Origin: Bolinopsis microptera
Lineage: Eukaryota; Ctenophora; Tentaculata; Lobata; Bolinopsidae
Length of the DNA: 64,000 bases
NCBI RefSeq assembly: GCF_026151205.1
Contig: NC_087072.1
Span: forward strand, 10,826,169 to 10,890,168
Direction of reading: 5' to 3'
Shown here piece by piece: positions 1 to 64,000 of the stretch. Positions within the stretch are counted from its first letter, which is position 1. Each line of letters begins with the position of its first letter. Under the pieces are notes generated by a model. It worked only from the letters and a program-made list of their open reading frames with translations, ran no database searches and was not told the origin of the DNA. The position numbers and the translations under genes are program-made.

Positions 1-141
1 ATTTTTAAAGTTGACGATGTCTTCCAGTATTTTGCACGGCGTATCTGCGGATTGTATCATTTTACTTACGCTAACACTTATATATCTTACTATATATAAA
101 GCGAGACGATATATATATATTTATCTGTGCCATTTTACTGA

Positions 142-2382
142 CACCACGGCATCAACTTTGACATAAGACTTAACGCTAGAAAGAAAAAGTCTACCAAACG
201 AAAAATCTATAGCTTCAAAAGGGCCAATTGGACTAATTTAAATAATGCACTGAATTCTGAAAACTGGGAACATCTACTTAGTGGTAAACCAGTCGAAGAG
301 GCCTGGTCAGTTTTCAATACTATTTTCACTTCTCATTGTAATTCACATATTCCTAAGATATCTGTCTCCGATGAATTTCAACCCCCATGGTTTGACTCAG
401 ATGTCTTTGATTTATGTAGAAAAAAGGAGCGACTACATGACGAATGGAAACAGTCTTCTAATCCAAAAAAATATTTAAAATTTTCCAAAGCTAGGAGGGA
501 TTTTAAAAATCTCGTTGATGCAAAATTGGACGCAAACTTTGAAGATGATGATAACAGAAATCTCATTAACAAAAAGTTCTGGTCTTTTGTGAAATCTAAA
601 TCAAACTCTAATCGCATTCCTGAAACAGACAGCTACAATGGTTGCCTACGGTCCGATCCGCAAGGACAGTGTGAGTTATTCAATAAATATTTTAACGAAC
701 AGTTTACAGAGGGTAGTGATTATGATATAGATATCGACTTTTCCAGTGACCGTGATTTTCAGGTCAATTTCGACACTTGTAAAATCAAAGGTTTACTTGA
801 AAATATTGATCCAAGTAAAGCGCAAGGGGCCGACAATATCCATGGAAGAATTTTAAAGTACTGTTCAGTGAGCCTGTCTAAGCCTCTTGCTATCCTTTTT
901 GAAGCTTCTTATAAAACTGGATGTATTCCAGCAGATTGGAAAATGGCAAACGTTGTTCCAGTTCATAAAAAAGGCTCTAAAATTGAAGTTAACAACTATA
1001 GGCCAATTTCTCTGACAAGCATTATTATGAAAGTTTACGAAAAAGTAATCCGGGATGAATTGCTCAATCGATGTGAACATCTTATTGATCAACGTCAACA
1101 TGGTTTTATGAGTAGGAAATCATGTACAACTCAGCTAGTAAATTTCTGTGACAGCTTAGCCCTATCTCTCAATGACAATGTTCGCACTGACATAATATAC
1201 TTTGATTTCCAAAAAGCTTTTGATTCTGTCAACCACGACATAATTCTGTTGAAGCTCAAAGAACAATATAACATTGATGCATCTCTACTGAGATTCTTCA
1301 AGTGCTACCTTGAAAACAGATACCAAAGGGTTGTCATTGGAAATAAAATGTCTGCTCCCTGTCAGGTTAGATCAGGTGTCCCCCAGGGCTCAATTTTAGG
1401 GCCTACTTTATTTATACTTTTTCTTAATGACATTACAGAGGATTTGTCACCGGAAACAAATATAACCATGTATACTGATGATACAAAAATATGGCGTAGA
1501 ATCACGTCCCAGGATGACCATTGGCTGCTCCAGCGGGATATTAACAGTCTTCAAAATTGGGCTCATCATAATAAGATGGTGTTTCACCCTTCAAAAAGTC
1601 ACGTTCTTTCTATTACCCGAGCATATTCTATGAATCGTAGTGTTAATTTTGTGTACTCAATGAATGAAACGGCTATCGAATACACAGACATTGAAAAAGA
1701 TCTTGGAGTACATATCAATAGTAAGTTAGATTGGTCACATCACTGTGATATGATATACTCTAAGGCTAGTCAGAGGTTAGGCCTTCTAAAAAGAACATGT
1801 TACTTCACCAAGAACACTAAAAAACGTCGGGCCTTCTATCTATCTCAGGTTAGAAGTCATTTCGAACACTGCACAATTGTCTGGCGGCCTCATTCAGAAA
1901 CCTCGGTGGAGAAACTTGAATCGATACAAAAAAGAGGTATCAAGTGGATCCTTAATGATATTTACTTGAGCCTTAGGGACAAAAAAAGGTATTTCATAGC
2001 GTGTAAGGAACTAAATATCCTTCCACTCTCGGTAAGGTTTGATTACAAGGATATATTATATTTTCATAATATTTTTTATGACATGTCAGTTGTGACATTT
2101 CCACCTTACTTACGACGTTTCATGGGAAGTAGGTTAAGGCGATCACATCTAGACGATCTCAGTATGATTAGTGACATTTCTCCTCAAGTTCCACAAAACC
2201 TTACGTCAAGCCAGACCAGATGTTCGGGCATATCTAAGTCTTACTTTTACAGAGCACACATTCTTTGGAATAAACTCCCTTATGAATTAAGGGAAATCTC
2301 AAGGCCATCCGTGTTTAAAACCCATTTAATTAAGTACCTCTGGACAGTTCTAAACGACCATATAACATCCTCTGACAGTTAA
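142..2382 (+). CDS. Reverse transcriptase of a 5'-truncated CR1/jockey-type LINE
   Basis: This is the open C-terminal part of a LINE polyprotein. The frame is open from just after a TGA at 139-141 to the stop at 2380-2382, about 746 codons, with no internal stop. The first third is the linker after the endonuclease, and the rest is a non-LTR reverse transcriptase. Visible motifs are NYRPISLTS (near 995), a FDFQKAFDSVNHD box (near 1200), SGVPQGSILGP (near 1375) and the catalytic box YTDDTKIW (near 1471), where most relatives have YADD. A C-terminal region with LGLLKRTCYF and FEHCTIVW follows. Its protein is closely similar to the LINE at 59-62 kb, so both belong to one family or sister families. 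Clade assignment (CR1/L2/jockey) comes from motif style only. The upstream endonuclease is missing, as expected from 5' truncation. Confidence 0.9.
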   Translation, partial: HHGINFDIRLNARKKKSTKRKIYSFKRANWTNLNNALNSENWEHLLSGKPVEEAWSVFNTIFTSHCNSHIPKISVSDEFQPPWFDSDVFDLCRKKERLHDEWKQSSNPKKYLKFSKARRDFKNLVDAKLDANFEDDDNRNLINKKFWSFVKSKSNSNRIPETDSYNGCLRSDPQGQCELFNKYFNEQFTEGSDYDIDIDFSSDRDFQVNFDTCKIKGLLENIDPSKAQGADNIHGRILKYCSVSLSKPLAILFEASYKTGCIPADWKMANVVPVHKKGSKIEVNNYRPISLTSIIMKVYEKVIRDELLNRCEHLIDQRQHGFMSRKSCTTQLVNFCDSLALSLNDNVRTDIIYFDFQKAFDSVNHDIILLKLKEQYNIDASLLRFFKCYLENRYQRVVIGNKMSAPCQVRSGVPQGSILGPTLFILFLNDITEDLSPETNITMYTDDTKIWRRITSQDDHWLLQRDINSLQNWAHHNKMVFHPSKSHVLSITRAYSMNRSVNFVYSMNETAIEYTDIEKDLGVHINSKLDWSHHCDMIYSKASQRLGLLKRTCYFTKNTKKRRAFYLSQVRSHFEHCTIVWRPHSETSVEKLESIQKRGIKWILNDIYLSLRDKKRYFIACKELNILPLSVRFDYKDILYFHNIFYDMSVVTFPPYLRRFMGSRLRRSHLDDLSMISDISPQVPQNLTSSQTRCSGISKSYFYRAHILWNKLPYELREISRPSVFKTHLIKYLWTVLNDHITSSDS

Positions 2383-2480
2383 ACAATTTACCTTAATGTA
2401 ACTATATTGTCTAAATATAAATTGATATGAAGTATAATTAATAAAATATGTTAAATAAAGTGTGTTTATAATTATGATTT
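142..2480 (+). mobile_element. 5'-truncated non-LTR retrotransposon (CR1/jockey type), copy 1
   Basis: The element carries the open reverse-transcriptase frame and a short AT-rich 3' UTR with AATAAA-like motifs (2441-2460). The left boundary is approximate because in-frame homology stops near 142. The right boundary is also approximate, since no clear poly(A) or target-site duplication was found. The long intact frame suggests a fairly recent insertion. It lies in the direction where missing exons of the minus-strand papain-like gene at 5132-6345 would be expected. Confidence 0.75.
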
Positions 2481-2482
2481 AT

Positions 2483-2819
2483 GGTACATTGTTATTTATT
2501 ATATTTATATTTTAGGCTGTAACCTTATTAGTTCAATGGAATAAACCTAGCATGCCTTGGTTGCAGCATCGCTTCACTTATAGGTGCATTTAGGGCCCGA
2601 TGTAATTGCTATGATCAGTTTACTGGTCAACTGGTGTTTCGGTGTCCCTTATTTTGTTTACACTCGGTCACTTGTCAAGGCATGTAAGGTCATTCGGCGA
2701 TATTTTCTTTGAAATAAAATGATGTATTTGTGTAACAATTTGAAAGTTTATTGATAAAAAATTTAAAAAACGCGAATTTCTTCAAAAACCGTCAAAGATA
2801 TACAACTGAATCTTTTTTG
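2483..2819. other. AT-rich non-coding spacer
   Basis: No gene is seen. A 15-bp string beginning TAAAAAACGCG (near 2763) recurs near 4868 on the far side of the hAT element. The two copies may be a duplication flanking an older insertion into which the hAT jumped. Confidence 0.5.
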
Positions 2820-2929
2820 ACTGGGTCTAGGAACCGACCGGATTGGGGTTTTGGCTGCCGGACCGGATTCAGCCGGATTTGGATCTCAAATCCGGCAAGC
2901 CGGATTTTGCCGGACCGGAACCGGTGGTT

Positions 2930-3125
2930 TTAGAGTGAAATAAAAGGCAGCCGGATTTTGCCGGATTTTGCCTGTTTTTGCCGGATGTTGCCGGAAAATT
3001 TCCTTCCTTTCCACGCCTAATCTTCATCGAGCACTTCTTGCAGCTTGCATAAGGGATCCCATTTTCTTCTGAGTAGAACAACCAGACGGACGATGTTTTA
3101 GATTTACTACTACTCGACTCGACTT
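2930..3125 (-). pseudogene. BED zinc-finger relic of hAT transposase
   Basis: Read on the minus strand, this stretch encodes SSVWLFYSEENG, then a CKKC pair and an ATSGK segment. This is the order seen in BED fingers at the N-terminus of hAT transposases (aromatic-rich start, CxxC, then PTSxL before an HxxxH). The second half dissolves into the CCGG-rich subterminal repeat, so the histidine pair is not visible. It is most simply the surviving first exon fragment of the parent transposase. Confidence 0.55.
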
Positions 3126-3578
3126 AGGGCGGCTTCAACGTCCGAACAGATATAGTTTTTTTACAAATCTTCCTATCTACTACTAGACATTGCTTAAACA
3201 AGCAGTACGTAGCAGACACAATATAACACGAGTCACGACACTAGACGAGTAATAATCAGAAATGATATCTAATTGGCATATGCTGCCAGACCCCTGGTTG
3301 AGCGCGTTTGTGCGAATTCATGCAAGTCTGAGTATCATTGGGTCACGTGACTTACAACCAGAGGTGCTTAATAAGGTTGTTCGTAAGCAGGCACTGTCTA
3401 GTACAGTACTAATCACCGTCTGGCGTCTAGAGCTGAGTCACGTGATTGCAGTAATGAGCTAATTAAGTAGCTACCCAGACCCTGAACACGTGACCTTCAT
3501 ATTTCGTATTTCATAATCAGAAGGTTAAATACTGCCAATTTTGCGATTATAGCCGGGGGCTAGCCCAGGGAGGTGGCC

Positions 3579-4622
3579 CAAAATATTTTCCGGTTTTTTC
3601 TAAGTCCGCACCTACCCCTCGATACACTATTCTGTATTCTGGACTCAAGGTTTCCCCCGGTAATGCGATCTCGGAAGGCAGGCCTCCCCTTTGCAACACG
3701 AGCTCGGAAGCGGGAGCTCTCGATACAGGAGGTACGTCTCGAGAACGACTCGGACCGAAAACTTTTAAGTTAAAATTTTTCGAAGTTTTTCTGAAAACCA
3801 CTTTTTTCCACGATTCAGGCTACCCTGTTCATTATTAGCCGAAAATATTTTTTCCGTTTTTCGAAGTCCCCACCTACCCCTCGATACACAATTCTGGACT
3901 CGAGGTTTCCCCTGGTAATGTGATCTCGAAAGGAGGCCTCCCCTTTGCAATACGAGCTCGGAAGCGGGAGCTCTCGATACAGGAGGTACGTCTCGAGAAC
4001 GACTCGGACCGAAAAACTTCTAAGTCAACATTTTTTAAAAGTTTTTCTGAAAACCACTTTTTTTCCACGATTCAGGCTACCCTGTTCATTATTAGCCGAA
4101 AATATTTTTTCGGTTTTTCGAAGTCCGCACCTACCCATCGATACACAATTCTGGACTCGAGGTTTCCCCCGGTAATGTGATCTTGGAAGGCAGGCCTCCC
4201 CTTTGCAACACGAGCTCGGAAGCGGGAGCTCTCGATACAGGAGGTACGTCTCGAGAACGACTCGGACCGAAAAACTTCTAAGTCAAAATTTTTTAAAAGC
4301 TTTTCTGAAAACCACTTTTTTTCCACGATTCAGGCTACCCTGTTCATTATTAGCCGAAAATATTTTTTCGGTTTTTCGAAGTCCGCACCTACCCATCGAT
4401 ACACAATTCTGGACTCGAAGTTTCCCCGGTAATGTGATCTTGGAAGGCAGGCCTCCCCTTTGCAACACGAGCTCGGAAGCGGGAGCTCTCGATACAGGAG
4501 GTACGTCTCGAGAACGACTCGGACCGAAAAACTTCTAAGTCAAAATTTTTTTAAAGTTTTTCTGAAAACCACTTTTTTTCCACGATTCAGGCTACCCTGT
4601 TCATTATTAGCCGAAAATATTG
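3579..4622. repeat. 257-bp tandem repeat array inside the hAT element
   Basis: About four copies of a roughly 257-bp unit are present. The marker string CGATTCAGGC occurs at 3811, 4068, 4326 and 4583, giving spacings of 257, 258 and 257. The units are nearly identical, with the leftmost most diverged. Open frames across the array merely repeat the unit and show no coding signature. Confidence 0.9.
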
Positions 4623-4773
4623 TTTTGATTTTTTTCGGTAAAAAAAACTGAAATCCGGCAAAAATCCGGCAAATTTTTTTCCAGCCGGAGCCGGAACCGG
4701 AACCGGATTTTGAAGCCGGATATCCGGCCGGAACCGGATTCAGCCGGATTTCCGGTCGGTTCCTAACTGGGTC

Positions 4774-5131
4774 AAATGCTTTAATGGCCTCCAAATCAGC
4801 ATGAAAAAATAAAAAATAGGCCAAGAAATAGGAGTTTTAGAGCCCAAAATTTGGTACCCCAAGTGGTGTAAAAAACGCGAATTAAATAGGTAATAATTGT
4901 TTTAGTCTCTTCAGTCTTGACACCATTTTAGGGTTAGACGGGTTCCTGCTAGTAGTTATAATAGTTTGACAGCGCTTATAATTGATAATAGATCAGTCTT
5001 GGGTGACATTACATAGAACCTGCAAGCTGATTACGAATCGGAATCGGGATGACAAATTTTGCCAGAGAAAATAGTTAATTTTGCACATATTTTTAAAAAC
5101 TGCAATTGTGATGACTGGAATGTTAACTTAC
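4774..5131. other. Non-coding, part of intron 4 of the left papain-like paralog
   Basis: This follows the donor site of exon 4 of the minus-strand gene at 5132-6345. No match to exon 5 of the complete paralog was found here on either strand. Confidence 0.5.
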
Positions 5132-6345
5132 AGTCTGCAGCATAGGGCATGTCTTCAGCGGAGACAAGATACTGTCTCATCTTCGTCAGTTTGTACCCTT
5201 CATTAACAACACCGCCAGCACATCCCGAGTAATCGAAGGTGCAGTCCACGAAGTATTGCTCCGAGAATTCCGTGTCATCTCCTGTTAAATGCTTGTTCAG
5301 AGCTTCCATCGTTCCCACCTGGAAAAATTTGCACGAATAAATTGTTGATACGATAAAAAGAGGAACTCTGCTTGATTTCACAGACGATTCAGATTATCAG
5401 GCCTTATAACTTTTTAAATAACAGCTATGGTTCCTAGATGGTCACCCAGATGTCAGATATAAGAATGAAAGTTATTGCCAGATATAATTTTACTGTTATC
5501 AAGCCTGACCAGAAATAATTAAGATTCCCATATCTTACATTTGGAAAGCTCCAACAACTGCCACAGCTCGCTTGGTTGAGAGGAGTGCTGAGACCCACTG
5601 TATTCTCCCAATAGTCAAATGTTTTAGGAAGTGACCTTTTACTCCTCCTTCTTTTCCTCACTTTGTTCTCAAGCTTCGAGAAACCAGCTAAAGTGGCTGA
5701 CATGTTAAATCCCTCGAACAAAGGTCGTACTATATTCTCAAACTCTTCATTATTCTGAAAGATTTATATCACATTAGCGATACATCTGATTTTCTTCAAA
5801 TATCTTATCTGAGTGGGCGAGTGGCTTTTAAGGTCTAAGTAAATTTGTATATTTCGGTGAAATATTGACATTGTTTAGTATTACATCGACAATCAACATG
5901 ATATGTTAGAACATGTTAGAACTTTAGTCCTAGAATGGTGTGTATGTTTAAGGAGCAACCAGCTTGAATCTCACCGCAACTGCAAATCTGTTCAAACTGC
6001 TGAGCACCACACCCGATGTGGTCCTCTCAACCGACTTCACCGCTTCAACCAAACGATCCCATCTTTCTCTGAAATGGTTTAAACTCTTTAAACATGTTTT
6101 ATTATCGTTATGTGCCTCTCGCACGACTAATCCTATCATATTCATTTTCAAGCAGTTAAAACGGCTATTTTGTCCTATCGCACCTACCTTCGATCCTTGT
6201 CGTCTTTAAGATCTATTGCCCATTTTTTAATGGTGTTTTGGAATAGTTTGATTGTAGGTATGGTGATGGTTGCTGATGTACTAGGTAAATACAGCAGCAA
6301 TAATAACACTGCTAACATATGTGTTATAATACTTTGTCCTGACAT
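5132..6345 (-). CDS. Papain-family (C1A) lectin protein paralog, N-terminal four exons only
   Basis: Exons on the minus strand are 6345-6188, 6068-5975, 5754-5539 and 5318-5132, all with GT-AG junctions. They give about 218 aa. The protein starts with a signal peptide (MSGQSIITHMLAVLLLLLYL) and a propeptide with RERWDRL and FEN segments. A polybasic furin-like site, RRRSKR before SLPKTFDYWE, follows. The start of a C1A peptidase is clear: NQASCGSCWSF with the catalytic Cys, then YFVDCTFDYSGCAGG. Exons 2 and 4 are exactly the same length (94 and 187 nt) as in the complete paralog at 8365-11940, which shows tandem duplication. Exon 4 keeps a good donor, but no exon 5 is found between 5131 and 1, where hAT and LINE insertions lie. 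The gene is either truncated or continues beyond the left edge. Confidence 0.8.
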
Positions 6346-8364
6346 CAGTCTTTCTTCATTATACTAGAAAACTATTGGTCCTCCACTTTATCTAAGATAT
6401 TCAGTTACTTTGGTTCGCTGATTTGTCAGATATACATTATACATTCTGGATGTTATACGGTTTTTACTCCAGTTACCACGAAACTGTAAAATTGTAAAAA
6501 TCAACAATGCAGAAAAACTTTAACGGGTGAGACTGAAAATCCTACTCTTTATGTAAAAGTCAGTTCCCCAATCATCAATGACAATATGAACATTTGAACG
6601 TGATCAAGCTAATCGGATAGTCGCATGCGAAATCTGTATTATAGACAAGTAAGCAGAGAAAACGGTCAGATGATAGAATGATAGAAGAGAATCAGAGCCT
6701 TCTTCTAAGAGGACATGTCTGCATTCTATGAGTGTAACTGTATACTGTCTAGCAGTAGCATCTCCTGCGCTTCATACGTCTTCTTGTGTACTGTGTAGTC
6801 ACTAGATGTGCATCGTGACTAGTGACTTGATTTAGTGATCGTAAGAGATTGTTAATCGGTTAGTAATTAAGATTTTAATTGGTCTCGATTTAAACTTCTG
6901 GGTCGGGCAAGTTCTAGGTCATCAGTGATTCCCCTATTACTTTTACAACATTATCTTATTGAATCATTAATACTACATTTTTCTGCATCAGACAAAAGTA
7001 AATAACTTTTACGATAACGATTACGACTAATCTCAAAAAGGATTTAATTATAAATAACTCGGTATGAATATGTTGAAAATATTTCGTAACGATAATTTGT
7101 TATTGTGACAAATACGAAAGAAATGCACTGCAAGATACTTCAGAAAATGTAACTTCTTAAAATAAAAATAAATATTCATCAATTAATTATAATGTAACGT
7201 GATTGCAGATCACAAACTTGACTAGGAACAATTATCAACACAATATTTTCATGTTTTACAGCAAAGGAGACGTAAATATTTAATCTATACAATATAATTA
7301 TAAATAAATAGTTGACTGCTCATGCTGTGTAACATGAAGATTTGAATCTTCACTCTACGTTACTCATTCATAATATTTTGTTGATGATTATAAACAACTT
7401 GGTTAGTGTGGTTGCCGGTTCAGGGATCTACAAACTGGCCGGGTTTCTAAAACACGGTACTGCATGTGGGCTATTATTCTGCTCACTCACTGTTGACGAA
7501 ACTGCAATGTAGACGTAGTATGCAGTCTTGAAGGTAAAGTCAACCTTGATGGTAGTAATCAAGGGAGGGGGGCAACGTAGAATAAAGTAGAATAAAGTAA
7601 AGTAGAATCCCCCCCCCCCCCCCCTAATCAAGTGCAGGTTTAGCACGTGCATGCTGCACAAGAATTGGGATTATTCAGGTATACACTTCGATCCTTATTT
7701 GGCGACGTTATTCCTGAGCAAATGGAGCCGAACAAAATGTTGAAACGATAAATTGAAGAATGTTCAGAAATATTCCAAATTCAGTCAAATATTTGGGGAC
7801 CGTGAATTTCTGGTGTCGGACCGTTTCAATTTCAATTTATTGATCCAAGTATACTTATTCACTCTAAGTGTCAAAACATTGATGGCCTGATGGTCGTTTG
7901 GTTCGTTTGTCCCCCATTGGCAATTATACTTGTTGAATTTCGATGGTCGATTTTGTCGTAACATACAATTACAAAAACATAAGATGTAGCCATCTTGGTA
8001 TTAAAGCGAGAAATTCCACCTAGAACTTTTATTACAAGTAATCATCCGTCAAAACAGATAATTCAGAATTCAATCAGTGAAATAATTCGGGAATGAAACA
8101 AAAACAACGCTTACAATCAAAAGTTGAATCAGTTTAACATTTCAGTATGAAAATACAAATTTGAAATCAATTAATTGCTGGCTAGTTTTTGAGCTAGAAA
8201 TATTGGATTTCTTTCTTACTCTAAAGATTCCTTACAGTCCTGGTCGTCTCAAAGAGATGTCATATTAACTGCATTTGCTACAATGACTAATATGTATTAT
8301 TAGCAGTAGATTCCATAGGTCAACATGGCTTCAATTTTTCAAAACAAAATGTTTACGGTTTCCT
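6346..8364. other. Intergenic region between the two papain-like paralogs
   Basis: No gene was recognised. It should hold the promoter of the left copy (near 6346-6600) and the 3' end of the right copy. A 16-bp C tract lies at 7609-7624. The remainder is AT-rich unique-looking sequence. Confidence 0.5.
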
Positions 8365-11300
8365 TCAAATTAGGATGCGAAGAGCCGACATTACAGCAAC
8401 TATTATCGACAGAGTAACCACCACTGAATTAGAAATATTGTCATCATAACATTCATCTATTCTGGGGATAAAAGCACCGCTTGTACAAATATGTTCGGTT
8501 GTAGTCCCGTTTGTACAGGTGATCGTTATCATCTCTTCGTTTTCGAAGTCTAGCTTGTTTGGTTGGATTGTTGCTTTTGTTCCTGCCTCTCCACTGTACG
8601 TACATGCTCCTGAGTGCAGTTTTGTCGGTTACTTTGAACGTGATATAGAACGCGATAATAGATTAATCAACCGATAAGTAAGTAAAAACATTTTCAGCGT
8701 GCAACATTAGTAACATTTGTTGTCTGATCTTAATCTATCAAATGTAAATTAAATGGTTCCAGTTTGAACGCACCTCCAATACTACAAGTTGGAAGATCTG
8801 AATCCCACTGTCCCCCCACACACTTCAGCTTGTTTGCGCCTACTAGTTGTCCCTCTTTACATTTTATCGTTGCCTCTGTGCCTTCTGATAAATCTGCTTC
8901 GCTGAATTTAACTGTCCCATCCTTTATAGCATTTTCTATGTTCCAGCAGTTTACTGAAATATTGTGTGACGGTGATTCTTCTTATAATCATTTTTCAGTC
9001 TTCATCAGAAGGCCTCTGTTTCATTTGTCATAAAGCACCAAAGAAATACCTAAAATACCCTCTTACTTGGTCGACTGCAGAGACCCCTTGCTGGGAAGGT
9101 TAGAGAGTTCTTGGTTAACCATTGACCCGTGTTCTTGTTAATCAGCCCGTACTTGTTTCCAATATTAGAATTAGACATGTTGAAGTAGCTGACGGGAGTG
9201 AAACTGTCCAGCCACTTATAGTTCTCATCCTTGTTTTCATCTCTGTAATGAAAACATTGTCAGAGCAATAATTAATAATGCACTGCGATAACAAAGTCAG
9301 TTTATTAACTGTTTCGCAGTTTATTAACTGTATCTCAACTATTATAAATCCCTAAAGGAACTTTATAACTCCTTTAATGATTTTCTTTATATAATTATAA
9401 TGAACTCACACTAATCCAATCCAGAGGTAGTTAAAACTGTCATTCTTCTTAGATCCTGGATAGTCGACTGCAAGTTTGTCCATGATGATTTGGTTGTGCA
9501 TCTTGGTGGGGATGGTTGCTAGATCCCAGCCGGTTTTACCATTTGTATCCATGTCTTGGCAGGACGCTTTACACTGCTCGTAAGTCGCTACTTTTCCGTC
9601 GTTACAATACTCGTACTCCACATCTGAAACATGTTTTCTCTGTGGAATGTTTGTCGGGGATATCTTTGACAAAGTCTACCCCTTTCCACAATATCGTCTA
9701 ATTTTAATTCATAATCATATGATCAAAGCAATCCGATCTCTAACGATTCGAATGGCTTACAAATCAATTGGGAGTACAACTACATTGTACATTGTACATT
9801 ATACATTGTACATTGTACAATGTACAATCTACATGACACACAGTTGCAACGACAAAATCATTAATTAACCTCTTCTGTAAGTGGCAGTGAGACTGTAAGC
9901 GTTGTCGTAGAATCTGCAACTAGGCAGATTACCATCACCGCGCTTGTAGTTGATGTAGCCCTCATCTCCAAAATGTGCCCCGTAGCTTCAAAGAAACGTT
10001 TGATGAATGTTTTATGACCTTTTATTTTAATGAGATAATACGTTTACTTGATTTATTAAACGTATCATTCACCTCACAAACAACGGGTTCCCGCATTATA
10101 TTACGACAGCACTCTACTGCGAAACTGTCGTATAGTACAGTGCTGTCGTAATATGATTTCGACGTAATATAGTGCGATTAGCAAACCACGGAGTATAAGC
10201 ACACAAATAGTTTTTCACGATGCATGATTTTACCTTGCTTTGACACGAAGTGTCGTCTCAGTGTATCCTACTAGTAACATCGCATGAGGCAGAGAATTAG
10301 TGGCACATAGTGCATCGCTGTATGTTCCTGTTGATAAAATATGTTAAAAATGCAACATCAATCATGATAGTATTAAGTTATTTTAGTACAGATAAATTTA
10401 ACAGATGACGGCCGACCTCCGCGGGATAAAGTTGCCGGATTGCAAGTGTAAAGACATTATTACCTCCGGAGTAAGCGAAGATGTTGTCACTTATGTACGA
10501 TCCAAATGCTACCGGGGAAGTCTGCAGTCCTCGGAGCATGCTGTCTTCGTTTTTACCAAGTGGTATCCAGTCTTGTATCCATATCTTATTCAAGGCGTTG
10601 TTTTTATAACTTGCTATGTCATCCGCGAACGTGCACGTCTGGTCTGATAATTTTATTTCAAGTTCTGAGTTTTAATTTACGAAATATTAATTTAATTTTC
10701 AAATATAATGACTGTCAATATAACTACAGTATATAAACTTACAGTCCGCTGTATAGGGCCAGTCATCTTCTGACATAACATATTGTCTCATCATTGTTAC
10801 TTTGTACCCTTCGTTAACTGTCCCTCCTGCACATCCAGAATACTCAAAGGTGCAATCCACGAAATATTGCTTTGAGAGTACTGTGTCATCTCCCGTCAAA
10901 TGTTTGTTCAAAGCTTCCATAGTCCCAACCTGCAAGGATATGACCATGTAGATTGTAGAGGCGAAAATGAAATTAAGCAATTCGAGAGCATTCTTTCATT
11001 ATGTAAACAATTAAAAACTGATCGTTGAATTGGGAAAATGCCCCTTTATCAATGCCAAGAAGTAGCTCAATGTCTGTCTGTTTGTGCAGCCCGATAATCT
11101 AATAATTAACAGAAAATAACGGTTTGTTTTGAATTAACTTACATTAGGAAAGCTCCAACAACTGCCACAGCTAGCTTGATCCTGAGGTTCGCTCAGTCCA
11201 ACTTCTTTCTCCCAGTAGTCGAATGTTTTAGGGAGCGATCTCTTGCCCCTGTTACTCCTCCCAGTTCTTGTTTGAGGAGACCACGATGACATGTCTTCTA

Positions 11301-11940
11301 GAACTTCTGTCATGTTGTACCCTCGGAGCAATGGTCTGACCATAGACTCAAATTCTTTATTATTCTGGGGGTATAGTCGTGGTTACAGATAAATCCATCC
11401 ACCCCATAAATTGATACAGCTACATGTAACTATAAGTTGATCCTAAACGTCCGATCAGATTAGTTTAGATTTACGCATGATAAGGCCTGAGCTTCAGTTA
11501 AAATTACACATAGATTTGTATTATGAGCCTTAATGCTTGGGCATCTCATTCTTGTTTGATACTAGTATGTAAAAAGACTTACTAGAACGGTAAACTTGTT
11601 TAGACTTTCAAGAAGCACATCCGTTGTGGTCTGTTCCACGGAGTCTTTTGCTTTCATAAACCGGTTCCATCTTTCCCTGGAAAATTACATCATGTTTAAA
11701 TTAATGAATAAAGAACGGTCCTGCGAACATCTGTACAATAACTAAACGATTATAAAAATATAACGGTTATACCTACACTTTATAAAAGTAAAGATTTTTA
11801 AATTACGTTCGATCTTGGTCACTAAGTGGTCTGATGCCCCATCGTTTCAATGTGTTCTGAAAAAGCTGGTTAGTTGGGATAGTGACCGAAGCAGAGATGA
11901 AAAGAAGGAGAAGTATAAGTTGTAATACTTTCCGTAACAT
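8365..11940 (-). CDS. Secreted/anchored papain-like protein with C-type lectin and two CCP domains
   Basis: Eleven exons on the minus strand keep one frame: 11940-11807, 11676-11583, 11364-11143, 10929-10743, 10643-10464, 10327-10234, 9985-9870, 9623-9410, 9242-9067, 8953-8774 and 8609-8365 (1842 nt, 613 aa). Residues 1-20 form a signal peptide. The end of an I29-like propeptide (SLNKFTVLNNKEFES) is followed by a furin-like RGKR ending at 118. The C1A domain runs from about 119 to 340: oxyanion Gln139, catalytic Cys145 in CGSCWSF, VDC and GCAGG motifs, His287 in LPHAMLLVGY. Ala303 stands in VKASYG where KNSWG normally supplies Asn. A C-type lectin domain (about 343-472, with WIGL) lacks EPN/QPD and WND. 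CCP1 (474-532) has four Cys and the Trp; CCP2 (533-587) has four Cys. The last 26 residues look like a GPI signal or a membrane anchor. The function is unknown; a surface recognition or immune role is inference. Confidence 0.85.
9782..9829. repeat. TACATTG short tandem repeat in intron 7
   Basis: TACATTG/TACAATG units repeat about seven times and switch orientation midway, so the tract can fold back on itself. It lies between exons 7 and 8 of the papain-lectin gene. A similar TGTACAA tract occurs near 42232-42252. Confidence 0.7.
10098..10154. repeat. Small palindromic element in intron 6 of the papain-lectin gene
   Basis: Perfect 16-bp arms (ATATTACGACAGCACT at 10098-10113 and its complement at 10139-10154) surround a 25-bp loop. 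The loop itself repeats part of the arm (CTGTCGTA). This is probably a small MITE remnant; no target duplication was established. Confidence 0.7.
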
Positions 11941-13346
11941 TGTTCCTGTGAGGAGAACGTAAGTTTTTAAATAAATTCTCAAAGATGAGTATTAAATACA
12001 CATGTCAGTATAATTACAGGGGTGAGAGTAGCGTTCTTGAGACAAAATACCAAAAGAGCGGACATAAGTTGGTTATATATTAAAAGGTGGCTTTTGCCTT
12101 TTTTATTTCAAAAATCTTGTTTGAAGGCAGCGGCTAAAATATTGAAAGCAGCATAGATTTGCAGCCACCAAACCATATTACAAGTAGCCCTCCAATAAAA
12201 CTCGACGGAATAAATCTAGTTTACGAACCGGGTGATCATTTGTGTGTGGCTATCGTGATATTTTGATGCGGTTCCCTATATTAAACCGTTTCAGCTACAG
12301 TAATTCAAACAAACCAAAATTGTTAGTCTCATTACTTGTAATCCCCGCGAGTATTTTATGCTCGGGTCACGAACTGGTTCTCAACCAAGAATCAGAATAA
12401 TATTTGTATACAGGGATTCTAAATTCGGGATTAAAGTATTGTTTGGCCGAGTGGTTTGCTGATTGAAACAGTCAAAGGGTGTCTTTTGCATCGTGCGTGG
12501 GACTTTGTAAATGATGATGTGGTGGCCATTTTAATGATCTAACCATCAAAGTTATTAGACCAGGATAGAAATGTCCTCGAAACGAGTCAGAAATGCTGCT
12601 CATTTATTTAGAGGCATGCTGCAACTCCATCAACCTTTCCATATCTGATTATTCGCATAATTCCCACCAATGAGTAACCGTAAAAAGAACAATTGATCAG
12701 TCTCTGAGACCGGAGACCAGCTGCAATCCAATCAACTGCAGATGGTATCAAGCAAATATGAAGCGGCAAAGATACTCTAAAGAGCTGTAACTCAGGATGA
12801 ATGAAGCTGCACTGAACAATCCTCAATGTACTCATAACATCTGATGCTGTTTCAAGCAGGCTTCATGATTTGTATATCGCAGGCAGCTAGCACAGCTTGA
12901 TACATCACATTTGGCAATGTATAAGAGAGTTGTATCACAGACATGCGACTAACGATTAAGTGAAAATGTCGACAAGCTATTTAAATTGTCATGAGCAGAA
13001 GCTTTCGTCCACACTCGGATGACGCAGATGGCTCATGAATAACGCAGATGGTGCATAAACACACGAAATCCGTAATGGTATGTGTGCTGTGCCGATGCTT
13101 GTTAGACCTAGGCAATTATTTATAGCAAAGAACCCGGAGGTGGATTTGCCCTTCATAGTGAGACAAAATTACTGCTACAAACTTGAGTTAGTGTGGCTAT
13201 TTTGAGTGGCTATTCCGCCATTAAGCGGATATGCCTTTTACTTTTAGTAAGCACAAACGAGTACAAATCTAGTGTGGGATATAACAAATCTAGTGTGGTA
13301 GTATAATGTGGGCAGGTGTATGCCTTGAGATGTACTCAACATTCAG
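11941..13346. other. Intergenic region between divergent genes
   Basis: It lies between the start codon of the minus-strand papain-lectin gene and the first plausible exon of the plus-strand FYVE gene. It presumably contains both upstream control regions. No gene or repeat is recognised. Confidence 0.5.
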
Positions 13347-13490
13347 CATAATTCTGTGGCGGCAACATTAGTAAACTCAAGATCTGAAGTTGAACCTGCC
13401 ACTCAACAACATCGATTAAAGGAATATATTAGGTTAGAAGAACAGCTTTGTATAGTAAATGAGCTAATCAAAGAGCAGCATCTTAAACAA
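13347..13490 (+). CDS. Tentative upstream coiled-coil exon of the FYVE gene
   Basis: This is an open 144-nt stretch bounded by an acceptor-like ATTCAG and a donor-like CAA/GTAGGA. It would encode a 48-residue charged segment with RLKEYIRLEEQLCIVNELIK, which is heptad-like and fits the coiled-coil protein that follows. Its end phase (0) does not join the next recognised exon at 14445 (which needs two preceding bases), so an intervening exon would be required. It could equally be a chance open frame. Confidence 0.35.
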
Positions 13491-14444
13491 GTAGGAACTA
13501 AAAAGCAGTCAAAAATAGAACATTTCTGCAACCTTCATGTAGTAGTAAAACGAGACTACCATAAGCAAAAGTCGGCAACACTGTTAGTGGCCAGTGCGAA
13601 CTATTCCAGTGCGTAGATCGTATCTAGTTCTACATCCTTCTTTTGTCCGATCGAAGTTTCACATTTCATCCGTACAAATACAGAACTTTAAGTAAGTTCT
13701 CGAGAAACTGAATCTTGCAACATTATTAAAAAGGTGCAAATGGCAGAGCCCTTTGTTAATTTGTATGGAAGAAATATAAGCAAAGTTAAGATGAACATTT
13801 AAACTTCAAATTATCACCCGGATGGAGGGATTGTAAGCTGTCCCGCCAGGTTGGAACTAACTGTCTCCATATATCCCTGTACCGCGTCATGGCTCGCAGT
13901 TCCTTTCCACAGAAACATGAGTAGAAATAAGTTACTTAATATTCCATCTGTTTTACTCAAGTAATAAGTCTGATCAAACTATTGGTTATCAGGTCAGATA
14001 TGCGACACTCTGGTAAGCAATGGGATCAACACATTCCTAATGAGCAACAAAAGAGAAACTGCTCTAGCTATCTCTTTACAAACAGATAACTTCGAACTGC
14101 AAACCCTACTTGAACCCACTATGTTCAGGGATAGCAGTGCAATCATATTAAAGTAGGTTAACTTTTAACTTAGTTTTATCAATTACATAAATAAGATTTG
14201 TCAAGACACGATCGTGTTCGTTCTTTAGTGCTGATTAAAGTGACTGTTTTCTGAGCGATATCAATGTTTAAGATCAAGTTAACATTTGTATTTTTATGTC
14301 TTTAACGACTTGTTCTGAAAACCTAGTCTCGTAGTCAAGATTAGGTTATATTTCAACAATGATAAGAATATAGTATGACTGAAAAAACCTATGCATATTG
14401 CATAACTATTAAGTACAAGTGTATTAATTCGTAATTTCAACCAG

Positions 14445-17400
14445 GTGTCTGAACACGAAGCTGGATCTGCCAGACGATGTGTCAGCATGTCTACGATACA
14501 TTGTGTCTAAAATAAAGTGCCTCAACCCTTTCGAAAAGAAGCAAAACAACAAAGTTGGCCGCAACAAATCCATAAATTACAGGTAAAAACGTGACTTAGG
14601 TACATTCTCTCATTATCAGTAGTGACTAGTGAAACATGTCCGTGAACCGCGAGAATACAAGCTTAGATTTAAGATATTTCCTTGTTGTTATACTGAAACT
14701 TGATATGGAGATAATCTATGTACACCAAAAATTGGAGACATATCATCGGCTTCACGTACTATGTACCTGATTACGTTAGTAATTCATGTATACATCATCG
14801 TGACTCTTAGCTATTATCAAGGTTTATTATTATTATTAAGGAACTACAAAAACGATATCAGCTTAGTCATTTTTAATTCGATAGCCATGTGAGCCAGATG
14901 AATCAATATTTTAAATCTGTGTGACCTGTAGCCTACGACATGCATGTTCATACTTCTGTTCAATACGCTCACTTACATTACTGCGTATAAGATCACAATA
15001 AAACTGCGTCTTTAATCTTACAAATGACGCACTAAACATTAACAAATGTTTAATGTACATCGTCAATTTGAATACAAGAGAAATGGTTCGCATGAAACTT
15101 TATTCTTTACATCCAAATTAAACATGTAAACATACCTCATATCAAACAAACTAACTGAATGTTTCATACATAAACAATTCAATTGTGATGAGTGAATTGT
15201 ACAAACGTACAATAAATTTAAAAGATGAAGAAGATGCTTGCTAATGAAATCATTTCTCTGTCATTTCTGTTTCACAATTTAAAATTTCAAACACATGGCT
15301 TTCTAAATTTGAAATCTGAATTGACTGGCCGTACAATACAAAAATGTCACAGATTCTAATTTTCTGTAAAAGTACGATTAACGATATAACTTATTGTATC
15401 TTTTATCCAACGACTGTTATTCTGCTTTAGGTCTCTAAAAGACAGAGGAGGAGTAATTGCTGAAGGAGTTGATCCGTACAAGCTGAAGAAAACAGTGGCC
15501 GACAACAACGAGAAGATAACTCGGCTAAAGGAAGAAATACAGACTCTTAGAGATGAAGTGGTACTCAGCTCCGAGGAGCATAAAGTTGAAACTGACAGGT
15601 CGGAAGAAAGTACTGGGTACTTTTAATTGTTATTCCAACTACCAAACGTAAACGTGAAAACTTATCTCAGTCAGAAACATCGGATTATCTTACCATTTTT
15701 ATTGTCACTGTCACGCACAACGTTTATGTTTAGGTTTGAGGCTACTTTATCCGAAGAAAAGGAAAACAAGATCGCAGCACTGCTGCAACTGAAAGACTAT
15801 TACAACAACACCATCAGCATCCTGGAGACTGACTTATTGGAAGCAAAGACTCAGGAGGAAGACGCCAAACAGGTTCCGTCAAGTTTTCTTACTTATTTAG
15901 CCCAGCTGACCCGTTTTAGCCCCACAACAGTCTGATCGTGCGTTAATTTGCTTGCTTTAATTTGCTCGCAAAAATCAATTTAAAAGTCAACTTGACATGA
16001 AATATTTTAACAAGAAAAACCTCGAAGCTCTGCGAAGCTAGTTGATTTACAGACAACTATAATCATTGTCTAGGGTTTGGTCGATATGTTAGGAGAAGCA
16101 TTGAAAGAGGCGATAACTCGCGAGAAAATGATAAATGAACTGCTGTTATGCGAATCTGCTCTCGCAGAGAGCGAACAAATGAACGTTAACTATGGAGGCT
16201 ACATCAAGATGCTTCGGACCGGCTGGAGAGAAACAAAACAGCATCTTAGAGACCTTGAGATAAATTCTAATAGGGTCAGTCCTCGTGCCAAATGTGTTTC
16301 TTAAGACAAAAATTAAATAAAGAACTTTTAACGTTATCGACACGAAATTAAATACTTAGTATGGGCTATGATGCTCACAGTCACTGATCACGCTTAATAT
16401 TAACAGGTTAACGAGGCACTAAAGTGTGATGCACGTTTAGCTGAATTCATGTATGCAATGAATGAATGAAAATGTCGCCATAAGGAAACCTGCTAAGTAC
16501 TTAATAAATGTGAAATTATCAAATTCCCGTTTAGGCATTAAACGCGGTGCTGGCTGCAAACAGCGAAATGGTGAAATTGAATAAAAAGCGCGTTAATACA
16601 ATTACCAACATTCGAGACGTTGTCAGCAAACTTGAAATGGATCTGGAGGCCTCGAAGTACATTGCGGAGGATGCCTTGCGGGTCAGTTGGGATCAATTAG
16701 TGTACTAATGAAATTCGTCATAGCCTCTTGTATTTGTATAATAATGAACCATACAATTAGGCGCTAGGGTTAACCTTGTCAAGATCACGATCGTTATGAG
16801 AAGGTTCACTCTCTCAAGCGATCTTAACTTAAAAATATGTGACCTTTAAGTGATCAATGTTAAATATATTTCTTCAGATATAACTGTTTGATTTCGATCA
16901 TCATAGACCTTTTGGCTTTTGTTGCATGAGTTGATTAAAAACGTGTCCTGTTTTACGAACCCCAGTTAAACCAGAACAACGTGTCCTGGTGTAAGGGAGG
17001 GATGTTTGTTACTTTAGAGCTTATACCCCCCCCCCCCCCCCCGCCCCCCCCCCCCCCCCCCCAAATAAACTCATAGCTGTTATGTAAACTCCCGCCCCCT
17101 AACTTGGCTTACGTTATATGTGAACGATAACCTAAATGTCCTGCACTGTTGAATGACTTTAAAAGTAAACGGTTACAAACTAAACCTCGCTCAGGCACTG
17201 GAAGAAGTTCTGCAGCTGAACAAGAAGTACAAGCTGTGTTGGGTACCGAAGAGTGTAACACGGAAGTGTGGTAACACGGAGTGCAGCAAGGTCTTCAGAG
17301 ACGGATATTCGCAACACCACTGCCGGTGTTGTGGTCGCGTCTTCTGCTACGATTGTTCCATCCAGAGGTAAAGTGAAACGTTATTGAGCTCTTGTTACAT

Positions 17401-18176
17401 CTTTATTGAATTGTAGTACATATTAACATATTTCGTGTACATATTCCATGTAATGGTTTCTATGGTTACAGCTTTTCGCCAGTCAATTTCTATGTTGAGA
17501 TATCTATATCTATCTCTCACTACGAATGTTACAGCAATATGCATGTCAGCAATCTATTTAAGCATAAATAACGTTAACAGTCCTACGTATTGCACTAAAA
17601 CTGAAAGTTGAATCACTCTTCTTACTAAGGTTACCTATTCCTGTTTACGGTTATGAAGCGCCAGTCAGAATCTGTTCTTACTGCTACAACCTGCTTAACG
17701 AGGAAGTTCTGTGTGATTTCGACGAGACTGACATCGACATCGACCAATGGAACTCGGTCCACTACCAGAACGAGTCAAACGTTGACAATCTCGGTAGAAA
17801 GTCGTTCTTTAAGTTCGGAACACAGCGCAGCAGGACTAACACAGTAACGTCAGGATACACCAGTGGCAGTAAGTCAGCTGCAACCAGTGAGTGCGGAAGT
17901 GAGGACTCACCTACAACTTCTCTCTCCAGCCAGTCCACCAGTTCTCTGACTTCAGGAATGGAAGACTGCGCAGAGTCTGTACAGCAGGACAATGACTCCG
18001 ATAGTACGCTCAGTGGCAATAGTGAGGCTGGGAGTGAGGATATTAGTAGTGTACCAGATCCAAGTAATATGAAAATGGTAGGGAATCAGTGGAAAAACTT
18101 TCAGAATATCTTTAAAAAGAACACTCTTTCAAGGAATTCTTTCAAGCGGTCTTCCAGTTCTTTAAAGAGATCATGA
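14445..18176 (+). CDS. Coiled-coil FYVE zinc-finger protein (RUFY/EEA1-like), 5' end uncertain
   Basis: Exons are 14445-14582, 15431-15598, 15734-15872, 16074-16274, 16535-16681, 17195-17367 and 17630-18176, all in phase, giving about 503 aa. The first two thirds are Lys/Glu-rich coiled coil (for example NNEKITRLKEEIQTLRDE). Near the C-terminus is a FYVE finger: a CWVPKSVTRKC lead-in, SQHHCRCCGRVFCYDC and RICSYC. FYVE fingers bind PI3P on endosomes. The RR/KHHCR basic patch is here SQHHCR, the leading WxxD is WVPK, and the first cysteine pair is spaced CX4C instead of CX2C, so lipid binding may be weak or altered. About 150 Ser/Thr-rich residues follow, unlike RUFY or EEA1, which end at the finger. 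The 5' end is not secure. A polyadenylation signal AATAAA occurs at 18363. Confidence 0.8.
17026..17062. repeat. Poly(C) tract in a FYVE-gene intron
   Basis: Thirty-six cytosines are broken by one G at 17043. It lies in the intron before the exon carrying the FYVE finger. Confidence 0.9.
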
Positions 18177-19893
18177 TTGCAAACTTATGGCTTCAAGTTT
18201 TATTATAGAAAATAGTTTTCCCTTAAGTTTAATTGTGGTTATTATGATTTTAATCGTTCTATTAATAGAGGTATGGTGACTAATTTCCACCATGTTATTG
18301 ATCAATTGTTAGACCTTCAGAATCTGAATGTAATCAATTAAAGTCTAAAGACGTCAACTTTACAATAAAAGCTATTTTTAACCTTTAGAGTATAGTTTAA
18401 TGAGTTAGAGAAGTTTTTTAGTTAGTATGTTTTATTTTATAAGCGTACGTTATTGTGTGATTTTGATGCTACGTTCTAGAATCAATTTCAATGATTAATA
18501 TATGCATCAATCCTATGATTCTATGAATGATGAACCATGAAGTGATTTAGGTTTAGTTTATTTAAATCATTCATAATGTGTTGTTATGTTTAAGAAATAT
18601 CAACTAGACACAATTCATTTTAATTGTCAATGCTTTATCGTCAGTCTGCGATTGAATTGCCATCCTTGTTTCGTGGCAGGCAGTGAAAGTTATCATCATC
18701 TAACGAATTTTAGCTGATATGAATGGGAACAATCCGCGACGGATACAGGATAGGTGCCTCTCAATTAATTGTTAATTTTATTCACAAATTCACCAAATAA
18801 GCCATCATCCGGGAAAAGCTTCGCGTTTTTTATTTTGTTGAACGCAGTTTTGTACGCTTAGCACTGCCACTGGCAGCATGACCGATGGTATATTGATTCA
18901 ACTAGGATTTAATTTTAAGTTCAACAATTCGAACAATTTATATCAAATTTAGAGTGGTTATACTTATACAATTACAAATTAATGATTGGTTATTAATATT
19001 ATGTTAATTAATTCATGATATTTTATAATGCTAATGTGTAATGCTATTAGTATTATGTTGCTTTGATAGAATATATGGTAATGGTATCATCATATCGGAC
19101 CAATACTCTGAATTTCACTTGTTATGTCATACTCATATGTAGAGCTAGATCGAACTAGTATAGGAGCGAGCAATAAAAATAAATAGAAAATAGAAACTAT
19201 CTGTTATCAGTTTTATATCATACCGGATTGTACTTGTACATTGTACTTGTACTTGTAGCGCGATGCACATTTGTAAATGCTGATTTCGATTTCAATGGTA
19301 AGTATTTAACGTTAAGGCGCACAAATTTGTACTTCAAATCTTTATATTATCTTCACAATTCGATTACTTTAAAACCAAAACTAACTCGAATCCTAAAACA
19401 TAAACAGCTCAAAAATCGCTTTACAAGCCAAGCCTGTCACGTGCACGCATTCCCAGCAAACCTTACTGGCTGGCGGTGTTACTGTTACTAGTACTACTAT
19501 AACTAGAGGTGATAATTTTTCAATAGCCTGTTTGTCGTCGCGCGTGACGTAAAGCTCGCTGCTCTACACGCGTGTTATAATCTGAATTCATCTATGGAGT
19601 CATGACAACCACATTAATTTGCAAAGTTATAATTAAGCTGCGATCCTTTATTCGGCCCAAAATCATACTTTTCGGGATAACTCAAAATCTACGATGTCCC
19701 TAATTTTCCTCCTGGGGAGGAAACGTTATTTTCACTTGTATCACGTTGTGACCCCCACGGTCGTTTCACTATAGTCCTGACGATACAGGGGGAGCCGCGC
19801 ACTCGTGCGCGGCGGGTCATACAACGTATGACAAATTTTTACAAAGCGATCATTTTGCTAAAACTGGAATTCGCTATCTCTTTTACTTTTGAA
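18177..19893. other. 3' UTR and intergenic sequence, no gene seen
   Basis: It includes the FYVE-gene polyadenylation region near 18363. The rest is AT-rich with short TTGTACTTGTAC repeats near 19230-19257. No protein or RNA gene is recognised. Confidence 0.5.
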
Positions 19894-19989
19894 GTTAGGC
19901 CCTTACTGGGCCGCGCTCAGCCTGTCATTCCGCCAAATCTTTATTGTTTATGAACATAATAGCCTGGGGTCCCCAGGTAAGTTAGGCCC
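19894..19989 (-). mobile_element. 78-bp micro-transposon with 9-bp target duplication, copy 1
   Basis: The body 19903-19980 starts TTACTGGG and ends CCAGGTAA. It is flanked by GTTAGGCCC at 19894-19902 and 19981-19989. It contains the near-palindrome CCTGGGGTCCCCAGG and a GCTCAGCCTGTCATTCCGCC core shared with copies at 25844 and 26483, which lie in the opposite orientation. The size and 8-9-bp duplications point to a hAT-like MITE. Confidence 0.85.
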
Positions 19990-20145
19990 TAGCCAATAAG
20001 GTTTTCTGGGTTTGACAAAAATGGTTATTATTGCTCATAACTCGTCAAGAAATGAATTTCATGCTACGTAATACTGTAATAGGAACGTCTTATTTGAAAT
20101 CAACACGTAAAAACACATTGGTATATATTCTGATATTCACTATAT

Positions 20146-20568
20146 CACAATGCTGGCAAGCATAACCGTTGCCCTTATATTCACAACACTATTTACCCCC
20201 TATACTATTATATCCCCTTTATTGTTTTCCAGGCATTAAGACTCATCGAAAGTAATTCAGCAGGTATATCTAAGTTCAAAACATTCTAATTCAATGTTAA
20301 AGATGACAGGAATAAGAAATAGTTATGTGGAGGTTTTTAAGAAATTTGCGCAAAATACGCGCCAGCATGTTATACGAAATTAGGTAAAAAACCCAAAATC
20401 GCCATATTCAGGTGCCTTAAAAACCATGTTAAAATTGAGTTAGAGATCTGAAACTTTGCAGGGCGTCTAGACCTTGTCCAAATCGACTGTAAAAAAATTT
20501 TCATGTTTCAGGAGTATCGTGAAGTGGGTTTTCTGGAACCCCTGTTTTACAACAGATTGTCGTGAAGA
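20146..20568 (+). repeat. Repeat B, copy 1
   Basis: First of three direct copies of a non-coding 420-540-bp unit. It begins CACAATGCTGGCAAGCA, includes CCCCTTTACTATT-type microrepeats and a TTCAGGTGCCTTAAAAACCA core, and ends ACAACAGATTGTCGTGA. No coding frame is conserved among copies. Confidence 0.8.
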
Positions 20569-20569
20569 T

Positions 20570-20996
20570 CACAATGCTGGCAAGCATGACCGTCGCCCTT
20601 ATATTCACAATACTATTTACCCCCTTTACTATTTACCCACCTTTACTATTTACCCCCTCTACTATTTACCCCCTTTACTATTTACCCCCCTTACTGCTTA
20701 CCCCCATTCTAATTCGATGTTAAAGATGACAGGAATAAGAAATAGTTATTTGGAGATTTTCAAGAAATTTGTGCAAAATACGCGCCAGCATGTTATACGA
20801 AATTAGGTAAAAAACCCAAAATCGCCATATTCAGGTGCCTTAAAAACCACGTTAAAAATGAGTAAAAGATCTGAAACTTTGCAGGGTGTCTAGACGTTGA
20901 CCAAATCGAGTGTACAAATTTTTTCAAGTTTCAGGAGTATCGGGAAGTGGGTTTCCTGGAACCCCTGTTTTACAACAGTGAACAGATTGTCGTGAA
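20570..20996 (+). repeat. Repeat B, copy 2
   Basis: It abuts copy 1 head-to-tail. It contains an expanded tract of TATTTACCCCCTTTAC microrepeats (20615-20705). The 3' half is about 95% identical by eye to copy 1, including the ACCCCTGTTTTACAACAG end. Confidence 0.8.
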
Positions 20997-21011
20997 GTAT
21001 AGTATAGTGGT

Positions 21012-22359
21012 ATAGACGCTTTGGCAGTCAATTGTAGCCTACATTTAAGTGTCCGTAGATTCAAAAGTATAAACGATACAGTCATCTCCAACCATAGGTC
21101 TTGAAGATAATCGTTTACACTTTAGTTTACATTATATCAAAAAACAATTTAACGTCATCGTCACCACTTGATGACGTCATCAAATTAAGCGTTTTTAAAT
21201 CTTGATTATTGACAAAATAACAACTTTTCAAATCAATTTAACACCATTAAGGAGTAATTTTATTCAAAATCTGAGCAAATTTTTATCCTAGATAATTGTT
21301 CAAGCATTCTAAAAATCTACCGGAAAATGTTTCTACCTTGCTCCTTCATAAAGATATTTGCTATTGAAGTTAGTGCTTTTTTGAAGAATAATTTTATAAA
21401 AACACAAAAGTTGTGAATTAGTATTCTCTGGTGTTGGGCCATCTCTTGGGTGGTGGAGCTCAATTTTGCTTCTTAAAGGTCTAAATTGTGTTATAGGCTA
21501 GTTTTAAAGTTGAAAATCGAAAAGTTGCACACGTGGGGACACGCCCAAATTGATAGAAAATTGCTAAAATCACTGAAAATTGTTATTTTCACGATTTTTA
21601 TCAGCTTTGGAGTCCCGTTGTGATGCGAGTTCTTGCTAAAATATTCTGAAACTTTGCACACTTATTAAAATACATAAGAAATACGAAAATTCAAAATTTT
21701 ACGGTGATTTGATATTGGATGCGCACGCAACGTCCGCTCAAAGTTTGCAAAAAGTGAGAACTTCACTCTCTTTATTTCGATTAGATTTAGTTCCTGCTTT
21801 AACAGTAACATGACAGTTAAATGACATTATATTTGAGTTTAGTGCCAACTTGATAGATTATATAGTTGCATATTCAATCAGTGATCGACAGATATGCTTA
21901 CCTAAACACAAGGAAATGTTTTTAAAGGAAAAATTTCGAAATTGTTGAAACTTCCTCCTTATTAATGAAGATATCAGTTTATATTTCGACTTTATAAAAT
22001 ACTCTGACATTACAATCAAAAAGAGATGATATTTGACCAAAACCCATAATCATGGGTAGAGTGGACCGCTGCCAGTGTCTCTCTTTCCCAAACAAAAGGA
22101 AATGATATTAATTTGACTGACCGTTCTCATATGCAAATTGATACCGAGAATGAAATCGGTCGCTCGCTTTTTCTATTCAATAAGCTTTATTACAATTCGT
22201 AAGCCGTGAATGAATGGGAAAAGCGAGCGACCGATTTCATTCTCGGTATCAATTTGCATATGAGAACGGTCAGTCAAATTAATATCATTTCCTTTTGTTT
22301 GGGAAAGAGAGACACTGGCAGCGGTCCACTCTACCCATGATTATGGGTTTTGGTCAAAT
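21012..22359 (+). repeat. Repeat A, copy 1, ending in a long hairpin
   Basis: About 1 kb of non-coding body begins TAGACGCTTTGGCAG and includes CTTGATGACGTCATCAA and GTTGCACACGTGGGGACAC. It is followed by a terminal hairpin. Two further direct copies start at 22929 and 24479. No conserved open frame is seen. It behaves like a non-autonomous element or locally amplified segment. Confidence 0.8.
22031..22359. repeat. Long hairpin 1 (141-bp identical arms)
   Basis: The left arm 22031-22171 and right arm 22219-22359 are exact reverse complements by direct reading, separated by a 47-bp loop. The copy-specific inner segment reads GACTGACCGTTCTCATATGC in the left arm and is mirrored exactly in the right arm. 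Confidence 0.9.
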
Positions 22360-22895
22360 CACAGTGCTGGCAAGCACGAGCGGTGTCTTTATTGGGGGTA
22401 TACTATGTACCCCCTTTACTATTGTACCCCCTTTACTATTATACCCCCTTTACTATTATAACCCCTTTGGTACTCGTCGGAAGCCTCTTTCGTGCACGCG
22501 AAGCGTGCACTCCGGCCGGAGGCGGCGGCCGAAGGCCGCCGCCTCCGGCAGGAGTTTTTCAGGCATTAAGACTCATCGGAAGTCGTTCAGCAGATTTATT
22601 TTTAGTTCAAAACATTCTAATTTGATGTCAAAGATGACAGGAATAAAAATAGTTATGTTGAGATTTTTAAGAAATTTGCATAAAATACTCGCCAGCACTG
22701 TTATACGAAATTCGGTAAAAAACCCAAAATCGCCATATTCAGGTGCCTTAAAAACCATGTTAAAATTGAGTTAGAGATCTGAAATTTTTCAGGGCGTCTA
22801 GACGTTGACCAAATCGACTGCAAAAAAAGTTTCAGGTTTCAGGAGCATCGGGAAGTGGGTTTTCTAGAACCCCTGTTTTACGATAGATTGTCGTG
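22360..22895 (+). repeat. Repeat B, copy 3, with GC-rich hairpin insert
   Basis: It matches B copies 1 and 2 at both ends. It carries extra TACCCCCTTTACTAT microrepeats (22405-22465) and an inserted GC-rich double hairpin at 22492-22548. Confidence 0.8.
22492..22548. repeat. Two adjacent GC-rich hairpins with GAA loops
   Basis: Hairpin one (22492-22510) has 8-bp arms GTGCACGC/GCGTGCAC around GAA. Hairpin two (22516-22548) has perfect 15-bp arms CCGGAGGCGGCGGCC and complement, again around GAA. The composition is far above the AT-rich surroundings, and the segment is absent from B copies 1 and 2. Confidence 0.9.
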
Positions 22896-22928
22896 ATACA
22901 TATATACATATATATATATATTCAGGGA

Positions 22929-24455
22929 TAGACGCTTTGCCAGTCAATTGTAGCCTGTATTTAATTGTCCATAGATTCAAAAGTATAAAAGATACAGCCA
23001 TTTCCGACCACAGGTCTTGCAAATAATTGTTTATACTTTAGTTTACATTGTATAAAAAAATTATATGACGTCATAAACACCCCTTGATGACGTCATCAAG
23101 TTAACCGTTTTTAAAACTTGATTTTTGACAAAGTAATAACTTTTAAAATTAATTTTAAACCATTAAGGAGTAATTTTATTCAAAATCTGAGGAAATTTTC
23201 ATCTTAGATAATTGTTCAAGCATTCTGAAAATCTACCAGAAAGTTTTTCTAGCTTGCTCCTTCATAAAGATATTCGTCATTGAAGTTTGTGCTTTTTTGA
23301 AGAATTATTTTATAAAAACGTCAATTTTGCGATTTAGTATTCTCTGGTGTTGGGCCATGCCTTGGGTTGTGGAGCTCAGTTCTGCTTCCTATAGGTATAA
23401 ATTGTGTCATAGGCTAGTTTTAAAGTTGAAAATCGAAAAGTTGCACACGTTGGGACACGCCCAAATTGATAGAAAATCGCTAAAATCACTGAAAATTGCT
23501 GTTTTCGTCATTTTCTGTCAACTTTAGAGTGCCGTTGTGATTACAGTTCTTCTTAAAATACTTTGAAACTTTGCATGCTTATCAATCTATATATAAAACA
23601 ATTACATGCAAAAATTTACGGCGATTCAATATTGGATGCGCACGCAACGTCTGCTCAAAGTTTGCACGTGCGAAAGGTGAGAATTTTGCTCATTCGTTAT
23701 TTCCAACAAATTCTGCTTTGCCACGACAGTTTAATGTCATTATATATGAATTTAATGCCAACTTGAATGAGTATTAAGTGGCATATTCAGTCAGTGATCG
23801 ACCGATATGCTTCCCTAAACACAAGGAAATGTTTTTAAAGGATAGATTTCGAAATCGTTGAAACTTCCTCCTTATTAATGAAGATATCAGTTTATATTTC
23901 GACTTTATAAAGTACCCTGACATTATAATCAAAAAGAGATGATATTTAACCAAAACCCATAATCATGGGTAGAGTGGACCGCTGTCAGTGTCTCTCTTTC
24001 CCAAACAAAAAGAAATGATATTACTTTGATTGACCGTTCTCAAATGCAAAATGATACCGAGAATGAAATCGGTCGCTCGCTTTTCCCATTCATTTACAAT
24101 TGTAATAGATTAAGAAGAACTACCCAAAGGCAGCTGTACTCGGCAATGAAGATTCAATAAACTTCAGCTAATTCAATAAGTAATACTAATAACTACCACC
24201 CTTACCCCGAAATACTAGGTATCGACCCGAACGCAACCCAAAGAGATTTTTACAGCATCTGATTGATGTAATCAATCGAAACTTATTACAATTCGTAAGC
24301 CGTGAATGAATGGGAAAAGCGAGCGACCGATTTCATTCTCGGTATCATTTTGCATTTGAGAACGGTCAATCAAAGTAATATCATTTCTTTTTGTTTGGGA
24401 AAGAGAGACACTGACAGCGGTCCACTCTACCCATGATTATGGGTTTTGGTTAAAT
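22929..24455 (+). repeat. Repeat A, copy 2, ending in a long hairpin
   Basis: It has the same order of body motifs as copy 1 but ends in a larger hairpin with a 210-bp loop. It is separated from copy 3 by a short (TA)n stretch only. Confidence 0.8.
23944..24455. repeat. Long hairpin 2 (151-bp identical arms)
   Basis: Arms 23944-24094 and 24305-24455 are exact reverse complements by direct reading. Variants specific to this copy (ATTTAACC, CTGTCAG, ATTACTTTGATTGACC, CTCAAATGCAAAATG) occur in both arms. Confidence 0.9.
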
Positions 24456-24478
24456 ATATATATATATAATAATATGTA

Positions 24479-25805
24479 TAGACGCTTTTTGCAGTCAATT
24501 GTAGCCTACATTTAAGTGTCCGTAGATTCGAAAGTATAAACGATACAGTCATCTCGAACCACAGGTTTTAAAGATAATCGTTTAAGCTTTAGTTTACATT
24601 GTATTAAAAAATAATTTAACGTCATCATCATCACTTGATGACGTCATCAAATTAAGTGTTTTAAAAACTTGATTTTGACAAAGTAACAACTTTTCAAATC
24701 GATTTTACGCTATTAAGGAGTAATTTTATTCAAAATCTGAGGACATTTTGATCTTAGATAATTGTTCAAGCATTCCGAAAATCTACCGGAATAGTTTCCT
24801 ACCTTGCTCCTTCATAAAGATATTTGCTATTGAAGTTAGTGCTTTTTTGAAGAATAATTTTATAAAAACACAAAAGTTGTGAATTAGTATTCTCTGGTGT
24901 TGGGTCATCCCTTGGGTTGTGGAGCTCAATTTTGCTTCTTAAAGGTGTAAATTGTGTTATAGGCTAGTTTTAAAGTTAAAAATCGAAAAGTTGCACACGT
25001 GGGGACACGCCCAAATTTATTTAAAATAGCTAAAATCACTAAAAATTTTATTTTCACGATTTTTATCAACTTTGGGGTCCCGTTGTGATCCAAGTTCTTT
25101 TTGAAATCTTCTGAAACTTTGCATGCTTATCAAACTATATATTAAATACCACTATGCAAAAATGTACGGTGATTCAATATTGTATGCGCACGCAACGTCC
25201 GCTCAAAGTTTGCACGTGCGAAAGGTGAGAATTTTGCTCATTCGTGATTTCGAATATATTCTGCTTTCCACGATATTTAAATGGCATTATATATGAATTT
25301 AATGCCAACTTGAATGAGTAAAAAGTGCCATATTCAGTCGGTTATCGACAGATATACCTAACTAAACACAAGGAAACGTTTTCAAAGGCAGAATTTCGAA
25401 ATCGTCGGAATTACCTCCTTGTTAATGAAGTTTCGATTGTGTAAATTATCCTGACATTATAATCAAAAAGAGATGATATTTGACCAAAACCCATAATCAT
25501 GGGTAGAGTGTACCGCTGCCAGTGTCTCTCTTTTCCAAACAAAAGGAAATGATATTAATTTGAGGAACCGTCCGCTAATGCAAATTGATACCGAGAATGA
25601 AATCGGTCGCTCGCTTTTTCCATTCGATCACGGCTTACGAATTGTTTAAAGCTTATTGATTTGAAAAAGCGAGCGACCGATTTCATTCTCGGTATCAATT
25701 TGCATTAGCGGACGGTTCCTCAAATTAATATCATTTCCTTTTGTTTGGAAAAGAGAGACACTGGCAGCGGTACACTCTACCCATGATTATGGGTTTTGGT
25801 CAAAT
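24479..25805 (+). repeat. Repeat A, copy 3, ending in a long hairpin
   Basis: It begins TAGACGCTTTTTGCAG and follows copies 1 and 2 throughout. The body is more diverged, with several short deletions (around 25430-25445). Confidence 0.8.
25478..25805. repeat. Long hairpin 3 (142-bp identical arms)
   Basis: Arms 25478-25619 and 25664-25805 are exact reverse complements by direct reading. The copy-specific stretch GAGGAACCGTCCGCTAATG differs clearly from hairpins 1 and 2 but is mirrored exactly in its own other arm. Confidence 0.9.
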
Positions 25806-25835
25806 AGTATATACAATATACTATATAGATAGCTT

Positions 25836-25928
25836 ACTTTCACTTATCTGGGGACCCCAGGCTATTATGTTCATAAACAGAAAGATTCGGCGGAATGACA
25901 GGCTGAGCGCCGCCCAATAAACTTTCAC
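25836..25928 (+). mobile_element. 77-bp micro-transposon with 8-bp target duplication, copy 2
   Basis: The body 25844-25920 starts TTATCTGGGGACCCCAGG and ends CGCCCAATAA. It is flanked by ACTTTCAC at 25836-25843 and 25921-25928. It is inverted relative to copy 1 at 19903, so the two copies bracket the 6-kb repeat block. Confidence 0.9.
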
Positions 25929-26054
25929 AATTTTACAGCTTACGCCTTACTCATATAACAAAAACGTATAACTATAAGCATCTACACACAACACAGAACG
26001 GTTGCGGTCGAAATTTAATTACGACATAGACTGTCAAATATCACGCAAATAATT

Positions 26055-26286
26055 GACCATTGTTAATGGTCTGGCCCGGCGCACGCTACTTCGTAGCACT
26101 TGCCATCGGGAAGAAAGTTGACGGATGTTACTCGTCTAAGTTTCTTCGAAGTAGCGCGCGCCGCTTTCTTCTCGAAAAACGGTACGAGCTACGAAGTAGC
26201 GCGCGCCGGGCCAGATCATTAACAATGGTCAAGAAGAAAGCGGCGCGCACTACTTCGAAGAAATGTAGACGAGTAACATCCGTCAA
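26055..26286. repeat. Interleaved inverted repeats (A-B-A'-B' order)
   Basis: A 26055-26096 pairs with A' 26189-26230 (42 bp, 2 mismatches). B 26118-26172 pairs with B' 26232-26286 (55 bp, 3 mismatches). Because B starts inside the A loop and B' lies outside A', the two stems cross, which is a pseudoknot topology. The sequence is rich in GCGCGC and CTACTTCG. The open frames crossing it are by-products of the symmetry. Confidence 0.85.
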
Positions 26287-26366
26287 GCAAATAGCGACTG
26301 ACGAGGAATCCAACTCGGCGCGTTCACCTAACCAGTAACCATGTGCTTTTACGCCGCTACGGGCGC

Positions 26367-26455
26367 GCTTGTTTCACAAATAAAAACAGCTATCATGCAA
26401 GCGCAAGGGCTTTGGATAGAGCAACTCGGCGCGCGTCTTGGTAGGTTATAAACTT
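26367..26455 (+). repeat. Repeat shared with the foldback element at 57 kb
   Basis: GCGCGCTTGTTTCACAA, GCAAGCGCAAGGGCTTTGG, TAGAGCAA and GCGCGTCTTGGTAGGTT follow in the same order as in 57298-57402. This indicates a dispersed repeat family. It has a weak tRNA A-box look (GGxTAGAGCA) but no B box. Confidence 0.65.
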
Positions 26456-26474
26456 AAATTAGATATTGCAACTA

Positions 26475-26596
26475 CTTTGTTTTTACCTGAGGACCCCAGG
26501 CTATTATGTTCATTAACATATATAAATAAACATATATAAATAAAAAATAAAGATTTGGCGGAATGACAGGCTGAGCGCGGCCCAGTAACTTTGTTT
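26475..26596 (+). mobile_element. 106-bp micro-transposon with 8-bp target duplication, copy 3
   Basis: The body 26483-26588 starts TTACCTGAGGACCCCAGG and ends GGCCCAGTAA. It is flanked by CTTTGTTT at 26475-26482 and 26589-26596. It differs from copy 2 by an AT-rich insertion (CATATATAAATAAA, repeated twice). Confidence 0.9.
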
Positions 26597-27284
26597 GCCC
26601 CCACGCTATGGACCCACCACGCACAAGTACGCGGCACGGCCATATCTGATATTGTGGCTTTCGCGACGCAAGACAAGTTTAACACAAGTTAAAAAATGCA
26701 AATACAAAAATACTAATAAATAAATATCATTGCAATAAGCAATTTATCATTTTCACCAAAGTTGTACAATTTCATAATAGTAAGACTACAAATGACAAAA
26801 AGACTTTAATTAAAGCGAGACTACAAAAAATATCTAAAATTTAAATCAGCACGAAAAGCTCGTGGTGTTATTTATATTTTAAATAAAACATTTCAATACT
26901 TTTCAAACAATATAATTCGCTCAAAACGTTATAGCTGCTAAAATAATTTACTCAACCTTTGAAAAGGTTGTCAGTTACAAGTTAGTCCGAGTCAGTGCAA
27001 TAATTATAAAGCAATATTTATAAATAAAAATTCCCGCAGTTTATTTATCCTTGCCAAAAAGTTAATAGCTCTAAAGTTAATAAATTTAATACGATTCCTC
27101 AATCATGCTAATTACCAGCTCAACTAGCCCCAGTCATCCTGCTCATATTATCAAACATGTCAATCTTACAAATGTCAACAATCCTAAAATAATTTAGAAC
27201 CGAAACGTGATCCTTTGTAAAATTATATGTCCCAATAATCAAATTGACTTGTACTCAAGTATAAAGTTAAACAATTTACTCCAA
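26597..27284. other. AT-rich non-coding region
   Basis: No gene, repeat or RNA is recognised in this stretch. Confidence 0.5.
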
Positions 27285-27587
27285 TAACCACCAGTGGCGT
27301 AACGAAAGGCCCTGCTGACCCCGCTGTGCAGGGGGGCGCCGTCTTGGGGGGCGCCAAAACGTCGTTTGAATGTGGGACAATTTCGAAAACTTAACTAAAG
27401 TACTAGCAAAACTGCGCGTTTTGCTCTAGATTCACACTTTTTTAGAGATTTTACCGGCGTATTCTCTAAAATCACCTAATTTGTTCAATTTTAGGGAGGG
27501 GCACCAAAAGGGGAGGGGGCGCCAACAGGGGGGCGCTTTTTTCGGCAGGGGGGCGCCAACAGGCAACGTTACGCCACTGATAACCAC
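27285..27587. mobile_element. hAT-type MITE with 8-bp target duplication
   Basis: The body 27293-27579 has inverted termini CAGTGGCGTAACG and CGTTACGCCACTG. It is flanked by ATAACCAC at 27285-27292 and 27580-27587. CAGTGGCG-type ends plus an octamer duplication are typical of hAT elements. The interior has repeated GGGGGGCGCC blocks and no coding region. Confidence 0.9.
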
Positions 27588-28100
27588 GGTCACCAGCAAG
27601 TTCTCTCAAATGGAGAATATCATCATACGACTCCAGCAAGATGAAACGCTTCCAGAGGTCAACCTTCAGGTGGTGTAGGAGGTTACGTCTGTGAGCCCGA
27701 GTCTACCAACTTCACTACACATCTCGACAGCAAAACACAGCGCAGCTTGAGCTGGTGATCTTTCATCGCTCCTCAGTATGTGTCCTAGCATCTTCCACCT
27801 AGATAACTCAGCACGCTCAGACATAGGGGTAGAGTTACTCTGTTTGTAGAGGGTATCTTTGGACATCATACTGCGTGGCCAGCTGACATTCATGATCTTT
27901 CTGAGGTGGTTACGGTGACATGCATCTAGTTTGTCCCAGTACCATTTAGGCATTCCCCAGCAACTAGAGTTATACATGAGGATAGATACTACTTGGGCCT
28001 CATAGACCTTCAGCTTCTTCTGTAGGGGGATCTTACTCTGGCACCAGACCTTCTTGAAGTTCTGGAATGCTACATTGGCTAACATGATTCTTCTGCTCAT
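27588..28100 (-). pseudogene. C-terminal fragment of an RTE-type LINE polyprotein
   Basis: The minus frame 28100-27666 encodes a segment with VWCQSKIPLQKKLKVYEAQ, ILMYNSSCWG and ERAELSRWKMLGHILR. This matches the region after the reverse transcriptase of RTE-like LINEs (compare PVLLYGSEAW and RRMRLAGHVAR at 33.5-34.1 kb). The frame shifts near 27700, and continuation in another frame (NLLHHLKVDLWKRF) reaches about 27600. No reverse-transcriptase core is present. The hAT MITE sits in or beside its 3' end. Confidence 0.75.
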
Positions 28101-28583
28101 ATAATTATAAAACCTTCTATGAGGGTAATTCTATAAATTTATGTATCTTGAGTTCTTGTTTCTCGGGAATCTCAGTGAACCTTTCTATTACACTCTCAGC
28201 GAAAGAAAATAACATTATATACTTTGTGATATGGATTGCTGTTGATTCTGTCCCATATCCTAGCACTCTGGTTGAACTTCTGGTATTATATATTATGATC
28301 CTGTATCTACATGTTGCCTCTGCTGCGCTCCATATTATGTTCAGCTAATTAAATTGAGGGAACATAAGGGCATTTTAATTTTCCATGGTACACCCCTGGC
28401 CCTCGAATTAATTATACAAGCGCGAGCCGTACTCCTGCAACTTTTTCTTTTCAAGTTATCAAATCATAATCAAATTAAATCATATTCACACATATATTGT
28501 GGGATAGACCTAAAACAATCCAGATTTTGAAGGTTTTCCAGGGATATGACGAACAAATATTCATTTCATGTTAATCTTTAAAA

Positions 28584-28615
<32 letters not shown>

Positions 28616-29543
28616 GGCCAACCCATGTAGCTGATACACAAAGTGGCTTTTGCTTGTGAAAGGTGCATCAACTACCCGCCAAAGCGTCTTTAAGTCCAAG
28701 ATGCTGCCTGCTGGGCTGTTTGTCTTCCTCTGACTCCCCTGAGTGCTATGAGTGTGTTTCGTAGCAGATCAAACCTGAATCGTGTTCTGGTGTGATTTTT
28801 GACCAGGCTCTTTTTGTGGTGAGCTATCATCTCAGAGATACGAACACTGTGCAGAGTGGTCACATACCTCCAGATGTTGTAAAGACTAGTAGGACAAAGG
28901 ACCCTTTCTCTGACTGAAGTACTCATAGAAATCTTTCTTCTCTTTTCATGTGCACTGTAGATTTTCTCTAATGGCTTAAACGTATTTGAGTCACTATTAG
29001 GATGTTGGACCCTGATGTCAAAGAATGTTCTTATCCCCAGTAAAATTTAGGCATGACACAATAGTCTACCCATTCAGTGCAGTACATCTACATTGTAGTG
29101 TACTGTAAATATATGTAGTACTAAGTATGTAGTACTAAGTTCTACTACTAAGGCCAGGGAGGTAGATTGTGAGGGTTGCTGGATAGTCAGGATTCACCTC
29201 TGTGCAGATCCACTGCTAAAAGTTTGGGGGTCAGGTTTAGACTACGCTCCCAGTCCCAATGCTAAGCTCATTTTCCAAATTGCTCAAGAGCTGCACCTCA
29301 TTCATGTGGCATTTTAATGATAGGCACCATCTATTTGGGAGGATAGTCAAAGCTGAGCCACTCCCCAGCCTTTCTATTTGAGAGTAAATTGTTTTAAATG
29401 ACAAGATCTCTAAACCTTGACTGAAATTTCATAATTTACTTACATGAATGAATGAATAAAAATTCTGGTATTTTTACCACATCTTGGTATTAAAACGTAT
29501 TCCAAAGAGATTTTACTAACTATGTTCCCTGAAGGTAATAGGT
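28101..29543. other. Intergenic region with long poly(G) tract
   Basis: No gene was recognised. A run of 31 G occupies 28584-28614. A minus-strand open frame at 28690-28926 has no recognisable homology. Imperfect GTAGTACTAAGT repeats occur near 29115-29152. The SNAPC1 promoter should lie near the right end. Confidence 0.5.
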
Positions 29544-31062
29544 ATGGTTGAAAAAGATGTTACATTATTTCTGGAGGAGTTTCGGAAGACAGAGCAAACT
29601 TTGTCAGATTTCAATTATCTCTGGAAAAAAAGAAACATGTCATGTGTAATTTATTGTTCCCCAAATCCAAAGGTACATCATATGTAATCGTTAACAATTT
29701 TTTTTGCACATTTTTTGCTTTGATAGCATAATGTTTATTTAGTGTAAATTGACAGTAACTATATTTGACCCAGGTTCTATACTTTCCAACGTACATTATT
29801 AACTTTGTTTCAGGAGCAATATGACTATATAAGAGAGCTTTTTGAGTATCTGGTGGTTGGAATTGATAGAGGTATTCTCATTGGTAAAGGCACCATATTT
29901 GTTCTGTATGCATACTTTGTTATTCAACCTCCAAATCCATGGCAAAGAATAAATATACCTATAACCAACGAGGAACTTAAAAACTTCAAAGCCTTAGTTC
30001 AGGCTTATTGTGATAATCAGGTATGGACATTTTTATGCTTGAAACAAACAGCCCAACATTTATTTTTTATATACTAAACATTTTTCTGTGGTTTGTTCTG
30101 CAATTTCTACCAGCCTCCACTAGTTACAGAAAGTGTTTCTTTTAATTTCCCTTGGCCTTGTACAGCAGTAGTTATATTGGAAACGGTCAAGAGGAAAAGT
30201 TCTATAATTTGATGAATTCGAAATTCAGTTATGAGTAAAAGATATTTTTGATTCATGAATTTTATTTTAAGCTAGATCAAGTTATTCTATTCAATTTTAT
30301 CATTAATTTCACAGGAACATGATGTTGTATATCTTTTCAATAAGTTGCTGGCGGTCCAGGCATTTGAAGTCATCCCTACACATGACACAATCATGTGGGG
30401 GAACAAGTTCGTTCCTAAAGACAGGTCTGGATAATATCAGTTATTACATTTTGATTGCGTACATTTAAATCATGTGCATTTTGGAAATGTACATTTTGAT
30501 TTATGATAAAAGGCCACAAATCACGTATTCCTGCTTTCGTCCCATTGATTTGTACTGTCCAAAAATAGCACATTATTTCCACTAAAAAAGTATAACTTTT
30601 TCCATGTTTTTCAGGTTTGTTTCTTTCCACTCCAAGAAGGATGCCATCAGTAAACCCAATGCAGTAGACAGCTTATTTTACGACGGTTCAGTCATTAAAA
30701 AACTCGAAACCCTTTCATTTGACTACAGCACCGTGAAGGAATCAGTATCAGATGGTAAAGTAATGTTAGACTGTGTCAGTCAAGATCTCAGTAATAGAAT
30801 TCGTGGACATGAACAAGACTTTCATAAGGAAGTGGCGACTTTGCGAGGTGGTCAGCCAATGAACATCTCAACAAAGGCTAACTTTAGTGCTAAGGCAGTA
30901 AAGGAGAAGGCAATGTCGGCTGTTGTCGATGATAGAACCCCTCATCAAAGGAAAAAGAAGAAGAAATTAGTTAAAGAAGAAGAAGTGGAAATTAAACCCG
31001 CTGAATTTTTGTCTAACGATAATAACACAGATGATTACATACCTTTCCCTTCAAAATCTTGA
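29544..31062 (+). CDS. SNAPC1: snRNA-activating protein complex subunit 1 (SNAP43)
   Basis: Exons are 29544-29672, 29814-30020, 30315-30424 and 30615-31062, all GT-AG and in frame, giving 297 aa (human 368). SNAPC1 is a subunit of the nuclear SNAP complex that binds the proximal sequence element of snRNA promoters for RNA polymerases II and III. The N-terminal half shows the family pattern: FLEEFRKTEQTLSDFNYLWK, then a helical region with GTIFVLYAYFVIQP and an EHDVVYLFNKLLAVQAFEVIP segment. The last exon is charged with a KKKKK stretch and an acidic tail. The human protein's extra C-terminal length is missing. The start is the first ATG after an acceptor-like AAG; a further 5' non-coding exon is possible. 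Confidence 0.8.
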
Positions 31063-32583
31063 AACTTGGTGGATCCAGAAATTCCTATTCAGGAATGGCA
31101 GAAGATTGGTGAGCGATGATGTGTCGTCACTGTTAAAGCTAATTTCAATGCAAGTTGGTAAGGAAGCCGATTTGTTTTTTTAAACACATTTTTAATATAT
31201 CATAATTTTAACATTTATTTTATTTATTGCAATTACTAACTTATTTATTTAATCCATGATCTACCAGTTCCTCATGTCAGCCTCGTCACTAGACTTAAGG
31301 TAGTCTTTAAAACCCCGCCCTCTGTTTTTACCCATATCCTCGGCCGATCGCAGATTGTATTACATCTTATGATTATATTGTAGTGCCCGACATCCAAATT
31401 GTAAGAGTAATATTTTAAGACGTATACCTGTTCATTCGTAAGTAGACGAGACCCTTTCATAATATGAATATATTTTGATATCATTACGAATACCTGGGGT
31501 ACCTGCAGCAATTAACATATTGCTGTAGTGAGTCTTGCTAAAATCCTTTATATCGGATAATGATAGGAATAGTTGATTCGGTGCTGCAAGAACTTTATTA
31601 TATTATAGCGCTAGTGTATAATATACTTTTACTGCAGCATATATATGCGACCGGCATTTTAATATCATATTCAGACCAAAAGTTCTTAAACCTTGTACAT
31701 TATACTTTATTTGGCCACTGCAATGAATAAATCATAGCGCCTCAACCTTTGTTGTGGTCAGTAGCACTAGCATGAAGCTACTAATTAAAAAACTCGAAGA
31801 CTTCTAGGTTTGAGGCTTCTAAAAAGATGTTTTCAAATTAGTTTCGACTCTAACATTACTAAAAACTGTCTGAAAGTTAAATTGTATTATAATTGGAATT
31901 GTTAAATTCAGACAATTATTTCAACGAAGTTACATGCCTTTATCCTACGTACAATTTTTATACCATTTACCAATACCATCTTCTCTGAGTACGACTGATT
32001 ACTATTTATGGCATAATTAAATATCTGTCTGAAGGGTATGAAGCTGATAAAAGCCTCGCGTATCTACAGAAGTACAGATGTACAGTTCAGGGAACTCGTA
32101 GTGTTACTAATTATATCTCGGAAAATGTAGTTGAGCGCTCCCCCAGCTCATACTATTTTCATACTGAACTAAGTATACATTTTGTTAAATGTTGATAGTT
32201 AGGTCGTTTCAATAGCTAGACTCGTGTTTTGTATGATGATGGTCCCAGCATTGCAATTGTTTGTTCGTACTTGATTGTAGTCCATGGCTTGGTCTGTTCT
32301 TGCCGCCGAGTTTCAACGTAAATTTGGCGTGCAAATAGAAGCCAACAATAGTTATAATTAGAATATGATTTAACCTTGGAATCACACCTTAATCACATTG
32401 GATTGATATTCGATATTTATCTCACACTTAGGATGCTTCCTAACCTTGTCAAAAGCTTAATCAAGAATTGTTTCTGACAACATTTTTCATGCTGAATAAT
32501 AAGCTCATCATTAAGTCACTCAGTTCTGTCGAATAATATCTGAAATTTTTATGATATCGATAGAAAACAGTTGGCAATATATG
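31063..32583. other. SNAPC1 3' UTR and intergenic sequence
   Basis: AT-rich, with no gene or RNA recognised. An AATAAA occurs near 31725. Confidence 0.5.
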
Positions 32584-33357
32584 TACAGGGTGGGCCAAAA
32601 GTCAGTACCCATACGTTGGCCTTTATAGCTCAGTCACTGAGTGCCCAATTTAAATACTTCTTTCTGGTATGACTTAGTACCACCACTGGTTCGAGGAATT
32701 TGTCAACTCGAAAAATATTCGCGTTCATTTTTTTCAAATGGAGGTTCATTTTCACATTTATTTGATAGTTTGGATAGTCGGATCAAGCTAAATGTTATTG
32801 AATTGTGTTTGGCCATTCGAATTACGTTTGTCCTGAAAGAATTAGAACTGTAGCTTCTCAGATGACCGAGATATGAAGCATAACGAGTTTATTCATTACG
32901 TGTGATTAGGTGATTGGTTTACCTAATCACGTGATAAGGTGCCCCCGTTAACTACCCCGTTAAACATTATGGGAATTGTTAAGGGTGCCCAATTAAGGTG
33001 TCGTGTCACGGTGTCACATAATCACCCAGTCAATATTGTTAACGAGATACAGAAAATGCTTGATAACTTCGTCATTTCTAATCCGTTTTGCCCCATGTTT
33101 TCAGATCATATATGCAACATTTGATAATCTACCGTCTCTGAAAAAAATTAGGCGTTCAGTATGTTCAGAGAAAACAATATAGGTGTTTTAATATTGAATG
33201 GGCGTGGTCTAAAATATTCGAATTTTCAAATTTTGACGACGGAATCCTCGAACCAGTAAGTACAGTATGCCATCTGCAAAGCAACAGCTCTCAAATATAA
33301 AACACGGCGGAGCTATTAAGGCCAACGTATGGGTACTGACTTTTGGCCCACCCTGTA
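32584..33357. mobile_element. Tc1/mariner-type MITE, TA target site
   Basis: The body 32586-33355 (770 bp) has 45-bp terminal inverted repeats starting CAGGGTGGGCCAAAAGTC with a single mismatch. TA dinucleotides lie on both sides (32584-32585 and 33356-33357). This structure is typical of mariner-family elements. No transposase D,D,D/E frame is visible inside, so it is non-autonomous. An internal palindrome, GTGATTAGG...CCTAATCAC, lies near 32900-32932. Confidence 0.9.
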
Positions 33358-33489
33358 TTAATAAAGCGTTGATTTATGAACAATTATTGGCTCGGTAGAA
33401 TTCCGCCGGAAGGTATTACACTTCCTTTTATTAAACCTGACCCTAATTTAAACACGAACCTGACCCTAACCCTAACCTTTATTCCATCG

Positions 33490-36290
33490 TTATAAATTTC
33501 AGTGCAATTCTATGGGGCTGTTTCAGGCTTCCTAGAACTGACTTATGTCGGCTTCTTGGTCCGAGCAACTACAATTCCTCGCCACACGTCGCGGTCAAGC
33601 ATAACAGATCTTATCTCTTCAACACAGGAAAGGCTGGTGTCCTTCTTTAGCATGTCCAGAAACGTAAGATGGGGCCTCCCCGGTCTCCTGTATCCATGCT
33701 GAGGGTCCCAGAACAGAAGTTGGTTTGCCAGAAGGTCGTCATGCCTGGCTACATGTCCAGCCAGTCTCATTCTTCTGGAGGCTATCATCGCTGATGGCTT
33801 GGGGATGTTGCCGTATAAATCACTGTTGTTGATGATTTGTGGCCAACGTATGTTCAAGGCCATCCGGAGCATTCTAGTGTAGCATCCATTGATCCGCTTA
33901 GTCGTGGATTGGCTTATCGTCCAAGCTTCAGAGCCGTACAGGAGTACGGGCTCAACCGTTGCTCGAAAGACACGGATCTTTAAGTCCCTGCGCATTCCAG
34001 ACTTCCAGGTTGTCTTTAACTGATGACAGGCCCCCCATGCCTTTGCTTTCCTAACATCAAAGTCCTTCTCCGCACTCATTATTCTGCTTCCAAGGTAGAC
34101 AAAGTCATCGACTTGCTCTATCTCCTGCCCACTTGCTACTTTAATGACGGTAGAGTCAGACTCAGAGAGATTGACTCTGATGTACTTCGTCTTACTCTCG
34201 TTGAGGTGGGTCCAACGGAGTTAGCAGCCAGCTCCACACTGAGGAGAAGATCTTGCGCTTGCTCTGCGGTGTCTGTTGTCAGTGCAAGATCTTCAGCAAA
34301 GTCGACATCTGTCACCTTAACTGCTGGGTATCTCCTGCTTCTTCTGGGGTTGACAGTGAAGCCCAGATCTTTGCCTCTAAGTGCTGTTGTCATCACATAG
34401 TCAATGACAATCACGAAGAGGTAGGGCGCCAGTGTATCTCCCTGCATAACTCCAGCAAGTATAAGGAAAGCTTCAGTCAGACCATCCTCCGTGATGACTC
34501 GTGCCATGGTGTCCTTGTACATAGCATCTATCAGCCTAACAATGGGCTCTGGTATCCCATATGCCAGGAGTATCTTCATCAATATACCCCTATGAATGCT
34601 ATCAAAGGCCTTTTTAAAATCGATGAACAAGAGAAGGGCGGTCAGGTTTTTGTCTCTAGCCCCCTCCAAGATCCTCCTTAGACACAGAATGTGGCTGGTG
34701 GTACTGCGTCCCTCCCGAAATCCGTTTTGGTTGATCCTCAGGATTTTCTCCATCGCTGGTTTGATTCTGTTAAGGATCATACGATTCAGGGTCTTACTAA
34801 CAATGGACGTAAGAGCGATTCCTCTGTAGTTATCCACTTTAGTTAGATTTCCTTTCTTTGGCACAGGCACGATGTTGAGTTGCCGCCATTGATCAGGGAT
34901 TTTTCCATCAACCAGAGCGCTGTTACAGAACTCTAGAATCAGGTCGTCCATGTCAACTCTTTTGAGAATCTCTGGAGCTATGCCATCATCACCATAGGCC
35001 TTACCCTCCTTGATCTGCTTCCTCGCCTCCGCTAACTCCTCCCTGCAAAACAGACCAGTCTCTATATCCTGCTGGGGGTGGATGGTTTGGATAACTATTT
35101 CCTGGTCAGGTACAGATGGTGGTTGACCCAGGAGCTTAGTGAAATGGTCCTTCCAGCTCTTCAATCTCCCCTCTGCACTACCTCCATCAACCAGGCTGCA
35201 TGGCTTGCTTTTCCTGCCATTTATGTCATTAATAAGGTCCCAGCTTTCTTTATTCTTGCACCTGTCAGCAGCATCCTCAGCCCGCCTGATCCGAGAAACA
35301 AGAGTCTCCTCCTCTACCTCTTTGTAGCTCACTGCAAGTGCATCCTTACACTCCTTAACTACCACTCTACTCTCCTCTGTAGGATTCTCATGATATGCGT
35401 CTTTGGCCTGAAACAGAGTTCTCCTCCTCTCCGATACCCTAGGATCTTGGGAGGGGTTGTTACGTTGTCTTCTTGGGATGGGCTTAAGCAACTTATGATT
35501 GGTTGCTTTCACGGCATCCATAAGCTTTCCGTACTGAATCGTGGGATCGTTCTGCTCACTAGATTCTTCCTCCAGTAGCATAGAGAATCTGTTTTTCACC
35601 TCCACAGAATACAAGGCTTGCAACTCCTTATTCTCTTTGAGCAGTCTGTAGTCATATCTTACTACTCTAGGTGCATTCTGGCACTTTCGCAGGCTGAGTT
35701 TGACTGAACTAACTACTAGACGGTGGTCCGACCCAAGAGAGTTAAAAGAATTGGAGACAACAGTGTCCTTGACTGAGTTACGCCACTTCTTCCTTATCAG
35801 GATGTAGTCAATCTGACTCTTGCTCAGTGTTCCGTCAGAGAGATACGTCCATAGTTTACCGGGACGTTTCTGGAATCGGTGGTTTGTTGCCTCAAGGTTT
35901 CCCTCCAACAAAGTATCCCTGAGAAGCGATCCGTTTCTGTTGGATACTCGATGCCAGTACCAACCTGAATCCTCCTCATTCAATCTGCTAAGATGGGCGT
36001 TAAGATCACCAACAACCATTAGCAGATGATGGGCTGCAGCTGGTACCTCTCCTAATGCAGATCTTAGTCCCTCGTGAAAGTCCTCTGCCTCTTCATTTGA
36101 TGCTGCTTCAGTGGGACTGTACACCGTTATTACTGTAAGCCGTGGGTTTCCATCAAAGGATATGAGAAAAATTCGCTTCCCAAACGATTTCATGAGACTC
36201 ACTGCTTTGTAGGCCTGCTTGGTCAGCATAAACCCAACTCCACCAGTAGCAGCTTGTCGGGTATTTCTCCAAGCAGGTGTGGCTTCCTAG
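33490..36290 (-). mobile_element. 5'-truncated RTE-type LINE
   Basis: It contains the endonuclease remainder, reverse transcriptase and C-terminal region on the minus strand (coding about 36285 to 33543). The 5' end is lost in the middle of the endonuclease. The 3' flank near 33440-33478 has ACCTGACCCTAA-type short repeats, possibly the terminal repeats that RTE elements often carry. Confidence 0.8.
33543..36285 (-). pseudogene. Decayed endonuclease-reverse transcriptase of an RTE-type LINE
   Basis: The main frame 36229-34136 runs from an endonuclease part (VVGDLNAHL, SQIDYILI, LGSDHRLV) into reverse transcriptase (NYRGIALTSIVSKTLNRM, LLFIDFKKAFDS, GVMQGDTLAPYLF). The catalytic box reads FAEDLAL in place of FADD, so the second metal-binding Asp is changed to Glu. 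Frame breaks occur near 36230 (upstream reading continues in another frame: YPTSCYWWSW region) and near 34100-34200. After the second break the frame 34079-33543 carries the tail (PVLLYGSEAWTISQSTTK, RPGRPHLTF). The copy is very likely inactive. Confidence 0.85.
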
Positions 36291-37109
36291 AAAGTGCTCG
36301 ATTGTTTTAATAATTACACTGAGAAAAATAAAACTATTTAAATCCAATTCACACGTTGTTATGGTATTTTATTCAATAAAAATGGTAAAAGCGGTAAATA
36401 TAAGTAGGTTCCAAAATTAAGATAAAAAATTATATTTATAATTGAAACCTGACAGTCCTGCCGATAACGTCTTACTTAAATACGTGTTTAAATCCTTCAG
36501 TACCATAGGTACATTGTACGTGAGAGTCTGAATAATATGGAGACCTGGAATTTCCTTGAATTTCTAGACCCAATATTCCAGACTCTTTTGTATCTAAGAC
36601 AAATGGGAAATAATTCTAACTGTACTATCAAAGACAGCCTGTCGATGGATGACGCCGTAACCTTAATTATAAATGATAACGTTGAAATTTAACAAATTGT
36701 ATTCCTTAAATCTTTGTATCATCTTGGTTCCTATAAATCATATTTCCTTATTGACTGCTCTATTCACGAAACGGCTACTACGCAGCCATTGCATTATGCT
36801 GCGATCATTTATGCGTCCATGTTATATCCGTGATGAAGACTTGTTTAAGGTTATTATAATGTTACAACCAGATAATCTCATAACTTTTTTTACTTTATCA
36901 TCTTCTTGCCCGATACCCATATTGCCTTAATTATAAATACCAATTGCTCTGACAATGCCCTAGAAGCACGTATTTAGTTCTGAGCACGTGATCAGGTTTT
37001 AGGGCGTATGGTTATCGGGCAGGACGATTATGGCTTTGTTCGTTACACCTTCACAAACCAAAGTTTTATTTCCATTTCATTTCCAACTACAAACACATTT
37101 TTCGTAGCC
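36291..37109. other. Intergenic, upstream of a plus-strand gene run
   Basis: No gene was recognised. It probably includes the promoter of the small gene starting at 37110. Confidence 0.45.
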
Positions 37110-37726
37110 ATGAGTGCCGTGCGAGCTTTCAGCTCTTTTACGGGGAAGAGCCTCAAGTATACACCCATGGCCTGGCAGACCAAGATGGAGTTCATGAAAG
37201 CAACGTTATTGTGTTTCCTTCCTGTTGGATCCTGGGCAGTTTATCAAGAGACAGAACTTTATAAAATAAGGTTGGTATGTTAGTTATTAGTTGGTATGTT
37301 AGTTGGTATGTTAGTTATAGCACGTGCTTCCCACAATTTTTGATCTATTTGGATTATCTTTTAGCTTTGAATTTGATTCGGTCAGACATGTTTAAAATTG
37401 TTTTCATCTACAAATTGTATCGGCATCCAATATCTTCCGTGTAGTGATAAAATTTATATTATTGATCTATTATAGATATCTTGAAATTAAAAATTGGCCC
37501 CCCAAAATTGTAATGAAATCTAAGACCATCATTTCATTTCAGGACAGATGACTCATATCTTGATGAAATCTTGAAGGGTTCAGAAGCAATGACTCAGCCT
37601 GGAGCGCCCCAGAACACAGGAATGACAAAACAACAGTTCCAGGCGCAGTATTCTGATAAAATTAATACAGAGGAATCTAGAGTTAAGAAAAGATTAGAAG
37701 AAGAGGCCTACGCTGCCCTGAAATAA
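37110..37726 (+). CDS. Unidentified 114-aa protein with one hydrophobic segment
   Basis: Exon 1 is 37110-37270 and exon 2 is 37543-37726; the GT-AG junction splits an Arg codon. The N-terminus (MSAVRAFSSFTGKSLKY) is basic and Ser-rich and could be a mitochondrial presequence. Residues about 31-46 (ATLLCFLPVGSWAVY) form a single hydrophobic span. A hydrophilic, Gln-rich tail follows, ending in a charged helix (RVKKRLEEEAYAALK). This layout is typical of small inner-mitochondrial-membrane assembly factors or respiratory accessory subunits, but I do not recognise the family. An AATAAA lies at 38160. The intron donor is embedded in a GTTGGTATGTTA repeat (37271-37318). Confidence 0.7.
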
Positions 37727-38310
37727 GGAAATCTTATTTATTAGTTGGTTTTCAGAATGGAAGCAGATGAACTTTGGTGTGGACTCAATTTGCTGTTTAG
37801 TGGCACAGTGTTTATATACATCTTCATCTTATTTTCTAGATTTGAGGGATTTTGCCTCAGGGTTATTGACTGGTAATTTGAAAAACGGAGCAGTATTTGA
37901 AGAATAGAGCTGAGGATATAACTTGTGAAGAATAGACTTGGATTGTAGCTAAATTTGAGGCTCGCTTGAGACCATTCCCGTTTGCAAGAAACAGTGTACA
38001 AATCAAGTTTATAATGATTGATTTGTAGTTAGTAGCACATAGCATTATACCGTGACCCATGGCCGTTCCGATGATTTGTCGGAAGTGTTGAATTTTTGTG
38101 TTTAGAATTGTTTACAGATTGTTACTTTTATAAATTGTTTAATTTATTACCATTTGAGTAAATAAACTTGACTTTGTTTATGATTATGTACAATTTTGAT
38201 GGGTAAAAATGTATCGGTCTTCCCTCTCTCCATTCAACAATATTTTACATTCTCCAATCTGAACAGAATTCACATTTGCTTGACTTAATCACCTTCATTT
38301 TTCGCAGAAT

Positions 38311-38429
38311 ATGACCATGATAAGAATGACGATGTGAACATGCTAACTCCAGACGCGGATACTTTGTTGATACCTCACTATGACACAGACTCAAGTGACT
38401 ACATTAGAAGAAGTGTGTCCGAGGTGTAG
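38311..38429 (+). promoter_or_regulatory. Two upstream open frames in the MNAT1 leader
   Basis: Downstream of an acceptor-like TTTTCGCAG (ending 38307), a 9-codon frame (38311-38337, MTMIRMTM-stop) is followed by a 30-codon frame (38340-38429, MLTPDADTLLIP...). The latter overlaps the MNAT1 start at 38380 in a different frame. Such overlapping upstream frames usually lower translation of the main frame. Whether the leader is transcribed this way is inference. Confidence 0.45.
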
Positions 38430-39306
38430 GACCAGCAACTATCAGAACAAATCTCTGAAACTCCTAGTTAACGAGTGCGGACATGATCTCTGTGACAAGT
38501 GTGTGGAACATCTCTTTATCAGAGGCTCCGCTCCCTGCCCGGGCTGCAAGCTAATCTTGAAGAAAAATGGGTTTAAGACTAAAAGATTTGAAGATTTTAG
38601 TGTGGAGCGTGAGGTTGATGTCAGGAAGCGTATCCTGAAAGTCTATAACAAAACAGAGGATGATTTTCCTTCTTTGAGAGAGTTTAATGATTATCTTGAA
38701 GATATTGAAGAAATTGTATTTAACTTTGCCAACACCGTTGATGTTGAAGAAACTACAGCCAAAGTTGAAGCTTACAAGAAAGATAACTTCAAGATAATAC
38801 AAAAGAACAGGGTTGCTCAGAGTCGACAAGAAGCATACCTCAAAGAGAAAACGCTTGCGGAGGAAAAGGAATCAGAAGAACGTCGAGCTCATGAACAAGA
38901 GTGTGAGATGATGGAGGAAATGGAGCGTGTAGAACGGAAGAAGAAACTCCTAGATCAGATAGCCAGCTCAGATCGCCCAGCTGATGAGATCTTGTTGCTC
39001 CACAAAGAGGAGGAGGAAACTGTGATCAACAAGAGATCCCTTCACTCCATGTCTGCGTATAACAGCGGCTTCAGTATTGCCATGATAAACAGTGCTAAAC
39101 CTATCACCGACACCAAGGTCTTTATCTACAAGTATGAAGATGGTATGGGTGATAATTGTGGTCCTAAGACTTCAGAGGAAACCATCCAGGAATATGCGGA
39201 GGATGTGGTTGTCAGTGATGTGGCCCTGGCGGGCGGGTTTTTAAGGGATTATGTTGTACATAGACCTGTTGATGATGCCTACTCGGGACTTTTAATTTTC
39301 CACTAA
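38380..39306 (+). CDS. MNAT1: CDK-activating kinase assembly factor MAT1, intronless coding region
   Basis: A single 308-codon frame covers the whole protein (human 309 aa). MAT1 stabilises CDK7-cyclin H and anchors the kinase to TFIIH in the nucleus. The N-terminal RING finger is complete: CPRC, then CGHDLC, CDKC and CPGC with family spacing. It is followed by the conserved KRILKVYNKTEDDFPSLREF block. A Glu/Arg-rich coiled coil fills about residues 110-210, and the C-terminal CDK7-cyclin H-binding end closes with VDDAYSGLLIF, close to the family ending DAFSGLF. The lack of introns contrasts with its neighbours. An acceptor-like site at 38307 suggests a spliced or trans-spliced leader. A polyadenylation motif AATAAA overlaps the stop region (39304). 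The NDUFAF5 start lies only 312 bp downstream. Confidence 0.95.
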   Translation: MTQTQVTTLEEVCPRCRTSNYQNKSLKLLVNECGHDLCDKCVEHLFIRGSAPCPGCKLILKKNGFKTKRFEDFSVEREVDVRKRILKVYNKTEDDFPSLREFNDYLEDIEEIVFNFANTVDVEETTAKVEAYKKDNFKIIQKNRVAQSRQEAYLKEKTLAEEKESEERRAHEQECEMMEEMERVERKKKLLDQIASSDRPADEILLLHKEEEETVINKRSLHSMSAYNSGFSIAMINSAKPITDTKVFIYKYEDGMGDNCGPKTSEETIQEYAEDVVVSDVALAGGFLRDYVVHRPVDDAYSGLLIFH

Positions 39307-39617
39307 TAAAGTATTTTGATGATAGTCATTTCTAGGTATTTATTTTAGATTTAAATTTGTTATTCTTCTTACATTTTTATCAATTTTAGTTGCTCATTTC
39401 ATTGAGTGTGTGAACTGTTTTAGAAATTATAATCAGTTTATTCTTAATTAATTAGCAACACCGTTTTTCTTGGCACTCTCCATGAAATACAAACAAGTTT
39501 AAGATGCTTAATTAACATAGCTCATGAACTGATGCACGATCCTCAATTTACCATGTTAAATAACACTATGCCCGCTTGAGACGTGTTTTATTTTCTATAA
39601 ATAAGCAACATTTCCAG

Positions 39618-42600
39618 ATGTTTTGCTCACGAACCCTTTCTTCTATCTCCAAGAGAAACCTACTCTGTCTCCGGCTACGTAGTGTCTCGACCTTTAACTC
39701 CCAGAGGAAAGCACTTCAAAGGAACAGAGCTGCTAAACTGCCTAATCACCACCAGTTTGACTACCTGAAGGATGGGATTGCGGAGATATTGGCTGGTAAG
39801 TTAAATGCGTAAATTGTTTTTATGTTATAGGCAACTAACCTGCTGGTTGCTGTTTTTAAATAAATCGTTTGCTGGAGAGCGGAAAGTCCTCGGCAGTAAT
39901 AATTGTAAAATTCAACGAACTCATATTCTGTTAAACTATGGCAAATTCTAAGAATTGTTATGGTGTCTAGTCGATCATCATCTCATAAAATGGCCCTCTG
40001 ATGAAACGCAACTAATTGATTATTCTATGTGGAGCCATTTCCATTGCCTCGGTGTGCATAAGCTTGCTGCTTGGTTATATTATGAACAGTACTTCAATTG
40101 ACTGAGCATGATATCTGTTCATTTAAGTGAACGATTTAATATTTTGTCGAGAAATGGTTGGTTGACCCGTCTAATTTAGAGGGGCTCTAGACAGGAGCTT
40201 ACAGCAGTTAAGAGGCTCTAAACTATGGAAATACAGTTGTATCCCAACTTTATATTAGTAAACGCCAACAACCACTTCCTTAACTCTTTACTCTTCTAGT
40301 TAACTAAAACCAATTTAAGCTGCTCTTCAAGCTAACAGACAATTAATCAACCCCCTCCCCCAGATAGGATCACCGACATTAGCCGAGACTTCCCCAAGAT
40401 AGTAGATCTGGGAGCGGGGAAAGGTCACGTGTACAAACACGTGAACACCTACACCACAAATACAGTGGTGGAGTGTGATACTGCTCAGGAGTGTCTTAAT
40501 CTTCCCAGGCAAAATATCGAGGTACATTTAATTATTTAGATGTTTAACGATTAAATACTCAAGTTCATCCCTCAAGACGGGTAGTTATCTGGCGACAATA
40601 TAAATGATTGCTCAATTACCAAATTACCCAATCATTCACGAGAATATTTTGTAACCCAGTCCCCGGCGCATTTCACTAATGTAGTCTCAAGTTTTCGATC
40701 ACATTCGTAAATGGCTTTGTCGATTATTGATAGTGTTTCTCTTTACCGCCTTGGTTAATAGTATTTCACTAAATAAGTACATTATAATATGTCGCAACCA
40801 ATTAAAATCGAACTCCATAATTTTGACATACCTATATTATATTTTGATAAACCGATTGTAGACAGTTTGATAAAAAATAAATTGTACAGTTCAAAGAAAA
40901 CCAGGCGAACGCATCGATTCAGGTGTTTAAATTGAGCAAAAAGTGACAAAGTAATTTGTCAACGACTCCAAATATGGTTGGCTCTCTCTCCGGACGTGAT
41001 CGGGAAGGGTCCTAAATGAGGCATTTATATTCAAAGTCTTGGATCAATGTTTTGCGAGCGTGTAACTATATTCCAGAAGTTATGATGTTCCCATCGTGAT
41101 CGTTTTCATGAACTTAACAATTTGTGTGCACTGTGCACCTTGCAAATGCGTACAATTTAAATCGCCCCCTAATATAACGTCTACTGTAATGTTTCCAGTT
41201 ACAGCTTAAGAATCTGTCTTAAAATTATAAAATTGTTTTGAATGTTCCAGTTGAAATTTGACACTATTTCAAACTCTTGACTCCCTGAACATGGGTTTAA
41301 CTGAGTCTCTAATTCTTAGCGTTCCTGTTGTACTTAATTCCCTACAGGGCTTAAAGACAGAGCAAATCCTGCTGGAGTCTGACGATACCCTGCCATTTGA
41401 GAACAGCTCCCAAGATTTGATAATCTCTAACTTGTGGCTACATTGGGTCAATGAACTGCCTAAACTCTTTAGAGAGGTGAGTTTTAGCAATTTTAGGACG
41501 CGCACGGTTACACGTGCGGTAACACTCTGCACGTGGTAGAACTTCACTTCAATTATCGCTGTGGGGGTGCTAAAATTAAAGGTATCATCAAATCAGTATA
41601 TTCGTAAACTAAGAACAACTTCGTTTCCGTTCGTCTCCAGACATGATTAAGTCGCTGCAGGATCATTATATAAGTTAATCATTTAAACTAAACTGTTTTA
41701 CTTAAATATGTGCCCAATATCTGAGAGGTTATCTGCATTGTATCAACACTTCTAGTCGCAAGTGTAGCCCAATCAGAAATTGTCACAGACCGCCTACCCG
41801 CTTTAGCCAGATCAAGATATTCCAATATTATACTATGTGGGCTCTCTTTGTCAAGCATGTTTAATCGGCAATGTATAATATAACTTATATCTTACTGAAC
41901 ATATTGAAATACTTTGAATAACTGTGAAATTCACGTTAATAACTCGGGTTGTATAATCCTATTTGTTAGTTTTACTGAGATCATAATACTTTTTTAGACA
42001 TATCACATTTTGTGTTTCGCCTCATAATAATATGATCTCTCAAATGTACTTCATAGTGTAGATTCTATAATTTCTGTCGTTTGCCCCTGATTTGTGACGG
42101 TTTAAATTGTTAAATGTAATCGTCTTCTCGCACCTTTTTGCCCCGTGGCCCGTCTATTTGGTACGGAAGGTTGAGAATAAATACTCTAAAAGTTAGCTGC
42201 AGAATGATAATTAAGAAACTAAGAGATAACAATGTACAATGTACAATGTACTCCGTGCGTCATGAGGTGCCCGTTCCACATGGCGGTATGTTTGATCAGT
42301 TGAATAACTTGTTATGAACTTGTAGTTCTAGCAAACATTCCATTGAGTTACATTGCGGAGTGTGTGGATTGTTTATTGTGTACATATATTGATACAATAT
42401 ACATGTACATCATTAGTAATCTATATTGTTATCACCGGTGCGTGGAGAATAGATAGATACTCGAAGTTCAAGTGAAAGATAGTATGATGATAAAATCAGA
42501 ATAATTGGAGTCCTGAACAAACTAAGATCGCAGAACCTTGACCCTTACGCTAAACCTACATGTTTCGGAGAGGTCTAAGTTTATAATTAAAACAAGGTAG

Positions 42601-45600
42601 TTAACCGTTGTTTAACTATCCTCTCTACGAACTAGTGGTTTTAACTGTCCTCTTTACGGACTAGTGGTTTAACCCGTAAATATCAAGAGATATTTGGTCC
42701 TTGTGGAAGGTTCTAGAAGAATCAGGAGAGAGCTAGGAACTAGCTCGATTCAATCTATAACAGATCCCTACGGACACAGAAAAAGATTTTATTGGTAGAT
42801 AAAATCTTTACGGGGTTTTTATTATACGTCCACAATTTTGAAAAACAAGCTATGGGTCTTGTCACAAATATCTCACATATTGAAAATCAAATGTTAACAC
42901 GAATTCACAGATTTAATTCTTCTCCATATTCTATTAAAAATAATTTACACGAATTGTTCGTTGGTCTTCAAGGAAATTTTATTTTCTCCAGTCTGTTTCA
43001 TTTATTAAAAACTATAGTTTTCGGATTGTCCATTTAGAAGTATTTCAATGAGCCGTTGTTGGCGTGAGCTGATGTTCATCAACTAGGATCGTGTCTATTC
43101 TTGTTAGTTAAGCTTTAGTATGACGGTTGATCCAGAAGGTAAGTCTTTCGCCCAACTATTGTCAACTTAGATCTTCAAGGTCTTTGGGGTGATGTGGGCT
43201 CTAATAGTGTCTTCTAAGGACTAAGTGAGGTAAATGCAGGAGAAATTTTCAGGGCTTCATGAGGGCGGAAGTGACGTTTAGGACTTCGGTGGAGAAGAAG
43301 TAATGTGCAGGGCTTCAATAGAGCAGGAGTGACGTTTAGGACTTCAGTAGAGAAGAAGTAATGTGTAGGGCTTCAATAGAGCAGGAGTGACGTTTAGGAC
43401 TTCAGTAGAGAAGAAGTAATGTGTAGGGCTTCAATAGAGCGGTAGTAACATGTGGGTAAGGGTCCATAGAAGAAGGGTTTAATCAACTGTACATTATAAA
43501 CAGTAAGCCAGTGCAACGTACTCACTACTCAACTATACATCACTGATCCGAATTAGGAACCAGTTTTATTCGCACTACAAATGGTGAAACTGGAACACAA
43601 CACATTTTGCCACATCGAAACTTAGTACATTTACCATGTTGAAACTGGTTAACATGTTGAAACCCTAGCTAGGTGGTAGGTAATCACTTCTATTTCTCAG
43701 GTGGAGAGGGTTCTCACTCCTGACGGTGTGTTTATTGGGTCTATGTTCGCAGCTGAAACAGTTTACCAGCTGCGGGTCAGTCTACAGCAGGCTGAACTCG
43801 AGAGAACAGGTTTGTTCTTAGAAATTTCTAGAACGTTTCATACATATTTTGATCAAATTGGGAAACTTATTATAAAATATATATTCTACTATTTTATGAT
43901 AATTTTATGAGAATAATGAGCTGTTATTGTCATTTTCACATGTCCCTTTAAAAAATAAATATGCAAACTCAATTGTGAATGTAATTACGGTAAAAAGGGG
44001 CGCATTAAATAACGTTTACATATTAATTAAAATTTAAAGCACGTTTTCGGCATATAATTCTGTATGCAGAAAAATGGGTCAATAAAAACATAATGGGATG
44101 GAAGTGCTTTAACCAAGTGTATATAATATGAAGAACTTGTTTTAATTCTAAATGAAAAGCTCGAATAAATTTAAATAAAACAATGTCAATGTCCTAGAAC
44201 TAGAAGTGGTACTGGTACACACTGGTACATTGAAATTTAATAATAGAAGACGTTTAGCTAGAGACCTATTTAATTCAGTTCCACGATGAATTCTGCGAGA
44301 TTGGTTTGACAGATGTCTGCACCTACTTATTGCAGCCTTCTTGCATATTATTGAACTTTGCGTGCTGTTTATACTTCCAAATCTTGTACAGTGAAATTAT
44401 TCTTGACGAAGAGGAATTGTTCATTTGTTCTCGAATTTAAGTTTATATAGGCCTGGGGGCACGAATTAGGCATTTTGACGGCGCAATGAATGTGGTATTG
44501 CAATTGAAGGTTATAGAATGTTAATGTGACTAAGTGAGGTCATCTCCGATTTAGATTTTGACAAAAATTTGCTAGAAAATACAGAGAAATCGGCAAAAAT
44601 TGGGTCAACTGATTACAATTGCACACATTGTTGCCATAAATGCAGATATGTTGCATTTAGTATGAGCTGCATGTGGTCGGTTATCGCTACATAAACCCCT
44701 GATTATTGGTAGCATTAGAGGTCTCTATTGGTCATCTAGTGGTATCTTAATCACTAGTCAGTCCGTTATCACGCTTTGAAACAGCAGATTTGAGTAGCAA
44801 TCCCGTGACTGAATCTAGTTTATCTTTTGTCTACTTACCTTTTGTCTACCTATGATAATAATGGGCTGTCCCTGTTGTTTATTTGGGTAATCAACTTAAT
44901 ATTAACCATTCTTATTATTCTTATTAGAAGTTAACTTTTAACTGCGCTCCTGCACTGTACTAGTTGTTTAATAACCAGGCTTGTTTCAGGTGGTATCGCA
45001 CCGCACATATCACCATTCGTAACACCAGCAGACTTGGGATCCTTACTGACTGGAGCTAGGTTCTGTATGATAACACTTGACAGTGAGGACATCACCATAA
45101 CCTATCCGGATCTATACTTCCTGATGAGAGATATCCAAGTGAGTACCCGGCATCAACACGGCATATTCACAAAAACTCATGCAACTTATTACTTATTCAT
45201 GCGTTTTACCGAAACTTTTGTTTATTTAAATGATTTGGTGGGCCAATGTAGTTTCTATCATACGGCATACAGAACACATCATGTAACTGAAACTACATAC
45301 GAATACCTAACGGAGGCAATGTAAGTGAACCCATTTTAGTGATGGTATCTGGCAATACATGTTGCACAATACTAGTACAGCATTTGATGATATTATTTCA
45401 GGAGTCATGTTATTCTTAGCACCATGCCCATTGCCCCGTGTATTTCCAGTGTATTCCGCTCCTTTTATAAGTCTGCACTTGTTCTATGTGCAGGGGACCT
45501 CACACAAAGAATGCTTCAAGTTCTGCAGTGGGAGCGTTACAAATACCGTCAGTGCTTTATATAGTCAAATACTTTGCTCGTTTTTATATCGTTTTTACTT

Positions 45601-48600
45601 ATTATATGCGAGATGGATTGCATTCTTGAGTGCACCATTATTTGTTATACCGCATTCTTTTTCTATTACCAAACGTGGTAAAAACATATGTTCTTGCTCG
45701 TTTGTACTGGTTAACTCTGCTCTTTGCTTGAGTTCCCTTTTGATCTTTACTTCCATTTCTCAATCGATCTTTCGATTTGTCTCAGAGGCACCAATTAGTT
45801 GCGGCGGTTGCGGAATCGCACAATTTACCACATATTTTCTGCACTTTTATCTTTAATTTTGTAACCTAATGATCAAAAGAGTTGCGGGATCGCATAATTT
45901 GCGGTTTTTGCATGATCACCTAAATGGTTGTTCCTCTGATTTGATCCAACTTGAATGGATCAGGATAATGTTTGTGAGCCATGCAATGTGTAAACTCACA
46001 AACATAGGTAGATACTAAACAAGGTGTTTGATAACTCTGATCTTGGAGTTAGATAATAGATACCTGCTTGAGTAAAAGCAGTATTATTATTAATTTCCCC
46101 GAATCACCATAAAGACATGTTGCGAATACATTTTGTGGTCGTCCAGTGTCAACACACAACCATTTCAACCATAATTCCTGCTGTAATTGCTTCACAATAT
46201 ATCTTTACTAGTAGTAAGATACACCACTCTGCATTTTCCTAGAAATCAAGCTAAGATATTGTGTAACTCTGGATCCCGCTCCCTGTTTTTATTTCTGTTA
46301 TTTCCTTCTTTAATAGCACTGTTTTAAACACCATTTATTATTATTTATTTTAAGTAAAGTATACCCACCCGCCCACCGCAACTTCCCCGAATCCGTTATT
46401 ACAATGATCTGCTTTTATTAAACTTCAGCCCACTCATTATAATCGCTAATCTCCCGAGAAATGTCAAAGATAAAAGGCCTGCAGATCTATTTTTAGCTTG
46501 ATTCTCCAGAAGATCTGCTGCTCTGCTGGTGGTGGTTATTCTTACAACAACCATTAGCGGAGTACGTGCAGTAGCAGTAAGTCTGCAGTTAATTAAATAG
46601 TGCGAGATCCCAGAATCAGATACAGCACCTGCACACCTGTTTGGCAGATGAGAAGGTACCTGTACCAGTGTACATGACTACCGGGCCCGGCCCTGTATCT
46701 CCTCCACTTTAATTATAGGATTGAATGAGACCTCAAAGTTTCAATACCACGTACTTTACGTTACATAGTAATATATTCTTCCAACCTTGAGGCGTCCCTG
46801 CTATTCAGAGTCACTCTAAACTGGTACAAAGGCTTCTATCGATTTGGTATTGTTATGCGGATTATGGTATTATTCCCTAAATCCTATGAAATGAAGGCGT
46901 GTGTTCTTTAGAATTTCGGTCATGTCCAGGACAAGTGGTATGGTTACTAGTTACAACTTGTTAGCGTAGTATTGGTTTCATGTTACATTCTGAGAAATAG
47001 CAAGATTCCTTCTCCTGCTCTCCATTCTGGCACTTTGTTTTGTATTACGCTCTTATACAGAGGTTTATCTAAAATTAGGTAAATGGTAATACAGGGTTAC
47101 TAAAAATACCTGTCCTAGGCCTAACTTGTTTATCTCCAATTTCATTAAAATGTCATCAGAATTCAATTAAACTTAACAAACATTTCGTACCATGTCTATA
47201 ATTTCGTGTGGTCACTGATCGTCCAAATGCCTCTCAAACTTGATCGGTTTTTGGTTCATACTAGTCCTTAAAATGCCAAATTTGTCTGACCAGTCTTATT
47301 GATCAATTTGAACAAGCTCTGTCTACCAGTTAAAAAGGTGCTCAACAGTCAACAACTATGGAATGTTTGCCGGTTAGTTGGCCCACACGCCATACTTGTG
47401 GTTCTATTCAACACGACTCGATTTCATCATCTTTGAAACCATTTGAGCTAACATGGCAAAAAAGGCAAAAACATTGGCTTGATTAGTAAAAAGGTGTTAT
47501 TGGGGACCGGGGTGGCCCAAAACATTATCATGATTATGCGGTGGTGGTTTTTAGTCACCCTGTATTGTCTACTTTCATTTCCGGCTTGCAAACACAAGAT
47601 ACATACTGAACCGTTTACTGCATTTTCCTAACAATATCTAATGCATAACAAAGATCGTACAATACTTACATCGGATTCGTGAGATCATTGATGATAATGT
47701 ACATTCGAAATTATGTATCGATTTACAATATTACGCAACAGCATAATCACTCCGATTTAACTGAGGAGATCTCATGATCATTCTTATCTTAAATACTGCG
47801 AGAAGGCAGCAAACTTAATGACTCGATATAATATATACTGTCATTATATAAGAGCGTTAGTGGTTATTGCTCTCATGTCGAGTGCAGTTGCAGTCCCTTA
47901 TAAGTGTTGAAATATATCAACATATATCCGGCGTTATTACACGTGTAATACCCGGATGTTGTCATCATGCCGGGACATGTTCTAAATTTTAATATGGAGA
48001 TCAGGAGACAATACTTATCTTAGTTGTTTCCTTGATGAATATACAATACATAATATATTATACATATTATTGAGCACATACTATAATATAGTCTCGGACA
48101 TACAAGTTGGATAAGCAGAGAGCGTAATTATCTGTAGTGTGTACTACATGCACACTACTCTGTTCCTATGCAATACTTGCAATACAGTGTGATATTCTTG
48201 TAGACACACTCATACTCACACTCACACACTCACATACATTATGTGACTTCCCAGTTATAGTTCCCAATTTGTGTACTTATTACTTTATTATAAGGAGACA
48301 GAGAGGGGAAGAGAGACAGACATAGAGATAGATCATGATTAGTTCATTATAATATCATGTGAGAAAGAAACACACTGTATGCGTCATGATGCAGTGTTTG
48401 TGATTAGATATTGTATACTGCTAAACTTTACACAATACACCACCACTTTATACCTTACAATACAACATTGAAACAACATTGAACATAATCATGTTATCCA
48501 CATGACGTATAGTACCACCTCATCCCGGGGGGGGCCGGGGGGGGGGGGGGGGGGGGGGGGGGAATCAGGTACTAAGTTCTGTACGTGACGTCGACTAAGT

Positions 48601-48992
48601 GTAATTTTGGAATTTTTCAAAAGACCCACCCACCCCCTTCGCGGTACTAACTGTTTTTTCGGATAATAATTAAGACACCCACCACCTCCTCACTTTCTCA
48701 ACAGTTGTGCAATGCTCTAAACTATAAACTCTACCAGGGGATGGCGGAGAACGGTTGCCTGACCTCGTCTCCGGGCGGCTTACGACGGGATGTGTTGATG
48801 GGGGCGGCTGGGCTTTACCATGACCTCTACGCTAACGCTGACAACTCTCTACCCCTGGCATTTAATGTCCTGTACTTCATAGCCTGGAAACAGAGCGCCG
48901 CACAGGGCAAGCCTAAACCCAGGGGATCTCAAAATGCTTCCATTGGTGATCTGGGGAAAATGTTTGATCAGGGGCCCAAGACTTGTGAGTGA
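39618..48992 (+). CDS. NDUFAF5: Complex I assembly factor 5, arginine hydroxylase, methyltransferase fold
   Basis: Exons are 39618-39795, 40364-40521, 41348-41476, 43701-43809, 44990-45138 and 48738-48992, fully in phase (325 aa; human 345). NDUFAF5 works in the mitochondrial matrix early in complex I assembly, hydroxylating an arginine of NDUFS7. The first residues (MFCSRTLSSISKRN) form a basic mitochondrial presequence. The SAM-binding loop is VDLGAGKGHV. Family blocks ISNLWLHWVNELPKLFREV, LTPDGVFIGSMFAAETVYQL and GIAPHISPFV follow. I chose the last-exon acceptor at 48737 over one at 48704 because DIQ then joins GMAENG exactly as in the family. Intron 3 holds a 58-bp minisatellite, and intron 5 (3.6 kb) holds a poly(G) tract. 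Confidence 0.92.
43251..43450. repeat. 58-bp minisatellite in NDUFAF5 intron 3
   Basis: About 3.3 copies of a unit contain GTGACGTTTAGGACTTC and GTAGGGCTTCAATAGAGC. The GTGACG marker occurs at 43271, 43329 and 43387. The last two units are nearly identical. Confidence 0.9.
45139..48737. other. NDUFAF5 intron 5, no nested gene seen
   Basis: The longest frames here (such as 45359-45856) have no recognisable features. The intron contains CACTCACAC microsatellite sequence near 48200-48235 and a poly(G) tract. Confidence 0.6.
48527..48562. repeat. Poly(G) tract just upstream of the last NDUFAF5 exon
   Basis: Eight G, CC, then 26 G. It lies 175 bp before the final exon on the coding strand, so the pre-mRNA would carry a G run able to form quadruplexes. 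Confidence 0.9.
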
Positions 48993-50447
48993 GAAATAAT
49001 TGTGGGGTTAAATATCTCGTTAGTTAAATTACAGATAGTTGTATTTTGATTTAGCAACTAAAATGCCATTAAATGCTATATTAGATGGTGCTTTGCAAGA
49101 TAACTGAATCTGAAGTTCGATCAAGTTAAGCTGTCAAAGTGGAATCTCAAATCAAGCCTTGTCATTTTATTCGTTTATTGCTTAACAGAAACAGTTTCAC
49201 TAACCACTACGGATGACTTCAGGTCCCCCCCCCCCCCCCCCCCCCCCCCCTTCAGGTGTAGTTCAGTTTAATAAGCTTAGTTTAAACTTATTTTAATGTG
49301 TTGAGAAGAATGTCTGATAAAGTTATTTTTATATTTATTAACGTGTTTAGATATATTTGGTTGAGCTCCTCAATATTATCTTGTGGTATTTTTAGGGATT
49401 GCGTATTCTAAAATTTCTAAAATGACAAGAAAGCTTTCGTTAAATTCCGTTTATCCTATTAAAACAAATCGCTTACATGTCAAAGATGTCAAAAATATTG
49501 ATGATTCCACATTTGCAATGTTTTATATTTTTATAAGTTTGAGTTTGTTGCATGAGTTTTAAATATATTTCAAGTGACCAGTTGACTCGTATTTCTCTAA
49601 TCTAGTGACTTGTAACTATTGATCAAAGAAAATCTCTTAAATTTCACCTCTTTAGCTCAAGGCAAATTGAATTCCTTATATGGTGTAGAGACATTTAAAT
49701 AATTAGCATTTAACTTACCTTGATATTATAATACCATAATACCTTGACTCTTGAATGCTGCACGCCATAATGCACGAACAAGAACTTATTAGGTGTTATT
49801 ATTACTGTAATGCAATGTTTTCTAATTTCTACTGTAATGCAATGGTGAAAATCGAAAACTGAACCATATTTAGAACCATGTCAACAAAGGCAGGCTGTTT
49901 TTCACGAAATCATTTTTTGTTGCCACATGATAATGATAATAATGTTTTCGTTGTCACTTGATAATGATAATAATGTTTTCGTTGTCACTTGATCACTTTT
50001 AAGGCGCGCGCACGTGCCAGTTGCAGTATGTGGATGTACAATTCAAAAATCTTCCATACACGGCGCACGTGCTATTCATGAAACAATATTAAGACTCACG
50101 ACTCTAAACATTTCGTACATATAATGCCCGGAAGGTATTACAACAAATTAGAGTTATTCAACCTGTGAATCTTGTGTCAATCCTTGGTGATCTTACAAAA
50201 TGTTATAATACAGTTGTCTCCGAACCAATTGTTATTTAGGAACCGATTAGATATCAAGATTAGATATCAAGATTAGATTTGAATGACATTGTTGGAATAC
50301 ATTCACCATAATATTATGATTATTATCTCGTACATATTATAATAATTAATTGGTATCTCGGTATTATGATCTAACACAACTGCACCTACCTAGCTGTGTA
50401 TTTGATATGTGAGAAGGTGACATGATGAGACATGGCTCTGAAGAGTA
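48993..50447. other. Intergenic between NDUFAF5 and the UBTD gene
   Basis: It includes a run of 26 C at 49225-49250 flanked by CTTCAGGT on both sides. It also has a two-copy direct repeat, GATAATGATAATAATG, near 49930-49980. No gene is seen. Confidence 0.55.
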
Positions 50448-52484
50448 ATGGGGAACTGCTTGCTCAGAAACAGATGTCCCTCCTCTCGTAATCAGCCTGA
50501 AGAAGGTATGAAGTTGGTTTTAATTACTTAGAAGCGTTCACATGTTACGTCAGCAAGTTTTACCCCCTCTCCCCCTCCGTCAGCAGCCGTTCGCATTGCT
50601 GTTGCAATGACTTTGCTGACGTAATTTGTGAACGCTTCCAAATTTTAAATGGTTATTGTTTTACAGTCTGAAGTTAGTATGAAGTTGATTTTAATTGCTT
50701 GGCAAGTTTGTATGGATCATATTGTTTGACAGAATGATCATTTTAGCAGCATCATTGTTACAAAGCTACCACAAGCCACAAGTTTGATAAGTGCACCTTG
50801 ACGTAGTTATCATTGTTATATATTATCAGCTTCCTTTTCTTTATAGTTAACTTGCAAATTGTCTTCTGCTCTCACCATATCAGTTACCATTTAGCAATAA
50901 AAACTGTTGCCATAACGATATGAATCTCTTTAATTCACTACCAAACCTCGCCATGCTTAAAATGCTGCACGAAATTTTAATTCAATATTGTTCCACGAAT
51001 AACAAAGTAAATAACCATATGCATAAATTTGCCGTCGATTATCGATTAGCATGAACTTCATACTTTGAATTTTACTCCTGATGGATTCATGCTATCATAA
51101 TACGAACCACATGAGCTAGAGTACTCTACTGGACTCACGGGTTCTTACATTATTATTTTGACCTTTTTTGGACATCCGGCTGATAGTACGTCAATGGATG
51201 GTATTACTGTATTATTTGAATGACTCATGTCGAGTTTTGTTACTTTTGATAGTGCATTGAACTCCAATTGTTCCGTGAAATCAATTCGGTTGTATATAAG
51301 GAAACCCAATGTTTCAGTATGAAGATAATTAAAGCTGTAAAACAATATACTCCCATTTTATCACGCATGAGCTTACTCTAACTCTAAGTCGAGCTTCACA
51401 TTCTCTTCCGGCCGCACACATCTCATTTAATTTAAACATCAAGCCAATCCAGCCGACCATATAATATGTGGATATTAATATTCACTGGATATTTATGTCC
51501 TGAAGGATTTTGATTTGGTGATCACATTGAACCATAACAACAAACCACTCTCAGCTAAGAATCAGCCTGTGAAGAGCGAGTTGCCAGTATGGTCCGCCGA
51601 GCGGTCCATCACAACGGAGCAGCTGATGCGCAAACGGGCCGAGTTTTGGGACACCTCACCGGCTTATGAAGGCCGCAAAGTACGACCGGTTTTTACTTTA
51701 AGAGTTGAATTTTAATTTCAAATGTCCTGTTATTATGCGGAAATGTTATCCAGGAAGTCATATTGGAGTAATAATCATTTTCTTGATCCGATTGCTTCAA
51801 CTCAGATCGTTCATAAAGTAAACATACTATTACTTCAGGAGATTTGGGATGCACTGAAAGCAGCAGCTGAAGCACTTGAGACTGGAAACAGGGACCTGGC
51901 GCAGGCTATATTAGACGGTGCTAGTATTACCCTTCCTTCAGGTGCAGTGAGAAAACATTTGTTAAGTACCAGTAGCAAAACTAGATAAAAACTATTTGAT
52001 GTTTCAGATATGGTTTTAAGTTTCAGTGATTCCAAATCTGTCTTCTATTATATATGTTAGACAACCCATAAACTAGTCTCACACCTCCCTCCCAGGTTTC
52101 TTGTCAGATTGTTATGATGAGTTAGGATGCAGATATGTGTTGCCACCCTACGTACTGTCACGTCCCACAAACATAGTCACCTCCAAACCAGAACCTAGCA
52201 ACGAACCTGTCATCCCAGCTAGCCCGGTTACCATGGCTCCTGACATGTACCTAAAAATAAGATTGTCCATAGGAGACGCTGTTTCTGATGAGAAACTGCC
52301 CGTAAACTCGCTCGAGCGCATAGCAGACGTTAAGGAGCGCCTCCGACAAAACCACGCTCTGGGTAAAAGCAGGATTAGGATGATCTGCTGCGGTAAAATC
52401 CTAAATGATAAGACTGCGATTAAAGATGCTAAGATTCCTAAGAGTTTCATAGTCCAAGTGATTGTATCCACTGACTTAGAGTGA
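50448..52484 (+). CDS. Ubiquitin domain-containing protein, UBTD1/UBTD2-like
   Basis: Exons are 50448-50505, 51555-51679, 51839-51941 and 52096-52484, in phase, giving 224 aa (human UBTD1 227). The first exon encodes MGNC, the N-myristoylation start typical of the family, which supports this start. Conserved UBTD blocks follow: [36 protein letters not shown] and [15 protein letters not shown], then [17 protein letters not shown]. The C-terminal 75 residues are a ubiquitin-like fold ([11 protein letters not shown]...[13 protein letters not shown]...FIVQVIV). UBTD proteins interact with E2 enzymes of the UBE2D group and act in p53/MDM2 and YAP stability in mammals. One invertebrate ortholog equals both vertebrate paralogs. 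Intron 1 holds a palindromic MITE. Confidence 0.93.
50531..50638. mobile_element. Small palindromic MITE in UBTD intron 1
   Basis: GAAGCGTTCAC...TTACGTCAGCAA (50531-50557) is mirrored by TTTGCTGACGTAA...GTGAACGCTTC (about 50611-50637) around a CT-rich centre. The arms match for most of 27 bp. The target duplication is not clear. Confidence 0.65.
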
Positions 52485-53929
52485 GGGACTTACTTTGTTG
52501 CATTGGTTACCATTCTTTATGAGACATTGTTGAGAGAAAGATGGAGAGAAAGAGCTGAGTTTGAAACTTTGCTGATTTGAAAACTGTAATTTTTATTGTG
52601 GATTTGAATGAATTCAAGATTAAATGTGTCCAATCAGTGCACTATTTTTCTAAGAGAGATCGGGTTAATTCCTGAGGTCAGACCTTTGAAGAGAAGCGGA
52701 TATTTTCCAAGGAAATTTCGATAATGTTAATGTAAATGCTATCATGTCATTATTTTATGAAATTGTGTCCTCTCGAAAGTTGGGCCAGAAAATTGTTATA
52801 ACTGTATCTATATGTGGCAGAAAAATTTATAACTTAATGTAAATGTCATAAAATTAGGGACGGGAATCTTTTATATATGTATTTAGGAATTCAAATAATT
52901 GTGATTTGATTTTATCTTGATAATTGGCATTTATTTCCTTTCACGGTTGGATTCCCATTTAAGTTACCAAGAAGAATTAATCAACAAAATTGCAAATTGC
53001 AAAAACAGCTGTAAATAGTGAATTATGTCACCCGACAGCTGATTCAAAATAAACGACTTTAATCTCGAAAATATCATGGGAATCTTGCCTACTGGTTAAA
53101 AAGTAGACTTAACTCCTTTCATAAAATGCGAGACAGAAAATTAATGAAGCTAGTCTACCAGTTTACCTAGATTATTAAGCCTATATAAGAAGCCAAGAGG
53201 CAGAAACGATTTAAGAGGCATTTAACAACTTTTTGTAAAGACACAGAACATATATTTTTACACGGAGTAGTTTTAACAGTTCCGCGATAACATTAAAACT
53301 TCCCCTTGATATGATAATTTGATTCGAACTTCTCGCTCGTAGATGGAACTTTTTTTTCCGATCTAAAGCAATTGAGGTGCCCACTTGTACAAAGTGTGTC
53401 GGAAAATTGTGTTTCTGAATTGTTTAAAAAATTGCTTCTATAATATGGTCAATTACATATTTGTTTCTATTACTAAAATCGTTTTGTGATGATTCAATCG
53501 CCTATCGTGAACCTATAAATGTACTTATTGCCAGTGGACACATGTGGAAATGTGAGTTTTTGTAACACGCGATGCAATTTTATATATCTAAGCAAAGGGC
53601 TCCACAGCAGTTGGATTCACGTGCGCGCGTCGCGTACGTACGTTACGTTACCGTGAACTAAACTCCTACAATTTGCATGAGCTAGAATTAAATTAAAATT
53701 ACTAATCTTGGATCCATTTCAATGTTGTGATTTCGATTTTCTCTTCCTTCTCACCATGTTATCGCTATTCGCTGCAGTTAAGTGAATTTTATCGTCTTAA
53801 CCACGCCAACATCCTCTAGAGAATATATGTTCAATATTGTTTAACCTCGTGGCAGTAGACGACATAAAGAATTCTCAATATATCAGAGAAGCTGTGACTT
53901 TTACCCCGATAACTGAGGAGCCGGACAGA
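52485..53929. other. UBTD 3' UTR and PLPP upstream region
   Basis: An AATAAA lies at 53048. No gene is recognised. GCGCGCGTCGCGTACGTACGTTACG near 53625-53649 is a CpG-rich patch in an AT-rich region and might mark a promoter. Confidence 0.5.
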
Positions 53930-56155
53930 ATGGGACTTCGGGGAAATGTTGTTGTGGAGGTTGCATTAAGAGTTGTCCTACTTGGATTGTATATGTAAGT
54001 TTTAATCTTTTAGAAAGAGGTGTTTTGCATTTGCGTTCGTGATATAACCCTTACTGTTAGATATTCCAAAATTTTGATACTCCTTTTGAGATTTTACAAA
54101 GGATGTATAAAACAGTGTATAAATAGAAGCATAGAGTGATAATACATAGAACATATGGTATCATTACACAGAATTCCTCTGGTCTTATTCTGCAGAATTC
54201 TCCCTATGCATCTGCTATGGTTTCCTACCTCTTTATTACGCGGGCACGACGATGGCCTTTGTCGCTAGCCTTTGTCTGTAAGACCCAGTCCTGTGTTAAG
54301 TCTCTAGATAAAGTTGAACCTTTCAAATGTTACCTGAACTAGTACACCCACCCAGCTTGTTAACGCAGAGTAATTTCTAAGGAACATACGTCAGTATATC
54401 GGACCTCTTAGCCGCCCCGGCCGGTCCACTCCCTTCTAATACACCTCATACATAGGAATCAAACAAGGTGTTGTTCTAGAGAGAGGCTGAATATTATTAT
54501 CAGTGGACGTAACCCCCTAGTGTACACGGCTAACCACGTGACATCTTAGTGAATTTTAACAGCTAGGCTTGCTTAATTGAATAAGGGGCTTGCACTTATC
54601 CACATAATTTACCTTTATTTGCTTACCTTACGAAACTCCAACTACTAAAACATCATGTGACATGAGTTTAACGATTTCTCTCGTTTCAGATGGTCGGACC
54701 TGCAGCTACCATTTACCCGAGTAATCCAGCCAGAAGAGTGGTGGCTGTACAAAAACCCTTACACTGTTTCCGCTGATGTTACAGTCACAACCCCACAACT
54801 GTTTGTGAGTATAACAACTGGACCTTATTATTATTCCAAACCAAACATTCGAACTCGGTCTAATGTAAACATTTCTGTAACTGCAGTTTTTACTGTACAA
54901 CTAAATCGTATCACAAGAGCCTCTAAACATTTTCTCCCCAGTTTATAATGCTCTGCATCGCAGCCCTGATATCGCTCATCGGTATTTGCTGCCAGAATCC
55001 TAAAGATATTTTAATCGGGTTACTAGGTAAGATCAGCCATATTCTGTGTCCTGTTAAGTTATTTAATTTGTTAACTTTGATCATACACTGATACACTGAT
55101 ATCGAGTCACGAAGCTGCCAGATAACCGCTTTAATACTAACAATCCAAACTACTATTTTTGTCTAATCCCCATCAAACAAACAGGTTTCACTATGTCAAT
55201 CCTCCTGAACGGCTTCATCACTAACGGTATAAAACTGATGGTTGGTCGCCCACGGCCTGATTTCTATTACCGCTGTTTTCCCGATGGTATCTCCAAGTTT
55301 GACGGGGTTACTCCTATCTGCTCCGGGGATTCCGAGGTTATCATTGAAGGAAGGAAAAGTTTTCCAAGTGGCCACTCCAGCTGTAAGTAAATTTAACATG
55401 GTATTTACTAACTTACTGTTATACTATTGAACTGGTACAATTTGGAGGGTAACTTGTTTCCAAGTATCGTACTTTTATTCTTTATCTCTACTGTTACACT
55501 CCTCAGGGTCATTTGCTGGACTGCTCTTCCTCTCCTATTACCTAGCGGGGAAACTGCAGTGTTTCTCAGCCCCCGCCCCCAAGTCCCTCCTCAACTTTTG
55601 CATTTCCCTCTGTCCCTCTCTGCTAGCACTCTTCATTGCGCTGTCCAGATACTGTGACTACTGGCACCACTACCAGGTCAGTACCACTTTCTACCTCACG
55701 CAGAGCACCTGCCTACCAAACACTTTGGTATACCTAATCTTGAAACCTAATTTCTGCCTCCATCTTACTTTTATTTATTAATTACGTTGTATAGATTAGG
55801 ATTATAACATTGAGGAAATTGAGTATTCAAGAATGAGTTAAATAAAGCACAGCCTGCTCTTTAGGTTATGAAATTTGCCCCGAATAGATTAATCAAAAGT
55901 GACCTGATTTTAGGTTGATATGATAGTAGTTGCTAAAACTTTGTCTTAGGTTTATAATACTTGATTGTGATATTTCTGCAGGATATTGTTTGGGGCAGCG
56001 TGCTTGGCACAATAATAGCAACTGTTAGCTACTTCTACTACTACCCGTCCCTCTCCGACCCTCTGTCGCACAAGCCACGTGATTCGGAGCACATTGGTAA
56101 ACAGTATATGAAAAATTCTGTTCCTCTGCTGCCTCAAAGTGTTAAAATCATGTAA
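53930..56155 (+). CDS. Phospholipid phosphatase, PLPP4/PLPP5-like
   Basis: Exons are 53930-53994, 54690-54804, 54942-55026, 55185-55382, 55507-55676 and 55982-56155, in phase, giving 268 aa (human PLPP5 264, PLPP4 271). The enzyme dephosphorylates phosphatidate, diacylglycerol pyrophosphate and related lipids in membranes. The three-part phosphatase signature is complete: KLMVGRPRP, then PSGHSS with the catalytic His, then [12 protein letters not shown]. The [13 protein letters not shown] block near residue 33 is diagnostic of this subfamily. About six hydrophobic segments are visible. The N-terminus is short and starts inside or next to a membrane helix as in the human proteins. No catalytic residue is missing. 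Confidence 0.93.
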
Positions 56156-57261
56156 TTCTATTAATATAAATCTTAGTAAGGTTGATTTTTAACTCAGAAT
56201 TATGATTTTTATCCTAGAAAGAAGTTGTGAAATGAAACCTAATATTTTATTGTTTCTTCTTTTATTTTCCTAATACAAGAGGGAATATATTGACAATATT
56301 TTTCGATAACATACAAATTGTAAATTCAACTGTGGACAAGTGTAGCTTGGCTCTTTTTATCACGGAAAAGCGCAATTTGCGTTGTACTGCATACCAGTTT
56401 TCTGTTCACGAATTGTATCATTAACTTTGTGTCACTCAATTGTGTTTGGATATTGTATTAAATGCATCATTTTGATTTTGTTTTTATAAATTATGGATTT
56501 ATGGTAATGGGTTAAAACTATATATGAATATCAATAACATATTATGCATGTTATCATTGGCGGTTTTAATTGAAGAACGATTTAGGTTTTAAATAAGATT
56601 AGTTATTTTTGCTAGGAACTACGATTAAATTGAATTAGAAACGTAACTGCTAAATCTGGGTGAAAAACCAAAAACCGCTTCTCAAACGATCCAACATAGA
56701 GTTTTTATTTGTTTTATAATTATATAAATAATTATTCGCCTAGGTGCAATATTAATCAAATATGGCACCTAGGCGAAACTCACTGATCTTTCCAAAAAGG
56801 TATGACAAATTTGGCGCGCGAAAAGTGGCATGCAACGTATGTCAAGAAAACTCTCACGCAGTCTCTAGAAAACAATGGTACACAAATTTTTAAAATCCGA
56901 GCAATACAAGTTTATTTTTATCGTGCACCCCCTACTATTATGTTTATGAACATAATAGCCTGGGGTCCCCAGGTAATATTATCTTATAATGCGCGACCCA
57001 GTTGCCAGTGGCAGTACTAGTAGTGCATCGTGCTTATATAACACGTTGCATATTTTTTCTCAGAAAGATATATTACACTTCGGATGGCGGGCAACGTGTA
57101 CAGTGCATGTATAAATTTAAAATTAACGGGTGATACTCGTAAAATATTTGTTCCAACTTTGGAGGACTTCGACGCGCCGCGCAAACTAGTTTTCTCGCTT
57201 CCGTCGTCGATCGTTGCTCTGCTTCTATTCGCAGAGCATGCAACGATCTCGATGGATTGAC
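56156..57261. other. PLPP 3' UTR and intergenic sequence with a mini repeat remnant
   Basis: At 56943-56975, TTATGAACATAATAGCC and CCTGGGGTCCCCAGGTAA reproduce one end of the micro-transposons of the 20-26 kb block. Near-matching octamers TATTATGT and TATTATCT lie on the two sides. A palindrome, ACCTAGGCGAA type (CGCCTAGGTGC near 56739; GCACCTAGGCG near 56764), is also present. No gene is seen. Confidence 0.55.
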
Positions 57262-57505
57262 ATTTCACATAGCCATGTGCCTACGCGTACTGCGTGACGC
57301 GCTTGTTTCGCGCGCTACTGCAAGCGAGAGGGCTCTGGTTAGAGCAAGATTGACATCGTCAATCAATTCCAACTCTGCGCGCGTCCTGGTAGGTTGTAAA
57401 CTTGATCTAACCAGAGCCCTCTCACTTGCAGTAGCGCGCGACCGCCGCTTGTGAAACAAGCGTGTCACGCAGTATAGTACGCGTAGACACATGGCTATGT
57501 GAAAT
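57262..57505. mobile_element. Foldback element, imperfect inverted arms
   Basis: The left arm 57262-57343 and right arm 57406-57505 are inverted copies: ATTTCACATAGCCATGTG at one end and its complement at the other. They differ by two indels of about 5 and 14 bp. The centre (GCGCGTCCTGGTAGGTTG) is shared with 26367-26455. No coding capacity is present. Confidence 0.8.
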
Positions 57506-58201
57506 CAAAAGGGGTTGCAGCGTGTGTCAAGCTCAGGCTATCGCGTGTTCATTGTTCATTGAGTCTAACCTGCAATCTTAAAATTGCTAATTAAAAAATA
57601 CCACACTGCACCAACTAAACAGACTGGCCCCCATTATATCATTTTTGTCAATAGGACTTATCGGTTATCTTTTTTTAGTGGTAAAAAAAGCTTGTGTAAT
57701 ATGTGAATTTTTTTCATGCAAATTGTTTCTATAAAATTCCACCATATTCTCTTATGGGGATGTTCATATATTACGTAATCAGCTGATATGATGGGGAGGG
57801 GGTTTCGAAATGATTAATCTAGTGTAATTTTGATACAATAGCTATATTAAAACTGATTACATACAGAGGGATATAAAAATTGTCCAAAAAGTATCCAACA
57901 CTAACACTTGCACCATGCTTTCAATCAGTTAACATGATTAAGTGCCCAAATCTGATTGGGTACACTATCATCCTCTTTCTCGATACACAAGTCTATAGAA
58001 ACGATTTTGGTATACTGGCAAAGGATTTAATTCATAATATTATGTTAAATGTGACAGAAAAGCATTTTTTGATTTTGTAGAAACTATTTCAACAAACACA
58101 CTAATAATATTTTCCATATTATGTCTTTTAAAAACAAACACATGTAACATATTTTCTTCTGAGTTACTTATTAATTCTCTCGAAGAACAGAAACATTAGT
58201 T

Positions 58202-58630
58202 TCAAAGGAAGCTCACTTCAGAGCTAATTGATCTTGTAACAGCCTCCAGTTTAGCTGTTATTAGTCCTATTTGCTTTTGCGTTGATTCTTTTTGTCCCTT
58301 CTTCATCTCATCTCCTATCCCCAGAAAGGCTGATCCAGCGTAAGTATTAGTAGAGCTTGGAGCAAATACCAGATGCCTGAATGAAGGTCGGCCAGGCAGT
58401 CCTTGCTCATGTATGAATTGCCTGTCCATCAACATCAGTTTATTATTGATATTTCGAAGATTTAACCCATTTTCATCAGTTGCGTTAGAGTATTTGGAAA
58501 TGTGATGCTGGAATGTTGTTGCAGCATCAACAAATTCTTGTGCCAGAACCTTCATACCAGTAAAATCAAGGGCTAAGTTTTTTATTTTTTCTGGATTTTT
58601 GTTGATTAGAGCTAGTGTTAACTCCTGAAT
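58202..58630 (-). pseudogene. C-terminal dimerisation-domain piece of an M28 carboxypeptidase-like gene
   Basis: Read on the minus strand: IQELTLALINKNPEKIKNLA, then LMLMDRQFIHEQGLPGRPSF and RHLVFAPSSTNTYAGSAF. This is the transferrin-receptor-like dimerisation domain that ends glutamate carboxypeptidase II (FOLH1/NAALADase) proteins. It is open to a TGA/TAA-type stop at 58202. It continues the peptidase part at 62.8-63.9 kb, from which it is now separated by a LINE. Taken alone the frame is intact. Confidence 0.8.
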
Positions 58631-58899
58631 TTTCTTTGCATTTTTTTATTTTATTTGAAAATTCAATTAATCATTATATATAAATCAAGCGTTACATTTC
58701 AGCCATGCAAAATTACAATGACATATTTTGATATACTAAATGGTAAATGGTACTGCAATATAAGTTGCTTAATGTTTGGCCGGATGACAACTAACGAGAA
58801 AAATAAACTTGATTATATAATAATTAATTCGGCTGAACCAACACATAGCAAGAGCCACATTAACGTTGGGGCCGTCTACCAAATTTGAATGACAAACAT

Positions 58900-61800
58900 T
58901 AACAAGAAATCAAACATATCATAAATAATTATAAGGATTTTGTTCATTACAATTCCGTCACAACTGATAAGAAAAAAGAAAAGGACAAGCAGATAGGAAA
59001 TTGGACGGACAGAATTGTAACCAACAAAAACAAATTTCTGAGACTCATAAGACTGATGAGCTAATCTGGCCAGACTGTATTGGCAGCCCAGAGGTACTTG
59101 ATCAGTTTGGCCTTAAAAGTAGAAATCCGCTCTGACTGCCGGATACATACTGGTAGACTATTCCATTTCAGCATAGATCTATGAAAAAAGCTATTTCGGA
59201 AGGCATCCGAACAGGGCACAGTGGTACTCATGTAAGTTGAAGTATCCGACATATCAATTATTTGAGCATTGTGCCTAGTGTATCGGGTGCCCTCTGGACG
59301 GCATAGGACTATATATGTAGGGAGCGAAACTGGAATTATGCTATTCACTATTTTATAGAAGGTCATAAGATCGTTATATATAAACTTCTGTTTAACAGGG
59401 AGAATATTTAGTTTATTTTGCTCTGTAGCAAGTTTATCGTCATTATAACTGGAGTAAGGTTCACCATTGATCCATTTAATAGCCCTCTTTTGGATAGCAA
59501 CAAACTGTTGAAGATGAGTTGCAGATTGAGGGGACCATATGACAGAACAATGTTCAAATATAGACCTAATTAACGCTAAATAGAACGATCTTTTCTGCCT
59601 TTTATCAGTAGTGAAATGACATGTTCTCTTAAGTAGTCCAAGTCTAGAGGTAGCTTTGGAAACAAGCGCTTTACATTGTGCACCCCAATTAAACCTGGAG
59701 TTTATCAAGCGACTCCTAAATCTGACTGAGAGGGCACAAAGTCAATATCACTTCCAGAAAGTTTATAAAAGAAGGTATTGAATGGCAAGTTATCCAGCAC
59801 GTTTCTTTGCAGGGACACAGAGAGGGCTTTGCACTTTTGTGGGTGGAACTTCATTCGATTTCTCACTGACCAATCATATAATCTGTTGATGTCATTTTGG
59901 ATTATGTGATGGTCAGGGTAACCAAGGATCTCCCTCCAAATTTTAGTGTCATCTGCATAAAGGGCGATATTGGTGCCTTCAGAGACACAGGAGAACATGT
60001 CATTTATAAATATTACAAACAATAAAGGGCCAAGTATAGAACCTTGAGGGACACCAGACCAAACTGGTAGAGAAGAAGACGTTTGGCCTCCTATCACTAC
60101 TTGTTGTTGTCGCCCCTCAAAATAGGACTTAATAAATTTAAGCATTAGTCCATCGACATTAAAAATATTCTTTAATTTACTTAAAATGAGGTCATGCGAA
60201 ACGCTATCAAAAGCTTTCGCAAAATCAAAATATATTATATCAGTCCTGGACCTGTTATTCAATGCAAGTGCAAGATTGTCCGTGAAAGGTATCATTTGGG
60301 TTGTGCATGAACGTTCATTAACAAAACCGTGTTGTCGGTCATCCAACAGATCAGAACATGCAGCGTATAATGCAGTCTTTATGCACCTTTCAAAGACTTT
60401 CATTACAAGAGATGTTAACGAGATAGGCCTGTAGTTCTCAACCGAAGACTTATCGCCCTTTTTGTGCACTGGTACTACAAGTGCCAGCTTCCAATCAGGG
60501 GGTATGCATCCGCTCGAGAAAGACAGGTTAAATAAAACACTAAGTGGGTATGCAAGGCTTTGGGCACAGTTTTTGAGGACTCTCCCATGAATCCCATCAG
60601 GGCCAGGGGCCTTGTTAGGATTTAACTTTTTAAGAATCAACAGAACATCTTCTCTACTAAACACAAGACTTGAAAAACAATCATCACTAAAATCTATGTC
60701 AATGCCATAATCGCTCTCTTGAGAAAACTGCTCATAAAAATATTCGTTAAAAAGGGCAGATCAGATGGATTGTTTCGAAAGCGATTATGATATTTGACAG
60801 TTTCAGGGATCCTGGTTGACTTTGATTTAGATTTAACGTAGGTCCAGAATTTCTTGGAGATAAGAGCATCATCGGAGTCATCCTCAACACTGAGTCTCAT
60901 TCTTTTGTCCATCAAATTTTTAAATTTTGTGCGAAATGCACAAAACTTTTGTTTATGAGACTCAGAGTTGCTCCCCTTATGCCTTATTCTCCATTTCTCC
61001 TTATTTCGTAGGAGACGATCACATTCGGAGTCATACCATGGGGGCTGGAACTGAGACTTAATGGTCTTTTTAGGGATCCATCGGTCACAGGCTGCACCGA
61101 GAACTCCTCTGAATCGACTCCAGGCAAGATAAGGATCATTACACTCAAATATACTATCCCAATCGATGCTAAATAACTCAGAATTCAGGCCCCTAAAATT
61201 ACCTTTACTATAATTAAAGATCTTTCTTTTAGGCTGCTTAATATACTTGGTCTTAATATCAATGTCAAATGTGATACAAAAGTGGTCGGACATACACATT
61301 TCGTTTTGATCTAAAACTTTAACATTCTTAATAAGGTTTTGAATGTTAGTGAACACAAGATCTAAGGTGTTGCCTGACTTGTGAGTAGGGGAGCTAATAA
61401 GTTGTGTATGTCCGAGGTCATCAGTGAGAAAATTTACAAAGCTAGAATGTAGCTGGCAAGATGACTGACCATCTGGCCAGGAAATCGAAGCCAAATTAAA
61501 GTCACCTACCAGAATGTGCCTTTGCAATTTTCTGGCAGATGCTAAAGTAACAAAATGTTTCTTGAAAGATTCAAAATTATCTAAGCCAAGCGTTCCTACT
61601 CTATAAAATGTTGATATACAAAAGTTTCTTCCACACTGAGTCTTAATTATGATGGATAATAATTCAGCTTGAACACTAACTTTAGAGAACTTTAGACTCG
61701 AGATATCAATGTCTGTTCTATGGGCAATCAGAACACCACCACCGTTTTTTCTGAATTTCTTGGGCTGGGTTGCATCCACTGGATGCGATCTTAAGGATCG

Positions 61801-62690
61801 GTCAAGCCTAAATACTTTGTATTTGTCAGGGAGCACCTCATTACTGAGAATGGAATTTTTCAGCCATGTCTCGTTTAGAATAACGATGTGAGGCTTATGT
61901 TTGTAGATATAACCATGGAATTCATGTATCTTGGTCATATTTAGTGGTGGTGTTCCTGATGCTAAATCGCGTGTATTTAGGAAACCATGGACATTATTGT
62001 AAACAACAGATAAATTTGGTCCAGGGTTCAGTAAGGAACAATTACAAATTACTATCAGGGAAATATTAAGGAGAGATAGAAAAACCAGACCACACCTAGA
62101 CATGACCCCAAGCCAGCTGCTGGTTATACCGAAAAGTAACTTAACAGTCTGTTTCGGTGACATGGTAGGTGACAGTTCGGTTTTTGTGGTAGATAGCAAT
62201 TTTACAGAAATTGCAGCTAAGGCTGTCCCAATGCCCCCCTCCCCCCTATACACAAGTTTAAAGTGTCTGAGAAAAATGGTACAAAATATTACCATAAAGT
62301 AAAGATTTATGGATGACCTCAAACATGGTACAGAGTGTATTTTAGGTTGTAGGGGAGCACCAGGGAGTATATTAGCATCGATAGTCAAAGAAAATATATA
62401 CAAAATAACATAAAAATAAAATATACCCAATAGAGCACATAACATATGACGAGACAGAAGACAGGACAACAAATTTTCCCCGTTACCTCTATTACTTTTA
62501 CTGATGATAACATACCTAGAAAACATACCAGTTGCAACACGGTGTTGTTGAGCCGATATTCCCATGGAACTTTAAAGTATATTATTAACAGAATTGTGTC
62601 TCGCCGTTGTGTTTTGTTAGGTATTGTGCTATAATATGAAGTAACATACATTATGCTATCACTTCGTTTGAATACATATAAATAACATCC
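58900..62690 (-). mobile_element. CR1/jockey-type LINE inserted in the M28 gene, copy 2
   Basis: It runs from an upstream region of hydrophobic frames (near 62650) through the endonuclease and reverse transcriptase to an AAAAACAA-rich 3' part (near 59040-58900). The boundaries are approximate. It separates two parts of the same M28-type gene, so it sits in an intron or in former coding sequence. A short inverted repeat (CCAATAGGATACTGATG / CATCAGTATCCCAATGG) lies at 62706-62778. Confidence 0.8.
59061..62565 (-). pseudogene. LINE endonuclease-reverse transcriptase with two frameshifts
   Basis: Frame 1 (62565-60694) has the APE-type endonuclease: ILNETWLKN, GGGVLIAHR, LVGDFNLASISW and MSDHFCITFD. 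It follows an NPGPNLSVVYNNVHG start region usual in these elements. A one-base shift near 60757 moves into frame 2 (60664-59705) with reverse transcriptase: APGPDGIHGRVLKN, NYRPISLTSLVMK, FDFAKAFDSVSHD, SGVPQGSILGPLLF and an intact YADDTKIW box. A second shift near 59705-59715 moves into frame 3 (59708-59061), the C-terminal region. It is nearly full length but disabled by the two shifts unless they are sequencing errors. Confidence 0.88.
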
Positions 62691-62852
62691 AAATGATCAG
62701 ATCCAATAGGATACTGATGCAGACAATGAAAAATTTAAATATTGAATTGAATTACCACATCAGTATCCCAATGGATTAAACCACTTTGAGTGTATGATTC
62801 TGAGATAGAACTTTGCCAACACTGGCATCCCAGCCTTGGGGCTGGGATGAAT

Positions 62853-63898
62853 ATCATAGTCAACAGCAGAAAGGGGTAATATCTCATCATTGGCCAGAGA
62901 AAAAATTGTTCTTGCTGCCATGTCTCCTAAATGCTTTAAATGGTAAGTCAAATTTTGATCACCGAATTTTGATCACCGAATTTTGATCACCCAATATGAT
63001 ACATATGAGTGGCTAAGCACCTTCGCGAAGGTGCTTAGCCACTCATATGTATCATATTGGGTATGATACATAGGGTATGTGCCATAGTCATTTGTGTATC
63101 CAAAAGTAACACATGATACTCCTATTTCATTGAGGAAAGCAGTATAGTCACTGCCAGAGCCAATAAGCTTCACTGGCGGTAGTTGGTAATCAATATCATT
63201 ATATTCCTTTTCTGTGCCTATCCATAATTCATACATGTTCTTATATGGCGCTTTAGGTGAATCTGTCTTATTTGCTGCATCATAGAGAAGACTGATGAGG
63301 TTTGGTGTTGACTTCATAAAGAGCTTTTCTGTGCCAAATGCAACAGCATCCATGTTGATATATGCTACTGCCTTATGCTTTAGACCTGTCATAAAGTCTT
63401 CAACAAATTCATATGAGCCCATAATTCCTGGTTCCTCAGCATCCCTACTTGCAAATATATAATGGTTCTTCTTGGCCGCCATCCTGCCTTCAGTTGCTCC
63501 CCAAATGCTCTAGAAATTTCGAGGATTGTAGACATCCCACTTACAGGGTCCACTGCTCCATGAATCTATGCATCCCCTTGCACTCCCACAAGAACATACC
63601 TGTCTGGTTCTACCTCTCCATTAATGACTCCTATTATATTTCTACAGAGAGCAAGAGTGTCATTTGTCTTGACATTCAGTTCAATCTCTTCAGCCGATGG
63701 TCCTATTTTGTAGTTACCCCATCCTTCTGGAGTAGTTGGGCTATCTGCTTCAATCAGGGCATGGATTGGTTTGATATCATTGTAGGGAATAGGAATAATT
63801 GGAATCTTTGGGGCAATTTTAGCTAGCTCCTCTCCGCTTGAGTGATACCCGCCCTCTGAAAAGTTCAGGTTTATATTTGGTAGTTCAAAGTATTTCAA
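62853..63898 (-). pseudogene. Decayed M28 metallopeptidase (glutamate carboxypeptidase II-like)
   Basis: The minus-strand sequence matches the PA-to-peptidase part of GCPII/NAALADase: IPIIPIPYNDIKPIHAL, GEVEPDRYVLVG, then AVDPVSG, FASRDAEEPGIMGS, AYINMD and YPMYHTQYDTYEWLS. Zinc ligands Asp, Glu, Asp and His are retained. The first ligand motif GHRDSW has become GVQGDA followed by an in-frame TAG (near 63569), so His is lost and Trp replaced by stop. An extra TA dinucleotide near 63462 shifts the frame. A snap-back palindrome at 62992-63061 interrupts the sequence between WLSTFA and DQNLTYHLKHLGD. The dimerisation domain lies beyond the LINE at 58.2-58.6 kb. These lesions make it a pseudogene; the left-edge portion of the protein is beyond the window. 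Confidence 0.85.
62992..63061. repeat. Perfect snap-back palindrome inside the M28 pseudogene
   Basis: About 34-bp arms (AGTGGCTAAGCACCTTCG and its complement at the centre) meet with almost no loop at CGCG. One arm is normal M28 coding sequence; the other is its inverted copy. Three GTGATCAAAATT-type direct repeats (62950-62995) follow. Confidence 0.9.
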
Positions 63899-64000
63899 AG
63901 TAAGATATTATCAACAGATGGCCAGCTAATCTACAACTTTTTATCAATATCAGAAGAAATGAAATAAGATGATAGTAAACAAAACCTGAACTAAAAACTA

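What the first reader, a model, noticed from the sequence alone, without database searches (positions are those of the whole stretch)
22031..25805. Three long hairpins with arms identical within, but different between, copies
In each of three hairpins the two 141-151-bp arms are exact reverse complements by direct reading. Between hairpins the same region carries clear differences (ACTGACCGTTCTCATATG, ATTGACCGTTCTCAAATG, AGGAACCGTCCGCTAATG), and every variant is mirrored in its own partner arm. Independent mutation would break the mirror. Something homogenises the arms: intra-hairpin gene conversion, replication through a folded intermediate, or repeated regeneration of one arm from the other. 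Transcribed, each would give about 140-bp perfect double-stranded RNA, a natural source of endogenous siRNA.
Basis: seen in the sequence. Interest (0 to 1): 0.82.

Follow-up and report, generated by a model that had tools for sequence, protein, structure and literature searches.

The report
Mirror-keeping hairpin ends of a transposon
The three hairpins are the built-in end of a mobile DNA element with over a thousand copies in this animal genome, and variants are passed on in both hairpin arms together, which points to one arm being copied from the other when new copies are made.

Summary
In detail: three palindromes whose arms mirror each other exactly for 141, 151 and 143 bp. They are the end of a dispersed, non-coding repeat: a body of about 1.0 kb plus the hairpin, often preceded by a module X. 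A 33-base arm end occurs 2,773 times in the 264.65 Mb assembly; 1,283 body-to-arm edges are found. In 74 hairpins, variants shared by two or more hairpins are mirrored 330 times against 14 one-arm cases, while variants never seen mirrored are nearly all private. One variant of window hairpin B occurs in the assembly only in its own two arms. Loops occur in both orientations, with at least 11 changes on a body tree; two loops carry snap-back duplications. Decayed copies keep unmirrored mutations. Best reading: arms are equalised by hairpin-templated copying, probably when copies are made, then decay. Template switching that equalises arms and inverts spacers is known (PMC8604942). A Helitron that first looked like the autonomous partner proved to be nested in one copy; the transposase is unidentified. 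Small RNAs were not testable.

The parts
20570..20995 (+). Module X upstream of element A (a further partial X lies at 20146-20565)
   Evidence: blastn of 22360-22930 against the window; start 'AT/CACAATGC'
21015..22030 (+). Body Y of element A, non-coding
   Evidence: 85% identical to body B, found directly beside hairpins at other loci
22031..22179 (+). Hairpin A, body-side (P) arm
   Evidence: 141 bp exact mirror of the distal arm
22180..22210 (.). Hairpin A loop, flipped relative to L005, L016 and L017, whose 330-bp bodies are identical in the tree
22211..22359 (-). Hairpin A, distal (D) arm; the end of the element is 22359
22360..22930 (+). Module X (with TA-rich tail) of element B: minisatellite, G+C-rich palindrome
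22931..23943 (+). Body Y of element B
23944..24455 (.). Hairpin B: arms 23944-24095 and 24304-24455, exact over 151 bp, loop of about 208 bases; carries variants 5A and 68A in both arms
24456..24480 (.). TA-rich spacer between elements B and C
24481..25477 (+). Body Y of element C, without X
   Evidence: 85% identical to body B; preceded by the TA-rich spacer
25478..25805 (.). Hairpin C: arms 25478-25628 and 25655-25805, exact over 143 bp; loop in the orientation opposite to A

Best explanation
The hairpins are the terminal palindrome of a high-copy, non-coding transposable element. The two arms behave in inheritance as one sequence. When a new copy is made, the end folds and one arm serves as template for the other (template switching or snap-back synthesis, perhaps with mismatch repair of the hairpin); this mirrors new variants and sometimes inverts the loop. 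After insertion the arms decay largely independently. Shown: position at the end of a repeated unit, copy number, mirrored inheritance, loop inversion, snap-back duplications in two loops, unmirrored decay in old copies. Inferred: that the copying belongs to the transposition cycle, that it works on a folded strand, and that the element moves by a rolling-circle-like route.
For: 71 of 74 hairpins have the same body directly on one side and variable DNA on the other. 2,773 arm ends, reversed control 0; 1,283 body-arm edges, control 0. 24 allele types are mirrored in two or more hairpins, with 330 mirrored and 14 one-arm incidences; 49 types are never mirrored, and 2 of these recur in the same arm; in the adjacent body 87 types are shared and 86 single, Fisher p = 4e-10. 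Position 87 has four alleles, 73 of 74 hairpins concordant; positions 34, 88, 95 and 97 are concordant in 74 of 74. Rare allele 5A: two loci in the assembly, all four arms. Allele 68A in its context: only the two arms of hairpin B. Allele 95G: mirrored at 5 of 5 loci where both arms still cover the site; 4 further loci lack it in the partner. Loop orientation needs at least 11 changes on the body tree (5 forced by well-supported branches), 9 among short loops. L060 and L047 loops hold inverted duplications. The three most decayed hairpins have 27 discordant and 0 private mirrored substitutions, the other 71 have 42 and 12.
Against: Five one-arm variants recur in the same arm of two or three hairpins (positions 5, 42, 57, 84, 131), so a little transmission of discordance is possible; 131 is a CpG. 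Rare allele 46A is mirrored in L033 but one-armed in L094 and L095. The sister of hairpin B (L085, 99.5% over 1,160 bases) has 68G in its body-side arm, but a one-base deletion makes its distal arm unreadable at 68; and 68A sits at one locus only, with no one-armed parent in the assembly, which later conversion at that locus would explain as well. No pair of loops is an exact inversion once the loop edges are included (0 pairs; 50 pairs for the inner core). The age split (p = 0.007) was made after seeing the data and rests on three copies. The sample is not random: 20 loci were best matches to arm A, the rest mainly exact arm-end matches on one contig. The transposase is unknown.
Confidence: 0.62

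Rival explanations
1. Continuous intra-hairpin gene conversion or quasipalindrome correction at each locus, unconnected with transposition.
For: 68A is confined to the two arms of one locus; 12 strictly private mirrored variants in 74 hairpins; the process is known for inverted repeats (PMC8604942, passages).
Against: Decayed copies keep many unmirrored substitutions and show no private mirrored ones (3 copies); private in the sample does not mean private in the genome, since 74 of about 1,390 hairpins were read.
Confidence: 0.22
2. No homogenisation: the copies are young, and only elements with well-paired arms transpose, so mirrored variants are compensatory pairs kept by selection.
For: Copies are young (within-hairpin divergence 0.64%). 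Two single-arm derivatives (L062, L071) have junctions found once each in the assembly, as if they do not multiply.
Against: Four alleles at position 87 and two or three at 34, 57, 88, 89, 95, 97, 99, 108 and 110 are mirrored with few or no discordant intermediates; double hits at so many sites are improbable. Loop inversions are not explained.
Confidence: 0.08
3. Assembly or sequencing artefact (fold-back reads closed into false palindromes).
For: Long palindromes are a known product of fold-back reads (general knowledge).
Against: Loops are asymmetric and differ in length and orientation, flanks differ, subfamily alleles recur at many loci, and decayed copies exist.
Confidence: 0.01
4. A hairpin-RNA gene family kept mirrored by selection for double-stranded RNA or siRNA.
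For: The strand would fold into a helix of about 150 bp.
Against: No expression data; the most variable stretch (about arm 85-113) lies inside the helix, and one-arm mutations persist after insertion, as expected of sequences under no such constraint.
Confidence: 0.05

Closest known systems
Template switching between inverted-repeat arms (PMC8604942, abstract and passages; PMC8794818, passages)
   Same: Arms made identical, spacer or loop inverted, new reverse-complement duplications: the three marks seen here.
   Different: Described for short repeats in replicating yeast and RNA genes; here 150-bp arms at the end of a transposon, apparently tied to its multiplication.
Helitron2 and HINE/DINE-1 rolling-circle elements (PMC3627910, PMC4067079, passages)
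   Same: Hairpins at both ends in the reverse orientation (giant one at one end, a short covarying stem-loop near the X end), microsatellite and minisatellite modules, high-copy non-coding elements, T-rich or A+T-rich targets.
   Different: The published end hairpins are short; here the arms are about 150 bp. The asymmetric terminal repeat is only 4-5 bp. No RepHel partner found.
Canonical Helitrons (PMC4778049, passages; a copy nested here)
   Same: A before and T after the ends in nearly all copies; a 16-nt palindrome 10 nt inside the hairpin end; single-stranded intermediates would let the arms fold.
   Different: No CTRR end; ends unlike those of the canonical Helitron of this genome.
Foldback-like elements such as Galileo and Tetris (PMC4168063 passages; PMC4079207 listing only)
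   Same: Long inverted repeats, much structural reshuffling, composites with two hairpin ends facing outwards.
   Different: Here the palindrome sits at one end of the usual unit, and no constant target-site duplication was seen.
Parvovirus rolling-hairpin replication (recalled, no call)
   Same: Terminal hairpin with two loop orientations, one arm regenerated from the other.
   Different: No such protein or intermediate shown here; analogy only.

Membership tests
Canonical Helitron | Insertion between A and T without target-site duplication | tested here: inconclusive
   A and T before the X start in 16 of 17 starts read, T in 17 of 17; outer base A at 73 of 74 body-side and 74 of 74 distal arms. 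No duplication in most of 11 loci, but possible ones in L011 (8 bp), L012 (6 bp), L016 (6 bp); TA-rich filler in L014.
Canonical Helitron | 5' TC and 3' CTRR with a short hairpin about 11 nt from the 3' end | tested here: not met
   Starts TCACA if the T belongs to the element and has a 16-nt palindrome 10 nt from the end, exact in 71 of 74 arms of each side (partly by choice of loci), but ends GGTCAAA/T, no CTRR.
Canonical Helitron | Related autonomous element with RepHel sharing the ends | tested here: not met
   The C11 RepHel element is nested inside Y and has its own ends. No arm in 5 kb upstream of 8 RepHel loci, nor in 5 kb downstream of 4; other families not examined.
Helitron2 / HINE | Hairpin at both ends | tested here: met
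   Giant palindrome at one end; at the X end a 5-bp stem with a 4-base loop whose outer pair covaries (ATGCT/AGCAT and GTGCT/AGCAC). Two states only.
Helitron2 / HINE | Asymmetric terminal inverted repeats of 8-15 bp | tested here: inconclusive
   TGACC near the hairpin end and GGTCA beside the X stem-loop, 4-5 bp only, by reading; no statistics.
Helitron2 / HINE | Rep/helicase partner | tested here: inconclusive
   41 Helitron_like_N matches in the genome, none linked to these ends in the stretches fetched.
TIR or foldback DNA transposon | Terminal inverted repeats with constant target-site duplication | tested here: not met
   No constant duplication at 11 loci; usual units have the palindrome at one end only, though composites with two outward ends exist.
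Arm homogenisation by template switching | Equalised arms, inverted spacers, snap-back duplications | tested here: met
Hairpin RNA / endo-siRNA locus | Small RNAs from the hairpin transcript | not testable with these tools
   No RNA data; only a fold of the strand.

The most novel reading that the evidence does not exclude
An animal transposon that rebuilds its own end in each round of movement: the terminus folds, one arm primes or templates the other in a rolling-hairpin-like cycle with flip and flop loops, so that only one arm is truly inherited and a perfect palindrome is both product and condition of transposition.
Probability: 0.25. Interest if true: 0.82.

Novelty: new variant of a known kind. 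Interest (0 to 1): 0.55.

Why it matters
How long near-perfect palindromes survive in genomes is an old question. This family gives over a thousand copies of one palindrome with 150-bp arms in one assembly, in related subfamilies, with mirroring, loop inversion and later decay all readable at single bases. That makes the timing and rate of arm copying measurable without an experiment, and gives a concrete search for the enzyme that moves it.

Tried and rejected
Autonomous partner: one search showed X and the first 60 bases of Y upstream of a RepHel ORF on C11, and searches showed Y and the hairpin downstream; my notes treat it as the partner.

Read-through capture: L002 and L011 share 186 bp after the hairpin, but also 344 bp before X, so this is a larger duplicated segment.

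Empty sites: joined flanks of 9 loci gave a usable match only for L014, inserted in another X, with 29 extra TA-rich bases against 7 other X copies.

Arms clustering by locus: not found; they group by subfamily. Long palindromes at other RepHel 3' sides: none in L098-L101.

Dropped before counting: 21 unpaired or damaged arm pieces (among them L002, L010, L014, L019, L035, L039, L062, L064, L065, L069-L072) are not in the 74 hairpins. Allele counts use arm columns 1-133, substitutions only. Sampling: L001-L020 came from the best matches to arm A, L021-L074 from the about 100 exact matches listed of 2,773, all on C1.
Full report
WHAT IS THERE. The window is C1:10826169-10890168 of a 264.65 Mb assembly in 232 contigs. 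It holds a MAT1 gene, an M28 peptidase exon and non-LTR reverse transcriptases; I take it for an animal genome, no call names the species. The three hairpins are real, with mirror runs of 141, 151 and 143 bp. Each ends a repeated unit: body Y of about 1.0 kb lies before the hairpin, and similarity between units stops at its far edge. Elements A and B also have a module X upstream, joined to Y by a TA-rich spacer of variable length; C has none. The only frame of 150 codons or more that overlaps the units runs through a hairpin arm and X (22283-22774), so the unit looks non-coding.

GENOME-WIDE. A 33-base arm end with up to 3 mismatches occurs 1,384 times forward and 1,389 times reverse, reversed control 0, so about 1,390 hairpins if all are paired. 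A 37-base pattern across body and arm occurs 622 + 661 times, control 0, roughly one per hairpin. Of 74 hairpins taken from the window and L001-L074, 71 have the body on exactly one side and 3 on neither. The 20 bases after the hairpin are 80% A+T, against 62% at bases 41-60. Copies cluster: among 72 exact edges on C1, 22 neighbour intervals are under 8 kb: 12 tandem, 7 with bodies facing each other, 3 tail to tail.

THE MIRROR. Divergence between copies is 12.6% in the adjacent body and 5.1% in the arms; between the two arms of a hairpin it is 0.64% (71 hairpins). Subfamily variants are mirrored: position 34 is G/G 41, T/T 23, A/A 10; position 95 T/T 37, C/C 36, G/G 1; position 97 T/T 38, G/G 36; position 87 G/G 25, C/C 19, T/T 16, A/A 13 and one A/T. 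Over columns 1-133, 24 allele types are mirrored in two or more hairpins (330 mirrored, 14 one-arm incidences), 14 in one hairpin, and 49 in none (54 incidences). Of the 49, two recur in the same arm (84; and 131, a CpG, in three hairpins). Three more one-arm recurrences (5, 42, 57) concern alleles mirrored elsewhere. The body beside the hairpin has 87 shared and 86 single types (Fisher p = 4e-10 against 2 and 47). Transmitted discordance should look like the body. It does not.

LOCUS-LEVEL TESTS IN THE WHOLE ASSEMBLY. Allele 5A with 42T occurs at two loci, four arms: hairpin B and C1:22111268 (L085). These sisters are 99.5% alike over 1,160 bases. B has 68A in both arms; L085 has 68G in its body-side arm, while a one-base deletion makes its distal arm unreadable there. 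The 68A context is found twice in the assembly, in B's two arms. Allele 95G gave 12 arms at 9 loci. Three loci were paired at once; of the other six, two carry 95G in a partner with a further change and four have no partner base at that site, so 5 of 5 readable loci are mirrored. Allele 46A is mirrored in L033 but one-armed in L094 and L095, a result against a strict rule. Discordant allele 48C occurs in one arm once.

LOOP. Of 45 short-loop hairpins with known body side, 31 have one orientation and 14 the other. The inner loop core matches exactly in opposite orientation in 50 pairs; with the loop edges included, in none. On a tree of bodies the orientation changes at least 11 times, 9 times among short loops, and well-supported branches force 5; many forks are open. 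Window A is flipped relative to L005, L016 and L017, whose bodies are identical to it in the tree. L060 has its loop duplicated in inverted form, and L047 has two internal snap-back palindromes. These are the marks of template switching as described in PMC8604942 (abstract and passages) and, for loops, PMC8794818 (passages).

TIMING. The three most decayed hairpins (L054, L067, L063) have 27 discordant and no private mirrored substitutions; the other 71 have 42 and 12 (two-sided p = 0.007, split chosen after the fact). This favours mirroring when a copy is made. The locus-private 68A fits an error early in that process, but also later conversion at the locus. I have not separated these.

NEED FOR BOTH ARMS. 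Two derivatives that lost the body-side arm (L062, L071) have junctions found once each in the assembly, as if they do not spread; two cases are few.

WHAT KIND OF ELEMENT. Open. For a rolling-circle element: A and T around the ends in nearly all copies, a short covarying stem-loop at the X end, a 16-nt palindrome 10 nt inside the hairpin end, satellite-like modules, different lengths sharing one end. Against: no CTRR, a terminal repeat of only 4-5 bp, possible short duplications at L011, L012 and L016, no partner. The RepHel element on C11 (Helitron_like_N and PIF1; HUH-like PHAHI and YIFKYVYK strings, recalled as Helitron motifs) is a nested canonical Helitron.

LITERATURE. Read in passages: PMC3627910, PMC4067079, PMC4778049, PMC8604942, PMC8794818, PMC4168063. 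In seven answered searches, whose listings are capped, I saw no Helitron-like element with a palindrome of this size; the library is an open-access subset, so this is weak.

Noticed in passing
L076:about 2101 to L083:4393 (C11); L084; L081/L099 (C8): A canonical Helitron with an open RepHel frame of 1,759 codons, three RepHel matches in a row on C11; L083 and L084 are 100% identical over 3,981 bases, so it looks recently active.
   Followed up: partly
window 26053-26286: Two further interleaved inverted repeats (58 bp at 93%, 52 bp at 90%) just downstream, richer in G+C and unrelated to the arms.
   Followed up: no
window 22509-22555: G+C-rich palindrome in X whose core GGCCGAAGGCC also forms the 3' hairpin core of the canonical Helitron; chance or kinship not tested.
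   Followed up: no
C1:4036539-4039685 (L025, L016) and similar spacings on C1: Five places on C1 have two elements head to head with body-hairpin edges 2,456-2,502 bp apart, as if a composite of about 3.1 kb with outward hairpins at both ends exists.
   Followed up: partly
L025, L004, L015: Hairpins of two elements tail to tail with 11-13 A+T-rich bases between; in L025 the two sides are 98.5% alike over 679 bases.
   Followed up: partly
L011 (C9) and L002/L086 (C1): The same element copy lies in a larger shared segment (344 bp before X, 186 bp after the hairpin); the C1 version has lost the body-side arm.
   Followed up: partly
L102 (C10:9083000-9089000): A stretch with many nested inverted repeats downstream of a RepHel fragment, including an X-Y-hairpin copy.
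   Followed up: no
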